Below the pieces are notes generated by a model. That model had not been told where the DNA came from and made no database searches. It was given only the letters and a program-made list of their open reading frames with translations. Both the position numbers and the translations under genes were made by a program. Positions 1 through 64,000 of a stretch of 64,000 bases of DNA are shown here, piece by piece. Numbering within the stretch: the stretch's first letter is position 1; every line of letters begins with the position of its first letter. Source of the DNA: Ignavibacteriales bacterium. GTDB lineage: Bacteria; Bacteroidota; Ignavibacteria; UBA10030. The stretch lies in assembly GCA_026390595.1 (NCBI GenBank), contig JAPLFQ010000003.1:1-64000 (forward strand), read 5' to 3'.

Positions 1-9
1 CAATCGACA

Positions 10-1356
10 ATCACTACTGTCCAATTAAGGGCAGGAAGTAAGCGTGTAAGTTCTTTGACATTTATTCGTTAGACGAATTTTCCGTTGTAATCGATTTGAA
101 GTTGGTAGTACCTTCCAGGGTGATTTTTCTCTGACGCAGGATCACTTTGGACTGGTACTGGCATGAACTTTGGTAAGACGGTATTTTCGCAACTTATGGA
201 TCAAATCGATCCCAACGAGTTTCGTCGTTTTGTTCGACAACAGAACAAGAGTCATCGGAAGTACCGGTTCTCATGTTGGGAGCAATTTCTGTGCATGGCC
301 TTTGCTCAATTGACTTATCGCGAAAGCCTGCGAGACATCGAGAGCTGTCTCCGATCGCTCGGACCGAAGCTCTATCATAGCGGTATCCGGTCTACCGTCT
401 GTCGTTCAACACTTGCACATGCGAATGAGCACCGTTCGTGGAAGGTCTACCAAGAACTTGCTCTCTCACTCATTGCCAAAGCACAGAGGTTATATCGAGA
501 TGACCGGTTTCTAGCAGATCTCGATGGTGCGGTCTATGCTTTTGATTCCTCGATCATCAAACTGTGCTTAGAACTCTTTCCCTGGGCTCGTGCAGCGAAC
601 CATCAGGCCACGTGTGCTGGGGTGAAGCTTCACACGCTTCTGGACGTGCAGTCAAATGTCCCTGTTTTTGCAAGGGTTACCGCCGCAAACGTCGGTGATC
701 TGCGTATCCTCGATGAGTTGGTTTATGAAGCCGGTGCCTTCTATGTCTTAGACCGTGGCTACACAGGGTTCACCAGCTTAAAGCGCATCGACAATGCAGG
801 AGCGTTCTTTGTCATCCGGGCCAAGCGAGATCTTCGCTTCAGCAGAGTCTACTCACACACGATGTCGAAGATTGGTAACGTCAGAGTCGATCAAACCATC
901 ACTCTGGTTATTCCGCGTTCACATCAGGAGTATCCAGATCAGTTGCGCCGCATCAAGGTCTTTGATCCTGTGAACAAGTGTTCACTTGTGTTCCTGACGA
1001 ACAATTTTATCCTCGATGCTCTGACTGTTGCAGAACTCTATCGTCTGCGTTGGAAGATCGAACTGTTCTTCAAGTGGATCAAACAACACTTGCGTATTAA
1101 GGCGTTCCTCGGTACGACTCCTAACGCTGTCAGCACCCAGATTTGGATCGCATTGACAGTCTACGTTTTGGTCGCGATTGTGAAAAAAGAGCTCGGCCTC
1201 GAACAGCCGCTCTACACAATTCTACAAATCTTGAGCATCACGCTCTTTGAGAAAGAACCGATTTTACAAGTACTTACAGAGTCCCAACAAAAAGTCGAGA
1301 CCTGTCTTCACCGCAACCAGTTGAATCTTTTCAACTTGTAGTTGGACAGCAGTGAT
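10..1356 (+). mobile_element. IS4-family insertion sequence, apparently complete
   Basis: Imperfect terminal inverted repeats flank a single transposase gene. The left end at 10-26 (ATCACTACTGTCCAATT) matches the reverse complement of the right end at 1340-1356 at about 15 of 17 positions. A 5-bp direct repeat CGACA lies immediately outside both ends (5-9 and 1357-1361), consistent with a target duplication. The local sequence is itself a CGACAAT repeat, so the duplication is not certain. It is the only plus-strand gene in the window. Confidence 0.75.
163..1341 (+). CDS. IS4-family transposase
   Basis: A 392-aa DDE transposase that cuts and joins the ends of the surrounding element. The order is an N-terminal DUF4372-like region (about residues 5-75), then an RNase H-like catalytic domain. 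The likely catalytic triad is Asp128 (in AFDSS), Asp197 (in VLDRGYTG) and Glu300 (in YRLRWKIELFFKWIK), the last being the Y-R-E-K-type signature of IS4 transposases. The frame is intact and fills nearly all the space between the inverted repeats, so the element is probably active or recent. The stop codon overlaps the start of the right inverted repeat. It has no functional link with the glycan genes next to it. Confidence 0.9.
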   Translation: MNFGKTVFSQLMDQIDPNEFRRFVRQQNKSHRKYRFSCWEQFLCMAFAQLTYRESLRDIESCLRSLGPKLYHSGIRSTVCRSTLAHANEHRSWKVYQELALSLIAKAQRLYRDDRFLADLDGAVYAFDSSIIKLCLELFPWARAANHQATCAGVKLHTLLDVQSNVPVFARVTAANVGDLRILDELVYEAGAFYVLDRGYTGFTSLKRIDNAGAFFVIRAKRDLRFSRVYSHTMSKIGNVRVDQTITLVIPRSHQEYPDQLRRIKVFDPVNKCSLVFLTNNFILDALTVAELYRLRWKIELFFKWIKQHLRIKAFLGTTPNAVSTQIWIALTVYVLVAIVKKELGLEQPLYTILQILSITLFEKEPILQVLTESQQKVETCLHRNQLNLFNL

Positions 1357-1921
1357 CGACAATCGACAATTTCTTGTACCCCCAATTTACCCCGATGTTC
1401 TTAGTCGGGGCGAGATTCCCGCCTGCATCTTGAGAAACAGACTCCGGCGGGCAGGCGAACTCGTGTACCGAGCTTGAAAAGATAATCGGACCTAAGGAAA
1501 CTGGCGTGCAATCAGTGTCTTTCTCGGCTCACAATTCGATCGTTATTAGCACCTCTTAGCAGACAATCCCGCCGCTAACACGTGGATTCACATCGAAGTT
1601 ACGGAAACCAGAATTCTCTCTCAAGTCTTTAAGCCTAGGTCATGTCACGCGATACCCGGCCTGTTCCAGGTTCAATTCCGCGGCCGGGTAATCATCGCTA
1701 TTTGCAGCCCTTGACAAATCCTTTGAATGGGCACTGTAGCTGGAGATTCAGCTTTCCTGAACACAAACCGCAAAAGAAACTCAGTGTAGAAGTTCATGAT
1801 GCAGTTCTGGCCCTAATCAACTCTTAAAGAGGACAAAGTCGATGAAAGGAGCGAGCGAAGCACTGCTAACTCTTTCTTCATTTTCCGCGTCCCTTCGATT
1901 CACTTTCAAACAAACTCAATC
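1357..1921. other. Intergenic region with small palindromes, no gene recognised
   Basis: This stretch between the insertion sequence and the end of the sulfatase gene holds no convincing gene. It contains a hairpin CCCCGA / TCGGGG (1390-1410, 9-nt loop). Next comes a GC-rich partial palindrome at about 1417-1455, with CCCGCCTG on one arm and GGCGGGCAGGC on the other, the same motif pair as at 19056-19092. A perfect 9-bp inverted repeat TACCCGGCC / GGCCGGGTA lies at 1653-1690 with a 20-nt loop. A possible 61-codon plus-strand frame at 1642-1827 spans that hairpin and has no recognisable product. Confidence 0.5.
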
Positions 1922-3346
1922 TCACTTCTTGTCAGCATGGAGTAGTTCTTGATGCTGACGGATAACACCTTCGAGACCCGCTTTGTTGACCAGGTTATAG
2001 TACTCATCGGGGTCGTTGTTATGGTCATACAACTCTTTGCCTGCTCTCCCCTCGTCCCATTCCGTATATCGCCAACGCTTCGTCCTCACAGAATGCCCTT
2101 GAATACGGCCTCGCTGCACCTGTGTGTAAGCTCCCGTTTTCCCCTCTTGTGCAGGATCGCAGATCAACGGTCTGAAAGAGACACCTTCGAGATTCTTGGC
2201 AGAAGTGAGTCCACAAATATCCGTAATGGTCGGAAACACGTCAAGCGATTCTACGATGGAATGACACGTCTTACCTTCGGCCGTCTCGCCGGGCGCATAC
2301 ACCATCAGCGGCACACGGCAGCTGTGATCATACAGCACATTCTTGTTCCACCAGTTGTGCTCACCAAGGTTGTACCCATGGTCCGCCATTACTATCACCA
2401 CGGTGTCCTTCCAGAGATTCAGCCCGTCCATGGCGTCAAGGACGTGGCCGATTTGAGCATCGACGAATGTGGTGCATGCATAGTATGCTCTCAGGAATTC
2501 CTTCTTGTCGCTCTCCGAGAATTCATCGAAATTTCTTTTCCATCCGCTGCCGATCCTTACTCCCGAATCCTCCTCGATGTTGCCTGGTACAGTAGGTGGA
2601 ACAATTTCATCCAGCGGATACATATCAAAGTATTGCTTAGGCGCAATGAACGGATCATGGGGCTTGTGGAAACCAACCGCTATGAAGAAGTTTTGGTCGC
2701 GTTTCCTGCCGAGCAGTTCGACGGCTTTCAGTGTATTCTTCCCATCGGAATGATCGCTGTCGTGACCTTCGGCAGCCAGCCATCGGCACCACTCCACGCT
2801 CCCGTTCGTCATGTTCCTCCCGGTCCCCTTCTTCGCAATTTCATTGTCATCAAAGTCGAATTTCTCGGCCCACGCTTTCGGATCATCATGCTCACCGGTG
2901 CCATGGAATACCTTGCCCACCCTGGCTGTATAGTATCCGGAATCCTTGAACACCGCCGGAAGAGTTACGACGTCGGGATTTTCGTGAAAGAGCGCTTTCA
3001 CATTGTCCAGAATTCCAATCGTGTCCGGTCGCAAGCCGGTGAGTAATGAGGATCGACTTGGATTACAGACCGGAAATTGGCAATACGCCTTTTTGAAGAG
3101 CACACTCTTTCTTGCGAGTCTGTCAATGTTCGGAGTTCGGACGACAGGGCTGCCATAGCATCCAAGCACACTGTCTCTCAGATCTTCGATCATCATGAAC
3201 AGCACGTTCTTCGCATTGGAGGAAGAGGCAGTATCTTGAGAGTCCTCGGCTAGAGTAGATTGAACAGCTTCTGGCAGCAACGCTCCGGCAATCGAGAACC
3301 TTAGGCCAGTTTTCATGAACTCTCTTCTGCTTTGAGACATAGACAT
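1922..3346 (-). CDS. Tat-exported sulfatase, iduronate-2-sulfatase-like (family S1)
   Basis: A 474-aa type I sulfatase that removes sulfate esters from a sugar, probably in the periplasm. The N-terminus carries a twin-arginine signal (SRREFMK, residues 6-12) followed by a short hydrophobic stretch. The metal-binding acidic pair is at about Glu54-Asp55. The formylglycine-modification motif C-N-P-S-R is at residues 94-98, so Cys94 would become the catalytic formylglycine. The IEDLRD and TGLRPDT contexts resemble iduronate-2-sulfatase-like members (subfamily S1_7 is likely but cannot be assigned here). It is the last gene of the minus-strand run, about 45 bp after a GH92 gene. No sulfatase-maturing enzyme is encoded in the window. 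The true substrate is unknown; a sulfated mannan or uronomannan is suggested by context. Confidence 0.88.
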   Translation of the reverse strand: MSMSQSRREFMKTGLRFSIAGALLPEAVQSTLAEDSQDTASSSNAKNVLFMMIEDLRDSVLGCYGSPVVRTPNIDRLARKSVLFKKAYCQFPVCNPSRSSLLTGLRPDTIGILDNVKALFHENPDVVTLPAVFKDSGYYTARVGKVFHGTGEHDDPKAWAEKFDFDDNEIAKKGTGRNMTNGSVEWCRWLAAEGHDSDHSDGKNTLKAVELLGRKRDQNFFIAVGFHKPHDPFIAPKQYFDMYPLDEIVPPTVPGNIEEDSGVRIGSGWKRNFDEFSESDKKEFLRAYYACTTFVDAQIGHVLDAMDGLNLWKDTVVIVMADHGYNLGEHNWWNKNVLYDHSCRVPLMVYAPGETAEGKTCHSIVESLDVFPTITDICGLTSAKNLEGVSFRPLICDPAQEGKTGAYTQVQRGRIQGHSVRTKRWRYTEWDEGRAGKELYDHNNDPDEYYNLVNKAGLEGVIRQHQELLHADKK

Positions 3347-3391
3347 ACCTTTCCGACAATTGCTCTTTGGATATACCCCTCTTCGACAACA

Positions 3392-5728
3392 TCATCTCTT
3401 CAGTTGCTTTGAATTACTCATGGAAAAAGGTTTGGAATCTCTCATCCTGCCAAAATCCCCCTGCGGCCGGTCGCTCATCCTGTACTCGACGGTACCCCCC
3501 GCCATGATATCACTATGATCCAGATAGAGCTTTGTGTAGGATCTCCCATTTAGTCGTGCTGATTCGATATAGGGTTGGTTCTCTCCATTGTTAAGGCTCT
3601 TAATCACGAAACTTTTTCCGCCTGGAAGCGCCAGCGTGACTCGCGAGAATGCGGGACTGCCGATTACGTATTGCGGGGTACCGGGACAGACCGGATAGAA
3701 TCCAAGTTTCGCAAAGATGTACCAGGCGGACATTTGTCCCGAATCATCGTTGCCGCTCAGCCCGCCAGGGCCGGAACCGTACTCCTCCCGCAGAACACGG
3801 CGCACAATCTCCTGCGTCTTCTCCGGTTGACCAGAAAAGCAATAAAGATAGATGACTTGATGGCACGGTTCATTGCCATGCCAGTACTGGCCGGTCGCAA
3901 AAAGAGTATCCAGCTTAGCATTGAAGGGTGCCTCGCCCCCCATCAGCCTGATCAGTCCAGCAATGTCGTGGGGCACATACCACGTATAGTGCTGCGGCGT
4001 TCCCTCGGTGATATAAGGCATGCGCTCGGTTGCAACAAACTGTTCCGCCCAGCGTCCGTCCGCATGGCGACCGCGAACGTATCCGACGGTTGAATCATAG
4101 ACAAGCTGATATCCGAGAGATCGCCGTTTGAGCAACTCAAAGTCCTCTGTCTTTCCCAACCTCTTTGCCAACTGCGCCAGGACGAAATCATCGTAGGCAT
4201 ACTCGAGGGTCCGGGATACTTGTTCTCCTTTGTGAAAAGCGTGGAGGACCTGGTCCTCGAGAGGGACGTAGCCGTAACGGAGATATGACGACAACGCCCT
4301 TCGTCCTTTGCCGTCAAGATATTCCTCGGAATCCGCCGGGGTCCGAAAAGCGTTCTGATGCATATACGAATACGCCTTCACGGTATCGAATCCTTGTATT
4401 CCTTTGACCCACGCATCTCCCAAAACGGAAATCGCGTGATCACCTATCATGGCGCAGGTATAACTGCTCCACATGGGAAAAATCGGCAGCCATCCCCCCT
4501 GTTCGGCCTTGAGGATCAGGGAGCGCATCATGTCGGCGCTCTTCTCCGGAAAGAGGAGATTGTAAAGGGGATGCAGGGCGCGATAGGTATCCCACAGTGA
4601 AAAATCGTCGTAGTAGTCGAAACCTACCGCTTTGTGAATCGTCGGATCTCCGGCAAAGCCGGGATAGGAGCCGTCACAGTCGCTCATGATCCGGGGTTGC
4701 TGCAGACTGTGGTATAGGGCAGTGTAGAACTTCACCATCTCTTCGTCGTTCGTCCCCTCGATCTCTATGCGACCTAGGAGGCGGTTCCACTCCTTGCGCA
4801 GACCGCTGCGGATGCGGGCAAAATCCCAATCCGGCACTTCCGTTTCAAGATTTCTACGCGCCTCTTCGATGCTCGTGAATGATGTACCCACGCGGGCGGA
4901 TACCTTTTGTCCCTTCGCCGGCCCATAGCTGACGAAGGCCCCGACCTCAGGTTGGTCTTGAATACTCGCGAGACGATAGCGCAGAAATTCCTTGGTATAT
5001 ACTCCCCAATTGTCAAACGGCCGATCGAACTGCATGACGAAATAGCCCTTGAAGCCGGCATACTTTCCCCATCCCTGGTAGATCCGGTGCACCGGATTGT
5101 ATCCAACGATTTCGTTGCGGTCGGGATCGACTCGCACGAACCCAAGCCCTTCATCGCTGTTGGGATTGACGATGATGTGCGCCGAGTCGGCGCCGGAGAA
5201 GGTGAAACTGAACATGCCGCAGCGGGTGGTGGCGGTCATCTCTGCCAGTACATTGTAATCTTCCAACAGGACCCTGTAGTAATCTGGTGCGGCGGTCTCG
5301 TGCTTATGTGTGAAACGGCTGGCCCGCGCCTCCGGCCGACAGCGCAGCTCTCCCGCTACAGGCATGATCGTGAAGCTGCCATAATCCTGAGTGCAGGAGC
5401 CACTCAGCCAGTGCGAACCGCGAAAGCCCTGGATCAGGGAATCGGTGTAATAGTAAGGGGCAATGCATTTCTTTTCTGTGTCGCGGGTCTGAGGCGACCA
5501 GTTGGTCATACCGAACGGCATGGTAACTGCCGGTACGACCTGGGCGTTGGCCTCGAGTTTTTCTGAGTGCCTGAGGGCTCCTGGTGTCCTTGCCGGGCCT
5601 GTGCCAATCAGGGGATCGACATAGTCGATGAGAGTTTTGCCGGTGCGAACGCCCCAGCCGGTGGCAAGGATGAACGCTGTCAATAAGGGTAGCGTATATC
5701 CAAATCGTCGCATGAGGTTCCGAATCAT
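3392..5728 (-). CDS. GH92 alpha-mannosidase, divergent member lacking the alpha-1,2 specificity loop
   Basis: A 778-aa exported glycosidase expected to release mannose from the non-reducing end with inversion. It shows the GH92 signatures DPLIGTG near the N-terminus, FSLWDTYRALHPL, an EG-x4-YTW-x3-HD block around residue 577 carrying the likely general acid Glu, HGNEP around 622, and G-N-D-D-x-GQMSAW around 664. Compared with the characterised enzyme BT3990, the segment between the acid and HGNEP is about 24 residues shorter and lacks the His-Glu pair linked to alpha-1,2 specificity. The first of the two aspartates in the G-D-x-D motif is Asn. A different linkage preference or weakened catalysis is therefore plausible. 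A hydrophobic N-terminal segment suggests Sec export. The start overlaps the stop of the upstream GH92 gene by 4 bp (ATGA), indicating translational coupling. Confidence 0.9.
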   Translation of the reverse strand: MIRNLMRRFGYTLPLLTAFILATGWGVRTGKTLIDYVDPLIGTGPARTPGALRHSEKLEANAQVVPAVTMPFGMTNWSPQTRDTEKKCIAPYYYTDSLIQGFRGSHWLSGSCTQDYGSFTIMPVAGELRCRPEARASRFTHKHETAAPDYYRVLLEDYNVLAEMTATTRCGMFSFTFSGADSAHIIVNPNSDEGLGFVRVDPDRNEIVGYNPVHRIYQGWGKYAGFKGYFVMQFDRPFDNWGVYTKEFLRYRLASIQDQPEVGAFVSYGPAKGQKVSARVGTSFTSIEEARRNLETEVPDWDFARIRSGLRKEWNRLLGRIEIEGTNDEEMVKFYTALYHSLQQPRIMSDCDGSYPGFAGDPTIHKAVGFDYYDDFSLWDTYRALHPLYNLLFPEKSADMMRSLILKAEQGGWLPIFPMWSSYTCAMIGDHAISVLGDAWVKGIQGFDTVKAYSYMHQNAFRTPADSEEYLDGKGRRALSSYLRYGYVPLEDQVLHAFHKGEQVSRTLEYAYDDFVLAQLAKRLGKTEDFELLKRRSLGYQLVYDSTVGYVRGRHADGRWAEQFVATERMPYITEGTPQHYTWYVPHDIAGLIRLMGGEAPFNAKLDTLFATGQYWHGNEPCHQVIYLYCFSGQPEKTQEIVRRVLREEYGSGPGGLSGNDDSGQMSAWYIFAKLGFYPVCPGTPQYVIGSPAFSRVTLALPGGKSFVIKSLNNGENQPYIESARLNGRSYTKLYLDHSDIMAGGTVEYRMSDRPQGDFGRMRDSKPFSMSNSKQLKR

Positions 5729-7926
5729 TTCTGCGCCTGCAAGACCGGAAGCGGACCCATCTCCAGTTCCAGGAGCCCACCTTTCATGAGCTCTTCATGG
5801 GAAAAGAAAAGCTTGTCGAGCTTTGCGCCATTGAGTTTGGCGCTCTGGATATATTTGCAGGTCGGCAAGTTGTTGTGCGCCACGACGCGGAACTCCCGGC
5901 CGTTTTCCAGGCGAATGGTCACGTCGGCGAATTGCGGGCTTGTGATGGTGTAGGCAGGAATACCGGGCGTGACCGGATAGAAACCCATTGCGCTGAAGAC
6001 CACAAAAGCTGACATGCCGCCGCCATCCTCGTCGCCAGGAATGCCGAAGATCGAATCGTTGAACCATGTCTCGAGGAGAAGACGGGTCCACTTCTGTGTC
6101 TTCCAGGGCGAATCGGTGAAGTTGAAAAGGTAGGGAATATGGAAGCTGGGTTCATTCCCCATGGAGAATTGTCCGACGAGAGCGGTTGCATCCGGGAAAA
6201 CCGCCCAGTAACTGTATTTGCTGCGGCCCAATCCCTCACGAAACAGCTGGTCGAGCTTTGCTTCGAGACCGCTTTTACCGCCGAGCAAATTCGTCAGACC
6301 GGGGATATCGTGCTGTGTCTGCCACAGGTAGGTCCAGCCGTTGTTCTCATCATAGTAGTCCCGACCGCCCGGGCCGCCGTCAAACTTCGGATCGATATTG
6401 ATCCACTTGCCGAGCGAATCTTTCGGCATGAACATCTTTTTATCCGGATTCCAGAGGTTGAGATAATTACGCGAGCGCGGCCGATATCGTTCGGCCACAT
6501 CGCCGCGACCAAGCTCCGTCGCCATCTCAGCCACAGCCCAGTCGTCGTAACTGTGCCCCAAGGTAACAGCGACGGCTTGCCGTTTTTCAAAGGAGTCGAC
6601 CAGAGTGTAACTCTCTTTTTCGCCGGGATGCAGGGCGGGGAAAAAACCACGGGCCGCGTAAAATTCATCCAACTCACACCGGGGTCCGTTGCGCCAGGGC
6701 ACCATCGTTGCGTGGTCGCCGTTTTTCAGCATGCCCGCAAAGGCAGAATCGACTGAATAATTCCTGATCCCTTTCCGATAGGCATCCAGAAACATGATGG
6801 AAGAATGGAATCCATTCATGCACGCGTGGTCGCCATAGATGACCGGAAAGGTTGGCATCCAACCACTCTGCTGGTACATGCGAACGTAGGACTGCAGCAT
6901 GTCGGCTTCCATGGTCGGATGGAGAATCATCCTGAGCGGATGATGTGCCAGATATGTATCCCATGTCCAATCATCGACGTAGAAAGGTCTTGCATCCACG
7001 TGGATCTTGTTATCAAAGCCGCTGAAGTAGCTCTCCGATTCTGAGATGTTTACCGGTCGCTCATAACAGCGATAGAGGGCAGTGTAGAAACTGCGCTTCC
7101 AGGCCTCTGTGCCGCCGTTTACCTTGATCTGGTTGATCACCTTGGACCAGGCAGATTCCCCTCCGCTGCAGAGTTCCGCGAACGTAACACCCTGCACCTC
7201 GCGATCGAAATTGATGCGTGCTTGTTCCATGCTGACAAATGAGACTGCGTAGCGGAACTCCAGCACCGAGGGGCTCTCTTCCGAAAAGGTCAGGCGCAAC
7301 CTCTCGCCGCTGCCTTCGACACCAGGCATCGTGCTGACGCGGCCATAGAGGTAAGTCGTAACATTCTTGAACACCTCAACGCCGGTGATCTCCTGACCGT
7401 TTGCTTGTAACGTTCCCCCCTTATAATAGTGTCCGAAGAGCAAGTGCTTTTTTGCTGTACGCGGAAATGTGAACCGGAACATTGCTGAACGCGCACCCGG
7501 CGCATACTCCGCCTTCACACCCATCTCGATCAGATCCGTTGCATAATACCAGGGGCGGCTGATCTCGAGATTGTGATCCCAGGTCATCCGCGCATTCCAC
7601 GCCGACTCGTCCGACGCTCCGACAGCCGGTTTGATATTGAAGGCCTTCGCTATGCGGTGCGAGATCACCGCCAGCGGGAAACAAGAGATCTGATCGTCAA
7701 GATGATCCCGGCGGTCCGGATGGAACCGCATCATCTGGTTCGGCAGATGCACTGTCGGCCGTGTGGGCTCGAGCAGATGACCTACGTTGCCAATGGTCAT
7801 GTCAATGTACTTGAGCCCATCCTGACGCTCCTGAGCGATTGCTCGGACCGCGATGATAGCCAGCAGGGCCAGCACAATTGTTCTGCCGAGACTTGAACGG
7901 AGCAAAAATGCGGATTTGATTGTCAT
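5725..7926 (-). CDS. GH92 alpha-mannosidase, GNV-LLxPT subgroup
   Basis: An exported GH92 enzyme of 733 aa from the preferred ATG at 7926. That start has an AAAGGA-type ribosome site 9-10 nt upstream and begins a good signal peptide ending near A-I-A-Q; a longer frame would use TTG at 7965. Signatures include the LPNQMMRFHP block near residue 60, WTWDTYLAHHPL, the general-acid Glu in ENNGWTYLW around residue 526, MGNEP, and an intact G-D-E-D-G-G-GMSAF motif near 632 with both aspartates. It lacks the His-Glu pair of alpha-1,2-specific members. It resembles the enzyme at 36886-39135 far more than its two immediate neighbours, so this run is not a simple tandem array. It overlaps the next gene by 4 bp. 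Confidence 0.9.
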   Translation of the reverse strand: MTIKSAFLLRSSLGRTIVLALLAIIAVRAIAQERQDGLKYIDMTIGNVGHLLEPTRPTVHLPNQMMRFHPDRRDHLDDQISCFPLAVISHRIAKAFNIKPAVGASDESAWNARMTWDHNLEISRPWYYATDLIEMGVKAEYAPGARSAMFRFTFPRTAKKHLLFGHYYKGGTLQANGQEITGVEVFKNVTTYLYGRVSTMPGVEGSGERLRLTFSEESPSVLEFRYAVSFVSMEQARINFDREVQGVTFAELCSGGESAWSKVINQIKVNGGTEAWKRSFYTALYRCYERPVNISESESYFSGFDNKIHVDARPFYVDDWTWDTYLAHHPLRMILHPTMEADMLQSYVRMYQQSGWMPTFPVIYGDHACMNGFHSSIMFLDAYRKGIRNYSVDSAFAGMLKNGDHATMVPWRNGPRCELDEFYAARGFFPALHPGEKESYTLVDSFEKRQAVAVTLGHSYDDWAVAEMATELGRGDVAERYRPRSRNYLNLWNPDKKMFMPKDSLGKWINIDPKFDGGPGGRDYYDENNGWTYLWQTQHDIPGLTNLLGGKSGLEAKLDQLFREGLGRSKYSYWAVFPDATALVGQFSMGNEPSFHIPYLFNFTDSPWKTQKWTRLLLETWFNDSIFGIPGDEDGGGMSAFVVFSAMGFYPVTPGIPAYTITSPQFADVTIRLENGREFRVVAHNNLPTCKYIQSAKLNGAKLDKLFFSHEELMKGGLLELEMGPLPVLQAQK

Positions 7927-8027
7927 GTCAGGAAATCCTTTTTCCGAAATGTACTTTGGTTTCAATTATGGCAACAGCATGATTGCTGTGCCATTTCATG
8001 CCAGTACTCATCTCAAAAATCCTCTTG

Positions 8028-8095
8028 GCGCCTCTTTGCGGCCTTAGCGGTCAAAATATAACCGCCAAGATCGCCAAGAACCGCAAAGGAAAGAT
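8028..8095. repeat. Imperfect intergenic palindrome (CTTTGCGG/CCGCAAAG type)
   Basis: Between two GH92 genes, the arms CTTAGCGGT and ACCGCCAAG face each other around an A/T-rich 8-9-nt centre. Outer CTCTTTGCGG and CCGCAAAGG segments extend the palindrome. The sequence is close in style to the elements at 19056-19165 and 63645-63735, suggesting a dispersed small repeat. It lies within a transcription unit, so it could act as an mRNA stabiliser or processing hairpin. Confidence 0.5.
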
Positions 8096-8156
8096 GCCGT
8101 AGATCTACAAGAATCTGTTTTTGAAATACTTCTAGTGTCTATCCAACTGTCATTTG

Positions 8157-10457
8157 TTAGCGATTCTCTCCGTCACGCGAGAGGGAATATGGAGCATCGG
8201 CAGGATCGATGCCCCGCTTCATGTTGGGAACGGGACTCATCTTGAAATCGAGGAGGCCGCCGTTCATGATTTCGTCATGGAGGAGGTAGTTCCTGGAAAA
8301 ACGCGAGCCGTTAAGCTCGGCGGCGCTGATGTAAACATTTTCACGGTTGTTGTTGTTGGCCGTGATCACCAGCTTCTTCCCGCTTTCCAGCTGCAGCGTG
8401 ATTCGGCTGAAGAGGGGCGAACCAAGGGCGTATTGCCCGGCGGTCGGGCAGACGGGATAGAAACCCATAGCCGAGAACACATACCATGCCGAAGTCTGGC
8501 CGTTGTCTTCATCACCGCAGAGCCCGTCGGGATCGGGAGTGTAGAGCAGATCCATAACGTCGCGCACATGTTTTTGCGCCTTCCACGGTTCGCCGGCCCA
8601 ATCGTAGAGATAGATGCCGTGCTGGATCGGCTGATTGCCGTGGGCATACTGTCCCATTCCCGCGATGGCCATCTCAGTGATTTCGTGGATTTGACGACCG
8701 TAGTAGGAGTAGTCAAATGTCGGAGCGGCGGAAAACACCGCATCGAGCTTATCGATGAATCGGGCCCGCCCTCCCATCAAGTCGATCAAACCCTGAGGAT
8801 CGTGGAACACCGACCAGGTGTAGTGCCATGCGCACCCTTCCGTGAAGGCATCCCCCCATTTGTCGGGTCTGAAGGGGACCTGGAAACTGCCATCTTTGTT
8901 GCGGCCCCGCATGAAGCCGGTCGATGCATCGAAGAGATTGCGATAGTTGCGCGCACGACCTGCAAAAAGCTTGATCTCACTGGCGGGCTTTGAGAGCGAC
9001 TGGGCGAGTTTCATGATGGAAAAATCGTCATAACTGTACTCCAGGGTCCGGGCTGCATTTTCATTCACTCCGACGTCATAGGGGATGTAGCCGAGCTCAT
9101 TGTAAAATTTCACGCCGAGGCGTCCGACCGAATGCAGCGGTCCCTCCTGATCTGAATTCTTGAGGAGGGCATCATAGAGGGTTGCGATGTCATAGCCCCG
9201 AATGCCTTTCAGCCACGCATCGGCAACGATGGAGGCAGAATTGGAGCCAATCATACAATCCCGGTGGCCGGGACTGGCCCATTCCGGCAGCCAGCCGCTC
9301 TCCTTGTAGGTATTGACCAGCCCTTCCATGATCTGGCCGACCAGCTGCGTCTGCATGATGGTCAAAAGAGGGAAAGCCGCCCGGAAGGTATCCCAGAAAC
9401 CATTGTCGGTGAAGAGATAGCCCGGCAGGACCTGCCCGTTGTAGGGACTGTAATGCATGACCCGCCCCTCCCGGTCGTATTCGAAGAACTTCCTGGGGAA
9501 GAGCATCGTCCTGTAGAGGGCGGTGTAAAAAGTCACTGTTTGGTCCTCTGTTCCCCCCTCGGCTATTATCCTTCCCAATCCTTCGTTCCAGATCGTCTTA
9601 GCTTTGCTCGTGGTCTGCTCGAAGGAATCGCTGCCCACTTCGCGCGCGAGATTGATGTCAGCCTGCTCCGGGCTGATGAAAGAGGAGGCAACCTGCAAAT
9701 GAACGGTCTGACCACTCCGGGTCTTGAACTGTAGCAGGGCACCGACGTGATCGCCCTTCAGCTCCAGACGGTCCGGGAAGAGTTTATTCCCCTCCCACGT
9801 TGCGGCTGATGTGATCTCCACGTCGTAACGGATCACAAAATAATTGTGGAAACTAGCCGGCACCCCGCCCTGGTTGTTTCGGCAGTAGCCGATGATTTTC
9901 TTTTCTCCGGGCAGGATCCTGATGTACGAACCCTTGTTGAAGGCGTCAATCAACAAAGAGGAGCTATCAGATGCAGGATAGGTGATCCTGAATTGAGCGC
10001 AACGCTCGGTTGGCGCAATCTCGGTCCAGACATCGTAGTCGCCCAGGTATGCCCGGTAATGGTAAGGCCTTGCTGTCTCTCTCTTGTGGCTGTACCAGGA
10101 GGCACGTTCTTCCTCGCCGATCCTGGGGCGACCGGTCTCGGGCAGGATGGCGAAAGCCCCGTAATCACCGATCCATGGAGAGGGCTGGTGGGTTTGCTTG
10201 AATCCGATGATCTTGTGCGCTGCATAGGTGTACTGCCAACCGTCACCCATCCGGCCGGTCTGGGGTGTCCAGAAATTCATCCCCCAGGGGAGAGCGACGG
10301 CGGGATAGGTGTTGCCGTTGGAGAGGAGACGCTCCGAATCCGTGCCAACCAGGGGATTGACATTATCGGCATAATCAACGCCCTGAGCGTACTTCGCACC
10401 CGTACAGCCAAAGAAGAAGCCGAGCAGGAGTATGAGTGGGACCCGAGTTCTTGTCAT
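8157..10457 (-). CDS. GH92 exo-alpha-1,2-mannosidase, probable lipoprotein
   Basis: A 766-aa GH92 enzyme from ATG at 10457, supported by AAGGA 8 nt upstream; a longer frame would use TTG at 10484. The N-terminus is hydrophobic and ends in F-F-G-C-T, a plausible lipobox, so the protein may be membrane-anchored. Residue spacing matches the characterised alpha-1,2-mannosidase BT3990 exactly: general acid Glu at about 540 (EGCAWHYTW), a His-Glu pair 51-52 residues later (QIHEITEM), and two Asp in GDED at +109 and +111. In BT3990 these correspond to Glu533, His584-Glu585, Asp642 and Asp644. This makes alpha-1,2-mannose its most likely target, the best-supported specificity in the cluster. HGNQP replaces the usual HGNEP. 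Confidence 0.92.
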   Translation of the reverse strand: MTRTRVPLILLLGFFFGCTGAKYAQGVDYADNVNPLVGTDSERLLSNGNTYPAVALPWGMNFWTPQTGRMGDGWQYTYAAHKIIGFKQTHQPSPWIGDYGAFAILPETGRPRIGEEERASWYSHKRETARPYHYRAYLGDYDVWTEIAPTERCAQFRITYPASDSSSLLIDAFNKGSYIRILPGEKKIIGYCRNNQGGVPASFHNYFVIRYDVEITSAATWEGNKLFPDRLELKGDHVGALLQFKTRSGQTVHLQVASSFISPEQADINLAREVGSDSFEQTTSKAKTIWNEGLGRIIAEGGTEDQTVTFYTALYRTMLFPRKFFEYDREGRVMHYSPYNGQVLPGYLFTDNGFWDTFRAAFPLLTIMQTQLVGQIMEGLVNTYKESGWLPEWASPGHRDCMIGSNSASIVADAWLKGIRGYDIATLYDALLKNSDQEGPLHSVGRLGVKFYNELGYIPYDVGVNENAARTLEYSYDDFSIMKLAQSLSKPASEIKLFAGRARNYRNLFDASTGFMRGRNKDGSFQVPFRPDKWGDAFTEGCAWHYTWSVFHDPQGLIDLMGGRARFIDKLDAVFSAAPTFDYSYYGRQIHEITEMAIAGMGQYAHGNQPIQHGIYLYDWAGEPWKAQKHVRDVMDLLYTPDPDGLCGDEDNGQTSAWYVFSAMGFYPVCPTAGQYALGSPLFSRITLQLESGKKLVITANNNNRENVYISAAELNGSRFSRNYLLHDEIMNGGLLDFKMSPVPNMKRGIDPADAPYSLSRDGENR

Positions 10458-10584
10458 ACGTGCGTCCTTGGTATCGCCCCGCAAGAGGACCGGTCATTTC
10501 AGAGATACGAAATTTGGTTTTTCAGGATGAGGCGGCCATCATGGTATTGTGCCTTCACTATCAGGCAGCAGGATCACACAATGG

Positions 10585-11853
10585 TTATTCTTTCCTGAGT
10601 GGGATCTGACTGCTCAACGGAATTTCTTTTCTCAGCATTTTTGCGGCTTCCCCTGTCAGCCAGAGGTAATGATCCGAAGGTTTGCCTTCCATGGTTATGA
10701 ATACTGCTTCAGTGCTTACGGGTGGATTATCGGTGCATTTGAAGATGGCGGTACTTTCATTTACTTCATCGAACATCGCGATGAAGAGCATTTCCGTACC
10801 AGACTGAACACAATTTTGCACCTGTTTCCAGTAGAACGATCCTCCGTTCCGTGGTATCTTATTCGAAGGAGAGGTTTTATCTAAATTATGCCAGCTGAAC
10901 CCCGGCCATACCACGGGTGCATAGTCCACATGATTCTGTTTACACCAGATAACATCCTTTGCAACATTATCTTTGTAGGCGTCGTAGGTGTTCTCGTCGT
11001 ATCTTCCAACCATCCAGGGGAGAACAATATCCGCCATCCTGATAATCTCATGCAGGAGGGTATCCTTGACGCAATCACTCCCCAGCTCCCGGAAGTATGT
11101 CGGGACTCCGACCAGTACCGAGCAACCTCCGTACACCGGATCATTCTTGAGGAAATCAAGAAGCTTGAGCAAGCCGATTTCCCTGATGTTGTACGGACGG
11201 TCAGGGAATCCGATCCCCCATATGGCAACGAGTGGTTTACCGTTATGAAAGAGGTGGGTCTTCTTCCCTTTTTGATTAGTTACTCTAATGGAATCGACCA
11301 GATACTTCCAGTCCTCAATAATTGATGTACAATCTTCTCCCGAGGCTTTGAGTCCCGACAGATCATATTCAACAGCTATTGCCCTGTCGTATTTTGATGC
11401 AGCTTCCAGCGCTTCCCTGAGCATTTTGGCGAACACTCCTCTTCGCTGACTTCCGGGACGAGTGTAATCGAAGAAGCGTTGCATGAAGACGCCGTCGATC
11501 CCATACTGTTTCATCCATTTGAAATGGAGGTCGATGGTGCTTTTATCCGTGGCACTGAAGAATGTTGCCGTAGTCCCGTCAGCATATCTGAATCCGGTCG
11601 GATACGACTTTTCGTATTCTCTCATATCCGGCCACATATCGATCTTGATCTTCGACGGGTCAGCGTACATCTTCCCATCCTTCTGAATGAACCACCCCTG
11701 GTAACCCGCCATCACCAGTCCTTTATAGGTCGGATAGAGTGTTTCTCTCGAATGCTTGTTCCGGGCTGATACTCCCGTTGAAACAATGATCAGCACCAAG
11801 AATGGCATGAGATGTCGTACCAAGCGGCGGCCTGTCCAATAGTTATTCTGCAT
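10585..11853 (-). CDS. GH99/GH71-like glycosidase, putative endo-alpha-mannosidase
   Basis: A 422-aa exported (beta/alpha)8 enzyme related to the GH71/GH99 group, whose GH99 members cut inside alpha-mannosyl chains. The start is ATG at 11853, with GAGGA about 10 nt upstream and a signal peptide ending near V-S-A-R. An in-frame extension to 11952 adds a polar, non-signal leader and is less likely. Visible blocks are MAGYQGWF, the substrate-barrel segment HFKWMKQYGIDGVFMQRFF, WPGFSWHNL and MFDEVNEST. The last places two Glu three residues apart, as the catalytic pair of GH99 (E-W-H-E-G-T) is spaced. It is a single-domain paralogue of the larger enzyme at 30493-33270. It sits directly downstream of the ROK kinase gene. 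Confidence 0.8.
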   Translation of the reverse strand: MQNNYWTGRRLVRHLMPFLVLIIVSTGVSARNKHSRETLYPTYKGLVMAGYQGWFIQKDGKMYADPSKIKIDMWPDMREYEKSYPTGFRYADGTTATFFSATDKSTIDLHFKWMKQYGIDGVFMQRFFDYTRPGSQRRGVFAKMLREALEAASKYDRAIAVEYDLSGLKASGEDCTSIIEDWKYLVDSIRVTNQKGKKTHLFHNGKPLVAIWGIGFPDRPYNIREIGLLKLLDFLKNDPVYGGCSVLVGVPTYFRELGSDCVKDTLLHEIIRMADIVLPWMVGRYDENTYDAYKDNVAKDVIWCKQNHVDYAPVVWPGFSWHNLDKTSPSNKIPRNGGSFYWKQVQNCVQSGTEMLFIAMFDEVNESTAIFKCTDNPPVSTEAVFITMEGKPSDHYLWLTGEAAKMLRKEIPLSSQIPLRKE

Positions 11854-11981
11854 GATGATGCGATCCTCAGGCGTGATAAATAGGGAATCTGATTTGTTCC
11901 ACGATGATCTGCCCGCCGTCGATGTGTGCGACGCTCTGTATCGCTGATCCATGGATCAGGGCGCCCTCGACCTGAATCTCT

Positions 11982-13097
11982 TCACGCAGTGCGGTTCGCA
12001 TCGATCGATCTCAGAGCAAACGCGTATGCTCCGATCGAGATGGCTCTGCTCGTCCCAATCTTCGATATGCCAACCCCAATGCGCATCTCCGGATCGTACT
12101 TCACTTTCTTGCTGGATCCCGGAACGGTGATTTCCTTTGTCGAACCCCGCAAGAACTTCTGAAGCTCACTGTCATCTTCCAGGTTGTAAACGTTTGCAAT
12201 AAGTCTTCGGAGCTTCGATCCGTCGGGCTTGTCGTAGAAGCCGTTCATTTCCTCAACTATGAATGGAAGGAACAGCTCAGAGGCACCGGAAAGCCCTCCG
12301 CCGATGACAACAAGACCGTCGATGAGTGTGACCGCATTAGAAATCGCGTCTCCTGCAGCTTCAGCCATTTCGCGAAATGCCTGGATCGCGGCATGCTTGT
12401 TCCCCCCCGCCTGCCCGGTCGCAATTTCGAACATTTCCTTCGGCGAAGGCGCTTCTGGTTCGGGAATCCCCGCCCCGTGGGCGTAGAATCGTCTCAAAGC
12501 CCGAATGCTCACATGTTCCTCAATGTTCGTCTTTGGATTCAACTTGTTCCGGAGGAGCCAGATCTCTCCGGCAACAGAATTGTCGCCCAGAAACACATTT
12601 CCGTCGCGCGCAATCCCTGCACCAAAACCCGTCCCCAGCGTCAAGCCGAGGAGGTTCCTATACCTCTTCGGACTTCCTGCTTTCTCAAGAAGCCCGTTGA
12701 TATACGGCAAGAATCCGGCAATTGCCTCGCCATATGCATACAGATCACCGTCGTTGTTGATGAATACCGGCAATCCGAACTTGTCCGCCAGCATCGGACC
12801 CAGAGCGATACCTCCACGGAACGCGGGCAGATTTGGGAGATCCCCGATGATGCCATTCGGATAGTCGGCCGGACCCGGAAAAGCGAAGCTGACAGCCACC
12901 GGTGCAACCTGCAGCCTGTCCTTGACCTGCTTGAATCCCTCAACAAGGGTAGACAGACATTTGTCCAGATCGTTTGCGTAGGTGGGGAGAACAATCTCGT
13001 CGAGAATTTGTTCGTTGCCCCGGATGGCGGAGAAGACCAAATTTGTACCGCCCGCGTCGAGCGTCATCACGACGCGTGTGTCATGTCGATGATCCAT
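11982..13097 (-). CDS. ROK-family sugar kinase
   Basis: A 371-aa cytoplasmic ROK protein (start ATG 13097, AAGGG about 10 nt upstream; the frame extends to 13166 without support). The phosphate-binding motif LDAGGTNLVFS lies at the N-terminus with no DNA-binding helix-turn-helix in front of it, so this is a kinase and not a repressor. Further signatures are NNDGDLYAYGE with the likely catalytic Asp, LGTGFGAGI, and VVIGGGLSG. The Cys-rich zinc motif of many ROK kinases is missing; the equivalent region reads GEIWLLRNKLNP. It probably phosphorylates a hexose such as mannose or glucose brought in by the FucP-like permease encoded just upstream. The substrate cannot be fixed from sequence. Confidence 0.85.
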   Translation of the reverse strand: MDHRHDTRVVMTLDAGGTNLVFSAIRGNEQILDEIVLPTYANDLDKCLSTLVEGFKQVKDRLQVAPVAVSFAFPGPADYPNGIIGDLPNLPAFRGGIALGPMLADKFGLPVFINNDGDLYAYGEAIAGFLPYINGLLEKAGSPKRYRNLLGLTLGTGFGAGIARDGNVFLGDNSVAGEIWLLRNKLNPKTNIEEHVSIRALRRFYAHGAGIPEPEAPSPKEMFEIATGQAGGNKHAAIQAFREMAEAAGDAISNAVTLIDGLVVIGGGLSGASELFLPFIVEEMNGFYDKPDGSKLRRLIANVYNLEDDSELQKFLRGSTKEITVPGSSKKVKYDPEMRIGVGISKIGTSRAISIGAYAFALRSIDANRTA

Positions 13098-13253
13098 GGT
13101 AATAACCCTTGATCCTTTCAAGCAATCGCCGCGGACTTTCGGCTCGCGGCCACTGAGGTGAAACACTTTCTACAGACTCGAGCACATCCACAAACCAGAG
13201 TGAGGCCTGAGTTCCCCGGGGGTTCTTCCGGATCATACCGTTCTTGTTCTTCT

Positions 13254-14573
13254 CTATGCCTTGGCATGAAGGTATGATGGTTTGTGTCCCTTCATTCCGT
13301 AGTAGGCGACAAAGAGGTAACACAGCACCGGAACAAAGAATGCGTGATGAATACCAATGGTATCGGCAAAATACCCTTGAATGACTGGGATTATTGCGCC
13401 ACCAACTATTGCTGTGCATAAAATTCCAGAGGCTTGACCGGTATGCTTGCCTAGTCCATCGATCGCCAGAGTGAATATTGTTGGGAACATTATTGAATTG
13501 AACACTCCTACGGCGAGAATGGCCCACATCGCAACATGCCCGAACGTAAGCATGGACATCACAACCAACGATCCTGCAACGAATGCATTGAAGATCAGCA
13601 TTTTGGCCGGCCTCATTGTTCTTTGAACTGCTGAACCAATAAATCTTCCGACCATTGCGCCGCCCCAATAAAATGATACGTATTTCCCTGCATCGGAATC
13701 TTTCAACCCCGTAATAAATGGTTGGCCAAAGTAGTTGACTAGAAAACTCCCTATAGAGACTTCTGCGCCGACATAAAGAAAAATCGCAATTGCACCAAGA
13801 ACAAGATGTCTATAGCCCCATGCGCTCTTGTGCAAGTCATGATAGTTTTTCCCGTCGTCTCCACTCGCAGAGATTTCCGATGCCTCTATCTTTGGCAATT
13901 TGATAACCGCAAAGACCGCCGCTATTGCAAACAACACCGCTGCCAATCCCAGATAAGGAACCTGAACAGCACTGGCTTCAGCCAGTCTATAGGCATCCAA
14001 ATCTGCAGAGCTCATGAGCTGCAGCTCTTCCGCTGTCTTCACAGCGATTGCCAGAATAATGAGTGATCCGAAATAGGGCGCGATTGTATGTCCAAGAGAG
14101 TTGATGGCTTGTGATAGATTCAATCTGCTCGATGCCGTTTCCGGTTTGCCAAGGATCGCCACATATGGATTCGCTGCAACCTGCAAGAGCGTTATTCCCG
14201 ATGCGAGCACGAACAACGCACCGAGAAACATTATATAGGATTGATAGCCAGCGGCAGGATAAAACAACAAACATCCCACACCAGCTGTTACCAATCCAAT
14301 GACAATTCCATTCTTGTAACCGATCTTTTCAACCAGAATTCCCGCCGGGATCGAAACAATCGCATACGCAGTAAAGAAACTGAATTGAATCAGCATTACC
14401 TGAGTATAGTTCAGAGTGAAAATTGCCTTGAGATGCGGGATAAGAATGTCATTCAGACAGGTGATGAATCCCCACATAAAAAAGAGAGAGGTAAGAACGG
14501 TGAGAGCAAACGTATAATCTTGTTTGCCGTCCGCGGATGTGATCGTCGAAGGTACCGATGTGGAAGAGGTCAT
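13254..14573 (-). CDS. FucP-like MFS sugar:proton symporter
   Basis: A 439-aa inner-membrane permease with about 12 hydrophobic segments, of the fucose/glucose/galactose:H+ symporter branch of the major facilitator superfamily. The N-terminal [19 protein letters not shown] block, the second helix with Q-x-SFFTAY and the [12 protein letters not shown] loop are typical of FucP/GluP. A good ribosome site (AGGAG) lies 6 nt before the ATG. It is followed by the ROK kinase gene (about 150 bp), a common transport-phosphorylation pairing. The imported sugar is probably a monosaccharide released by the mannosidases or a side-chain sugar such as fucose. Confidence 0.88.
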
Positions 14574-14820
14574 TTGTTTCTCCTAATAGATTCTCATTTC
14601 GTGACATTTGCGAATTACCTACTGCAAGCATAAGAAATAGGCGATTGTGACCAGCAACCTGAGTCTTCAGCCTGTAGCGCACACTTAGGTTGGATTTGTG
14701 GTTTGGATGATAGGCCTCCTGATCCATTGCGATACTGCTGTTGCAATCTTTGAGCTTGACAAATCAAGGTGTCAAAGGAAGCCTCCACATGACATCGCAA
14801 GAAGAGGGGAGACTTTCCTT

Positions 14821-16650
14821 TCAGTGCTTGCTTACCCCTTCTTGGTACCACTTCGCTTTTGGATCAAACAGCCGAAAACCCGGCACTGCATTTCTCAGCG
14901 GAAAGTGCGATTTCTTCACAGCCAGGGTCCCGCCGAAGTACTTTACCCTGTTCAATGCTGCCCGGTCAACCTTGATATCGTACTTTTTCACAACGCGCAA
15001 CAGGAATGCTTCAAGATTCTGCTGAAGCTGACGATCCTGCAGCACCACATAAAGTCCGGTCCGGATCTCATCAAACGGATAAGGCGCAGCCGGCTTCACT
15101 TCGAGCAGCTTCACGATCGCGTAGGTGGTGTCGGAATTCCTGATTGGCTCGGAAAGCCCACCCACCTTCAGTCTAAAAGCAGCAGTTCCGATCTCTCCCC
15201 AGCTATCTTGGTTCAGATACACACCGGGATTCACCTGATCCAGATTCAGCTTGTTGAGGCTGTGTTGCCTGGCGACAGAGACGATATCTGCGCCGGCATT
15301 GATCTGCTTACGAAGCTCCTCGGCAAGTGCTTTGGTTTTGACAATAACAGGGATGACCCTACGTTGTTCCGGCTTCGGATGATTGTCTTTTGTCGAGTTG
15401 TAATATCGGGTCAGTTCTGATTCATCGACGGAAATAGAGTCCCTGAAATTTGTCACCAATGCCTGAGCAAGAAGATTACCACTCCACATCTGGGATTGAC
15501 TCCGCACGTACATGGAATCGCTGTATCGTTTCTTCTTTCCATCCTCCACGACCGATTCCAGGAGGATGATATTCCGCACCACATCGAGCAATCCACTCCT
15601 GAGGGTCTCGGGGCTCTTGTAGTTCAATGGGTAGGGACATACAGAGAGTTTCTTCCAGAATTCGCCTGCGGTCCAGGTTTTGCCGTCATTGAACGTAATC
15701 AAAGGTTGGTCGAAGAAGCCTCGTCCACCTGTTTCCTTCGTCCCAATCTGCTGCTGGATGAGTTCGGGGGATTCATTTTGGAAAGACTCGTTATCAAAGA
15801 TCACTGAACTGAGCTGCCTCACCAGAAAATCGTAGACGTCTCTCTTGACGCTGTATTCTTTGCCCTTCATGAGCGCGGCGAGCCGGGTCTGGAGCAACGC
15901 CATTTCCTTGCGCGCTCTCACTTTCTTCTCGACCGAGGGCTTCCAGAACGTCAAATTATACTTGGAATACTCAGGATGCGGCGACCGCTTCAGCAGCTGG
16001 AAGACATAGTAGGAGCCGTCAACGAGCACCGGCTCCGAAACCGTTCCATCGTTCAATCGATAGACCGCGTCCTCGACGCTCTCCAGCGATTCCGAGTATT
16101 CGATTTCCTTGAACTCGGTCTGTTCTGACGGCGCGATCCCTTTTGCGACGTTCTTTTGAAGCTCCGTAGCGCGTCCAAGGTCTGGAACGATCCAATATGC
16201 GACCGATCGGCGTTCTCTGAACCTTTTGTAGGCCGAAAGGAGCTCCTTCACTGTGACGTTCACGCGGCGTCGCACCTCGGAATCCATCCATTGCTCATAC
16301 AGAGCTTCATGAGAATACTCACGCAAGAGCAGCTGGACACGGTCCAGCGTATCGTGCGCACCGCGATGTGCCTCGAATGAGAGTATCGTTTCAGCGACAA
16401 GCGTACAGAGGAGAGTCTCTTTGATATCTTTTTCTGGGAGTTTCAATGTCTGAGGCAGGTAATTCAGACGCGCCTGGAATTCCTGCAGATCGATTCTGCG
16501 ATCGTTGATCCGGACGACCGTCAACCCGTCATTCACATTCACGAATGATGAGAAGATCAGAGTCGAAAGGAAGACTGTGCAAAGACTGAATTGTCTGGAA
16601 ATGTGAATTCGCAAAATCGCGTCAACTCCTTGTAACGTCATCGATGTCAT
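14821..16650 (-). CDS. Exported parvulin-type (PpiC/SurA-like) peptidyl-prolyl isomerase
   Basis: About 609 aa, with an N-terminal hydrophobic segment (FSLCTVFLSTLIFSS) for export or anchoring. ATG codons at 16650 and 16641 are both possible starts; the longest frame begins with GTG at 16668. The architecture resembles periplasmic chaperone-isomerases. An N-terminal helical region is followed by a first PPIase-like segment (about 130-220, with DGTVSEPVLVDGSYYVFQLLKR) and a helical middle. A second, better-preserved rotamase segment (about 410-530) carries QLN-type GGLSEPIRNSDTTYAIVKLLEV. Such proteins help fold outer-membrane or secreted proteins. Here it could serve the TonB receptors, PorV-like barrel or T9SS cargo of this locus. 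Sequence conservation is modest, so catalytic activity is not assured. Confidence 0.72.
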   Translation of the reverse strand: MTSMTLQGVDAILRIHISRQFSLCTVFLSTLIFSSFVNVNDGLTVVRINDRRIDLQEFQARLNYLPQTLKLPEKDIKETLLCTLVAETILSFEAHRGAHDTLDRVQLLLREYSHEALYEQWMDSEVRRRVNVTVKELLSAYKRFRERRSVAYWIVPDLGRATELQKNVAKGIAPSEQTEFKEIEYSESLESVEDAVYRLNDGTVSEPVLVDGSYYVFQLLKRSPHPEYSKYNLTFWKPSVEKKVRARKEMALLQTRLAALMKGKEYSVKRDVYDFLVRQLSSVIFDNESFQNESPELIQQQIGTKETGGRGFFDQPLITFNDGKTWTAGEFWKKLSVCPYPLNYKSPETLRSGLLDVVRNIILLESVVEDGKKKRYSDSMYVRSQSQMWSGNLLAQALVTNFRDSISVDESELTRYYNSTKDNHPKPEQRRVIPVIVKTKALAEELRKQINAGADIVSVARQHSLNKLNLDQVNPGVYLNQDSWGEIGTAAFRLKVGGLSEPIRNSDTTYAIVKLLEVKPAAPYPFDEIRTGLYVVLQDRQLQQNLEAFLLRVVKKYDIKVDRAALNRVKYFGGTLAVKKSHFPLRNAVPGFRLFDPKAKWYQEGVSKH

Positions 16651-16857
16651 CTTGTCGTGAGAAACCACGCTGGCTTGTTCAATGTAAGAGTTTCTCGCTC
16701 ATGAGTCAGGGGAAAATCCAGACGTGCAGAAGGTTACCTTCACCTGAGCTCTGCTTATTTTATGAGAACCATCTTGCTGTTCTCGATAAACGTGCCCGCT
16801 CTGAACCGCAACAGGTCGAAGCGCTTCGTCATTGGTTCGTGTACCACCGTACGGGAT

Positions 16858-17739
16858 TCATTTCCATCGGACCACATCCGGTTCCAATGATAAAGGGTAG
16901 AAGTCCCTTTTCACCGAGCCGGATGTGACTGTGTAGATGTAGTATCCTCGCTGATTACCGGTCCTCAACTGGAAGCTCAGCGCGGTGTTGGCGTAGACCG
17001 TGATGCTGCCGTCAGTTTTGACGGCGTTCACGTGCCGGTGGCCTGCGAGATAATACTGTGCATTGTGTTTGCTCATCAGCGCAACGACGCGCTTCCGGTA
17101 CGTTGGACCAATCGAGAAGTAGCCGGTGCTGTCCTCATTCTGCGCGTTGATGAACAGAGGTATGTGCGAGCAGACAAACTTGTTGGGGACAGAAGCATTG
17201 GCGGTGAAGAAGCTGTCCATCTCAGCCAGCTGCGAATCGGCGCGGGCCACGACCGCAGGGCTCGTCGAATAGTGCGCCTGCGTATTGAGAACGAAGAATG
17301 CTCCGACATTCTTCTTCACGAAGCCGTAGTACTCCCTGTTGTTGGGGCCACGGCCGTACCCACGGCTGATCCACGCCGTGATCTTGTCAAGCGTTGCCGA
17401 GGCTCCTTCACTGATGTCGTGATTGCCGGGCATCGGATACCACGGTATGGCGGTAACCATGACCGAGTCGAACATTGCATACTGCTCCGCGGAATTGCTC
17501 GACGTGATCAAGTCTCCACCGAGAAAGATGAATTCCACCTTCTTCCGCTCAATCCCCGCGAGAGCTTTGCGGAGCCAGATGTCCGGCGTCAGCGTTTCTC
17601 CCGACTGCGTTGTCTGGCCAAAATGCATGTCGGAGACAAAGGCGAAGCGCAGCGTATCGCTCTGTCCGTACGATTGCTCCCCCCACCATAAAAGCGCGAG
17701 AATCAGTACGATCCCCGCCGATCGTATCCGGTTGCACAC
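16858..17739 (-). CDS. Exported calcineurin-like metallophosphoesterase
   Basis: An exported phosphoesterase with all five metallophosphoesterase motifs in order: D-x-H (SDMHFG), GGD (FLGGDLITS), GNHD (MPGNHDISEG), H (CSHIPLF) and GHxH (LAGHRHVN). The start is taken as GTG at 17739, with GGAGG 5 nt upstream; from there a clean signal peptide follows (AGIVLILALLWWGEQSYGQ). The frame continues upstream to an ATG at 17853, but that adds a basic, non-signal leader. It probably acts in the periplasm on a phosphoester, possibly a phosphorylated glycan or nucleotide. The link to the glycan locus is by position only, between the regulator gene and the isomerase gene. Confidence 0.85.
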   Translation of the reverse strand: MCNRIRSAGIVLILALLWWGEQSYGQSDTLRFAFVSDMHFGQTTQSGETLTPDIWLRKALAGIERKKVEFIFLGGDLITSSNSAEQYAMFDSVMVTAIPWYPMPGNHDISEGASATLDKITAWISRGYGRGPNNREYYGFVKKNVGAFFVLNTQAHYSTSPAVVARADSQLAEMDSFFTANASVPNKFVCSHIPLFINAQNEDSTGYFSIGPTYRKRVVALMSKHNAQYYLAGHRHVNAVKTDGSITVYANTALSFQLRTGNQRGYYIYTVTSGSVKRDFYPLSLEPDVVRWK

Positions 17740-17892
17740 AATGACCTCCACAGTCCTTCTGCTGTTTTGGAATGCTTGCTTTCGATGGCTTCCTTGTTTG
17801 GCCCCTGCGTTGTAGCCTTTCTTCCTCACTGCATGGTGGGACTCTTTCTCCATCCCGCCCGAGGCAACGTGGCTCTAAATCCCTGAGTTTGA

Positions 17893-18960
17893 TCAATCCT
17901 CCATTGAGTACTCGCCATTGCCGTTCGGCAAAATGAGCTTTGCATCCAATCGTAACTGTGTAAGCTGGTGATTCGTGTTCTTGAGCTTTGCAATGAGTAT
18001 CTCTGCTGCTCTTCTGCCCATCTGATCATTGAATTGTTCGACCGTGGGGTAATATGGCTTCTCGTAACTGTTGTTATACCCGAAAATGTGGCAGTTGTCG
18101 GGAACTCCTTTGCCGGCTTCAGCCAGTTTCCTGTGCAAGTACGGTATCATCGTGTCATGGTTGAGACAAATCCCCACATTCTTGTGCCGCCCGCAAAGCG
18201 TGTCGATCGAATCGACAAAGTCATCAATCATCATGACCGTGCCTTCCGGCTTGCCATACAGCATTTTGATGGCACGTTTGTACCCAAGTTGCTTCTCATC
18301 CGACGATGATGCAGTAACCGAGGAATCGTTTGAAGGAATGAAGATGATGTCATCGCATGAGCGGTTGTACCGCAAGTAGGAACAAACCCGGCCCATAGCA
18401 TCGATATTGTTGATGATCACATAGTCGGTCTCGAGTTCGGGTATGTACCGGTCGATCAGTACGAAGGGATAGTTCTTCTCCTTGAGCCTCTTGATGTGAG
18501 AGTAGTCCTGCTTATAGTGATCTTCCATGAAAACGATCATTCCATCCACGTGCTTGGCAAGGAGTTTGTCAACCGTTTCTTTTTCCTTTTCAAGGCTCAT
18601 ATTCGAGATGGAAACGAGAAGGCTGATGTTCGCTTTCTCGAGCGCATCCCTGACTCCAGTCAGAATATCGAGCATAATTCTATGGGCGCTGAAATCCTTC
18701 GGAATAATGAGCGCAACGGTCTTGTTGTTCATCGCCTTTGAGGGAACGCGATTGACATAGAGGCCTTTGCCCTGATGTTTGGTAATGATTCCTTCGTTCT
18801 GCATCTCTATCAGTGTCCGGTGTACGGTCGCATAGCTGACGTCATAGTTTTCGATCAGTTCAGACACTGTTGGCAACTTATCATGTTGCTTGAGACCATG
18901 CTTCATGATGTGTGCGATGATGTCGTTGCGTAGGGTTTCGTATTTCTTCTTAGCGGCCAT
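17893..18960 (-). CDS. GntR/LacI-type transcriptional regulator (AraR-like layout)
   Basis: A 355-aa regulator with a GntR winged helix (residues 1-70: KLPTVSELIENYDVSYATVHRTLIEMQNEG, then GKGLYVNR) fused to a periplasmic-binding-protein-like effector domain (about 78-355). This arrangement occurs in AraR-type repressors that release DNA on binding a sugar. It is the only clear DNA-binding protein in the window. The palindromes TGTATATATACA (50126-50137) and TGTATTTATACA (60552-60563), which overlap predicted -10 boxes of the two TonB-receptor units, are candidate operators for it. That pairing is inference. It lies between the SSS transporter and metallophosphoesterase genes. Confidence 0.85.
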   Translation of the reverse strand: MAAKKKYETLRNDIIAHIMKHGLKQHDKLPTVSELIENYDVSYATVHRTLIEMQNEGIITKHQGKGLYVNRVPSKAMNNKTVALIIPKDFSAHRIMLDILTGVRDALEKANISLLVSISNMSLEKEKETVDKLLAKHVDGMIVFMEDHYKQDYSHIKRLKEKNYPFVLIDRYIPELETDYVIINNIDAMGRVCSYLRYNRSCDDIIFIPSNDSSVTASSSDEKQLGYKRAIKMLYGKPEGTVMMIDDFVDSIDTLCGRHKNVGICLNHDTMIPYLHRKLAEAGKGVPDNCHIFGYNNSYEKPYYPTVEQFNDQMGRRAAEILIAKLKNTNHQLTQLRLDAKLILPNGNGEYSMED

Positions 18961-19055
18961 GGTTATCTCGTGGTAGTGGTGCGATTGTTCAACAGAGCAT
19001 TATCGATCTGACAAGGATGCTGAGAGGGCCCAGAACCCATCCTAAAAACCCTCAC

Positions 19056-19165
19056 GCCCGCCTGTCTCTGGAATTTCCCGAGGCGGGCAGGCAAAGTCGC
19101 AAAGACGCAAAGCTATCTAATATATATGATTCTTAGCGACTTTGCGCCTTGGCGTGATTCTTATC
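19056..19165. repeat. Compound intergenic palindrome
   Basis: Two nested inverted repeats fill the gap between the transporter and regulator genes. GCCCGCCT / AGGCGGGC (about 19056-19088) is followed by CAAAGTCGCAAAGACGCAAAG facing CTTAGCGACTTTGCGCCTTGGCG around an A/T-rich centre (about 19091-19155). Both halves recur elsewhere in the window: the first near 1417-1455, the second in style at 8028-8095 and 63645-63735. On the minus strand it lies just after the SSS transporter gene and before the regulator gene, so it could also serve as a processing or attenuation hairpin. Confidence 0.55.
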
Positions 19166-19184
19166 TTCTTTTTTCAGATAGGTT

Positions 19185-21185
19185 CTAGTTCTCCTTCTTG
19201 TCTTTCACTTGTTCCGGTTCATTCATCTGCTCTCCTGGATTGGATGACGGCAAGCGTCTGTACCAGAACCAATACAAACCAAGCAGGGAAACAACGAACA
19301 CCGGTAACGTAACTTGAAACGCCGAAAACGAGCGGATCATGAGCTGCATGGGCAACAGGAAGAGCGTAACCTGCCAGACAACGGCAAACGGTATTGCGAG
19401 GAGGTCGTCTCTGTGCTCACGGAGCATCGCTTCTCTCGCGGCCGGGTCCAGCTTCTCCCGGCACGGTTTCCAAAATCCGAACGGCCTGGTTGTATCGTAG
19501 AAATGTCTCAGCACCTTTTCGTCCGTTGGCGCTGTCAAGTACGTCCCAAGAATAGTTGCAGTGAGCGATACCATAGACACGAGCACGAACTGCTGCCACT
19601 CGGGAAGGCCGGGCAAGATGAAGGACTGTGCAATCGCAGCGGCGATTCCCACCGTCGTCCCGATCGCAAACCCCCCTCCGTTGAATCGCCACCAGTAGAA
19701 CGTCAACAACGACGGTATGGCAAGTCCGCCGCCCAATCCCATCATGATCCACCCCCAGATCTGATTGATGCTTTGAATGTTGTATGCCAAGAAAAGACCT
19801 GCGAGCACCAGGATTGCGGCAAACAGGTACGAAGATGCAATCAGCTCCCGGTTCGTTGCGCTGGGTCTCATGTGCCGTTGATAAATATCACGCGTGAAGT
19901 ATCCCGTCGTCAAGTTCACCTTCGCATTGAACGAAGAAAGAGCCGCAGCGACAAACGCGATGAGCATGAAACCTCGTATCCCTACCGGTAAATAGAGAAG
20001 AATCACAGCCGGGATGATACGTTCCGCATTGACGGTCCCTTCGTAGCTGACCAGGTGCAGCTTCGACTGCCAGTCGTCACGCAGCAGCGATTGAATTCCC
20101 TGGACCAGATCGGGGGAAAACCGCTCCGGGAAATTCTGTATGTCGGCCAGCGTGTCTGCCCATCGCTCTTTCGGTATGCCCTGGATATGTGTCTTGATCA
20201 AGTGGGCAACCTGTGACAACACGGTCTGGTCGGGAAAGAGACCGCTCACCAGAAACAGTCCCATGATTGCCAGCCCGATCATCATCGGCCAGCGGAGCAT
20301 CATAAGTGAAGTCCAGAGAAACGTCATGGTTCCGCACTCACGCTCGCTGCGGGCGCCAAAATACCTCGGATCGGCACCGGCGGAAGACATCCCGATAAAC
20401 GCGCTACGAATAAAATAGAAGGTCGCGAACAACGTCAGGTCCTGATAGACTTCATATCCTTTCGGCATGGTTGCATGCAAGGGAAGGGAAAAGCTCATCC
20501 ATTGGGAATCACCCGTTACGCGTAGGGCCGCCGCGGCCAGGCTCGGCCCATCGGCGATATGCGTCGCTGCCAGGACCGTGATAAGCACGATTGCCGATAT
20601 CACAATCACAGATTGGAACAAGTCGGTGTATACGACACCGTAGAAGCCGGAGACAATCGTATAAAGCGTGGCCACAGCGATCATTACCAGCGCGCAGGCT
20701 GCTGGAGAAAACGGCAGAAACATCGACACAAACATTCCGAGCGCTTTGATCATGTAGGCGAGCATGCCGACCGTGGTCGTGATGACTGCCACCGCCGAAA
20801 TAAACCGGGCGAACTTTCCGCCCCAATTTGTGCCGAAGCGGTATTCCATCCACTCGGCTCCGGTCATGCATCGCGATCGATAGTGCCATTTGCCCGTCCA
20901 CACCATCATGAACGCCAGGACCAGCACGGCACCACCTCGGAATTCCACGTAGAGTCCGCGTGGTCCGAGCAAATAGAGAAACGAAACAATCAGCATTGTC
21001 CCGGCCATGTCCATGTACGATGCCATTCCCGAGATGCCCATCGCCCACCACGGCAATCGCTTTCCTCCCAGAAAGTAATCCTCCAGGCTCCTGGAGGCCC
21101 GCTTCCTGAAATAGAAGCCCAGTCCAACCAGAACGAGCAGGTAGGCCGCAATGACCAGATAATCAGTTGTATTCAATGAACCCAT
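19185..21185 (-). CDS. Sodium:solute symporter (SSS family)
   Basis: A 666-aa inner-membrane transporter with about 14 hydrophobic segments and a hydrophilic C-terminal tail. Family marks include the N-terminal LVLVGLGFYFRKRASRSLEDYFLGGKRLPWWAMGISGMASYMD run (positions about 18-58), with the GG-K-LPWW and GxSxxAS-like elements. Further marks are GFYGVVYTDLFQS in the middle and AALSSFNAKVNLTTGYFTRDIY. It probably imports a sugar, uronate or organic acid with sodium. Together with the FucP-like permease it gives the locus two inner-membrane entry routes, one of which may serve the unsaturated uronate made by the lyases. Its substrate cannot be read from sequence. Confidence 0.88.
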   Translation of the reverse strand: MGSLNTTDYLVIAAYLLVLVGLGFYFRKRASRSLEDYFLGGKRLPWWAMGISGMASYMDMAGTMLIVSFLYLLGPRGLYVEFRGGAVLVLAFMMVWTGKWHYRSRCMTGAEWMEYRFGTNWGGKFARFISAVAVITTTVGMLAYMIKALGMFVSMFLPFSPAACALVMIAVATLYTIVSGFYGVVYTDLFQSVIVISAIVLITVLAATHIADGPSLAAAALRVTGDSQWMSFSLPLHATMPKGYEVYQDLTLFATFYFIRSAFIGMSSAGADPRYFGARSERECGTMTFLWTSLMMLRWPMMIGLAIMGLFLVSGLFPDQTVLSQVAHLIKTHIQGIPKERWADTLADIQNFPERFSPDLVQGIQSLLRDDWQSKLHLVSYEGTVNAERIIPAVILLYLPVGIRGFMLIAFVAAALSSFNAKVNLTTGYFTRDIYQRHMRPSATNRELIASSYLFAAILVLAGLFLAYNIQSINQIWGWIMMGLGGGLAIPSLLTFYWWRFNGGGFAIGTTVGIAAAIAQSFILPGLPEWQQFVLVSMVSLTATILGTYLTAPTDEKVLRHFYDTTRPFGFWKPCREKLDPAAREAMLREHRDDLLAIPFAVVWQVTLFLLPMQLMIRSFSAFQVTLPVFVVSLLGLYWFWYRRLPSSNPGEQMNEPEQVKDKKEN

Positions 21186-21310
21186 AGGGAATCGCCGCTA
21201 TTTGATCAAGAGCATTTTCTGTGAGACCCTCAGTGACCCCGACTCTAAACAGCACGGGTGAATCCCGCCCGTGACAAGTCACTTCGTGCGCGACATGTGA
21301 TTTGTCGTTC

Positions 21311-22852
21311 CTATCTAACCAGAAGTAATTTCTTTGTGAAGAACTGACCATCTGATTCCCCCTCGGAATCACCCCACACTCGCATCCGACAAATGTACAC
21401 CCCACTCGCCACCTGCATTCCGGCATTATCCCCTCCATTCCACAGAACCTGGTACTCTCCGGCTGCCTGACGATCCTGGACGAGCAACGAGATCTTCTGT
21501 CCCATCATGTTGAATACTTCAATGTCGACGTTGCTGCGTCGGGGTAGTACGTAGCGTACCGTGGTCGATGGATTGAATGGATTGGGATAATTTTGCTTGA
21601 GTTCAGAGGCCGAGGGAATAAGCGATGTTGCTGGATCAGCACTACTCAAGCTCCGACCACGATATTTCTCGATCGCCCAAGAACTTTGATAACTGCTGTC
21701 AACGAAATTTACCGTGTTACCATACTCAACGACTATTTTCGTTGTTCCCTTGGGAGCAAAGATATTGAACACATTATTGTTTCCACCAATATTCGCGTCG
21801 TAGGGGATGTTGTCATAAGTGACAATAACACCAGAACAGCCTGTGATGGGGTATGTTGCTTCGAACCCAATCCCCCCTTGTGACCCATTGTTGTACGTCA
21901 AAATGTCCAATTGATTGCGCTGGCATATGCCATCAGCTATTTTGTTTCTCAAATAGATTCCCGCTTGCGATGAAACATCTTGTACCCGGCAATTGTTGTA
22001 GATTACTGCCTGGATATAATTATCCTCAATTTTTGCGCCAGGCCCGTTATTTGGACAGTTGAGACTAAATCCAGAATGCGCATTTCCAGAGGCCTCGCAC
22101 GCATAAAATTTGTTTCTGCTTACATCCGCTCCTTTGTCCGGGTTGCTGTTCTCACGAGCATAGAATCCGAATCCTACCGCACTTCCGCTATTTCGTGCCA
22201 TACACCGATTGAATCGGCTGTCCTTACATTTGATTATGAAGTTGTCGGACCAGTTACTATCCGCGATACAATCATTCCATGTATTATGATCTCCCCTGTC
22301 ACCAAGACCATTTCCAACAGTTGATATTTTTTTGCCGTGATGTTTTCCCACAAGCCTGTCGCAAATATTATTGTTGCAACCAAGTTCAAACGTAAAGCCT
22401 TTTCCGTAATTCTGAGTGGTAAAATCAGAAAAATGCGAATAAGTCACTTTTTGGAAATTGATGCAACTCCCTTCTGTCGTCTGATTTGCCAAATTACCAT
22501 CGTAGACCCCGCCGCTCATATGTATATTCGTAGCACCTGCAGCTGGATCTGTAATCATTGTTCTGTTTACAGCCTTGCCCAGTTGAATACTCCCATTCAA
22601 CACCCATAGTATGTTCGATTTGAGTACGATCGTATTTCTTATGATAAAATTACCGTTCAAGATGATCGTTTCTCCGAATCCGAGTCCATTAACAGCATTC
22701 TGGATGATCGCATAATCATCTCCCCCCCCTGTCGGCGTTATCGTTTTTGTTTGCGCCGCGAGTGTCTCACTGGATATTACTATGAAACTGAAGAAGACAA
22801 GAACGAACATTCCAGTATCCTTTGCCAACGGGCGCATACTTTTCCTTTTCAT
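21311..22852 (-). CDS. T9SS-secreted right-handed beta-helix protein
   Basis: A 513-aa exported protein with a signal peptide (FVLVFFSFIVISSETLAAQ). A parallel beta-helix region of about 380 residues has many short N/D/G-rich turns, of the kind seen in polysaccharide lyases and GH28-like enzymes. The C-terminal T9SS sorting domain is about 85 aa (QNYPNPFNPSTTVRY ... TKKLLLVR). The sorting domain is almost identical, at protein and DNA level, to that of the 1509-aa protein at 25814-30343, while the helix regions differ. It is probably a surface-bound glycan lyase, epimerase or binding protein; no catalytic residues can be assigned. Confidence 0.8.
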   Translation of the reverse strand: MKRKSMRPLAKDTGMFVLVFFSFIVISSETLAAQTKTITPTGGGDDYAIIQNAVNGLGFGETIILNGNFIIRNTIVLKSNILWVLNGSIQLGKAVNRTMITDPAAGATNIHMSGGVYDGNLANQTTEGSCINFQKVTYSHFSDFTTQNYGKGFTFELGCNNNICDRLVGKHHGKKISTVGNGLGDRGDHNTWNDCIADSNWSDNFIIKCKDSRFNRCMARNSGSAVGFGFYARENSNPDKGADVSRNKFYACEASGNAHSGFSLNCPNNGPGAKIEDNYIQAVIYNNCRVQDVSSQAGIYLRNKIADGICQRNQLDILTYNNGSQGGIGFEATYPITGCSGVIVTYDNIPYDANIGGNNNVFNIFAPKGTTKIVVEYGNTVNFVDSSYQSSWAIEKYRGRSLSSADPATSLIPSASELKQNYPNPFNPSTTVRYVLPRRSNVDIEVFNMMGQKISLLVQDRQAAGEYQVLWNGGDNAGMQVASGVYICRMRVWGDSEGESDGQFFTKKLLLVR

Positions 22853-23156
22853 GACTCTCAGAAGCTCCGGATGTTCTTCATAATAGCAAGTCCTCCACGC
22901 TTTTTATTATGACATATCTCCGTGCGATGAACTGCCACATGCTCCGAGCACAACACTTCGTGTTACCACAACATCACGGCGCCGCAGAGCGCTGTTTGCC
23001 TCATTCCAATAGGGTGAGTTCACTTTCTGTTTTTCAAGCGCATAGCAATGCACAGCATGAATCTGAGGAACCATCAATACTCAGCCAATTGGATTTGTTC
23101 AACGTATAGCCGGACGTTACTGAGTTCATTATATCCCTTGAATTCATACCAGCTTA
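22853..23156. other. Intergenic gap with no recognised gene
   Basis: About 300 bp between the beta-helix gene and the sulfatase gene. It holds a small AACAC-TTC-GTGTT hairpin near 22956 and a short GTATAGCCGGACGTTAC stretch near 23106. A 66-codon plus-strand frame (22909-23109) has no recognisable product. No promoter or terminator could be supported. Confidence 0.4.
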
Positions 23157-24746
23157 TTATCGGACTAGATTTCTTTCCCCAACTCCTTTTACAAGCGGGT
23201 AGTTAGCATCCTTCAAATACGCTACTAATTGTGAGCGTAATTCTTCGGCTATCTCTTTGTTCTTAAACCGTTCAGGATTTGTGCCTAAAAGATTGTTCAG
23301 TTCAAACGGATCGTTTTTCAAATCAAAAAGAGCTTCAATATTTTTGCCGCCGTGTCGATGCGTAGTCATCAACTTCCAACGTTCTGTGCGAATCATTATT
23401 GACGGGACACTACCATTTGACCACTGCCATTCGGAAACAGCAAAGTCGTATTTTGGAGATTGGGTACCCTCCATGACACCTTTGAGAGAATAACCATCAG
23501 TCGGGATTGATTTGACTCCGGCATAATCGAGAATTGTCGGGAAAATATTGAGCACTGAAACCGGAGTTGAAATGGTTTGACCAGCTTTTATTTTGCCTGG
23601 GTGGCGAACTAAAAACGGTACCCGAACAGATTCTTCATAAAAACAAAACTTACCACGCATTCCATGAGCTCCCAGCATTTCACCGTGATCGGAAACAAAT
23701 ATGACCAACGTATTGTCAGTTAATTGCAGTTCATCCAATTTATTCAGAATCTTTCCAACCCAATCATCAATTTCAGTAACAAATGCATAGTAATTCGCGG
23801 TCATGTATTGCACTTTGTCTTTTTCATTATAAGGCGAATCTATTTTGCCGGGATTGTACGGTGAATTCTCCCTTCGGTCTTGAATTGAAACAGGAGTCAC
23901 CATATCCTTCGCCTTATACATCGATGCATAAGGTTCGGAGGGAGTTATTGGCACATGGGGACAGTGAAAGGAGCAAGTGAGGACGAAGTTTTTGTCTTTC
24001 AGCCGTTCCAATGCCGCAACCGTTTGCCTGCCTTGCACTGCAGTAATTGTATAATCGACTGGCAAATCGAGCACTCCATGGACATCAGCCTGACTCAATT
24101 TTTGTTTTCGTTCCTCTTCAGGTATTATGCCCGTTGGCAAATATTTATAATACCGGTCGGTCGGATCAAGTTTGTAAGGAACAACGCCACCATAGAACGT
24201 CGTTTCGTACATTTCACCAGGTTTCAAGGATCTTGTTTTGAAATGCTCCTGAATGTATTTCACATAAATGGGTTCCCACTGAACAATAGGGGCAGTGCCT
24301 GTCAATCCTTGTACCGGAGGGTTCATATAAACTCTCGCCATGTGTTCCGGCGAATGAAATTTGCCGTATACTTCGGTGGAATATCCCCTTTTCGCAAGAA
24401 TTTCATCGAAAGTGGGATAATAACATTCCCCTGTTTCGACATCATGATTTTCTCGTATTGTCGTTGTCTCCGTTAATCGTCCAGTTAAAATAGAGGTACG
24501 GGCAGGTACGCAAACCGGGCATGGTGTAATCGCCTGACTAAAATTAACTCCTTCGCTTGCCAATTTGTCCAAATGTGGCGTTTTGATCATTTTGTTTCCT
24601 GAATAACCAACTGCATTCCATGCCTGCTGGTCGGTCATTATCAACAGTACATTTGGATACCTTTCATTCTGTCCATAAGCCACAGTAGTCGTAGAAAATA
24701 CCCCGGCAACCAGCAAGGCGGCTGCTTTGTGATATAGTTGTTTCAT
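23157..24746 (-). CDS. Exported sulfatase (family S1, C-V-P-A-R type)
   Basis: A type I sulfatase of about 529 aa from ATG 24746, which begins a signal peptide (KAAALLVAGVFSTTTVAYGQ). The frame extends to 24815 with other possible starts. The metal-binding MTDQQ lies at about residue 38. The modification motif C-V-P-A-R follows at about 79-83, so Cys79 is the predicted formylglycine site. ILTGR and the C-terminal FVSDHGEMLGAHGM metal-site segment follow. It differs clearly in sequence from the Tat-type sulfatase at 1922-3346, so the two probably remove sulfate at different positions. By eye the gene is more A/T-rich than its neighbours, which may reflect separate acquisition. Confidence 0.87.
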   Translation of the reverse strand: MKQLYHKAAALLVAGVFSTTTVAYGQNERYPNVLLIMTDQQAWNAVGYSGNKMIKTPHLDKLASEGVNFSQAITPCPVCVPARTSILTGRLTETTTIRENHDVETGECYYPTFDEILAKRGYSTEVYGKFHSPEHMARVYMNPPVQGLTGTAPIVQWEPIYVKYIQEHFKTRSLKPGEMYETTFYGGVVPYKLDPTDRYYKYLPTGIIPEEERKQKLSQADVHGVLDLPVDYTITAVQGRQTVAALERLKDKNFVLTCSFHCPHVPITPSEPYASMYKAKDMVTPVSIQDRRENSPYNPGKIDSPYNEKDKVQYMTANYYAFVTEIDDWVGKILNKLDELQLTDNTLVIFVSDHGEMLGAHGMRGKFCFYEESVRVPFLVRHPGKIKAGQTISTPVSVLNIFPTILDYAGVKSIPTDGYSLKGVMEGTQSPKYDFAVSEWQWSNGSVPSIMIRTERWKLMTTHRHGGKNIEALFDLKNDPFELNNLLGTNPERFKNKEIAEELRSQLVAYLKDANYPLVKGVGERNLVR

Positions 24747-24892
24747 GACGGTCTGTAATTTATTTGTTTCCCTCGTTGTGGCCATATTTCTTACCATTGT
24801 CCGAAGTGGGTTCAATTTCTTTTTTCAATCAGCCCCGACCAGTTCTTCCACCGCATACTCTTTTCTTTGAACGACCGACACTGCCAAGCGGC

Positions 24893-25774
24893 CTATGGAT
24901 TCTTTCCTGGCGTAAGTGACTTGTGCGTTTTCAACCACTCCATGCCCTTCTCATCCTGGAAGAAGTCCATCCAGACGTAATAGAGCTTCCTGCCTTCAGC
25001 AACCACAGAACCATGATCACTCCCCGAGGGAATGTGGAAGAGTTCGTGTTCTTTCAGAGCCGTCCTCGCGCTGTCGGATAGGACCGTAATATCATTGTGT
25101 TCGAGCCCCAGGAAATACTGTTCCAGCATCGGGTGCCGATGGCGTTTTACCGTGTCGGGACCAGTAGTTTCCACTGTACCAACTGCCATGCGCGGGACAA
25201 TGTTCTTCGGAAGCAGCGTGCGGCTCACGGTTTTGGGGCTCTTGATCGCTTCACCGTACGGTTCGCATTCACTGAATGACTTCACGTACGCTACGCTGTT
25301 CAGGTCCGTGTGGGCTGCGAGGTTCTCCCGGTCCACGGGAGTAATTGTAAGACGCAAGATGAGGACATCGAGCCCCTGGGGACCGCTCGCTTTCATGTCC
25401 ACACTCCAACCCATCGGAAAATGCGCAATGGCTTCTTTCGCAACCGGATGTCCTTTCCCCTTCGCAGTGATCATTCCTTTGCCGGAAAGCACGAGGAATA
25501 CTCGATCTTCCTTGGTGGACGCCTGCTCGCGGTGCGTTACACCAGGTGCCAGCGAGATCATGGTGCTGCGAATTCCCGGAATCTCGCCAGGCAGAATTTC
25601 TCGTGCGATAGCAGTTTTCGCAGCTTTGCGCGCTGCTTCTCCAATATTGAGCTTCACGACCGGTGTGATGGTTGTCGGCGCGGTTACTTCCCCTGCTCCT
25701 ACGACTATGCCGATGAGCAAAGTGAACAACACCACGCTCAGAGCAGTGCGTACCCAAGTGCGAACAGTTTTCAT
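24893..25774 (-). CDS. Exported two-domain cupin protein
   Basis: A protein of about 293 aa with a signal peptide (ALSVVLFTLLIGIVVGAGE), start ATG near 25774 in preference to 25804. Two cupin-like beta-barrels are visible. The first is about 70-150 (PGVTHREQASTKEDRVFLVLSGKG). The second is about 195-270 (HRHPMLEQYFLGLEHND ... HIPSGSDHGSV) and has the His and Glu pattern of a metal-binding cupin. Small cupins of the KdgF type convert the unsaturated uronates released by polysaccharide lyases. The presence of lyases in this locus makes a similar periplasmic role plausible but unproven. It lies 40 bp after the 1509-aa protein gene and is probably co-transcribed with it. Confidence 0.65.
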   Translation of the reverse strand: MKTVRTWVRTALSVVLFTLLIGIVVGAGEVTAPTTITPVVKLNIGEAARKAAKTAIAREILPGEIPGIRSTMISLAPGVTHREQASTKEDRVFLVLSGKGMITAKGKGHPVAKEAIAHFPMGWSVDMKASGPQGLDVLILRLTITPVDRENLAAHTDLNSVAYVKSFSECEPYGEAIKSPKTVSRTLLPKNIVPRMAVGTVETTGPDTVKRHRHPMLEQYFLGLEHNDITVLSDSARTALKEHELFHIPSGSDHGSVVAEGRKLYYVWMDFFQDEKGMEWLKTHKSLTPGKNP

Positions 25775-25813
25775 TATTTCTCCCGAATGATTGTTAAGTG
25801 TCATGTGCTTCTC

Positions 25814-28800
25814 CTATCTCACCAGAAGTAATTTCTTTGTAAAGAGCTGACCATCCGACTGCCCATCGGAATCACCCCGTACCCGCATTCGACAGATATA
25901 CACCCCGCTCGCCACCTGCATTCCGGCACTATTCACTCCATTCCACAGAACCTGGTACGCTCCGGCTGCTTGACTATCATGGACGAGCAACGCGATATTC
26001 TGTCCCATCATGTTGAATACTTCAATGTCGACGTTGCTGCGCCGGGGTAGTGCGTAGCGGATCATGGTCGATGGATTGAATGGATTAGGGTAATTCTGAT
26101 AGAGTTGGAATTCCTGAGGAACTTGTGCCCTCACGTCGCCCACACTCGTCGGCGGATTGATCGAAACAATCACCGATGAAAACCGCGAGTCCATGGTTTC
26201 GCTCGTCGATCCGGAGCCCGCAGCCAGTCCCACCGCCACGGCCGGATCCATTGGGACAGTGAGTCGATACAGGGTGTCTTGCCATACAATGCCGTCCTGT
26301 GATGTGTAGGTCGTGAAGAGGTTTCCCGAGCGAACGACCCGGAGCCAGCGCGGGGCGTTCTTGCCGTATGCATCGTGCGTGATCGATTGGACTGGAGCCG
26401 TCGGAGACACCCGGAAGGAAGATTGCATCCCAAATTGAGGATAGAGGCCCAGCATCACGAAACGCGAGCTCACATCCTGCGACTCCCGAATCATCACTCC
26501 GGCAAACGAACCTCCCATCACTTGCTCTTGTGTCTCGAGCCTGGCTGTGATGCAGACGTTGCCGCTGAACGGTTGGGAAAGGAAATTGAAATTGTCGCCG
26601 CCGTACATCAGTCCCCTTCCCGCGCCCAGCACGTACCATAGTCCATTCTCGAGAACAGCACTTCCTTTCGAAGAACCGCCGAGATCGGATCTTGACCAGG
26701 GGGCCGGTATGCCTCCGGTAAGGCGCAGCTCCAGACTATCAAGATAAGCGCTGAAATCGCCCTCACCGGATGGATTGCTGTACCCAACGAGAATCTCCTG
26801 AATCTGCTTACCCTCAGCAAAACTCCCCACCGGGCAGACGACTTTCGTCCATCGCTGCAAAACGCCGCGCGGAACGGAAAGAGGGAGAGAGTCGTTTGCA
26901 GTCGCCTTCAATTCGGTCAGCCGGCTCCCATCCGTGAAAAGGAGATCGACGTGAATCCGCCGCCCCAGCTCAGTCTGAGGATTCAAAGAATAGATCAGGA
27001 CAGTCGACGCAAAAACCCGCACTTTCGTTTTGAACACTTTGAAATAGATCGACGAGACAGATGCGCTGCTGTCACGACCGCTCACAATCAGAGCCTTACC
27101 TCCGTCGATGCCCACAGCGCCGCAGCGAGGACGAGTCGAGCCGGGAAATGGTGCGACATTCTCCGAACTATAGAGCATGTCATTCCATTGGTTCTGCGGA
27201 TCTGCGGACTCCCAGCCTGTGGCGAAACCGTAGGCTCCCTTCATCCGGACATAATTATAGTCCGCCTCCACCTTGTCGCCTGCAGCGTTTGACATCTGAA
27301 ATCCGCCCGGCGCGTAGTTTCCAAAAATGGTGGATGACACAATGCCAGACCCGATCGTGAATTGCGGAGTGAGAGATTGCGACATTGCTACATTGTGGAC
27401 ACCGCTCACTCCGCCCGAAAGCGTGATACCGGATGCGGAGGTGTTCACCTGTTGCAGGCTCACCGTCCCGGTTCCATTGATACTTGCTGTCGCTCCGCTT
27501 TGATTTCCCCATTCAAGCGTGTTGAAGAACCCCGCGGTGCCGGCGAAGTCGGAACCGGTGTGTATGTACGCCTGCGATGTTGCAGCCGTGAGAACAAGCT
27601 GGGAATTGATGAAATTGAGTTGCGAACCGACAGGACTTTCCACCGAGATGCCATACGAACCGGCATCTGTTCCATGCATGAACACATCCGATTTGCACGC
27701 GCCGCCGTCATTCACAAAATACAATCCGCACCGGGCGGCAAAAACAAAGTTTCCCGCCTGATGTTCATAGGAACAAGAACCGATTTTCAACGCATCGAGA
27801 TTGGATTGCTGGTAAGCGGTCGGACTGCTTGGATTCGGGCTGACATTCTTTGGGTAGCCGGTGCTTCTGTCCCAATAGTGCGAGTTGAACTGAACGTTCT
27901 CGATCCAGCCTTCTCCGGTATTGTTGCTCACATATATGCCTGTCTTCAGGGGCGAGCCGCCAACGTAGCTCACCCAGTGGTTTGGCGACGGAACGGTGGC
28001 CAGGTCGATTCCCTGGTAGGAGTTCGCGAGCACAACGTCTTTCACCCAGCAATGCGCGCCTCCCACGCGAATTGTCCAGGGGAACGCAACGTAGTTTTGG
28101 TCAGGATACCAGATCGTCAAACCGCGCACGCCTGAATTCTGTTGAAGCGTGATGAACGGTGTACCACCGGCATTCCCGTTCCCTTCCGAAGCGAGCAGCA
28201 CAGACCCCTGCGAAATTGTATGATGCGGCACATCCCATATGCCACGCAATTCCACCCTGGGCGGAACATTCAGGTGCGACGCAATCTTGTACCATCCGGC
28301 AGGCACATACACCGTCCCACCGCCGGCCTGCCCTGCTGCATCCAACGCAGCCTGGAACGCCGGTGTATCGTCCGTTGACTTGTCGCCAACCGCACCATAG
28401 GTGGAGACGACAAACAGTGCATTCGTCGCAGGTTTGCGCTCGGCGGCAAATTGGTGTGGCGGCGCACTCAGCTTCGGCATTCCCAAGGGTTCTTGTGAAA
28501 TGGCGACTTCACCCGCGCTCAAATTTGAAATGTTGAGCTTCGAGGGAACCACATTGTCGAGTATTTGCGCGTTCTGTACGCTGGATCCCAGATAGACGTG
28601 CGGTTTATCTTTTTTGAATTCAGACCCGAGAATTGCAACCGATCCATTCTGAAGCCTGACCGCTGCATCGCCACCCTGATAACCCCAATCAGCAAACGTG
28701 CAATTCTGAAAGGTCATTCGTGCCGTCGAATTGTCCTCGAACAAGACTGCAGTTTTCGGGCTTCCACCGAACGAACACGTATTGAACTGCGCAACCGTCG

Positions 28801-30343
28801 AAAAAGTATTCGTCGCCAGCACACACACGGGGGAAGCCCCGGCTGACGCATTGATCGTCGAATTCGTGATGGCAAAACCGTACGGATTCCCCATCTCGAA
28901 TTTGATGCCAACTTCTCCTTCTTCCGTGCGCAAACCATAGATGACGCCATTCGCTGCCGGGCCCGAGGGATCATATCGGAAAATGCGGACGCCGGTTTTG
29001 TAGCCAATCAGCGAGATGTCGTACATGTATTCCCAATCGGAGCGCCCCATGGCAATTCCTTCGCCGTTGGCTTGCGTCCACACTTTGATGGACGCCTCGC
29101 TTGGCGAGTTGCTCAGCGCGGAGCCGCTCCAGTACTTCGGCTCGAAATGCACATTGATGATTCGACCGATGTCGGTTGTTTGAGACAGCCAGATGCCGGT
29201 CTTTAACGGAGTGCCGTATACGTTACGGATATAGTGCAGCTCGTTTGATGCCGGTCCGATCTTGATCGCCTGATATGGATTCACCAGCGTCACGTTGATG
29301 ACGGAGGTATTGTCACTCCCTCCGGAAGAAAAACTCGGAAGACAAAAGATTGTCCAGGGATATGGCACAACCGATATCGTTTGTGCAGGATACCAGACTG
29401 TAAGATTCTTGACGCCACTCCCCCGATGGATGGTCAGAAAGGGCGTGCCCGTCTCGCTTCCGCGTCCGCCATAGACCTGCAAGATCGTCCCCATGCCGGC
29501 ACCCCCGTCTTGCGGACTCTGCCAGTCTCCCCGCAGCGTCACTTTCTCTTTTAAGGTCAGGCTTCCGTCGAATCGGTACTTTCCGGCAGGGATAAAGACC
29601 ACACCTCCACCGCGACTCGCCGCATTGTCGATCGCTTGCTGAAAAGGAGTCGTTGCATCGACAGTACCATCCTGTTTCGCATTGTAGGGTGATTCAGTGA
29701 CAACGAGACTCGCGATTGGGACATCATCGGAAGGAAGCGTTACCGGAACAACGCGGGGTACAAGCGGCGGGGGCGGTTCAACACGGGCGCCAATCAGTCG
29801 GGCATCATCCAGAAACAACGTCCCGGCAGCTTTCTGTCCGCTCCCATCACTCAGGCGAAGCGCAATCCAACAGTAAACAGCCGACGAAGGTGCTGTGCCG
29901 TCCATACTGAATGTCTGATAGCTGCCGGTCAGCGCGAAGTCCTTGCTTCCCTCGCTCAGGACAGACCGGCTTTCGTTGAAGAAACCAAACGTAATATGCA
30001 GTTTCAATGTGCCTGGCGACGAGGTCTTCGCCTGCACGCTCACCGTGTACTTTTGGTTTTCCACAACCGGGACGTTCGTATCCCAGTTATCGAGCGCACG
30101 ATCGAGCAGAGAAGCGTCGGATGCAGCAAAGACAAGCTTCACGGCCTTTATGCCTCTCGCCACGTCAGATGTCACAACAGTTGCAGTACTGCCGAGAGGC
30201 GTCGGCACTTCGAAGAATCGCCATTGAGCCAGCCCAGACTCAAAATCCCCGTTGTACGCATCGAGGATATTTACGTTCTGCGCCGCGAGGGGACTCAGCC
30301 AGACCGACCAGAAGACAAAGAGTATTCTAAGATATCGCGTCAC
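25814..30343 (-). CDS. Giant T9SS-secreted protein with two beta-helix domains and lectin-like modules
   Basis: A 1509-aa exported protein starting at GTG 30343, with GGGAG a few bases upstream and a signal peptide ending L-A-A-Q. The order is a CBM4/9-like domain (about 25-185, NGDFESGLAQW) and a proline-rich linker (about 190-200). Two pectate-lyase-3/GH28-like beta-helices follow (about 215-600 and 640-1040). Each starts with a (Q/D)DGT-V-D-A-T-like / STDDTPAFQAA block and repeats the phrase SGV-x2-LT-x-WYP. Then come a beta-sandwich (about 1050-1210), a DUF1349-like concanavalin domain (about 1230-1410, SFAGVMIRES) and a C-terminal sorting domain. The two helices look like an internal duplication. 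It is probably a surface enzyme on an acidic or branched glycan. A fragment of a paralogue survives at 39194-39530. Confidence 0.82.
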   Translation of the reverse strand: MTRYLRILFVFWSVWLSPLAAQNVNILDAYNGDFESGLAQWRFFEVPTPLGSTATVVTSDVARGIKAVKLVFAASDASLLDRALDNWDTNVPVVENQKYTVSVQAKTSSPGTLKLHITFGFFNESRSVLSEGSKDFALTGSYQTFSMDGTAPSSAVYCWIALRLSDGSGQKAAGTLFLDDARLIGARVEPPPPLVPRVVPVTLPSDDVPIASLVVTESPYNAKQDGTVDATTPFQQAIDNAASRGGGVVFIPAGKYRFDGSLTLKEKVTLRGDWQSPQDGGAGMGTILQVYGGRGSETGTPFLTIHRGSGVKNLTVWYPAQTISVVPYPWTIFCLPSFSSGGSDNTSVINVTLVNPYQAIKIGPASNELHYIRNVYGTPLKTGIWLSQTTDIGRIINVHFEPKYWSGSALSNSPSEASIKVWTQANGEGIAMGRSDWEYMYDISLIGYKTGVRIFRYDPSGPAANGVIYGLRTEEGEVGIKFEMGNPYGFAITNSTINASAGASPVCVLATNTFSTVAQFNTCSFGGSPKTAVLFEDNSTARMTFQNCTFADWGYQGGDAAVRLQNGSVAILGSEFKKDKPHVYLGSSVQNAQILDNVVPSKLNISNLSAGEVAISQEPLGMPKLSAPPHQFAAERKPATNALFVVSTYGAVGDKSTDDTPAFQAALDAAGQAGGGTVYVPAGWYKIASHLNVPPRVELRGIWDVPHHTISQGSVLLASEGNGNAGGTPFITLQQNSGVRGLTIWYPDQNYVAFPWTIRVGGAHCWVKDVVLANSYQGIDLATVPSPNHWVSYVGGSPLKTGIYVSNNTGEGWIENVQFNSHYWDRSTGYPKNVSPNPSSPTAYQQSNLDALKIGSCSYEHQAGNFVFAARCGLYFVNDGGACKSDVFMHGTDAGSYGISVESPVGSQLNFINSQLVLTAATSQAYIHTGSDFAGTAGFFNTLEWGNQSGATASINGTGTVSLQQVNTSASGITLSGGVSGVHNVAMSQSLTPQFTIGSGIVSSTIFGNYAPGGFQMSNAAGDKVEADYNYVRMKGAYGFATGWESADPQNQWNDMLYSSENVAPFPGSTRPRCGAVGIDGGKALIVSGRDSSASVSSIYFKVFKTKVRVFASTVLIYSLNPQTELGRRIHVDLLFTDGSRLTELKATANDSLPLSVPRGVLQRWTKVVCPVGSFAEGKQIQEILVGYSNPSGEGDFSAYLDSLELRLTGGIPAPWSRSDLGGSSKGSAVLENGLWYVLGAGRGLMYGGDNFNFLSQPFSGNVCITARLETQEQVMGGSFAGVMIRESQDVSSRFVMLGLYPQFGMQSSFRVSPTAPVQSITHDAYGKNAPRWLRVVRSGNLFTTYTSQDGIVWQDTLYRLTVPMDPAVAVGLAAGSGSTSETMDSRFSSVIVSINPPTSVGDVRAQVPQEFQLYQNYPNPFNPSTMIRYALPRRSNVDIEVFNMMGQNIALLVHDSQAAGAYQVLWNGVNSAGMQVASGVYICRMRVRGDSDGQSDGQLFTKKLLLVR

Positions 30344-30492
30344 GTATCTATAGCTCCCTTTCTGGCTACACGGTGGGGCGGCTTATCGCTTCGCCTCCCA
30401 GCCAGCGACCACCCCTTGCTCTACGGTTGGCAGGGTCTTACCGTAGTCCTATCGGTTCATACAACAAGAACATCAGCACCCCAACGTGGCAC

Positions 30493-33270
30493 TCATTTCA
30501 TCAAGAGCACTTTGATTGTACCGGCAAACGTCCCTGCTTTCAATTGACATACATAGACACCACTCGGCATCGCGCTGGCATTCCATCGAACCTGGTGAAT
30601 TCCCTGTCGCATCTGCTGATCGACCAATGTTGCAACTTCCCTTCCCAGGCTGTCGTACACCTTCAACGATATCCATCCTTCTTTTGGCAGGTCGAATCCA
30701 ATTGATGTTTCGGGATTGAAGGGATTGGGATAATTTTGATGCAGTGCGTACCGTGTAGGCACGATTTCTTCTTTCTCTATCCCCACCGGCGTATTCGTCA
30801 GGATCAACAGCACCGGTCCCTTTCCATCTTCCCGTCTCTCAAAATCGATCCGCTTATCCATGGCCGCGTAGTCCTTCAGCATCAAACTCACCTTTTTGTC
30901 CCCAGCGACTTCGCGAGCGACGTAGGTTCCAACATCCCAGGAATATTCCATCCCCACCGAACCCACCGTTGCTGAATCAATCAATGTCCCCGCCGACGGT
31001 GCTCCGTTCCAATTCAACGCTGTTTCCGTCCAAGTGTCTGAGCTTACAGCATACACTCCAGCCTTGATCCCCTTGCCATCCGGAAGTCCGACAGGCCGCA
31101 CGCGCATCTTCAAGACAGCACCGAGAACATTTCCCGTCACACCGCTTACATCAAACTGCACATACGCCCGATACCGGTTGAGGTCCGAGGTTCCTTCCCG
31201 CACACGCAAGAGACTGTCTGCATTAAAGTTCCTCGAGGCGCTGAAAGCCCCCTGCACGTAACTGTCGTGTATTGCGCCGGAGGATCGTACACCCCCTCCG
31301 ATCTTCCGAAAGACTGCCTTTACTTCCTTGTTCTCATTCAGGGTAACATTCTGTGGATTTGTCGTGCCGTTTACATCTCCCGTCCATTCATGGAACTCCC
31401 ACCCCGTTTCGGCTTGAGCACGCAGCTGCACTCGCGACCCTTCCGCGTACGATCCTCCCGACGGCTCCAGCCCAACGCTCCCGTGCAGAGCGGGGCGAAC
31501 AATAAGTCCGCATGTCTTCAGACGCCTGAACGTCGCCGTCACACTCTTGTGACCGTTCATCGTTATGGTCACAACGGTGTCTGTTCCGCTCGCATCTCCG
31601 CTCCATCCGTCAAGCATGCTGTCCCATGCCGGCCGCGCACGCAGTGTTACAATGGTGCCGCTGCTATAATACGGCCCTGATGGTTCTGCCACCACAACAC
31701 CAGAGCCCACGGTGCTTCTCCTGATCTCAAACTGCCCTGCCGGAATCTGACTGAATGTTGCCGTAATAGCTTTGTTTGCATCCATCAACACTGAATCAGG
31801 ATTCGATGTCCCCGTCAGGTCGCCGCTCCATCCATCAAACTTCCAGCCTAGCGCGGGCTGGGCCGTGAAGACAACCCGCGTGCCGACGAAGTACGATGTG
31901 TCCGAAGGAGATATGAGAACTGTTTCAGAACCGGCAGTTTGGACTTGGCCTTCACCCACTATGTATGTTTGGAGTCTGTATCTTGTTCCCCCTTGAATCG
32001 GTGGTGGAACGAGCGGCATTGTCTTTGAGAGTGGGATCTGTCGGTTCAGCATCTTCTTCGCCAAACCGGAGAGTCGAAGATACCAATCGCTCGGCAGGTC
32101 ATAACCGTCGGCATCTAATGTCAGCCAGTATGGATCGACTGGTGCCATAGATCTCTTCGGGCAAGCTTTGTATATGGCGGTGCCTTCATCGACTTCATCA
32201 AACATAGCCCCGTACAGCATGTTCGCTCCCGCTTCTATGGCATTGTATGCCTGTCTCCAGAGAAATTTTCCACCCCTTCGAGGTATCTGATTTTGGGGAC
32301 CAGCTTTCATGTTATACCAGGAGAAGCCTGGCCAAATTACTGGCAAGTAATCTTTCCCAGCAGCAGCCGCTATAGCGATATCGGGTATCATCGTGTTCTC
32401 TTTCCAACTATCTGCTGAGGTTGTGTCCGAATAGCGGCCAACTGTCCATGGGCTGATAACGTCCATTGACCGAAAAACCGATGCCCATGGTTCTGGCTGC
32501 AAACTCCAGTGACTTGAGCCGGTACTGCCATTGACACCGCCCATGAATGTCGCCTGGTATTTAGCAGGCGCGTCTTTCTGGAACCAATTGATCAACGCAG
32601 CAGCCTGTTCTGCAGTACCTGGCCTGCCGTCACAACCAAACCCCCAGATGGAAACAAGCGGTTTTCCTTTATGCCGCAGATAGCGAGGACTTTCGGTGAT
32701 CTTAATTACATCAACTAAATGCATCCAATCATTTTTGATATCCTCAACGAGTGTAGGCTCTTTATTGCTGGAGATGTCGTACATAACAACAAACACACGT
32801 CCGTAGGTCTCTGCGCCCTTGCGGCAATTCATCAGAACACGGTTAAATGGATCGTTCAATCCAATATGAGGTGCGCTAAAGCGTTGGAACCAAACGCCGT
32901 CTATGTCATTTTCCTTCATCCACTTGAAATGACGCACCACAGTCTTCTCGATGTGCGGTGAATAAAGCTTCACCGTACTCCCTTCGCTGTAACGCAGGTT
33001 GGTGCTAAACAACTCGTCGGCGTCCAATTCCCTTAGATCAGGAAATAGTTCGACACGCACTTTGGAGGCAGAAGGATCGGTGGTACTTGAAAACCAATGA
33101 ACCCACCCCTTGTTGGCACCGTCTCCGTTTGCGCGAAACCAGCCTTGGTAACCACACATATACTTGCCATACAGTGTTGTAGCATCAACGGAATCCTGAG
33201 CATTCAACCGGCTGGTCATGATCCAAAGCAAGAGGCATAAGAGTGATCTGGATAATACGCTGAAATTCAT
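30493..33270 (-). CDS. T9SS-secreted multidomain GH99/GH71-like enzyme
   Basis: A 925-aa exported protein from ATG 33270 (AAGGG about 10 nt upstream; signal peptide SLLCLLLWIMTSRLNA). Residues about 30-430 form a GH71/GH99-like barrel with MCGYQGWF, HFKWMKENDIDGVWFQRF and MFDEVDEGTAIY. The two Glu there (about 359 and 362) are spaced like the catalytic pair of GH99 endo-alpha-mannosidases. Three InlB/Listeria-type repeats follow (about 435-670, each ending in the W-x-GD / TATF pattern). A DNRLRE/CBM96-like domain comes next (about 680-820, WTETALNWNGAPSAG). Last is a T9SS sorting domain (QNYPNPFNPETS). It is probably the surface endo-enzyme of the locus, with the single-domain paralogue at 10585-11853 as a periplasmic counterpart. 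Confidence 0.82.
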   Translation of the reverse strand: MNFSVLSRSLLCLLLWIMTSRLNAQDSVDATTLYGKYMCGYQGWFRANGDGANKGWVHWFSSTTDPSASKVRVELFPDLRELDADELFSTNLRYSEGSTVKLYSPHIEKTVVRHFKWMKENDIDGVWFQRFSAPHIGLNDPFNRVLMNCRKGAETYGRVFVVMYDISSNKEPTLVEDIKNDWMHLVDVIKITESPRYLRHKGKPLVSIWGFGCDGRPGTAEQAAALINWFQKDAPAKYQATFMGGVNGSTGSSHWSLQPEPWASVFRSMDVISPWTVGRYSDTTSADSWKENTMIPDIAIAAAAGKDYLPVIWPGFSWYNMKAGPQNQIPRRGGKFLWRQAYNAIEAGANMLYGAMFDEVDEGTAIYKACPKRSMAPVDPYWLTLDADGYDLPSDWYLRLSGLAKKMLNRQIPLSKTMPLVPPPIQGGTRYRLQTYIVGEGQVQTAGSETVLISPSDTSYFVGTRVVFTAQPALGWKFDGWSGDLTGTSNPDSVLMDANKAITATFSQIPAGQFEIRRSTVGSGVVVAEPSGPYYSSGTIVTLRARPAWDSMLDGWSGDASGTDTVVTITMNGHKSVTATFRRLKTCGLIVRPALHGSVGLEPSGGSYAEGSRVQLRAQAETGWEFHEWTGDVNGTTNPQNVTLNENKEVKAVFRKIGGGVRSSGAIHDSYVQGAFSASRNFNADSLLRVREGTSDLNRYRAYVQFDVSGVTGNVLGAVLKMRVRPVGLPDGKGIKAGVYAVSSDTWTETALNWNGAPSAGTLIDSATVGSVGMEYSWDVGTYVAREVAGDKKVSLMLKDYAAMDKRIDFERREDGKGPVLLILTNTPVGIEKEEIVPTRYALHQNYPNPFNPETSIGFDLPKEGWISLKVYDSLGREVATLVDQQMRQGIHQVRWNASAMPSGVYVCQLKAGTFAGTIKVLLMK

Positions 33271-33456
33271 ACGTCTTTTTCCCTTTGGTAAATCACCATG
33301 CAAAGGCATGGTCCTTTGTCAGATGCGATCAATCCATATTGAGCCAGACCAGGCAATACCAGTCCCACATTGATGGGCGCCGCACCCAGCGCATGGCAAG
33401 AATCACTCATCGTGCACGTCCCGGCGAACTGTGAGAATCTGTCGGAACCGGATGAC

Positions 33457-36400
33457 TCATTGTGTACCCTTCTTCTTGTCAGAGCTGGAAAATTTTGCTG
33501 AGAAGGCGTTGTCCCGGTGTAGATCGTCAAAGGGTGACCACAGCGCAACAGCATGGCCTTCGTCGCCAACACTCATTGCAGCAATGCGCACGAACGGGGA
33601 ATTGGGTAGCGTGATGCTGGTAGTACCTTCCTGAATTTCCAGACGATAGGCAAACAGATAGCCATATTCATATAGTGTTTCGCCCACAGGTAGATGACGA
33701 TGCGAGGCGCACCATGCAACGCGTTGATCGCGGACAAATGCCGGAGTAATGCTCTTCAATTCATTGCGCAACGAATAGGATAGCTCAGCAACCAAACCTT
33801 CGAACTGTCGATTGTCCCAAGATCCTAAATAGCCTGCCCAACTACCAATTGTCAGTGGGATCTTGGTGTTACCGGCCTGGAAAATAACATCACTGTCAAC
33901 ATCGGCTGCTGCAAGCAGATGCACTACAGTTGTGTTCGCTGGTACGTTTATACTCTGACCGCGGCATGCCACGGAATTGCGGGCACCATCTTTACGCGGG
34001 CCAATGACAAAGGAAACATTACCCATTTGAACGGAGTCGCCGATCATTTCAGCCGGGTAGGTTCCGCCTTTGCCGTCAAAGCTTCCGTTTTCACGGTTGT
34101 TGTTATAGCTGAAGATGTCGGTGTCGTATTTCAGCGCAACCGGCTGTGTTTCAGGTTTGAGGTCGGCGCCGGGTATGGTCAACAGAACTGTTTTCAGTTC
34201 ATAGGGCAGAAATTCCATTTTCAGCGTGCCGTTTTGTACGGGCAGCTTTTTGTTGAGCGGACGTTCGGCTCCGTCAAGTTCTTCGGCGGCCGTGATTGGG
34301 AGTGCAGCGGACAGTGTGGTACCGGGGCATCGATGCCCCGTCAATTCTTGCAGGCGGACGACCACGCCAGAGCCGTTTTCAGCCATCTTGATGGCTTGCA
34401 CATTGACCTGCGGGGTATTGATGTTTAGCAGTGAGAAAGAGCTTCCTTTGTTCCCTCTGTAATGCGGTACGGCAAATGCGGCGGGACGCTGTTCAAAACG
34501 CTGTGCTTCCCAGTGGGTTTGACCCTCACGCCAGTCACCTGTATGACCTGCGATGGCGTAACTGAACTCATGACGTCCCCAATCCTGCCAGCGCATTTCC
34601 CTGGTGCGACCGCGGTCGACAGTTTCGTCTTCCCACTCTTCCGTATCCGGCGAATGGAGCAGAGTCAGGCGCAGAGTGTTGTCGTCTGGTTTGTCGCTGC
34701 CGTATTTGGAGCCGGTCAGCAGGGAGACTCCGTAGGCGCCGGAGTCGTCCGTGAGGTCCAGCCACGCGTGATGCGGCACTTCAAACTGGGTTGCTTGACG
34801 GTTTCCCCTCTGGATGGTGCCGAGATCCAGGTTATAGGTTGCTTTAGGTGCCGATGCGGTCAGATGAAAGGCCGCTTTCAGCAGCGCGCCGCGACTTTTC
34901 CAGTCGATGAGGTTCGCCACCTCAACACGGCTGCCGTCCGTACCTGTCGAAAGGCGGATTCGCTGAACGATCCTCGAGCCTTCATTGTCGCGCACCACTT
35001 CGATGGCGATGCGCAACGGGCCGTTTTCAACCACGCGAATTGAAACGGGATTTCCGGCCACGCTGCGGGCCGGCTCTTTGATATCTTTCCAATCGATGTG
35101 CCAGGCAGGCTTGGATGCAGGGAAGTCTGCAATGAACTCAAGCTGCGCCGGTTTTTCGAGCAGTTCTTTGCCAACCTGTTTGTCGAAGATGCCGGCAATG
35201 TCGCCGTTCTTGTCGATGGTAACGACGTAGCGGTTGTTTTCGAGCGAACTTTTTCCGACAAGGAGTTCACTTCTTTTCACTTTCGCCGGCTCACCTTCAC
35301 GCAGTGCGAAAACTGCGGCTCCAACTGGCGGAAGCTTTGCCTGGAAGAGGACTCGGCGCCTTCCATCCCATCCGGTGGTCAGTTGAGTGGACAGTTCCTT
35401 TCCCTGTGCATCAAAAGCGGTGATTGCCTTGGCCTCTGCCAGCTCTGCGGGAACAAGAGCTTCCACAAGATCTTCTCGCGCGATGGAGAGCGGGTTATAG
35501 ACTACCAGCGGTACGCCCGGCACATCAGTGTTGAGTGAGCGTGACAGTGCGCCCACGGCGTCAGCATAGACACCGGCAAACTGATTAAGGGCAATGATAC
35601 CGTCGTTCCATGAATATTCGTAAGCTTTTGGAATGCTGGTTCCAGGCAGGTTGTCGTGAAACTGATTGCGCAGGGTCAAGCCCCATGCATGGTTCAACGC
35701 ATCTTCAGGATAAGCTGCTCCATTCAGGAGGCTGGCCGAAACAGCGGCGCGTTCGCCGGCATCCGCCAGAAGCTCATTATCGCGGTTTAGTTGCTTCATA
35801 TAGGATTGCGATGTAAGCATACCGGTAGAGTGCTCGATGAGCAGCAGGTCGCGGCTCCATGTGGGGAATTTTTTCGCCTGCTCATCGGTGATGGCGCGGA
35901 CCATCAGATCCGCCGGACCGGCGATCACCTTGACCGGACCTTCGGTCGCATAGCATTGTTCGAGGGTTTCAAGCGAAACCTTCTGGGGGCTACCCCCGCG
36001 GTCGGCATTGTTTTTATCGCCGCCACCCATATAGAAAAGGTCAATCGGCAGACCGGATCGCTCCCGGTTTTCTTCGAGACGCTTGAGCGTTTTATCATGT
36101 GTAGTATATACATCCTTGTGAGCTGCGGCATAGTTACCGGCATTGAGTGCCACAATCACAGATTTGCCATCCGGGCCAATCCAACGTCCGATGTTGAAAG
36201 GAATTCCGTTGGCCGATTTCCAGGTCAACTTTTGGGTTGAAAAACCGCGAATACCACAATGATTGAGAACCGAGGGGAGCGAATAAGGAAAACCGAAGCA
36301 ATCCGGGAGCATATATTCGAGGCTCTGTGTGCCGAATTCATTATGGAAATATTTGCGGCCATGCAGGATCTGACGTATGATAGACTCGGTCGATGGTACG

Positions 36401-36801
36401 TTGACGTCGTTTTCAACCCAAGAGCTGCCGCTCGGGAACCAGCGTCCCGCAGCAACCCATTGCTTAAGTTTCTCATACCGCTCCGGGTAGTACTCCCGCA
36501 TCATCGCGTAGCGACTGGCACCGGTCCAGTTCAAGACAAAATGAGGGTATTCTTCAAAGGCAGCGAAGTTTTCATCCAGCGTATTCTTCAGAAAATCACG
36601 AATGGTCTGAGGATAGGACCAGCGCCAGATGTCGTCGAGATGTGAGTATGGAACTATGAACAAGGTTGGCTTTGTGAGGTCAATCGACTTAGGGTCGATT
36701 GTCTTGATCGCTGGTTGTTGAGCACCAACAATCGTGGTGAGCACGCAAGTGAGGATGCAGGCGATGATAATGAATCTAGTATGTCTGTCTCTATTTAACA
36801 T
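33457..36801 (-). CDS. GH38 alpha-mannosidase
   Basis: A 1114-aa exported retaining alpha-mannosidase. The start is ATG 36801, with GAGG 5 nt upstream; ATG 36807 is the alternative. A signal peptide (FIIIACILTCVLTTIVGAQ) follows. The zinc-site S-H-L-D lies at about residues 53-56. The nucleophile segment is P-D-C-F-G-F-P with Asp at about 167, matching the His/Asp zinc ligands and nucleophile of GH38. The middle and C-terminal beta-domains of the family fill residues about 420-880. About 200 further residues form an extra beta-rich domain with galactose-binding-like features. It is long for the family. It complements the GH92 enzymes, which invert and prefer terminal residues, by removing alpha-1,2/1,3/1,6-mannose. 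Confidence 0.9.
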   Translation of the reverse strand: MLNRDRHTRFIIIACILTCVLTTIVGAQQPAIKTIDPKSIDLTKPTLFIVPYSHLDDIWRWSYPQTIRDFLKNTLDENFAAFEEYPHFVLNWTGASRYAMMREYYPERYEKLKQWVAAGRWFPSGSSWVENDVNVPSTESIIRQILHGRKYFHNEFGTQSLEYMLPDCFGFPYSLPSVLNHCGIRGFSTQKLTWKSANGIPFNIGRWIGPDGKSVIVALNAGNYAAAHKDVYTTHDKTLKRLEENRERSGLPIDLFYMGGGDKNNADRGGSPQKVSLETLEQCYATEGPVKVIAGPADLMVRAITDEQAKKFPTWSRDLLLIEHSTGMLTSQSYMKQLNRDNELLADAGERAAVSASLLNGAAYPEDALNHAWGLTLRNQFHDNLPGTSIPKAYEYSWNDGIIALNQFAGVYADAVGALSRSLNTDVPGVPLVVYNPLSIAREDLVEALVPAELAEAKAITAFDAQGKELSTQLTTGWDGRRRVLFQAKLPPVGAAVFALREGEPAKVKRSELLVGKSSLENNRYVVTIDKNGDIAGIFDKQVGKELLEKPAQLEFIADFPASKPAWHIDWKDIKEPARSVAGNPVSIRVVENGPLRIAIEVVRDNEGSRIVQRIRLSTGTDGSRVEVANLIDWKSRGALLKAAFHLTASAPKATYNLDLGTIQRGNRQATQFEVPHHAWLDLTDDSGAYGVSLLTGSKYGSDKPDDNTLRLTLLHSPDTEEWEDETVDRGRTREMRWQDWGRHEFSYAIAGHTGDWREGQTHWEAQRFEQRPAAFAVPHYRGNKGSSFSLLNINTPQVNVQAIKMAENGSGVVVRLQELTGHRCPGTTLSAALPITAAEELDGAERPLNKKLPVQNGTLKMEFLPYELKTVLLTIPGADLKPETQPVALKYDTDIFSYNNNRENGSFDGKGGTYPAEMIGDSVQMGNVSFVIGPRKDGARNSVACRGQSINVPANTTVVHLLAAADVDSDVIFQAGNTKIPLTIGSWAGYLGSWDNRQFEGLVAELSYSLRNELKSITPAFVRDQRVAWCASHRHLPVGETLYEYGYLFAYRLEIQEGTTSITLPNSPFVRIAAMSVGDEGHAVALWSPFDDLHRDNAFSAKFSSSDKKKGTQ

Positions 36802-36885
36802 TCGCATCCTCTTGCACGCTATCCGTCAACTGCAACGGTGCCCGTTTCACCATCGCCGTGGATACTTTATGAATAGATATGAAGC

Positions 36886-39135
36886 CTATTTGTACTCTAC
36901 GGGGACTGCATTTTTGCCCCACTCTTTATCTGGTTTTTCAGCCAGAACCAGTTCGAGTTTTCCTCCGGAAATGATTTGCTGATGCGTGATAAACGGGGAG
37001 TCAATCTCCTTATCGTTCAAAAATACCTTGTGAATGTATTTCTTCCGTTTACTTGCTCCCTTCGCGACAATTTCGAACTTCTTTCCTGTTGCCAGGTTGA
37101 TGGTGATCTTTTCAAAAACAGGACTGGTTATTGCATATACTGGCAATCCTGGTGTAACAGGATACAACCCCATCGAAGAGAACACCACAAATGCACACAT
37201 TCCCCCGCCATCTTCATCACCAGGGATTCCAAAAATGTTATCTTTGAACCATACATCAAGCAGGAACCTCGTCAACTTTTGGGTTTTCCAAGGGGCGCCA
37301 AAATAATTGTACAAGTATGGGATATGGAATGAAGGCTCATTGCCCATGGAAAACTGTCCAACCATACCTGTCGAATTTGACCCGTTCACATAGAACTGGT
37401 TCTTTCGCATTCCCAATGGTTCTCTAAAAAATTGGTCGAGACGCTCTTCCGCAGCTTTTTTATCACCCAATAGTTCCACCAAACCATCAATATCATGTGG
37501 AACATCCCATGCATACGTCCATCCATTGTTCTCATCGTAATAGTCGCGGTAACCGGGTCCTCCATCAGATTTTGGATTAATCAGAATCCAGTTCCCGTCT
37601 TCATCTTTGGGCATGAAGAGCTGCAATTCCGGATACCACAAATTTCTGTAATTCTTCGACTTTCCGAAAAACAAGTTGTAATCATCCTCTTTGCCTAGTT
37701 CTTTTGCAAGTTGGGATAGCGCCCAGGAATCGTAACTCATCCCAAGTGTGACTGCCACAGCTTGACGTTTTTCAAAGCTATCGACCAGAGATTCCGTCTC
37801 TTTTTCTCCCGGGCGGAGGGCGGGATAAAATCCGTGTGTTTGATAGAAGTCGTCAATGCGGCATTTTGCAATTCCCTGTCTCCATGGAATTCCAGTTGCC
37901 ATCGTTAAATTCTTTCTGATGCCTTCATACGCTTTTTCTGCGTCAAAGCCCACAATGCCTTTGCGATACGCATCTATAAAAATCGCTGCCGAGTGGTAGC
38001 TGTTCATACACATGTGGTTTCCATGTACCTGGGGAAACGTCGGCATCCAACCGCTTTGCTCATACATAGGTGTATATGAGTTGAGCATATCGCTTTCTCT
38101 TCCAGGATCAAGGATGGTTCGTAACGGATGATGCGCGCGATATGAATCCCAGATCCAATCATCTACATAAAAAGAACGGTCGCTCTTGTGAACCTTCCCA
38201 TCGTACCCGCTATAGTATTGCCCATATTCATTGATGTCTATCATTCTCTCATAGGTTTTGTACAATGACGTGTAAAACGTTCTCTTTTGCGCATCTGTGC
38301 CCCCTTCAACCTCAATCTGGTTGATCACTTGTTTCCATTCAGTTTTTCCCCTGGCAACAAAATCTTCAAAGCTCTGTTTATCGGCTTCTTTCAAGAAGTT
38401 TTCTTTGGCCTGTTCAAAGCTTATGTATGAAATCCCGTACTTGATGAACATTGTCGAACGAGCATCTTCGGGGAAGCTCACTGAAAATTTGCCATTACCT
38501 GCATTTATACTTGTTCCGGCTATCGGTGTATCGTCAGTCCCGATGATTTCACCATAGCAATACGCTTTCATCCTGCGTGTCACTGGGACTATGTCTTTGG
38601 TTTTATACTCAATCGTTTCTTCGATTGTAAATGAAGAAGGGCCAACTGCCACGGATTGCATGGCTTCTGTTCCAGTTATCAGAATATTCTTTTTGACACC
38701 CGAAGGAAATTGGATCTTGTACACGGCGCATTTCTTACCCGGAGTAAAACTTATTGTTATGTCATCATCGATAAGGTAGGTAGAATACAACCATGGATGC
38801 ATCTCTTCAAGGTCATGATCTATGCTCATTCTTTTCTTCCACGCCACAGGAGTAATTTCTCCGACGGATACTTTCATCTGTAAAATACCGGGAGACCGGT
38901 GAGTAACAACCTGTAAAGGAAATCCGCTCACTTGATCGTCGATATAATCACTCTTCACAGGAAACATTCTCAGCATCTGATTGGGCAAACTAAATGTAGG
39001 ATATGTCGGAACAAGCAATTGTGAAACATTTCCAATTCTTGGGTCAATGTACTTAGTACCATCATCCTGCGTCCACAGGCTGGACGAGAGCAATCCGAAA
39101 AGAGCGGCAACTATGAGTGTCCGTTTCAAATACAT
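36886..39135 (-). CDS. GH92 alpha-mannosidase, GNV-LLxPT subgroup
   Basis: A 749-aa exported GH92 enzyme (ATG 39135 with GAGG 6 nt upstream; signal peptide TLIVAALFGLLSSSLW). It shows LPNQMLRMFPVK near residue 60, DSYRAHHPLRTI, the general-acid Glu in ENNGWTYAW around residue 535, MGNEP, and the intact G-D-E-D-G-GGM motif. The His-Glu pair linked to alpha-1,2 specificity is absent. It is the closest relative in the window of the enzyme at 5725-7926, but by eye its DNA is clearly more A/T-rich. It probably arrived separately and is not a local duplicate. It is the first intact gene after the 39194-39678 scar. Confidence 0.9.
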   Translation of the reverse strand: MYLKRTLIVAALFGLLSSSLWTQDDGTKYIDPRIGNVSQLLVPTYPTFSLPNQMLRMFPVKSDYIDDQVSGFPLQVVTHRSPGILQMKVSVGEITPVAWKKRMSIDHDLEEMHPWLYSTYLIDDDITISFTPGKKCAVYKIQFPSGVKKNILITGTEAMQSVAVGPSSFTIEETIEYKTKDIVPVTRRMKAYCYGEIIGTDDTPIAGTSINAGNGKFSVSFPEDARSTMFIKYGISYISFEQAKENFLKEADKQSFEDFVARGKTEWKQVINQIEVEGGTDAQKRTFYTSLYKTYERMIDINEYGQYYSGYDGKVHKSDRSFYVDDWIWDSYRAHHPLRTILDPGRESDMLNSYTPMYEQSGWMPTFPQVHGNHMCMNSYHSAAIFIDAYRKGIVGFDAEKAYEGIRKNLTMATGIPWRQGIAKCRIDDFYQTHGFYPALRPGEKETESLVDSFEKRQAVAVTLGMSYDSWALSQLAKELGKEDDYNLFFGKSKNYRNLWYPELQLFMPKDEDGNWILINPKSDGGPGYRDYYDENNGWTYAWDVPHDIDGLVELLGDKKAAEERLDQFFREPLGMRKNQFYVNGSNSTGMVGQFSMGNEPSFHIPYLYNYFGAPWKTQKLTRFLLDVWFKDNIFGIPGDEDGGGMCAFVVFSSMGLYPVTPGLPVYAITSPVFEKITINLATGKKFEIVAKGASKRKKYIHKVFLNDKEIDSPFITHQQIISGGKLELVLAEKPDKEWGKNAVPVEYK

Positions 39136-39193
39136 TCTAACCTCGAAAATCGTCACAGAACAAATGTACCAAAGACGACATGCCTGGCATTTC

Positions 39194-39530
39194 TTACCGC
39201 ATCAAAACGATACTTGCGATTGAGACATCATCGGATGGGAGCGTTATCGGAACAACGCGGGGCATAAGCGGCGGGGGCGGCTCAACGCTGGCGCCAATCA
39301 ATCGCGCATCATCCAGAAACAACGTTCCCGCAGCTTTCTGTCCGCTCCCGTCACTCAGACGAATTGCAGTCCAGGAGTACGCAATAGCGGTTGCCGTGCC
39401 GTCGATATCGAATGTCTGACAGTTGCCGGTCAGCGCGAAGTCCCTATTTCCCTCGCTCAGGACAGACCGGTTTTCGTCGAAGAAACCAAACGTGCTGTGC
39501 AGTTTCACCGTGCCCGGCGACGAAGCCTGC
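39194..39530 (-). pseudogene. Fragment of a double-beta-helix gene (paralogue of 25814-30343)
   Basis: The sequence at about 39205-39527 matches the N-terminal part of the 1509-aa gene (about 29690-30010) at high DNA identity. It encodes the end of the CBM-like domain, the SDGSGQKAAGTLFLDDARLIGA block and the proline-rich linker. Nothing of the signal peptide or beta-helix follows, so it is a truncated relic lacking both ends. It shows that a second copy of this gene existed or was partly copied here. Confidence 0.8.
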
Positions 39531-39539
39531 GTCTCGTTG

Positions 39540-39676
39540 TGTAGAAACGCTGCAACGTTCCCTCAAGCGTGTTGAGGAGATGTTGCCTCGGTTTGCCGAG
39601 TCGTTTGACCAGGCTAGTCGCTCCGAGCACGCCCGGAAGCGCAGATTGCTTCCGGGCGGCGTCGGGAACGACAAGT
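39540..39676 (+). pseudogene. Probable transposase N-terminal remnant (IS5-type)
   Basis: A plus-strand frame reads TLQRSLKRVEEMLPRFAESF, then a segment ending HARKRRLLPGG. This resembles the N-terminal helix region ahead of the PGGGRK stretch in some IS5-superfamily transposases. Only about 45 codons are present, directly abutting the beta-helix gene fragment. This suggests that an insertion element was involved in the rearrangement. The match is from memory of family patterns and is weak. Confidence 0.4.
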
Positions 39677-39678
39677 GC

Positions 39679-42600
39679 TTACTTCATCAACATGAGTTTC
39701 TGGACCTTCATGTTGTCATCCTGCGTAAGGCGGCAGAAATACACGCCTGATGACATTTGAGATGCATTCCACCGTACACTATGAACGCCTGCTCTTTGTA
39801 CCGTGTTGACGAGCGTGGCGACTTCCTGACCGAGAACATTGAACACTTTCAATGTCGCCGGGCCCTCTTTTGGCAAAGAGTACCTGATCGTGGTAGCCGG
39901 ATTGAAGGGATTCGGATAGTTCTGCTGCAGAGTGAACACATACGGCAGCGAGGACTCGCTCTCGACTGCGGTAAGCGTTTTCAGCAGTGCATCGACAGAT
40001 CCAATCATAACGCGTCGGATAAACACTGCCTGACCGCCCTGCCTATTGACGCGGAAATCAGAGCTGCCGTTTCCGGCGCCATTCATCTTTGCATCCGGAA
40101 GATAGAACGATTGCAGTTTCCACTGATTTGTTCCCGCGATGAAAGCGCTGGCACTTGGATCGGCATAGCTTTCTGCAAAGCTGACGTACTGCAGACCGAT
40201 CGATGTCGAGGCAGTTGTGTCATAGTATTCCAACGTGACGAGCAATTCTGAGTGGTTTCCATTGTAGATAACAGTGTCAGCCACATTGAAATACATGTAA
40301 CCCATTGTTCCACTTATCTTCTGACATTTATACCCGCCGACAAAAGCAGAATCGCGAAGGCCATCGGCCGGATATACACTGACGATGTTGTAATTTGACT
40401 GATCGCCAAGGTCTATCCAAATATCCATAATTGCCACGCGCACCTGATTAAGAATCAGATTGTTTTGTTCGCTGTGAATTCTGAAGTCGGCGCTGCCATT
40501 TTGCTTGCCGGCGAACGCGGCGTCGTTGATCTTAACGATCGCCGTTTTCCACGTCTTCGTGTTCCCGATGGTTATCCACGGCGTGTCTTTGTAATCCCTG
40601 GCCACTCCGGCAAGGGAAGCGTCTGATGAATTGTATTGTATTCTGAATCGACTGCCGGCAGTTGCGGCAGAGTCGAAATACTCTACCGAAACAAGAAGAC
40701 GGCTATGAGGCTTGGCGGCCGACAGAACGGCATCGTTCACGTTGAAGTAGGCATATCCCTTGTCCACTTGAACGCACTTCACCCCCTGAACATCTAGCTG
40801 TTTTACCGAGCCGTCAGCGGCTGTTTTTTCGACCTGACTCATGAAGCTCTCATAGTTGGTAGGGCCAAGATCTACCATTACACCTTTGTCAGTGAGAGGA
40901 ATAGGCACAAACCCCAATTGGCCCCAGAACTCATCGTCGTCGTTGTGGCCACCATACATGAGCCGCCCGCTGGATGGCCCAACGTTGTCAGCATCATTCA
41001 GGACATAGGCAAACAGAGGACTGAAGTTGTCCGGATGATTGACACTATCTGGCTTCCAGGGAATTCCTTCGGTCAGGAGTGAAAGCGGAATTGACGCTTC
41101 CAGAATGTACCCGTCCGATGTGGCTACCACTGATTTCTTGACGGTCGTCGGCAAAGCTTCACCCGTTTGACTTGTGCTATGCTTCCAGAGACCAAGGTCA
41201 GAATTTGAAGCCGGCAAGAAGATGAAATGCTCACCTTTCTGGAAGGTATTATCATCCCGTATCGCCGCCGGCTTGTTGTTCACAACCGTGTGCGAGACAT
41301 CGAAGTAGAAACCAAAGCCGTCCTTTTGATCCCAGCTTGACCCCGTGACATCCAGAACGTTGTCTTTTACTTCTACTGCGAAATACAGATTATTATCATC
41401 CCAACCGATTCTCACCATGCCGGTCAGGTCTTTGGGATCCCACGCTTCAGGAACACCCGGATTGACCACACCGCCTGCCTCTCCCGGCTCGACCACAGGC
41501 ACGTTGCTGTTATTCAGAATCCAGGTGCGATAGAACTCATCAGTTCTGAAGTTGTTTGCATCATACCTCATCTGCATTGTGTCGCGACGCGACAACAGCC
41601 AATTCCAGTCGGACACATTTCCGTCGATCGCTGGACTGTCCAGGAATTTGTACGCGCTCTGGTTTGGTACTCTTACCGTACTGGGCAAAGGCCTCTTTGG
41701 AATCTTTGTAATCGTAAGCCTATTGATATAGAGCCCCTGCGCAGAAAAATGAACGCGCATGTCGCCGCTAGCAGCTCCCAGATTATTGAAAAATGCGTCG
41801 TTTATTTCAAACGTATAGGTGCGCAAGCATCCCCAGTTCTTTTGGAAAACACTCTCAGTACTCTTGTTCGCGCCCGCCGTCCCGGCATCATACTGCACGC
41901 GCACATACTTGCTTGGATCCGGGCCATCGAGGTACTCGATAGTTATGAACACGTTGCTCCACGGAGCAGAGGAGCCGTTGAGATACGCGTTGTCCAAGTC
42001 CAGATAGGCATACCCTGAGCCTCCAGAAGCTCTGTTGGACGTCATGAGCTTCATTCCCAGCGTGTCGACATAGCGCATCAGACCATCGGTGCCGGCCAAA
42101 TTGATACGCTTAATGCCATCTGCGTCGTCTGTTCTTACACCTGCGGCGTCGGTGATTTTTCCAAAGTCTATGTACTTTTCAAAGGGTATGACTTTGACTG
42201 CGTTGATGATCATGGTGCCGGCGCAGGTCAGTTTGATATCTGCTGAATTCGCCAGGTTGTTGCCAAAATAGGCGTCATTGACAAAGAAGCTGAATGCCAG
42301 CCACTTTCGTGTCCCTGCGGTCGTGATCACATCCGGATGCGTCACCGGTCCGGCCTGCCCGCTATATTGAAGTCCGATTGTGACTGCGAGCGTATCGTAG
42401 TATTCGACATTGATCAAAGAGTACGAACCAGCTTTAAGATTCTTGAAAAAATCATCTGCGACATCGAAATACATCGCGTTGCCAGGTGCAGCATTCTTTG
42501 CGCAATACTCCCCAGCAACCTTGATGTTATCTTGTATAAGACCAGCGCCACTGTTGCCGACGAGTTTCATGTAGCGGCCCTGTGTCGTCTTTCCAAGGTC

Positions 42601-42687
42601 GATCGAGACTCCCTGGGCCATGAGCACGGTGCTCATCAGCATCAACAGCAATGCGAGGGAGCAAATGAGTTTGAAAAGTGTTTTCAT
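39679..42687 (-). CDS. T9SS-secreted repeat protein with CBM9-like domain, candidate surface glycan-binding protein
   Basis: A 1002-aa exported protein (signal peptide LICSLALLLMLMSTVLMAQ; strong AAGGAG 7 nt before the ATG). It contains four copies of a roughly 140-residue module starting near residues 28, 172, 603 and 755. Each opens with (I/V)D-(L/F)-G, has a Y-x-(Y/D)-(F/L)-(D/N)-V-x-D segment, then a (V/I)EY-x-D strand. Between copies 2 and 3 lies a CBM9/DOMON-like domain (about 350-595, SPAIDGNVSDW ... DNNLYFAVEVKDN). The C-terminus is a typical sorting domain (QNYPNPFNPATTIRY). No catalytic motif is visible. Its position in the TonB-receptor unit suggests capture of polysaccharide at the cell surface. 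The repeat is not one I can name. Confidence 0.75.
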   Translation of the reverse strand: MKTLFKLICSLALLLMLMSTVLMAQGVSIDLGKTTQGRYMKLVGNSGAGLIQDNIKVAGEYCAKNAAPGNAMYFDVADDFFKNLKAGSYSLINVEYYDTLAVTIGLQYSGQAGPVTHPDVITTAGTRKWLAFSFFVNDAYFGNNLANSADIKLTCAGTMIINAVKVIPFEKYIDFGKITDAAGVRTDDADGIKRINLAGTDGLMRYVDTLGMKLMTSNRASGGSGYAYLDLDNAYLNGSSAPWSNVFITIEYLDGPDPSKYVRVQYDAGTAGANKSTESVFQKNWGCLRTYTFEINDAFFNNLGAASGDMRVHFSAQGLYINRLTITKIPKRPLPSTVRVPNQSAYKFLDSPAIDGNVSDWNWLLSRRDTMQMRYDANNFRTDEFYRTWILNNSNVPVVEPGEAGGVVNPGVPEAWDPKDLTGMVRIGWDDNNLYFAVEVKDNVLDVTGSSWDQKDGFGFYFDVSHTVVNNKPAAIRDDNTFQKGEHFIFLPASNSDLGLWKHSTSQTGEALPTTVKKSVVATSDGYILEASIPLSLLTEGIPWKPDSVNHPDNFSPLFAYVLNDADNVGPSSGRLMYGGHNDDDEFWGQLGFVPIPLTDKGVMVDLGPTNYESFMSQVEKTAADGSVKQLDVQGVKCVQVDKGYAYFNVNDAVLSAAKPHSRLLVSVEYFDSAATAGSRFRIQYNSSDASLAGVARDYKDTPWITIGNTKTWKTAIVKINDAAFAGKQNGSADFRIHSEQNNLILNQVRVAIMDIWIDLGDQSNYNIVSVYPADGLRDSAFVGGYKCQKISGTMGYMYFNVADTVIYNGNHSELLVTLEYYDTTASTSIGLQYVSFAESYADPSASAFIAGTNQWKLQSFYLPDAKMNGAGNGSSDFRVNRQGGQAVFIRRVMIGSVDALLKTLTAVESESSLPYVFTLQQNYPNPFNPATTIRYSLPKEGPATLKVFNVLGQEVATLVNTVQRAGVHSVRWNASQMSSGVYFCRLTQDDNMKVQKLMLMK

Positions 42688-42822
42688 TACAAGTCTCCTT
42701 TGTTCATGATTGATGTCCGGACCGGGCCTCGGCCGGACGGTACTCTCACAAAATCCTTCCCTCTAAAACAGTCGCGTTCGTAGTCATAATCCTCCTTTCG
42801 AAGAACTACAGGTTTTCATGGC

Positions 42823-43830
42823 TTAGAAGACGATACTGACGGAGAATTGATGTACATTCCCGAGGTGGACAAGTGCGCTATAGGCGTAGTCGAAGCTCAT
42901 TCCGCTCTGCTTCAGGCCTACACCCATCGACAGACCTTCTTCGCTGTCTTGCATAAAAAGCGACTGATAGCCGCCCCGCAGCGTGAGCGTCTGACGAAAT
43001 TCATACTCCATACCCACATTGACACTCTCTTCATTATTGTTGGGATGAAGGTAGTCGGTTGCGACCGTGACTTTGTGATCCGGCGATGAGATGGCCTCAT
43101 ACCCCATGCCAAACCGGAACGTGAGCGGCAATGCCCATTCCTTCGTGCGGAGCTGGGCAAGGACGGTCCCGTTGTTGCCGGCCATCGTCGGGTCGATATC
43201 GGTCGGAACAACCGCGTCAACTCCCTGCATCTGAAGTTTGGAACCGAAATTCGTAATCGACATGCCTATCTTCGCCCCCCTCCACGGGAGCGAATAGAGA
43301 ATTCCGAAGTCCGCCGCGATGGCGTTTGCCTCCATATGCCATATGCGCCGTTGGATGTATTTGAATGATCCACCGAATGTAAACCGGTCCGTCAGGTTCT
43401 TGGCGTAACTGAGCCCGATCGCAATATCGGCGGCGTCAAATCTCCAGCCGAGTCCTTCCGGCTGATCGACGGTTCGCACGAGCATTTCCGGAGTGGAAAG
43501 CGAGGTCACCGACACACCGAACGATCCGACGCTCCCCGCCTTGATCACCAGGCCCGCATAGATGAAATCCATGTCGGCGATCCAATTCATGTAACTGAAG
43601 GAGACTTCGTTCGAAGGGAGTTGTTCCAACCCTGCCACGTTCCAGTACATGGCCGTGGCATCATTGGCGATCGCCGTATAGGCTTTGCCCATCCCGACTG
43701 CGCGCGAACCGACGCCGAACTCCAAAAATGGAGCGGCAGTCGTTCCACGCTTTGAGACAGGCTCTTGACTCGATGCTCTTCCAGCGGAGATAAGGATGAG
43801 CATGAGCGAGGCATACACAATTCGTTTCAT
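42823..43830 (-). CDS. PorV/PorQ-family outer-membrane beta-barrel protein
   Basis: A 335-aa protein with a signal peptide (LMLILISAGRASS). The family block FLEFGVGSRAVGMGKAYTA and NDATAMYWNVAGLEQL appear near the N-terminus. Alternating beta-strands run to a C-terminal aromatic residue (FSVSIVF). PorV and relatives are outer-membrane barrels associated with the type IX secretion system that hand cargo to the attachment machinery. Here the gene lies 35 bp after the 1078-aa protein gene, inside a TonB-receptor unit. A dedicated partner for the locus cargo or an uptake component is therefore possible. It is unlikely to be the housekeeping PorV, given the setting. Confidence 0.8.
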   Translation of the reverse strand: MKRIVYASLMLILISAGRASSQEPVSKRGTTAAPFLEFGVGSRAVGMGKAYTAIANDATAMYWNVAGLEQLPSNEVSFSYMNWIADMDFIYAGLVIKAGSVGSFGVSVTSLSTPEMLVRTVDQPEGLGWRFDAADIAIGLSYAKNLTDRFTFGGSFKYIQRRIWHMEANAIAADFGILYSLPWRGAKIGMSITNFGSKLQMQGVDAVVPTDIDPTMAGNNGTVLAQLRTKEWALPLTFRFGMGYEAISSPDHKVTVATDYLHPNNNEESVNVGMEYEFRQTLTLRGGYQSLFMQDSEEGLSMGVGLKQSGMSFDYAYSALVHLGNVHQFSVSIVF

Positions 43831-43864
43831 GGTCTTGCTCCAAGATTCTGCAACAACACTCGAT

Positions 43865-46800
43865 TCAGTTTATGATTGCGAACGTGCCGATTTTGTGACC
43901 AATATCTTTTGCTTCGATATAGTAGACGTAGACACCGAATGCTACTTCTAATCCTTCACTCGTTGTCAGGTCCCACGTTGCAGCTCCGTCGGCCATCCTG
44001 CCGAGGTGGTCGATCGTCTTTATGAGAACGCCGTTCTGGGTGTAAATCCTTATTGTGCATTCCGACGGAAGGTGAATAAACGAAATCTTCCGTTCTCCTC
44101 GTCCCGGCATCGATGAGCCGCGTTCCCATGAAGCTGTAAGAAGATATGGATTGGGAACCACTGCGACCTTGTCCAACTGAAAGGGTGGGGAATTGCGTAC
44201 GGTTTTGCTAGCCGTGGTTCGGAAATAGTACTTGTCACTCGTGCTAAACGGAATTGGCGAGACGAAATTGTACACGTCTCCTCCGCTAGGCAGGATGGTC
44301 TCAGGATAGACAACCTGATTTAACCTCCATGCCCATCGATACGTGCCATCACTTTTGCGCACGCCTATATAAAGAGGATCGTTCTTGTCCCAAAAACCTT
44401 TTCTGGATACCAGCGATTGGTAAAGATAAAACGGCACCATTTCCCCTGTAGCTACATCGATGACCCGAAAGCGAGTGTTGACGGTCGCACTGGTCGCGCT
44501 CATCGAGGCAAAACCTTTTCCGGAAATCGTGTCGGTGATTTCGATCCGGAACGATATTGGATAGGTGTAGGCAGAGGTATCGGTGTACGACACATCGACG
44601 AAAGCATTGGTCTTGGAGCTGGGCCCCCAACCAGATCGTTGCAGGATTGCCAGCAACGATGGCGTCGGATTTGTGAAGTTCAGCGCGATGCCTGCGAACA
44701 CCGTGCTCGTCCATGCAGTGTCGTACCGCTGCCACTGATACGTAGCCATCTTGCTGAGCGAATCGATGACCAGCCGTTTGAGCGGAATCGCGATGTCCTG
44801 CATGCCGGGAATCAGGGTTTTGGTTGTTGTATCCCTGAGAGAAAAGCTCGTGGCATACGGAATGCCGATCCCGGCCTCAACGCCGGGAGTCGTTCCGAAG
44901 GTGAGCTCATAGACATGGTTGTCGGGGAGCTGGTCCGGATCGACCACAGTTGCGCCAATCGTCCCCGTCGCTCCTCCGACCGGATGGGAGAAACTTGCCT
45001 TGTCGATCTTTCCCGCGACGTAGTCCGTTGCGGGCGCATTCGGCGTGACAACGACTGCATTTTGTGACAACCCCACCAACTCACCATACTCAACCGTGAT
45101 ATTGTAGGGGCTTTCATAGGGAGTCATCGGTATCAGGTTCCGGTCGTCCATCCCCTCATAATAGCCCTTGTCATAGGAGGTGATAACATAGTAGTAGGTA
45201 ACACCGTTGACCACATTGTTGTCTTCGAAGTAGTGGCGCAACCCGGTGTCCTCTCCCATGTTGAAATGAATGCCGGTGCTGTACTGATCGCCGAGCTCCG
45301 CGCCGAGAGCAATGGGATGGACCCCTTTGATCCCATCGTTCAGGTCGAACTGAGCTATTGGCTGCTTGTAGGTAATGCTTCCATACGCGTCCGTGATTTT
45401 TTCAGCTTCGGTCAACTGGGGATTCGTGCCCCGATAGATCCGATAACCTTCAAAGTCCTTGCCGTAGAGCGGATCGCGCGATCGTTCCGCAATGTCATCC
45501 CAGTAGAGAGTCACTTTCCTGTCCCCGGCGACGGCTTTCACGGTGGGAGGAATAGGTGGGCTGGCAAAGCGGTAATCATTGTCATAGATCCGTTGTGAAG
45601 TTTGGGCATTGCGCAGAATCTCGACAGGATCATTTCCGAAGAGCCAGCACACCGAGAACCGCTCAGTCTGCTTTTTTTTCAGATCGAATGGTCCCGAAGC
45701 AAATAGCCAGACGTTGTTTTCGTTTTGAGCCGGTGTCTGGAATTGACGCGAGGTGATATAATTCCAGACCGCCTCATCATTCGAAATCTGCAGTGTTCCG
45801 TAGACAGGAGCAATAAAGGATGTCAATCCGATTTGATCGGATTCGTCGTTGTCAGTCTTCCCGAAATTCGGCTCACCCTGGTCAGGCTTCCCGTTCGACT
45901 CGGTTCCATCTGCGTCGGGCGCAGAGTAGTAGGGATCGAGCGGTCCAATTCCATCGGACCCGACGTCATCGATTTCCTTTTGCCAGTCACCATCTTCGTC
46001 GCCGCTCCAGTGCCATTTGGGCTTATCATATTTACCCACTGGTCCAAAAATCCAGGTCCCTGCGTCGTTATCCCGGCTTTCATCAGTCAAGCCGTCGTTA
46101 TCATTGTCGATGCCATCTGCATTGATGCCCGGACTCTCGAGGTACTTCCAGCCAATGTAGCCCGGCAGTATGTTCCTGTACGAACTAAATTGTGATTCCC
46201 TGCCGTTATCATAATCCCAGGCAAAAACCATGTTCTCCTCTCTGTTGAATCCCGACATGTCGTCATGATCGCCCTCCCCTCCCGGATGAGTGTCTGCGAA
46301 CGCCCCAAAATAGATGGGCGTAGAGGTCCGGCGGTAATCATTGTCGGAAGCATTCGACACCTGGAAGTGTATGAAGATCTGGTCTTCAGCCAGCGGGTGC
46401 GCCCATTGGAAGAGGCGTGCCTCTACCTGAAGTCCCAGGCCCCGGCGGGTGCTATCGTTGGCGAACGGATAGTATGGGAATTCGGCATTGTAGGAATCGT
46501 CCATCACGTACACTGCCTCCTGATCTGCGGTGAATTGATCCTTGCCGAAGTATCCGTTCCATCGATTGTTCCAAGTAGCATCTTTTCCGGGCCATGTGGG
46601 CGGCCAAGTCGTCCGATCCGTGCTCGTCGCTATCAATGAAGTGGTATCCGTGCGTAATGTTTGTGGATTGACGTACCGTCGGCGCGGGTTGAAATATCCT
46701 GGTAGCGGATTCCACCAGTACTCTGTCCTTTGATCGGGGGAGATGTCCTTGTTGTTTCCGTACGATTCGCTGATGATGTGCAGGATATCCCCTTTCGCGC

Positions 46801-47089
46801 TCGTCACTTCAGCTCCGACCAGAATACTCATTTCGGAGACGTGGCCATGTCCCGAACCAATGGGCCATGCTCCCGACAAAGTGGGGTTTTGCGGCTCCCC
46901 GAATGTCCCCTTGTTGAAAACGATCGATTCCACTTTGTTGCGGTTCATGATGAGCGACCTTCGGTACAATTTGTTCCCCACATTCGGGTCGATGTACACG
47001 GCTTGGCTGTTCTGGGCCGCCGCAAGGTCTCCAAACAGCAGAGTCAGGGCCATCTGGAAGGCAAGAAACAACTGTCGATTTCGTTTCAT
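43865..47089 (-). CDS. Large exported protein of a TonB-receptor unit, function unknown
   Basis: A 1074-aa exported protein (ATG 47089; signal peptide LFLAFQMALTLLFGDLAAAQ). The N-terminal half is W/Y/N/D-rich with several acidic, calcium-loop-like stretches (DGIDNDNDGLTDESRDND near 325; DADGTESNGKPDQGEPNFG near 395). A fibronectin-III-like domain follows (about 530-640, KAVAGDRKVTLYWDD ... YRIYRG). The C-terminus (about 985-1074, VVPNPYLLTASWE ... GVYVYYIEA) has the fold pattern of a FlgD/T9SS C-terminal domain without the PNPFNP motif. It sits 57 bp after the TonB receptor gene, exactly where SusD would be in a Sus-type locus, but has no TPR or SusD features. I cannot name its family. Confidence 0.7.
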   Translation of the reverse strand: MKRNRQLFLAFQMALTLLFGDLAAAQNSQAVYIDPNVGNKLYRRSLIMNRNKVESIVFNKGTFGEPQNPTLSGAWPIGSGHGHVSEMSILVGAEVTSAKGDILHIISESYGNNKDISPDQRTEYWWNPLPGYFNPRRRYVNPQTLRTDTTSLIATSTDRTTWPPTWPGKDATWNNRWNGYFGKDQFTADQEAVYVMDDSYNAEFPYYPFANDSTRRGLGLQVEARLFQWAHPLAEDQIFIHFQVSNASDNDYRRTSTPIYFGAFADTHPGGEGDHDDMSGFNREENMVFAWDYDNGRESQFSSYRNILPGYIGWKYLESPGINADGIDNDNDGLTDESRDNDAGTWIFGPVGKYDKPKWHWSGDEDGDWQKEIDDVGSDGIGPLDPYYSAPDADGTESNGKPDQGEPNFGKTDNDESDQIGLTSFIAPVYGTLQISNDEAVWNYITSRQFQTPAQNENNVWLFASGPFDLKKKQTERFSVCWLFGNDPVEILRNAQTSQRIYDNDYRFASPPIPPTVKAVAGDRKVTLYWDDIAERSRDPLYGKDFEGYRIYRGTNPQLTEAEKITDAYGSITYKQPIAQFDLNDGIKGVHPIALGAELGDQYSTGIHFNMGEDTGLRHYFEDNNVVNGVTYYYVITSYDKGYYEGMDDRNLIPMTPYESPYNITVEYGELVGLSQNAVVVTPNAPATDYVAGKIDKASFSHPVGGATGTIGATVVDPDQLPDNHVYELTFGTTPGVEAGIGIPYATSFSLRDTTTKTLIPGMQDIAIPLKRLVIDSLSKMATYQWQRYDTAWTSTVFAGIALNFTNPTPSLLAILQRSGWGPSSKTNAFVDVSYTDTSAYTYPISFRIEITDTISGKGFASMSATSATVNTRFRVIDVATGEMVPFYLYQSLVSRKGFWDKNDPLYIGVRKSDGTYRWAWRLNQVVYPETILPSGGDVYNFVSPIPFSTSDKYYFRTTASKTVRNSPPFQLDKVAVVPNPYLLTASWERGSSMPGRGERKISFIHLPSECTIRIYTQNGVLIKTIDHLGRMADGAATWDLTTSEGLEVAFGVYVYYIEAKDIGHKIGTFAIIN

Positions 47090-47145
47090 ACACTTGTCCA
47101 ATACTATGGGTGAGACATAGTCATTCGTTCATTCTCTGGCCTGCT

Positions 47146-49806
47146 CTACAGGCCGATTTCGATTCCGACCCTGATGAGACGCGGTCGCGGTTGACTGGCC
47201 GGATTGAAGCGATATTCATAGAGCGAATTAAGAACTGCGCGCGTTTCGTGCGACGCCAGATCCACTGATGAAAGTTCAGGTCTTGAGTCAATACGCTGCG
47301 CATCGAACACATTATACACCGATACAAACAATGTCGGCCTGAAGCCGAACAGCGAGAAACGCTGGTAGAAGTTGAGGTCCGTATTGAACTCCCCGCGACG
47401 ACGTCCCTGGCGCATCAGCTGAATATTAGGTTGCTGGTCGAACGTGGTCGTCGGATTATACGGCGTGCCGGTCGCGTAGTGGCTTATGGATTTGACCCCC
47501 CATGTTTCACCCTCGACTGAGAGTACCGCATTCAGCACATTTCGCTGATCCCAATCGAGAGGAACCAGGGATTTCGTGGATTCATCCCTGTTCTGTGCGT
47601 CCAGAAATGCCTGCCGCGGATCAGATCCGTTTCCTTCGGCAACCTGATACGTGTAATCGACATTGGCACTGAACATTCCTGTTTTCAGAATGTCGAGCGC
47701 GAGCGTGATCCCCCATGCATTCCCGTAGTCCCGGTTCGAGTATTGCCCGTACTGGTCAAGGTCGAATGTCTGAAACAGCGACGAACCTGCCAGGTTGCGT
47801 ATGTCTTTGTAGAAGCACGTTGCGTCCAGCACCAGGTTCTCTGCAATGCGTTGCTGCAATCCGATTTCGTACGTTACTGTCCGCTGAGCATCGAGATCCG
47901 CATTGCCGATGAACGACTGAAACCGGCCATTGACCTCGAACTCCGGATTTTCGTAGAGACGCTGGTATTCAGGCATCTGGAAGAAATGACCGTACGAGGC
48001 ATGAATACTCCCGTTGTCGGAAATAGGAAATGCGAGTCCCAGCCTGGGACTTACCTGCATCTTCGCCGTTGCGTTTCTGTAGGCCTGGTCTTCGGTATAC
48101 TTGGCGTGGCTGAGCGTGTCGTCGTTATGCGGGTCAATCATCGACACCGGGACTTTGCTGCTGGCGTCGAAATAGTCGAACCGAATGCCGGCGTTCACAA
48201 TCAGATCCGAAATCTCGATCTTGTCCTGAATGTACGCTGCGCCCTCGATCGGCTTCTTGTGATAGTAGTTGTGCGTCGAAGAACTTATGTCCGGTATCGT
48301 GAGCTGCCATTTCGATTGCTCGTTCTTTACAACCGAGAACGATTCTTCCTTGATGTCGAGCAACCGGTATTCTGCTCCAGCCTTGATCATGTTGTACTGA
48401 TTGAGCTGGCTCGTAATCTCGTATTTGATCGCAGTCGTGGAGCTCTTGCGATCCAGGAACCGCGGATCAACGCCGCCGACGACGAAGACGTCCTGCAGTG
48501 AGGACTGTGCCAGCGGATGAATCCCCGCATCATAGATCGGATCGAACGGATTGTCGCTTGCGTGTTCCTCGCGGCTGTACGTTTCGTACGAGATTTTGAG
48601 TTCGTGGAATGTCGAAGCATTGAGCGTATGAGTCAGTACCGCCAGATGGTTGAGACTCAAGGAGTAGAGATTTCTCATGTAGTCGGGGGTGTACTTGTAC
48701 GCGTGAGAGTAGCTCTTGTTCTGCGATCGGTCGACGATCAGGCTGTAGGTTGCATTGAGGTTGGTCATCGGACGGTACGAGATCTTCGCCATCCCCGAAA
48801 CCGCCTCGAACGGGTTCATGGGAACATCGGAACTGTCGCCTGAGTGCTGCACGATCCAGTTGGGAGCATGGTTGAAATTGGCCGTGTCCGACGGGATATA
48901 AATCCGGCGGCCGAAAAGCCAATTTTCATCTTTCCTAAAGCGTGCAGAAACACGATAGCTGATCTTCTCACCGAGAAGAGAGACCGGACCGCTGAGCGCT
49001 GCTTCCACATATTTCTGATTGAAGGGATTGACCTTGGTGAGATGAGGGAACACCTCCGTCCTTGAGGTGACAAAGCCGGCGCTGCTGGCGGTGAGAGAGA
49101 CATCCGTCTTGTCGCCCCCATCCTTCGTTACGATATTGATAATTCCAGAGAGAGCACGCCCGTACTCCGCATTGAATGTTCCGCTGATAACCTGCAACTC
49201 CTGGATGTTGGAGTTCTGGATGTTGCTGAAAGCATTAGCGCCATTGAAGGGATTCGAGACCGGCATGCCGTCAACGTAGTACTGTACTTCAGACTCGCGA
49301 CCACCGCGCATGTGGATATTCCCCGACGCATCGGTTGTGACACCTGCCTGCAGCTCCAGAATATCACCGACCGTTTGCACCGGAAGGTTGGCGATGTCGC
49401 TTTCCGCGATGTTCTCGACGGTGGAGGTCAGGTCGCGGATGATGGCCGGTCGTTGCGCGATCACCTCAACGGTCTCGAGATTCACTGTGGCCGGAGTCAG
49501 CGCAAGATCGATCGTGGTCGTTCTGTCCACGTTCACGATCACCTGTTTCTTGACGACCGTCTGAAAACCGATGCAGGAGATCCGGAGGTCGTATCTCCCC
49601 GGGGGAACATTCAAGACAGAGTAATGGCCCGTCTCGTCCGATGAGGCGCCGAGAGTCGTATTGAGAATCATGACGTTGGCCCCAATGATTGGCTCCTTGG
49701 TGACAGCATCCGTGAGTGTGCCGGCGATTTTTCCTTTTGTGTCTGCGAGTGTCCACGCGGGCATTGTCGTCAGCAACAAGACAACGAGAGAGAGTTTCAC
49801 CTTCAT
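47146..49806 (-). CDS. TonB-dependent outer-membrane receptor (first gene of uptake unit)
   Basis: An 886-aa receptor from ATG 49806 (GAGG 9 nt upstream). The frame continues to 49935, but the signal peptide (LSLVVLLLTTMPAWTLA) starts here. Domains are a carboxypeptidase-regulatory-like fold (about 24-105, GKIAGTLTDAVTKEPIIGANV) and a plug (about 110-240). The plug has VEVIAQRP, MRGGRESEVQYYVDGMPVSN and NIQELQVISGTFNAEYGRALSGIINIV across its length. The rest forms a 22-strand-type barrel. It would import oligosaccharides using TonB energy. It leads a unit with the 1078-aa protein, PorV-like barrel and repeat protein. No SusD gene is adjacent. A predicted promoter and operator lie about 320 bp upstream. 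Confidence 0.9.
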   Translation of the reverse strand: MKVKLSLVVLLLTTMPAWTLADTKGKIAGTLTDAVTKEPIIGANVMILNTTLGASSDETGHYSVLNVPPGRYDLRISCIGFQTVVKKQVIVNVDRTTTIDLALTPATVNLETVEVIAQRPAIIRDLTSTVENIAESDIANLPVQTVGDILELQAGVTTDASGNIHMRGGRESEVQYYVDGMPVSNPFNGANAFSNIQNSNIQELQVISGTFNAEYGRALSGIINIVTKDGGDKTDVSLTASSAGFVTSRTEVFPHLTKVNPFNQKYVEAALSGPVSLLGEKISYRVSARFRKDENWLFGRRIYIPSDTANFNHAPNWIVQHSGDSSDVPMNPFEAVSGMAKISYRPMTNLNATYSLIVDRSQNKSYSHAYKYTPDYMRNLYSLSLNHLAVLTHTLNASTFHELKISYETYSREEHASDNPFDPIYDAGIHPLAQSSLQDVFVVGGVDPRFLDRKSSTTAIKYEITSQLNQYNMIKAGAEYRLLDIKEESFSVVKNEQSKWQLTIPDISSSTHNYYHKKPIEGAAYIQDKIEISDLIVNAGIRFDYFDASSKVPVSMIDPHNDDTLSHAKYTEDQAYRNATAKMQVSPRLGLAFPISDNGSIHASYGHFFQMPEYQRLYENPEFEVNGRFQSFIGNADLDAQRTVTYEIGLQQRIAENLVLDATCFYKDIRNLAGSSLFQTFDLDQYGQYSNRDYGNAWGITLALDILKTGMFSANVDYTYQVAEGNGSDPRQAFLDAQNRDESTKSLVPLDWDQRNVLNAVLSVEGETWGVKSISHYATGTPYNPTTTFDQQPNIQLMRQGRRRGEFNTDLNFYQRFSLFGFRPTLFVSVYNVFDAQRIDSRPELSSVDLASHETRAVLNSLYEYRFNPASQPRPRLIRVGIEIGL

Positions 49807-50125
49807 TGCGATATACCTCGAAGAGTGGATTGTGAGCGCTTTCCCTGGACCACGTTGCGGCTCCGGGCAAGCAGGACGGACAGGGGGGGCCGTCAAGGAC
49901 GTAATGCTCCCTCTCTCAAGATTATGGCTGTCCATCAGATGCGCTTGGTCAATGAGGCTGAAGAAAGTATCGAAATGTCAGCAGCCCGGTGCGAAGAGGG
50001 TGCGAGGATCGTCTCGCCTTAGCGTAATCAGGTTGTCAGAGCAGGACTAAACTGAATATATTCTAATGCGTATATCCTGGATTTCTTGCCAAGTGAATAG
50101 AATATCTTGTGCTCTGACCACGAAG

Positions 50126-50160
50126 TGTATATATACAATTTTTTTTCTGATGGCAAGTAC
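50126..50160 (-). promoter_or_regulatory. Predicted promoter with palindromic operator for the TonB-receptor unit
   Basis: On the minus strand TTGCCA (50156-50151) is followed after exactly 17 nt by TATATA (50133-50128). The -10 box lies inside the perfect 12-bp palindrome TGTATATATACA (50126-50137). The wider pattern TACTTGC-N16-GTATAWATACAC is shared with the promoter at 60552-60586. Repressor binding to the palindrome would block the -10 region. The leader to the receptor ATG would be about 310 nt long. Confidence 0.6.
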
Positions 50161-50247
50161 TTATTTTGAGAAAATGCGCAAAATAGGAGAAATTCTTAGA
50201 AATAATTCCGTTGTCAGTTTTGGCAAAGTCTTCACGCTCTGAGAAAA

Positions 50248-50290
50248 CAAAGAATCCTCATCGATGAGAACCGATGAGGACTCTTCTTTG
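50248..50290 (-). terminator. Rho-independent-type terminator after the lyase genes
   Basis: A 15-bp stem with a 3-nt bulge: AAAGAA + CCTCATCG-type arms (50249-50263 and 50272-50289) around an 8-nt loop. On the minus strand a U-rich tail (GUUUUCU) follows. It lies between the end of the lyase gene (50525) and the next promoter (50160), separating the two units. Confidence 0.65.
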
Positions 50291-50524
50291 CACTACAGGG
50301 CCGCTTGACATCTCATGTGAACTGTACTCTTTATTGCCCCCGGACACAGAGATTTCAATCGATGCCGGCAGGAACGCCATTGCGCCAGAATTTTCGAGGC
50401 AGCCTAGCGTAATCTCTTCAAGATCTCGCAGACGGCCGCCATCACAAACACAAGACGAGCTTGCCCGGACGGCTTCAGTTCTTTGTCATCTGAAGCTCGT
50501 TTTCTCGTACCCCCACTTCCGTGA

Positions 50525-52663
50525 TCAATTCTTGAGGGCGTAGCCATCTTTCCCTTTTGCAAACACCCATGTGTACGCCACCGACCCCCTGCTGACGATC
50601 ACCTCGATCTCATCGGGACTCGACTGGACAACCTTTGCTGTCTTTACCATCTCTTCCGCTTCCTTCTGATCGTTGACCGGCAAGACCAACGTTACTAGAA
50701 TGGATGTGCTTGTTTTTGCCGTCGTGACCGTTTCAAAATACGGGATCCAGGTGAGCACGCCATCTTCTCTCACGGGAAGTGACGGAAGTCCATCCTCGAC
50801 GATCGTGAAGTTGTTCTCCAGCACTAAGGGAATGAGCACAAGAGTATGTCGCTGAGAGGTAAGCAGAACATGGTCGCTCAAGGCCTTATACTCGACTCCC
50901 GGTGGCGGCGTGGATCTCGCGTTCCGTGGTGGCCCCGCAACCCCTGGGAAGAACCTTGCTTGTATTTTGGAACCAGGAGCAGCGCCGATCTCATCCACGA
51001 TCACTGTCACAGCCGGTTTTTCAAGTACGATATTCCGTCTCCATTTCTTCAATTCCTTGCCGGGGTACGCATGCGTCGGATCCATCAACACGTAATCCCG
51101 TTTCTCGCTCGTCTGGAAGTCCAGTATCTTCCCTCCAATTCCTTCCTTCCATGGTTGATCCTTCGTCTTGGCAGACAACTGTTGCTCACCGTTGACAAAA
51201 ATCAAATTGTTGCCTGCACTTGATGCCTGAGGATACAACCAGCGATCGTCGTTGAAATAGATCTCGTCATATGCTCCGCTCCCAAGGTCCCGTATGAAGG
51301 GAACGCCATGCCACGTCAGAATAAACTGCCCGCAGTCGAGATGCCCGTGATGCGGATCGTCGTTAAGGCCCGCCTTGCAGGCGATCGTTACCGTCGAAGG
51401 ATCCAGAAAACTGCTGCGCATCATTGCCCAGTCGATGCTCTTGAAGAGCTTCGACTGCGGTTTCGGTTCGACCGGTTTGACAGAGCTCTTGGGCCAGATA
51501 ATGTCAAACACGCCGGTTCCCTGGCCCATCTCGGTGCGTTGATCCAGGAACTTGTCTCTATACCACGCACCTGTCCCATCACCGGTTTCATCAACCAGCT
51601 TGTTCACCATGAATGAAGGGCCCATGGGCTCTCCTCCGCCATCTCCGAAGTTCGCGGTCAACGTGTAGAGGAGAAAATCAAGGGGATGGCTTCTTACATT
51701 CTTATGCTGAAACAAGTTGTACTTCCCGTTCGAGGTCCTTTTCAAAGCGTCCATGAACGGCAAGCCCAAACGCATCATCGCCTGGTAGTAACCCCGGCTT
51801 TCCTGCCAGCCGCCATCTTCACCGATATGATCGAATGTCAGACCGATTCGATTGTATGCTTCAGCGACCACATCGATAACCTGGGGATCCTCCTTCAACA
51901 GAGTGAGCGCAGACATACCTAATCCGTTATTGCAGATTACCGACCAGTTGCACCGGTACGAGGTTGCCCACCAGAAGAACTCGTAGTTGCCTCGCACTTT
52001 TGTAATTGCCTTTTCAAGCAGGGCGCCCCGGATCTTGTCCCTTTCCCACTTTGTCAACACCGGGTACAACCAGTCGTAGACAATCGCGATGTGACTGGCA
52101 CGCTCTGCTGCCATGTGGTCATAGGAAAAAACCACCCGGTCATCGGGAACATTCCAGGGCCAAACACGGGGATAGATGATGTCGAACTTGTGAACCCAAT
52201 CGGTCCAATCAACCATATCGCTCATGGCTATTGCGAATGCAATTCCCTTTTTTGCGTAGGCTACATCTCCCGTCAGTTGATAGACAAACGCAAGCGTGAG
52301 CGCTCCTTCAGTGAGTTCTGAGCAGTATGTAAAATATCCGCGACTGTCAGCCGCATAACGCGGATGGCGGGGGAATTCTGGCGGCGGGTCTTTAATCTCA
52401 AAATACAGCCATCGGTGCGCTTTCATCATCACACCGGCCATGATATCCCTGGTTTCCTGGTCGGTTTGAATTCTTTTTTGGATCGCCGGTATCTCATCCT
52501 TCGTAAAAAAGAGATACGGATGCTGCAGTTTGTCAATCCTCAGGCTCTTGAGCATGTCTTCTTTGCTCACCTGAGCCTTGAGGGAAAAAGAGATCGCAAG
52601 AATCAAGACGCAGATAAGCTTGCCTCTTATGCCTTGCGCGATGGTTCTCAGTATCGTGGTCAT
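50525..52663 (-). CDS. Heparinase II/III-family polysaccharide lyase, copy 1
   Basis: A 712-aa exported lyase (signal peptide LICVLILAISFSLKA; GAAGGGA 8 nt before the ATG). The N-terminal (alpha/alpha) toroid occupies about 40-380. The C-terminal heparinase II/III-like beta-sandwich carries DDPHHGHLDCGQFILTW and RDLGSGAYDEIYF around residues 430-470, which include the His and Tyr positions typical of the family. Such enzymes cleave uronic-acid-containing polysaccharides by beta-elimination, normally in the periplasm. It is a tandem duplicate of 52849-54987, with which it also shares its 3-prime flank. Differences cluster around residues 285-310, likely near the substrate cleft. A terminator follows at 50248-50290. 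Confidence 0.85.
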   Translation of the reverse strand: MTTILRTIAQGIRGKLICVLILAISFSLKAQVSKEDMLKSLRIDKLQHPYLFFTKDEIPAIQKRIQTDQETRDIMAGVMMKAHRWLYFEIKDPPPEFPRHPRYAADSRGYFTYCSELTEGALTLAFVYQLTGDVAYAKKGIAFAIAMSDMVDWTDWVHKFDIIYPRVWPWNVPDDRVVFSYDHMAAERASHIAIVYDWLYPVLTKWERDKIRGALLEKAITKVRGNYEFFWWATSYRCNWSVICNNGLGMSALTLLKEDPQVIDVVAEAYNRIGLTFDHIGEDGGWQESRGYYQAMMRLGLPFMDALKRTSNGKYNLFQHKNVRSHPLDFLLYTLTANFGDGGGEPMGPSFMVNKLVDETGDGTGAWYRDKFLDQRTEMGQGTGVFDIIWPKSSVKPVEPKPQSKLFKSIDWAMMRSSFLDPSTVTIACKAGLNDDPHHGHLDCGQFILTWHGVPFIRDLGSGAYDEIYFNDDRWLYPQASSAGNNLIFVNGEQQLSAKTKDQPWKEGIGGKILDFQTSEKRDYVLMDPTHAYPGKELKKWRRNIVLEKPAVTVIVDEIGAAPGSKIQARFFPGVAGPPRNARSTPPPGVEYKALSDHVLLTSQRHTLVLIPLVLENNFTIVEDGLPSLPVREDGVLTWIPYFETVTTAKTSTSILVTLVLPVNDQKEAEEMVKTAKVVQSSPDEIEVIVSRGSVAYTWVFAKGKDGYALKN

Positions 52664-52735
52664 GTGATTTCCCTTCGCCGTTAGAATGACGATGACGCCT
52701 GAGATCTAAAAACCCATGCGGAGCTTGCTTTCGCA

Positions 52736-52763
52736 GCGGCCGTCCAATCTCTCAGACGGCCGC
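52736..52763. other. GC-rich hairpin between the duplicated lyase genes
   Basis: A perfect 9-bp inverted repeat GCGGCCGTC / GACGGCCGC with a 10-nt loop, about 90 bp after the stop of lyase copy 2. No U-tract follows on the minus strand, so it is more likely an mRNA-processing or attenuation hairpin than a terminator. Only one arm is preserved in the corresponding flank of copy 1 (about 50430). Confidence 0.5.
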
Positions 52764-52848
52764 CATCACAAACACTTGACGAGCTTGCCAGGACGGCTTC
52801 AGTTCTTTGTCATCCGAAGCTCGTTTTCTCAAATCCCCGCTTCCGTGG

Positions 52849-54987
52849 TCAATTCTTGAGAGCGTAGCCGTCCTTCCCCTTCGCAAACACCCACTTGTAC
52901 ACCCCGGATGCTCCGCTGATGCTCACTTCAAGCTCATTCGGATTCGACTGAACGAGCTTTGCCGTCTTTACAATCTCTTCGGCCTCCTTCTGATCGTTGA
53001 CCGGTAAGACCAATGTCACAATGATGGATGTGCTTGACTTGGCCGTTGTGACAGTTTCAAAATAGGGGATCCAACTGAGCACGGCATCCTCGGTCACGGG
53101 CATTGATGGGAGTGCATCGCCAACGATCTTGAAGCTGTTCTCCAGGACTAAAGGAATGAGCGCAAGAGTATGTCGTTGAGAGGTAAGCAGAACATGATCG
53201 CTTGAGATTTTGTACTCGACACCGGGAGGCGGTGTGAATCTCGCGTTCCGCCGTGATCCCTCACCCCCTGGGAAGAACCTCGCTTGTATTTTTGCACCGG
53301 GAGCAGAACCGACTTCATCCAGAATCACCGTCACGACCGGCTTTTCGAGTATGATATTCCGTCTCCATTTCTTCAATTCCTTGCCGGGGTACGCATGCGT
53401 CGGATCCATCAATACATAATCCCGTTTCTCACTCGTCTGGAAATCGAGTATCTTGCCGCCAATGCCTTCCTTCCATGGCTGATCCTTCGTCTTGGCAGAC
53501 AACTGCTGTTCACCGTTGACAAAAATCAGATTATTCCCCGCACTTGACGCTTGAGGATAGAGGAAGCGATCGTCGTTGAAATAGATCTCGTCATATGCTC
53601 CGCTCCCAAGGTCCCGTATGAAGGGAACGCCATACCAGGTCAGGATAAACTGCCCGCAGTCGAGATGTCCGTGATGGGGATCGTCGTTGAGGCCGGCCTT
53701 GCAGGCGATCGTCACCGTGGAGGGATCCAGAAAACTGCTGCGCATCATTGCCCAGTCGATGCTCTTGAAGAGCTTCGACTCCGGTTTCGGTTCGACCGGT
53801 TTGACAGAGCTCTTGGGCCAGATGATGTCAAAGACACTGTTTCCTTCGCTCATCCCTGTAGGTTGAGCCAGGAACTTGTCTCTATACCATGCACCTGTGC
53901 CGTCGCCGGTTTCTTCAACCAGCTTGTTCACCAACCACAAAGGACCCATCGGGTTTCCTCCACCGTCTCCAAAGTTCGCGGTCAAGGTGTAGAGGAAAAA
54001 GTCGATAGGATGGCTTCTTACATTCTTATGCTGAAACAAGTTATATGTGCCGTTCGAAACCTTCTTCAGTGCGGCGCTGAAATTAACGCCTGTCCGCATC
54101 AGGTAGCCGTAATATCCCCGACCTTCCTGCCAGCCTCCGTCATCACCGATTTGATCGAATGTCAGACCGATTCGGTTGTATGCTTCAGCGACCACATCGA
54201 TAACCTGTGGATCCTCCTTCAACAGAGTGAGCGCAGACACACCCAACCCATTGTTGCAAACCGCCGACCAGTTGCACCGGTAGGAAGTTGCCCACCAGAA
54301 GAACTCGTAGTTGCCTCGTACTTTTGTGACTGCCTGTTCAAGAAGGGCGCCACGGATCTTATCCCTTTCCCATTTCGTCAACACCGGGTACACCCAATCA
54401 TACACTGTCGCAATAGTAGCCGCCCTGTCTGCCGCCATGTGGTCATAGGAAAAGACCACCCTGTCATCGGGAACATTCCACGGCCAGATTCGGGGATAGA
54501 TGATGTCGAACTTATGCGCATAGTCAGTCCAATCGACCAGATCGCTCATAGCCACCGCAAATGCGATGGCCTTTTTTGCATAGGCCATGTCCCCCGTCAT
54601 TTGATACAGAAACGACAGTGTAAGTGCTCCTTCAGTAAGTTCCGAGTAGTACGCAAAATATCCGCGAGTATCCGCCACATAACGTGGATGGCGTGGGAAT
54701 TCCGGCGCCGGATCCTTGATCTGAAAATAGAGCCATCGGTGCGCCTGCATCATCAAACCGGCCATGACATGCTTGCTTTCCGGGTCGGATTGAATTCTTT
54801 TCTGCATGGCCGGTATTTCATCCTTCGTGAAGAAGAGATAGGGGTGCTGCAGTTTATCAATCTTGATGCTCTTGAGCATATCTTCTTTGCTCACCTGAGC
54901 ATTCAGTGAAAAAGAGATCGCAAGAATCAAGACGCAGATGAGCTTGCCTCTTAAGCCTTGTGCGACGGTTCTCAGTATCGTGGTCAT
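52849..54987 (-). CDS. Heparinase II/III-family polysaccharide lyase, copy 2
   Basis: A 712-aa paralogue of the next gene, of the same length, with the same GAAGGGAATTCAC leader before ATG 54987. The frame continues to 55071 without support. It keeps the family blocks DDPHHGHLDCGQFILTW and RDLGSGAYDEIYF. Most of the sequence is identical to copy 1. Local differences include LMRTGVNFSAALKKVSNG in place of MMRLGLPFMDALKRTSNG, and MSEGNSVFD in place of MGQGTGVFD. The pair probably acts on the uronate-containing part of the target glycan, with one copy drifting in specificity. It is first in its unit, behind a terminator at 55412-55450. Confidence 0.85.
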   Translation of the reverse strand: MTTILRTVAQGLRGKLICVLILAISFSLNAQVSKEDMLKSIKIDKLQHPYLFFTKDEIPAMQKRIQSDPESKHVMAGLMMQAHRWLYFQIKDPAPEFPRHPRYVADTRGYFAYYSELTEGALTLSFLYQMTGDMAYAKKAIAFAVAMSDLVDWTDYAHKFDIIYPRIWPWNVPDDRVVFSYDHMAADRAATIATVYDWVYPVLTKWERDKIRGALLEQAVTKVRGNYEFFWWATSYRCNWSAVCNNGLGVSALTLLKEDPQVIDVVAEAYNRIGLTFDQIGDDGGWQEGRGYYGYLMRTGVNFSAALKKVSNGTYNLFQHKNVRSHPIDFFLYTLTANFGDGGGNPMGPLWLVNKLVEETGDGTGAWYRDKFLAQPTGMSEGNSVFDIIWPKSSVKPVEPKPESKLFKSIDWAMMRSSFLDPSTVTIACKAGLNDDPHHGHLDCGQFILTWYGVPFIRDLGSGAYDEIYFNDDRFLYPQASSAGNNLIFVNGEQQLSAKTKDQPWKEGIGGKILDFQTSEKRDYVLMDPTHAYPGKELKKWRRNIILEKPVVTVILDEVGSAPGAKIQARFFPGGEGSRRNARFTPPPGVEYKISSDHVLLTSQRHTLALIPLVLENSFKIVGDALPSMPVTEDAVLSWIPYFETVTTAKSSTSIIVTLVLPVNDQKEAEEIVKTAKLVQSNPNELEVSISGASGVYKWVFAKGKDGYALKN

Positions 54988-55002
54988 GTGAATTCCCTTC
55001 GC

Positions 55003-55411
55003 ATTATTTTGATAGATGGTGAAAGCTGCCCCTGACTGTGTCCTCAGTCCTACTTCCGCAGCGTCATTCAAACTCCCTCAGGTCCACATTGATGTCCACA
55101 CGAATCAGAAGTGAGGACACACCTTGCTCCCACCCCGCGACGAACTGTCCAAGGGGAGTAGGGTTCCTGGCAAATCAGTTGAAAATGCTTGGTGACGAGC
55201 AGATGTTGGGGGCGGATCGGGTGTTTGCAGCGCACAAGAGCCCGCCATCAGAGGGGGATGAATCTGAAATCAGGAGTGAGAGAAGAAAGTTGAAGCTCTT
55301 GTTCGTGCACATTACCCATGCATGGCCTGATCCACACTCCTCTGCCGGACATAGAGGATCTACCCACGATGCAGGCAGTTCCCCGGCTGGCACGTCGCAT
55401 CACGTTCATTT
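55003..55411. other. Intergenic region upstream of the lyase genes
   Basis: About 400 bp between the terminator of the upstream unit and the first lyase gene. It must hold the lyase promoter, but I find no site resembling the TACTTGC-N16-GTATAWATACAC architecture, so the lyases are probably controlled differently from the receptor units. No gene is recognised; a 72-codon minus-strand frame (55175-55393) has no recognisable product. Confidence 0.45.
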
Positions 55412-55450
55412 GTAAAAATCAGGGGGCTGAGCCGTCTTGCCCAGCCCCCT
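55412..55450 (-). terminator. Rho-independent terminator after the beta-helix gene
   Basis: A perfect 9-bp GC-rich stem AGGGGGCTG / CAGCCCCCT (55421-55429 and 55442-55450) with a 12-nt loop. On the minus strand it is followed by GAUUUUUACA (55420-55411). It lies 15 bp after the stop of the gene at 55466 and closes the second TonB-receptor unit. Confidence 0.85.
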
Positions 55451-55465
55451 CCGTCATGAGGCTTC

Positions 55466-57121
55466 TTATTTCATCAAGACCATCTTTCGGGTCTGGACGA
55501 AATTATTTGCTGTCAATCGATACAGGTACACTCCGGAACTCAGCCTTGAGGCATCAAATGTTGTCTTATATGTGCCGGGTACCAGATGTTCGTCAACGAG
55601 CCGCGCCACAGATTGTCCGAGGGTATTGAATACTTCGAGAACAACGTTGCCGCTCTTGGAGATGGAGTACTCCAGATTGGTCGTTGGATTGAACGGATTC
55701 GGATAGTTCTGAGAGAGTTCGAACGATTGCGGCACACTGGCCGTCGTTCTTTCAACATCCGTCAAGAGCCATGCCGATTTCCTTGTCGGGAACCAGTTCA
55801 AATCTCCCGCCGGGAATCCCGCTGCCCCGCCCGTGTACGCTGCTGCACTCGTTTGATAAGAGAGGTTGAGCGTATCGGTATAGAATTTCCATTGGGGGCG
55901 GGCAAAATCGTAATCCGCTTTGAAATTTGTAGTGGCCTTCAACCTGTTTGCACCGTTTGGATCGTTGTACCAGGTACCAAGAGCAACAAGATCGCGGGTC
56001 TTTTTCACAAAGGTGATGGTTTCTTTCTTGAAAGCGGTGAGAGAATCCGCACCTATTTTCTTGTTGATGTACCACGTCAACGGTACTATGTTTCCAAACC
56101 CCTGCGCTGCATGAGTATCAAACCAGGCTTGGAGCGGAGGAGTAACCGAAAAGAAGTTGTTTTTGACAACCCATGTGGTTGTATCGTTGGGGACACATGT
56201 TACCAAACACATTCTGGCAGCGCCCGACGGACCCTTCTCTTTCGATTCCACCCATTCAACCAGACGCACAGCATCGGTGCTGTCATTGCCGGCCGCGAGA
56301 CAATCGACAAAGACGTTGTTCGTAATGGTCACTTTGCTCCCAACGAAACCCAGCGCCATGACGCCATGATAACCAAAATTGTTAAGGCAAGTATTGTGAT
56401 CGAAAACGAAGTTGCCGAGAGCTCCAGTGCTTGAATAGTGACGGACAATTCTATCGGTGCCATCCATGAACGTGCAATTCTGTATGAATATAGTATCGGT
56501 GGAAACAGATCTGAAGTCGATTGGTCTGCCATCGCCCTCATTTCCATTGTAGAGATTTCCGTACTGCGCAAAAATCGTATTCGTCACCCTGAGCTTGCGC
56601 GTGGCAACAGGAAGTTGTATCCCGGTCTTGTAGCCGTTGAGGACGCAACTATCAACCTCTATCGCTAGCCCAGTGCCTGCAGCCTGGATCATGACCGTCG
56701 GCATCAAAGAAATCTCCGCTGGCATGAATTCAGGCCAATTAACCATAGCCACATTCTTCATGTACAAATCTGCGCCCGGTCTTAATATGTTCGCGGGATA
56801 GGCTGCCGTGAGGTCGTTCTTGAAGGCATAAATGGCAGGCTTTGATCCCGTTCCATACTCTGCTCTGATGCGTAGTACCCAGTTCGGATTCGAGATGAAT
56901 GTGTTCACCAGATATATGCCGTTTCTCTTTAATACATATACCCGGGCCGGATCCTTTCTGGCGCCCGTTGACAAGCTGTCACCCATGATATCGTCGTTCA
57001 AAAACTTCCCCGTTGCCTGGTAATCCGGGATGACCAAATCGTGTGATGTTTGTCCGTACGAGACTGGCCGGACAAAACACATCAGGATGGCGATAAAGAA
57101 GAGGTACTTCAACTTAGCCAT
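55466..57121 (-). CDS. T9SS-secreted beta-helix protein of the second receptor unit
   Basis: A 551-aa exported protein (signal peptide YLFFIAILMCFVRPVSYGQ; AGGAGG 5 nt before ATG). A right-handed parallel beta-helix of about 330 residues has repeated short N-containing turns (TNTIFAQYGN, IQNCTFMDGT, FDHNTCLNN, ITNNVFVD). This is the pattern of chondroitinase-B/PL6-like and related surface proteins. A linker with W-rich sequence follows, then a T9SS sorting domain (QNYPNPFNPTTNLEY ... TRKMVLMK). It is encoded directly after the TonB receptor gene and before a strong terminator. It therefore occupies the SusD position of the unit and may be the surface enzyme or binding protein feeding that receptor. 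Confidence 0.78.
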   Translation of the reverse strand: MAKLKYLFFIAILMCFVRPVSYGQTSHDLVIPDYQATGKFLNDDIMGDSLSTGARKDPARVYVLKRNGIYLVNTFISNPNWVLRIRAEYGTGSKPAIYAFKNDLTAAYPANILRPGADLYMKNVAMVNWPEFMPAEISLMPTVMIQAAGTGLAIEVDSCVLNGYKTGIQLPVATRKLRVTNTIFAQYGNLYNGNEGDGRPIDFRSVSTDTIFIQNCTFMDGTDRIVRHYSSTGALGNFVFDHNTCLNNFGYHGVMALGFVGSKVTITNNVFVDCLAAGNDSTDAVRLVEWVESKEKGPSGAARMCLVTCVPNDTTTWVVKNNFFSVTPPLQAWFDTHAAQGFGNIVPLTWYINKKIGADSLTAFKKETITFVKKTRDLVALGTWYNDPNGANRLKATTNFKADYDFARPQWKFYTDTLNLSYQTSAAAYTGGAAGFPAGDLNWFPTRKSAWLLTDVERTTASVPQSFELSQNYPNPFNPTTNLEYSISKSGNVVLEVFNTLGQSVARLVDEHLVPGTYKTTFDASRLSSGVYLYRLTANNFVQTRKMVLMK

Positions 57122-57179
57122 AACAACCTCCTGTGGATATGATGAATCGATCGTTGGTTAGGTAACTCTTGCAGCGTTT

Positions 57180-60170
57180 TCATAATTCGATTCGTACACC
57201 GAAGTCGGCGGTCATGCCGTATTTGTTGCTGGTATCGGATAGCATCCAGCCGGTAATCCTATTGGCAAGCGTCGTGCCTTCCTCAGTATTGGTGATGTTG
57301 TTCAGGTTCAGCGAGATAGAGATGTTGTCAGTTATTTTTTGCCTCAGAGTTACGTCCAGTCTTGAGTATTCGGCGGTCACCACATCACTTCTCTGATTCC
57401 CTGAAAAACTGGCATTGAAGCTCCCCTGGTAAAACAGTGAAACTCTAAATGAGAATCCTGCGACGTCATAGCCGAGAGACGCGTTTCCAAAGAACTCAGG
57501 CTGATCCTCTAACTTCTGTTTCTTCTCAAAGAGAACGTTTTTCGATCCTGTGGTATATATCCATCTTCCAAAGAGAAGTGTCGAATCCTTAAAGGTCTCA
57601 ACTCTCGAACTGGTGGACCATGTTTCAGAACGCACAATCGTAAAATTGTAGTTCAACACAATGTTCGTAAAGGGTTGGGGGAGAAACTTGAAATCTGTCT
57701 GGTGCTCAACTTCGAATCCCCACACACGGGTTGGCTGCGATGAATTATATGGGTAAGTAAGAGTGTAATAGCCTTTGCCAAACGGCGTCTGCCAGGGAAC
57801 CCCAAGACTATCGAGAACCGCTTGACCGGAGAGGCTTGCTCCGCTGATCGTATGGTACATGTCTTTGATGTCCTTATAGAAGGCGGACACAGAAAAGAGA
57901 CCGATGGTATTGCTATAGAACTGCGTCTGCGCTTCGAGATTCCATGCGACAGCAGATTTCAAATTCGGGTTTCCGATATTCAGATCGCTCGACGAGGTGG
58001 ATCGTGCAACAAATTTCAGCAGTCTGTTGTTATAATCCGGCCTGGCTATCGCTTCATATGCCGCCAGCCGCACATTCATCCAGTCTGTCGGTCTGATGAT
58101 CGCTTGAACATTGGGCAGCAGAACACTCTCCTTGTGATAAACAGTCGTGTCCTTTAAGGAGCCCTGCCCAAAGGGGAATCCACTGAGCGGGACTTTCGTA
58201 TATCGCGAGGAGTATCTGTTGTCTTCGCTTTCAAGGCGAACACCAACGAGAAATGTAACGTCGCGCCCGATGTTGAGTGTGTTCATTGCGTAGCCGGCGT
58301 AAACTTTTTCCGCAAGGTCATAGAAATTGCCATCGACTTCACCGTTCCTCACATACTCCGGAAACTTTCCAGCGGCGTCCTGATAGCCGTTAATGTTGAG
58401 CTGCCGCCATAATTTCAGGCCGTCCACGTTGATCAGTGGATTCAAGTCATAATTACCATAGATCATACGGTTTGGAGGTGTGGAGTTCAGGAAATTTGCA
58501 AACGAAATCTTTTGACTGCCGACCAACTTCAAATTCTCGAATTGCGTTCCTTTAAGGTCCTTCGGTGCGATTGTGCCGTCAGGCAGCTTCGTGTACGCCG
58601 ATGGTGTATAGAGATAGTACATCGCAGCGGTTTGACTTGGAGAATTGAATCTTCCTGTTTCTCGATACTTCCCACCGAATTTTATTTCGCCTGAAATATT
58701 GTCGCTCACACTATATTTTCTCAGAAGGTCCAGGTGCGCACCGATTTGTTTATCCAGATTTTTTTGACTGAAATCGTATGCATGATCGATAAATGCATTC
58801 GTAAAATTGTTCACAGCGTACGGGATCCACTCCTCCACGGGACCTTTGTAGAGCGCTGGTGGGATAGTACGCATGCCTGAAATGACGACTCCACCGGAAG
58901 AGGCAGAAGTTTCAGTCATATTCAACTCAAAATCGAAAGGGTCATTCCTCGTTGATTGAGAGAAAGAAAGGTTCCAGTCAGCTTCCCAACCCATAAGGAA
59001 ATTCTCGCCTTGAAGAGAGGTGCTGAATGTTCCGATGTTTGTTTCTCTCTGACGATAATCGTACACGACCACACCACTCAGTGGAAACTGTTTGTAGGAG
59101 GTTAAGTAGTCTCTTGAGGTCCGATTGTAAACGGTATTCAATCGAATGGATCCTTGATCGGGGGTAGTGTAATCCAACAGAAGACTGCCGCCATTCCGCT
59201 TGCGTAATTCGTGAATATACCTCGGCTCGAATAGCGTGATCTGATAGTCGGTGCCACCCTGTATTCCCGTGACGTCGTAATCTAAATTCGTTGATTCATT
59301 GCTTCGGATCGTGCTTTCGATATTGCCGGAAACCTGCACTCCTAATTTATCATCAAAGAATCTCTCCCCGTAGCGTGCAGAACCGTTGTACTGGCTGGCC
59401 GATTTGTCCATCGCGTTATACGAGCCCTTCGGTTCAATTCTCAACATTCTCGATGAAGGAGCTTTCTTGGTGACAAGATTGACAGCGCCTGCGATAGCAT
59501 CGGCATCTTTGTCGGATGTCAGCGCTTTCGAGAGCTCGATCCCGGCTAACGATCCTTGGGAAATAGTGCTGAGATCCACGGATCGATCGACATCACTGGT
59601 TGGCGACATGCGCACACCGTCAATTGTAACCAGCGAAAACTTGCCGCTCATTCCCCGCATGACAACTGAACTCGCCTCCCCTCCGGTCCGCAGAAGCGAA
59701 ACGCCGGGTAGACGTCCGATAGCCTCGGCAGCATTCGCATCCGGTAATTCCTGAATCTTCTCTTCCGACACCACGTTTGTAATAGTCGGAGCGGTAAGTT
59801 GTTGGTTGATGGCAGCTATTTGACCTTTCCGCTGAGCGGTTACGACAAATTCCTTGCCAATAATCACCGTCGAAACTAGTGCAACATTCCATTGCACGGA
59901 GGCACTTTTTGAAAAATCGACGTCCTTCACCTTGACTTCATATCCTATGCTGGAGACCCTTACCTTCACAAGCATTGCAGGAATTCCCGAAATTCGATAT
60001 TCGCCGTTTGCGTTGGTTGCACCCCCCAACCCAGTACCCACGATGACAACGTTCACTCCGACAAGCTGTTCACCGCTTGTGGAATCAGTAACAACTCCTC
60101 GCAAAGTATTCTGTCCCAGCAAGAGCGCTGGAATCAGAAGAGACACGAACAAAAGGAATAAGGTCTTCAT
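57180..60170 (-). CDS. TonB-dependent outer-membrane receptor of the second unit
   Basis: A 996-aa receptor with a signal peptide (LFLLFVSLLIPALLLGQ; AAGGA 8 nt before ATG). Domains are a carboxypeptidase-regulatory-like fold (about 20-100, LRGVVTDSTSGEQLVGVNVV) and a plug (about 115-250, VVTAQRKGQ, ELPDANAAEAIGRLPGVSLLRTGGEASSVVMRG as a continuous region, then GAVNLVTKKAP). A long barrel to the C-terminus follows. The plug belongs to the sucrose/maltooligosaccharide-type group with the A-E-A-I-G-R-L-P-G-V signature, unlike the first receptor. The two units thus use receptors from different lineages. A predicted promoter lies about 390 bp upstream, beyond a broken receptor fragment. Confidence 0.9.
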   Translation of the reverse strand: MKTLFLLFVSLLIPALLLGQNTLRGVVTDSTSGEQLVGVNVVIVGTGLGGATNANGEYRISGIPAMLVKVRVSSIGYEVKVKDVDFSKSASVQWNVALVSTVIIGKEFVVTAQRKGQIAAINQQLTAPTITNVVSEEKIQELPDANAAEAIGRLPGVSLLRTGGEASSVVMRGMSGKFSLVTIDGVRMSPTSDVDRSVDLSTISQGSLAGIELSKALTSDKDADAIAGAVNLVTKKAPSSRMLRIEPKGSYNAMDKSASQYNGSARYGERFFDDKLGVQVSGNIESTIRSNESTNLDYDVTGIQGGTDYQITLFEPRYIHELRKRNGGSLLLDYTTPDQGSIRLNTVYNRTSRDYLTSYKQFPLSGVVVYDYRQRETNIGTFSTSLQGENFLMGWEADWNLSFSQSTRNDPFDFELNMTETSASSGGVVISGMRTIPPALYKGPVEEWIPYAVNNFTNAFIDHAYDFSQKNLDKQIGAHLDLLRKYSVSDNISGEIKFGGKYRETGRFNSPSQTAAMYYLYTPSAYTKLPDGTIAPKDLKGTQFENLKLVGSQKISFANFLNSTPPNRMIYGNYDLNPLINVDGLKLWRQLNINGYQDAAGKFPEYVRNGEVDGNFYDLAEKVYAGYAMNTLNIGRDVTFLVGVRLESEDNRYSSRYTKVPLSGFPFGQGSLKDTTVYHKESVLLPNVQAIIRPTDWMNVRLAAYEAIARPDYNNRLLKFVARSTSSSDLNIGNPNLKSAVAWNLEAQTQFYSNTIGLFSVSAFYKDIKDMYHTISGASLSGQAVLDSLGVPWQTPFGKGYYTLTYPYNSSQPTRVWGFEVEHQTDFKFLPQPFTNIVLNYNFTIVRSETWSTSSRVETFKDSTLLFGRWIYTTGSKNVLFEKKQKLEDQPEFFGNASLGYDVAGFSFRVSLFYQGSFNASFSGNQRSDVVTAEYSRLDVTLRQKITDNISISLNLNNITNTEEGTTLANRITGWMLSDTSNKYGMTADFGVRIEL

Positions 60171-60339
60171 AGGATAGTCCTTCCTCGATGGATAGACAGG
60201 TAAGATTGGCGTAGTCCTTCATTTCAGACAATTTGCGGATTTGCTGCGGCCGCACGATTCGCTCAAACTGCGAACAACCGTATGCGGGGATAGCTTACTG
60301 CGAAAGAGAAAGACTGGATGGCTGACGTGGAAGTGCATT

Positions 60340-60511
60340 TTCTTCTGCGGCGAGAAATCTCCACCATAGGCGGAGAAGAACGCTCGCAAGCCGTTGCCGC
60401 TGTCCTTTGTCACAATGCTGATGATCCCGACATCGCTAGTCGATGCTTAGCATTCAACGTTCCGAAAATGACCTCAAGCTCCTGAATACTGTTTTGGACC
60501 GGCACTGCCAT
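60340..60511 (-). pseudogene. TonB-receptor plug fragment with a frameshift
   Basis: In one minus frame the region reads VPVQNSIQELEVIFGTLNA. In the next it continues GIISIVTKDSGNGLRAFFSA. Together they match the plug motif (V-P-V ... IQELQVISGTFNA ... SGIINIVTKD) of the intact receptor at 47146-49806. A single missing base near 60425 explains the shift. It is a relic of another receptor gene sitting between the promoter at 60552-60586 and the intact receptor gene. Confidence 0.75.
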
Positions 60512-60551
60512 TTCACGACTGAATGGTATCTCTTCTCATTATATCGTGATG

Positions 60552-60586
60552 TGTATTTATACAGTTATCAGGATTGAAGCAAGTAT
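60552..60586 (-). promoter_or_regulatory. Predicted promoter with palindromic operator for the second receptor unit
   Basis: On the minus strand TTGCTT (60582-60577) is followed after 17 nt by TAAATA (60559-60554). The latter lies within TGTATTTATACA (60552-60563), an 11-of-12 match to the palindrome at 50126-50137. TACTTGC and GTATAAATACAC are separated by 16 nt, the same spacing as in the other promoter. The two spacers are otherwise unrelated in sequence. Confidence 0.6.
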
Positions 60587-60677
60587 ATTTTTTTCAAAAG
60601 TGTCATTCCTGGCAACGATTTCTGCCTTGTTTCCTGGGTGCCTGATCGGAGGGAGAATGGCCCCAATTCCAGCGTAA

Positions 60678-63479
60678 CTACTTTCTGCGTATTTCTAAGT
60701 TGCCCCTTCTCATCTTTTCTATGGGAATATCTATGCTCAGCGTTCCTTGAGACAGGGATTTGTACGTGAGAGATTCCCCATTCCATTTGACTTCATATTC
60801 AAAAGCTGGATTCATGCACGCCACCACTGATGTAAGACGGTGGTTGTTTCCTGCGGCAGATAATTGGACAGACAATTGGCTGAACGTGTCATCGAACGAC
60901 TTCTTTTCTATCCACACATCCAAGCCAGTGCTGAAATTGCCCGGACGATAATACGCTGAATACCAAACAACAACTGGGGATGACAAACCGCCGAATTCAT
61001 GCCACCCGGCGCCTCGACCAGTTTCGATCAAGAAATGCTCCATGCAGTTGTACGATGCCTCCACCTCTGTCTTCCATACATCCAATGCCTTTGTAGCAAT
61101 TGTGTATGCGAAATCGGCTTCGCCCAGATCAAGCATGGTCTTCCAAAAGAACCATTGATGGGCCATCCACACCGTTCCATTCCAGTAACCATCTGATCGA
61201 TAATACGGTGCGGATTGATCCACCGCAGAGAGGCCCGCATTGGACCACATGTGCTTTTCCGATTTCAAAGAGCCCAGGATTCTTTTCTCTTGAGCATCAG
61301 TACAAATTCCGGCAATCAATGGATACGCGCCGTCAAATCCCATATCGTAGTTTACCTTATCCTGGTACTTAAGAATGTGCAATGGATTACCTTCGCTATC
61401 ATGAACGACATAACCAAAGTATCCCGATTCTTCATCCCAGGAATATCGTTGAAGCGCGTTGCTGAATAGTTTGATGTCATTATCGTACTGCTGCGTATCG
61501 TCACTCTTGCCAAGAGCCATCGCTGCCATTTTCAATATTTTCGCCGTTCGAATGGCTTGAGCGGTGTTTATTACTGGAGCTACCGTGCTTTCGCGTGCAT
61601 TATCATGAACATATTTTTGTGGGGGCAAATCGTCCCAACCACCCGAGTTGTAAAAGTAGTCCCATGTTTTCAAGATGTTCGATTGAAGAGTCTTTGTCGT
61701 TGAACTTCCCAAACGTCCGGCTAAGAATTCATGATACTGTTTCAGGCGGGGATAGAAGTATTCTAATAATTCTTTTGATTGGGTCTTGTTCCATAATTCT
61801 TGAAACAAATAATGCTGAACAGGAACAGGTGAACCATGATGAATAAACGCTGATTGAGAGCCCGCCTTCTGCGTGTATGCATTAAGATTTTCTATCGCAC
61901 GTTGTGCATCCGTCTGCAGCAATCCAAGTCCGATAAATCCTGAGTCCCAAGTGTAAAGACAATCCCACCATCGGCCGGGCGCGCTGTGACGAATGTATTC
62001 TTTTTGAGTATAGACAGGATACACCACGTTACTGGCTAGTGTAGCATTCATACGTTTGATACTGAACCGATACTTGTCCCCTTCCCTGTGTCCCTCCATG
62101 CTTGCCACATGTGCTTTCGCTGCCAGGTAGATGCTTTCATATTTGTCTTGAGAAGAGTTCATCTCCTTCAAGTACTTCTCAACCTCTTCTTTGCTCCCAT
62201 TGCACACGACGCCGTAGAGTGTCCGCGTGGATCGAGGCACAAGGGTAACCGGCTTCAGAAAAACATTTGCATAATGACCAACTCCTTCCCCTTCAAAACT
62301 CATCTTCACATGTTCATTGACCATTTGTTTGAAATAGTCGCCAAGTTCCCGTCCGTTCCATTGGCGAATCTCAAAAGAATCATACTGCCAGAGAAGCCCG
62401 TAGTATGAATCGACGTCGTCATACTTCAAAACAAACGAGTTTCTCACCGGGCCGGCGGTTATGTGTGGAACCGGATTCCACTGCTTCTGCTTTATCTCGA
62501 TCTGATCAACCTGGTTCGCTTCAACGACAACAAAACCGTCCAGTTCAATGGGATCTCCGCCTTGAGATGTTAACGTCAGTGCGTACTTGCCGGCTTTCAA
62601 TGTTCCGATCCTGATGATTTCCTTACCAAACCCCGATGCGCCCTTCAAGGTTATTCGTGTATTGACAAGACCGGATGCGTCAAAGGAGACTTCTTTGTGT
62701 TCACGCAATTTGTATCGTACATAGAGCACGGCATCATCATAAGCTTTCTCAACTTGAATCTGATAGGTAACGAGATCTCCTCTATCGAGGCCAAAACGAT
62801 CTCCAATTCCTGAACCGCCAACAAAACCGTCTGCTCGAATTTCCCCTCGCATTTTCCCGTCATAAACAAGATTGTCCCGCGGTCTAGGTTTGAGAAACTT
62901 CAGTTCCTCATAATTGAGCGCATCATTCCATTTGGCGCCGGAAGGCAAAGTGACGACGCCCGGATAGAGCGGTGTATAAACAGTATACTCCCTGATAGGT
63001 GGAAAATTCAAGGACGCCATAAAATGTAAGGCCAGGCTTTGATCGTATGCGGTGTTGTTCACACATTCAATTCTGATGAGCCGTGCCTGAGAAGACATTT
63101 CCGAGTATGAAATATCTGTATAGACCTGGTCCTTCCATTCCAATTCGTGGCGGAAACTGAAATATTCCAAATTCGGCGAGGCTTCCCAGGGATGATAGTC
63201 GTTTTCAAACAACACATTGGGCACAGAAACTTTTCTTCTATAGAAACCGGGAAACACACTGAGATCGAATCTCATCCCGCTCTTTTTGTTTGGGATATGG
63301 GACACACCAATATAGCGCTTGCTGTACGGCCCCCAATCCGGCAAGTGTAAATCGTGCGTTCCGTCTAAGTTGCTGAACGCTGTCGAACTCACAAGCGGTT
63401 GAGCCGAGACATCAGAGCGCAACAACGTGAAAGCCAGTATGGATGCGAGAAGCATGTTTATCTTGACGGAAAAGATCAT
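60678..63479 (-). CDS. GH63-like (alpha/alpha)6 glycosidase, exported
   Basis: A 933-aa exported protein (signal peptide MLLASILAFTLLRSDVSA; GAGGAAAG before ATG). Residues about 30-420 form a beta-rich region. Residues about 450-830 form an (alpha/alpha)6 toroid with WWDCLYTWDSGFIGLGLLQ, GWDDLPPQ, YWNGTVWMAHQWFFWKTMLD and the late ETGRGAGWHEFGGLSSP. A toroid with W-D-S-x-F and Y-W-x-G-x-V-W blocks is shared by GH63 (alpha-glucosidase, mannosylglycerate hydrolase) and relatives such as GH37. GH63 is the best guess, acting on an alpha-glucosyl or alpha-mannosyl cap. By eye the gene is more A/T-rich than most neighbours. Confidence 0.7.
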   Translation of the reverse strand: MIFSVKINMLLASILAFTLLRSDVSAQPLVSSTAFSNLDGTHDLHLPDWGPYSKRYIGVSHIPNKKSGMRFDLSVFPGFYRRKVSVPNVLFENDYHPWEASPNLEYFSFRHELEWKDQVYTDISYSEMSSQARLIRIECVNNTAYDQSLALHFMASLNFPPIREYTVYTPLYPGVVTLPSGAKWNDALNYEELKFLKPRPRDNLVYDGKMRGEIRADGFVGGSGIGDRFGLDRGDLVTYQIQVEKAYDDAVLYVRYKLREHKEVSFDASGLVNTRITLKGASGFGKEIIRIGTLKAGKYALTLTSQGGDPIELDGFVVVEANQVDQIEIKQKQWNPVPHITAGPVRNSFVLKYDDVDSYYGLLWQYDSFEIRQWNGRELGDYFKQMVNEHVKMSFEGEGVGHYANVFLKPVTLVPRSTRTLYGVVCNGSKEEVEKYLKEMNSSQDKYESIYLAAKAHVASMEGHREGDKYRFSIKRMNATLASNVVYPVYTQKEYIRHSAPGRWWDCLYTWDSGFIGLGLLQTDAQRAIENLNAYTQKAGSQSAFIHHGSPVPVQHYLFQELWNKTQSKELLEYFYPRLKQYHEFLAGRLGSSTTKTLQSNILKTWDYFYNSGGWDDLPPQKYVHDNARESTVAPVINTAQAIRTAKILKMAAMALGKSDDTQQYDNDIKLFSNALQRYSWDEESGYFGYVVHDSEGNPLHILKYQDKVNYDMGFDGAYPLIAGICTDAQEKRILGSLKSEKHMWSNAGLSAVDQSAPYYRSDGYWNGTVWMAHQWFFWKTMLDLGEADFAYTIATKALDVWKTEVEASYNCMEHFLIETGRGAGWHEFGGLSSPVVVWYSAYYRPGNFSTGLDVWIEKKSFDDTFSQLSVQLSAAGNNHRLTSVVACMNPAFEYEVKWNGESLTYKSLSQGTLSIDIPIEKMRRGNLEIRRK

Positions 63480-63644
63480 GAGACTTTCCTCCCGACTGAA
63501 GACGGCAATGGTATTATCATGAAGGTCGCTTCCCGATTCATAACCAGGGATCTGGCTGCCTTTGGTGGTGCGAACGATTCGTTAGTTGGTCTGTTCAGCA
63601 AGTGACGGACACCATCTAGAAACCCGGTCGAAAACTTCGACTTG

Positions 63645-63735
63645 CCACAAAGTCACCAAGGCACGAAGAATATCTTTGACTTTTCGTTACTTTCAAGATC
63701 CTTCGTGACCTCGCGCCTTGGTGGCACGACTTTTC
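63645..63735. repeat. Imperfect intergenic palindrome
   Basis: Arms CACCAAGGCACGAAG and CTTCGTGACCTCGCGCCTTGGTG (with a short insertion) face each other around about 35 nt. Composition and layout resemble the elements at 8028-8095 and 19091-19165. It lies between the epimerase and GH63-like genes. Confidence 0.5.
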
Positions 63736-63751
63736 GACTGGACTGCTGGAT

Positions 63752-64000
63752 CTATTTCGTCGAGAAACGGTAGACCGTTGTCGATGTATAGGGCTGCCCG
63801 GGGTTCACGACCGTCGAAGGGAACTGAGGCTTGTTCGGAGAATCCGGGAAATGCTCTGTCTCGAGACAGAAGGCGCACTGACGATCGTACTTCTTCCCCT
63901 CTTTTCCAACGGGCATAGCGCGGACGAAATTCGGTGTGTAGAACTGCAGACCGGGCTCGGTGGTCAGAACTTCCATCACCCGTCCCGACGTTTTCTCATA
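63752..64000 (-). CDS. Aldose 1-epimerase (mutarotase), C-terminal part only
   Basis: The frame is open to the right edge of the window, so only the last 82 residues are visible. They read SGRVMEVLTTEPGLQFYT, then KKYDRQCAFCLETEHFPDSPN and FPSTVVNPGQPY. This is the characteristic C-terminus of GalM-type aldose 1-epimerases, including the catalytic Glu in L-E-T-x-H. It interconverts the alpha and beta forms of a released sugar, feeding the downstream kinase. A gene further right would supply the rest. Confidence 0.88.
   Translation of the reverse strand, partial: YEKTSGRVMEVLTTEPGLQFYTPNFVRAMPVGKEGKKYDRQCAFCLETEHFPDSPNKPQFPSTVVNPGQPYTSTTVYRFSTK

What the first reader, a model, noticed from the sequence alone, without database searches (positions are those of the whole stretch)
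39679..42687. Four-copy beta-sandwich repeat that I cannot assign to a family
The 1002-aa protein contains four modules of about 140 residues (near 28, 172, 603 and 755). Each begins with an I/V-D-L/F-G motif, has an aromatic segment ending in V-x-D and then an E-Y-x-D strand, arranged two on each side of a CBM9-like domain. The symmetrical layout and lack of a catalytic motif suggest a carbohydrate-binding module used in tandem.
Basis: partly seen in the sequence, partly recalled or inferred. Interest (0 to 1): 0.6.

Follow-up and report, generated by a model that had tools for sequence, protein, structure and literature searches.

The report
Four-copy CBM-like surface glycan-binding protein
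A secreted bacterial protein carries four copies of an unnamed sugar-binding-type domain around a known sugar-binding-like domain, beside a transporter and mannose-removing enzymes, so it is probably a cell-surface catcher for a mannose-rich polysaccharide, although binding has not been tested.

Summary
The 1002-aa protein has four homologous modules (residues 27-170, 171-338, 602-752, 753-898), two on each side of a CBM9_1 domain, and a T9SS sorting tail. No Pfam or NCBIfam family covers the module. It does have relatives: profile searches found it behind GH42-like barrels in Bacteroidota, Verrucomicrobiota-type and Sumerlaeota records, and behind two GH99 domains in a genome of the same class. 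An AlphaFold2 model of module 1 (pLDDT 85.5) is a beta-sandwich like CBM22/CBM35/CBM6 (Z 11-12, about 10% identity), but toxin, Cry and meprin domains score nearly as high. Profile comparison did not place it in CBM_4_9 or CBM_35. A full-length ortholog (44%) in another family keeps the 2+CBM9+2 layout, the gene order TonB receptor - X - PorV-like - module protein, and a GH99 gene next door; the copies pair by position in a tree. Best reading: a surface glycan-binding protein of a SusD-less uptake system for an alpha-mannose-rich, probably acidic or sulfated polysaccharide. Glycan binding, ligand and partner contacts are inferred, not shown. New sequence family in a known fold class; moderate interest.

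The parts
39679..42687 (-). 1002-aa multi-module secreted protein, the finding
   Evidence: ortholog in G027 (76% over the 675 aa before the contig end, pS 0.746, pN 0.140) and G898 (44% over residues 1-1002)
42610..42687 (-). Probable Sec signal peptide, residues 1-26 (by eye; no cysteine after the hydrophobic stretch)
   Evidence: sequence; no signal-peptide program was run
42178..42609 (-). Module R1, residues 27-170; CBM-type beta-sandwich in the AlphaFold2 model
41674..42177 (-). Module R2 with linker, residues 171-338
40885..41673 (-). Central region residues 339-601; CBM9_1 match residues 416-538 (41074-41442)
40432..40884 (-). Module R3, residues 602-752
39994..40431 (-). Module R4, residues 753-898
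39691..39918 (-). T9SS type A sorting tail, residues 924-999
   Evidence: PF18962 41.1 bits; TIGR04183 46.7 bits, cut-off 23
42823..43830 (-). PorV/PorQ-family outer-membrane protein, 135 bases upstream of the module gene; order conserved in G027 and G898
   Evidence: PorV_fam NF033709 225 bits, cut-off 90
43865..47101 (-). Protein X, 1078 aa, unassigned, FlgD-like C-terminal end; 60% (G898) and 83% (G027) identical
47146..49935 (-). TonB-dependent receptor with CarboxypepD_reg domain; below the SusC/RagA subfamily cut-off (70.3 of 368.25 bits)
36886..39156 (-). GH92 family enzyme (alpha-mannosidase family), next gene downstream
   Evidence: PF07971 498 bits; TIGR01180 627.5 bits
33457..36807 (-). 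GH38 alpha-mannosidase family enzyme
30493..33309 (-). CBM96 protein with a sub-threshold GH99 match (20.1 of 33 bits) and T9SS tail; homolog beside the ortholog in G898

Best explanation
The protein is a T9SS-secreted, non-catalytic surface glycan-binding protein. Four copies of one CBM-like beta-sandwich family plus a central CBM9-like domain give a multivalent catcher; it is probably delivered with the PorV-like protein, stays at the outer membrane near the TonB receptor and protein X, and holds an alpha-mannose-rich, probably acidic or sulfated polysaccharide while the GH99-like, GH92 and GH38 enzymes cut it for import. Shown: four homologous modules, CBM9_1 and T9SS tail, conserved layout and gene order, module homologs fused to glycosidase-type domains, predicted CBM-type fold of R1. 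Inferred: export to and retention at the surface, glycan binding, the ligand, contact with the TonB receptor, X or PorV-like protein.
For: Modules and chance control. CBM9_1 and T9SS tail over their cut-offs. R1 model pLDDT 85.5, pTM 0.83; top VIA row 2w5f_B, Xyn10B, Z 12.3, 127 aligned, 2.6 A; CBM35 rows 11.3-11.6 and CBM6 rows up to 11.4. Module homologs behind GH42-like barrels in 21 loci and behind two GH99 domains, 67 bits against 33, in G955; profile link between this protein type and the GH42-fused type 99.1%. Ortholog in G898 keeps 2+CBM9+2 and TonB receptor (51%) - X (60%) - PorV-like (60%) order with a GH99 gene over the cut-off directly downstream. Copies pair by position, local supports 0.90-0.94. 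Purifying selection: pS 0.746 (saturated), pN 0.140 over 675 codons. Precedent for a SusD-less uptake locus with a CBM-like SGBP: CHU_1279, PMC12016534 (abstract and passages).
Against: No binding data. Foldseek's first 11 rows for R1 are iota-toxin Ib chains, and iota-toxin, meprin and Cry chains reach Z 11.0-11.4, tied with the CBM rows, so the fold does not prove sugar binding. In the GH42-like relatives the module stands at a fixed place behind the barrel (residues 412-519 in 20 of 21 loci; one is cut at the locus edge), which also suits a structural domain. The window's own GH99 match is under the cut-off (20.1 of 33). Of 5 other genomes of the same genus, 0 have the protein, so it is accessory. 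The model is of R1 only; R2-R4 were not folded.
Confidence: 0.62

Rival explanations
1. Scaffold or adhesion protein: the modules are protein-protein contact domains that hold the TonB receptor, X and PorV-like proteins together or stick cells to surfaces, without specific polysaccharide binding.
For: The same fold class holds meprin, Cry and iota-toxin domains. The gene order with X and PorV-like is conserved in two further genomes, which fits an assembly role. In C. hutchinsonii the presence of CHU_1279 mattered more than its cellulose binding (passages of PMC12016534).
Against: Module homologs are fused to GH42-like and GH99 domains in other genomes, and a CBM9_1 domain lies in the middle.
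Confidence: 0.2
2. The module is a structural support domain of GH42-like barrels that was copied into this protein and keeps the chain soluble or spaced, a string of spacers around CBM9.
For: Fixed position directly behind the barrel in 20 of 21 loci, and last domain of the protein in 5 of 21.
Against: It also occurs behind GH99 domains and free of a barrel here; all four copies are retained and pair by position with those of G898, unlike interchangeable spacers.
Confidence: 0.1
3. It binds a glycan, but not the one degraded by the neighbours: for example the cell's own surface polysaccharide, as a surface-layer or anchoring protein.
For: T9SS cargo can be anchored at the cell surface (search listing abstract of PMC10202324); the protein has no catalytic match.
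Against: Position next to TonB receptor, GH92, GH38 and CBM96/GH99-like genes and next to GH99 in G898.
Confidence: 0.08

Closest known systems
[quoted passage not shown] abstract and passages seen)
   Same: Non-catalytic protein of CBM-like beta-sandwich domains in a SusD-less locus with a TonB-receptor-like barrel.
   Different: Two modules instead of four plus CBM9; cellulose instead of a probable alpha-mannan. The sequences were not compared here.
Carbohydrate-binding module families CBM22, CBM35, CBM6 (beta-sandwich fold)
   Same: Predicted fold: Z 10.7-12.3 with 115-127 residues aligned.
   Different: About 10% identity; no Pfam match of any module to CBM families; profile comparison 7.0-14.7% with CBM_4_9 and 0.1-0.2% with CBM_35 for the sets that hold this protein's modules.
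CBM9_1 (PF06452), central domain
   Same: 42.5 bits against a cut-off of 23.4; also in the G898 ortholog, 43.8 bits.
   Different: Match covers 108 of 185 profile positions (26-133); binding residues were not examined.
GH42-like barrel proteins with the same module (Limnovirga soli, Chitinophagaceae, Kiritimatiellales, Opitutaceae, Akkermansiaceae, Sumerlaeota, Flavobacteriaceae; L040-L060)
   Same: Homologous module, 99.1% profile probability.
   Different: One module behind a glycosidase-type barrel; here four modules and no barrel.
Alpha-mannan utilization loci with GH92, GH99-like enzymes and sulfatases (PMC6298971, PMC13063451; passages seen)
   Same: Similar enzyme families as in this window: GH92, a GH99-like protein, GH38, a sulfatase.
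   Different: No SusD matched in the window proteins scanned; heparinase II/III-like genes and a T9SS multi-module binding protein are present.

Membership tests
Any Pfam-A or NCBIfam family for the module | Profile match over the curated cut-off in the module region | tested here: not met
   Whole protein: only CBM9_1, Por_Secre_tail and tail-region matches. 6 and 25 module sequences against Pfam: 0 families matched by more than one member; best is GATase_5, 16.5 bits against 27.
CBM22 / CBM35 / CBM6-type beta-sandwich | Fold | tested here: met
   R1 model pLDDT 85.5; Z up to 12.3 to 2w5f_B, about 11.5 to CBM35, 11.4 to CBM6. Meprin, Cry and iota-toxin domains tie with these rows, so the fold class is met, not one family.
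CBM_4_9 (PF02018) and CBM_35 (PF16990) | Sequence-profile kinship | tested here: inconclusive
   hhalign 14.7% (all modules, E 0.0018) and 7.0% with CBM_4_9, 0.2% with CBM_35; positive control (CBM_4_9 halves) 99.4%, sorting-tail control 0.1-0.2%. CBM_4_9 against CBM_35 also gave only 0.6%, so the test does not see across CBM families. Pfam cut-offs not reached.
Carbohydrate-binding module | Measured glycan binding | not testable with these tools
   No binding assay; no coordinates of the model were available to map a site.
Carbohydrate-binding module | Attached to carbohydrate-active enzyme domains | tested here: met
   Relatives: GH99 over the cut-off in G955, two stretches; GH42 over the cut-off in 2 of 14 GH42-like proteins scanned, under it in 4, no GH42 match in 8. 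Not attached to an enzyme domain in the window protein itself.
CBM9 (central domain) | PF06452 over cut-off | tested here: met
   42.5 bits, cut-off 23.4.
T9SS type A cargo | C-terminal sorting domain over cut-off | tested here: met
   PF18962 41.1 of 27 bits; TIGR04183 46.7 of 23 bits.
SusD/SusE/SGBP-type surface lipoprotein | Lipoprotein signal (recalled as typical of the family) | tested here: not met
   By eye: the only cysteine of the first 32 residues is C9, inside the hydrophobic stretch. It may work like an SGBP but is not filed as one of these lipoproteins.
SusC/SusD uptake pair | SusC-type receptor with SusD gene beside it | tested here: not met
   TonB receptor 70.3 of 368.25 bits for SusC/RagA. 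No SusD match in the 21 window proteins scanned against Pfam. One SusD_RagB match in the whole genome, elsewhere; other SusD families were not searched.

The most novel reading that the evidence does not exclude
A lineage of Bacteroidota that has almost no SusD may use a different capture machine: a TonB receptor, protein X, a dedicated PorV-like protein and a T9SS-delivered multi-CBM protein forming one outer-membrane complex, with the four copies of a new CBM family holding different parts of one decorated alpha-mannan.
Probability: 0.25. Interest if true: 0.65.

Novelty: new member of a known kind. Interest (0 to 1): 0.42.

Why it matters
The module is a candidate new carbohydrate-binding family that occurs next to two kinds of glycosidase-type barrels and in a four-copy binder, so one binding assay could annotate proteins in several phyla. 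The gene set makes a testable case for glycan capture without SusD in a branch of Bacteroidota, in line with the SusD-less cellulose locus of Cytophaga (PMC12016534, abstract and passages).

Tried and rejected
3hnw_A matched the six-row module profile A1 at E 0.0018; with the 25-row profile A4 no chain matched at E up to 5, and the model is all-beta, so it is taken as chance. GATase_5 (E 0.0047, one member of 25) is under its cut-off and taken as chance.

A scan of genome contigs with the whole protein found no relative. A scan of viral contigs with A3 found none. Literature searches for such a module or a T9SS/TonB/CBM9 binder listed no description of this module; one search listed 0 papers. 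That is a limit of these searches, not proof that it is unpublished. CAZy/dbCAN was not available.

The first profile-profile comparison read minus-strand loci on the wrong strand and dropped 12 of 21, 6 of 11 and 4 of 9 rows; it was redone with all rows. Only one search is used.

The second structure job (L058 barrel plus module) gave pLDDT 62.0 and pTM 0.48. Its fold matches, Foldseek to GH35 chains first and VIA to GH14 beta-amylase Z 15.2 and GH35 about 12.5, show a glycosidase-type barrel but no family, and nothing on how the module packs. A rule for which aromatic residues bind could not be drawn from conservation alone: the residues shared by most copies may be core residues.

Full report
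What is there. The ORF at 39679-42687 (-) codes for 1002 residues. Four modules (residues 27-170, 171-338, 602-752, 753-898) flank a CBM9_1 domain (residues 416-538) and a T9SS sorting tail follows (residues 924-999). All 12 ordered module comparisons score above all 500 shuffles each. The weakest pair, R1-R2, is only just above (28.1 against 25.8 bits), but the profile of six modules finds all four copies strongly.

Is the module known? No Pfam or NCBIfam family matches it: whole protein, six modules and 25 module sequences (no family hit by more than one member). PDB sequence profiles gave nothing with the larger alignment.

Where else it occurs. The full protein was found in 1 of 60 relatives, G027; two further weak matches (E about 5e-4) cover 53-67 residues of the CBM9 region. 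The five other genomes of the genus had none. The module profile A1 matched 2 of 395 genomes of the phylum, the own one and G179. The wider profile A2 matched 5 of 391 genomes of the class, the own one included (G000, G027, G861, G898, G955), and 5 of 395 genomes of G179's class (four of these five were not looked at further). It is thus rare and scattered. A scan of named genome contigs with the G179-type module gave 21 loci: 17 Bacteroidota (among them Limnovirga soli, the named record of G179), one Kiritimatiellales, one Opitutaceae, one Akkermansiaceae, one Candidatus Sumerlaeota. Many are metagenome bins.

Architectures. In 20 of these 21 loci the module starts at residue 412-519 of the open frame, in one the locus is cut; in 5 of 21 the module ends the protein, in 16 it is followed by more sequence. 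In front lies a barrel: PF02449 (GH42) is over its cut-off in 2 of 14 such proteins scanned, under it in 4 and absent in 8; the profile of 11 of them matches the GH42 enzyme 5xb7 at E 1.7e-5 over about 97 positions; a low-confidence model (pLDDT 62.0) matches GH35, GH42-like and GH14 barrels. Conserved acidic residues exist, but catalysis was not tested. In Limnovirga proteins SprB, PKD_6 and, in three of the four long ones scanned, a T9SS tail follow (the fourth frame was cut). In G955 a 1649-aa protein has two GH99 stretches (67 bits, cut-off 33), each followed by a module. In G861 two barrel-plus-module genes stand beside a T9SS protein, a TonB receptor and a sulfatase.

The same protein elsewhere. 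G898, another family of the class, has a 1005-aa ortholog, 44% identical over residues 1-1002, with four modules around CBM9_1 (43.8 bits). By domain the identity is 42, 33, 46 and 46% for R1-R4 and 53% for the CBM9 region. In a tree of 24 modules R1 groups with R1, R2 with R2, R3 with R3 and R4 with R4 (local supports 0.90-0.94), so the four-copy layout is older than the split of these two families and the copies have been kept apart since. Against G027 pS is 0.746 (saturated) and pN 0.140 over 675 codons.

Neighbourhood. Upstream, in the same direction and with gaps of 135, 34 and 44 bases (coordinates), are a PorV/PorQ-family protein (225 bits, cut-off 90), protein X (1078 aa, no family over a cut-off) and a TonB receptor that is below the SusC cut-off. 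The order receptor - X - PorV-like - module protein is kept in G027 (76, 83, 77, 76%) and G898 (51, 60, 60, 44%). Downstream are GH92, GH38 and a CBM96 protein with a sub-threshold GH99 match; farther off are two heparinase II/III-like genes and a sulfatase. In G898 the gene directly downstream is GH99 over the cut-off (52.5 of 33 bits, with WbsX 60.3 of 25.1), and the homolog of the CBM96/GH99-like gene follows. One SusD_RagB match exists in the genome, elsewhere.

Fold. R1 with 25 sequences gave pLDDT 85.5 and pTM 0.83, twelve elements, nearly all strands. VIA-align lists the xylanase Xyn10B chain 2w5f_B first (Z 12.3, 127 aligned, 2.6 A, residues 37-181; that this is its CBM22 is recalled), then CBM35 and CBM6 chains (11.3-11.6), with iota-toxin Ib, meprin beta and Cry chains at 11.0-11.4. 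Rows within 1 Z are tied, so no single family is singled out. Foldseek's first rows are iota-toxin Ib chains; CBM16, CBM6 and CBM35 chains follow.

Membership. The modules of this protein type and those of the GH42-like type are one family (99.1%, E 3.8e-19; 12 against 12 modules). Against CBM_4_9 the probability is 7.0-14.7% and against CBM_35 0.1-0.2% for sets with this protein's modules. The control halves of CBM_4_9 gave 99.4%, sorting tails 0.1-0.2%; CBM_4_9 against CBM_35 gave 0.6%, so a miss does not exclude remote kinship.

How it likely works. Secretion through T9SS, retention at the surface, and multivalent capture of the polysaccharide that the GH99-like, GH92 and GH38 enzymes attack, in the manner of surface glycan-binding proteins, is the reading that fits best. 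In a diatom sulfated-mannan locus GH195 (distantly related to GH99), GH92 and two sulfatases suffice (passages of PMC13063451); GH92- and sulfatase-rich loci with a GH99 relative have been read as glucuronomannan loci (passages of PMC6298971). The window has similar enzyme families, so an alpha-mannan with acidic or sulfate groups is the leading ligand, at perhaps 45%. Cytophaga hutchinsonii gives a precedent for a SusD-less locus with a CBM-like binder (PMC12016534, abstract and passages). That paper also found that the presence of the protein mattered more than its binding, which keeps the scaffold rival alive.

Verdict. A real, conserved, unassigned CBM-like module family and a plausible binding protein: ordinary in fold and role, new in sequence and layout. 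Interest 0.42.

Noticed in passing
43865-47101 (-); L127:11203-14415; L061, L063, L064: Protein X, between TonB receptor and PorV-like gene, is the best conserved of the four genes (60% in G898) and has acidic D-x-D-x-D-G-like stretches; X homologs recur in the own genome beside TonB-receptor and PorV-like homologs (L061, L063, L064). In L062 receptor and PorV-like homologs were found without an X match.
   Followed up: partly
whole genome G000: The sorting tail of this protein matches 129 further places in its own genome, and the PorV-like protein gives 21 match rows there (some split within one frame).
   Followed up: no
30493-33309 (-): CBM96 (98.6 bits, cut-off 26), InlB-type repeats, T9SS tail and a sub-threshold GH99 match in one protein.
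   Followed up: partly
L044, L047, L049: Barrel-plus-module frames of 2366, 2459 and at least 2577 residues; the Limnovirga one (L044, seen as L025) carries many PKD_6 and SprB repeats.
   Followed up: no
L128:1-9163 (G861): Two adjacent GH42-like barrel-plus-module genes with a T9SS protein, TonB receptor and sulfatase; a second kind of uptake locus that uses the module.
   Followed up: partly
L058:4885-9852: A sugar phosphotransferase system (EIIA/HPr/enzyme I and EIIBC) next to the barrel-plus-module gene in an Opitutaceae bin.
   Followed up: no
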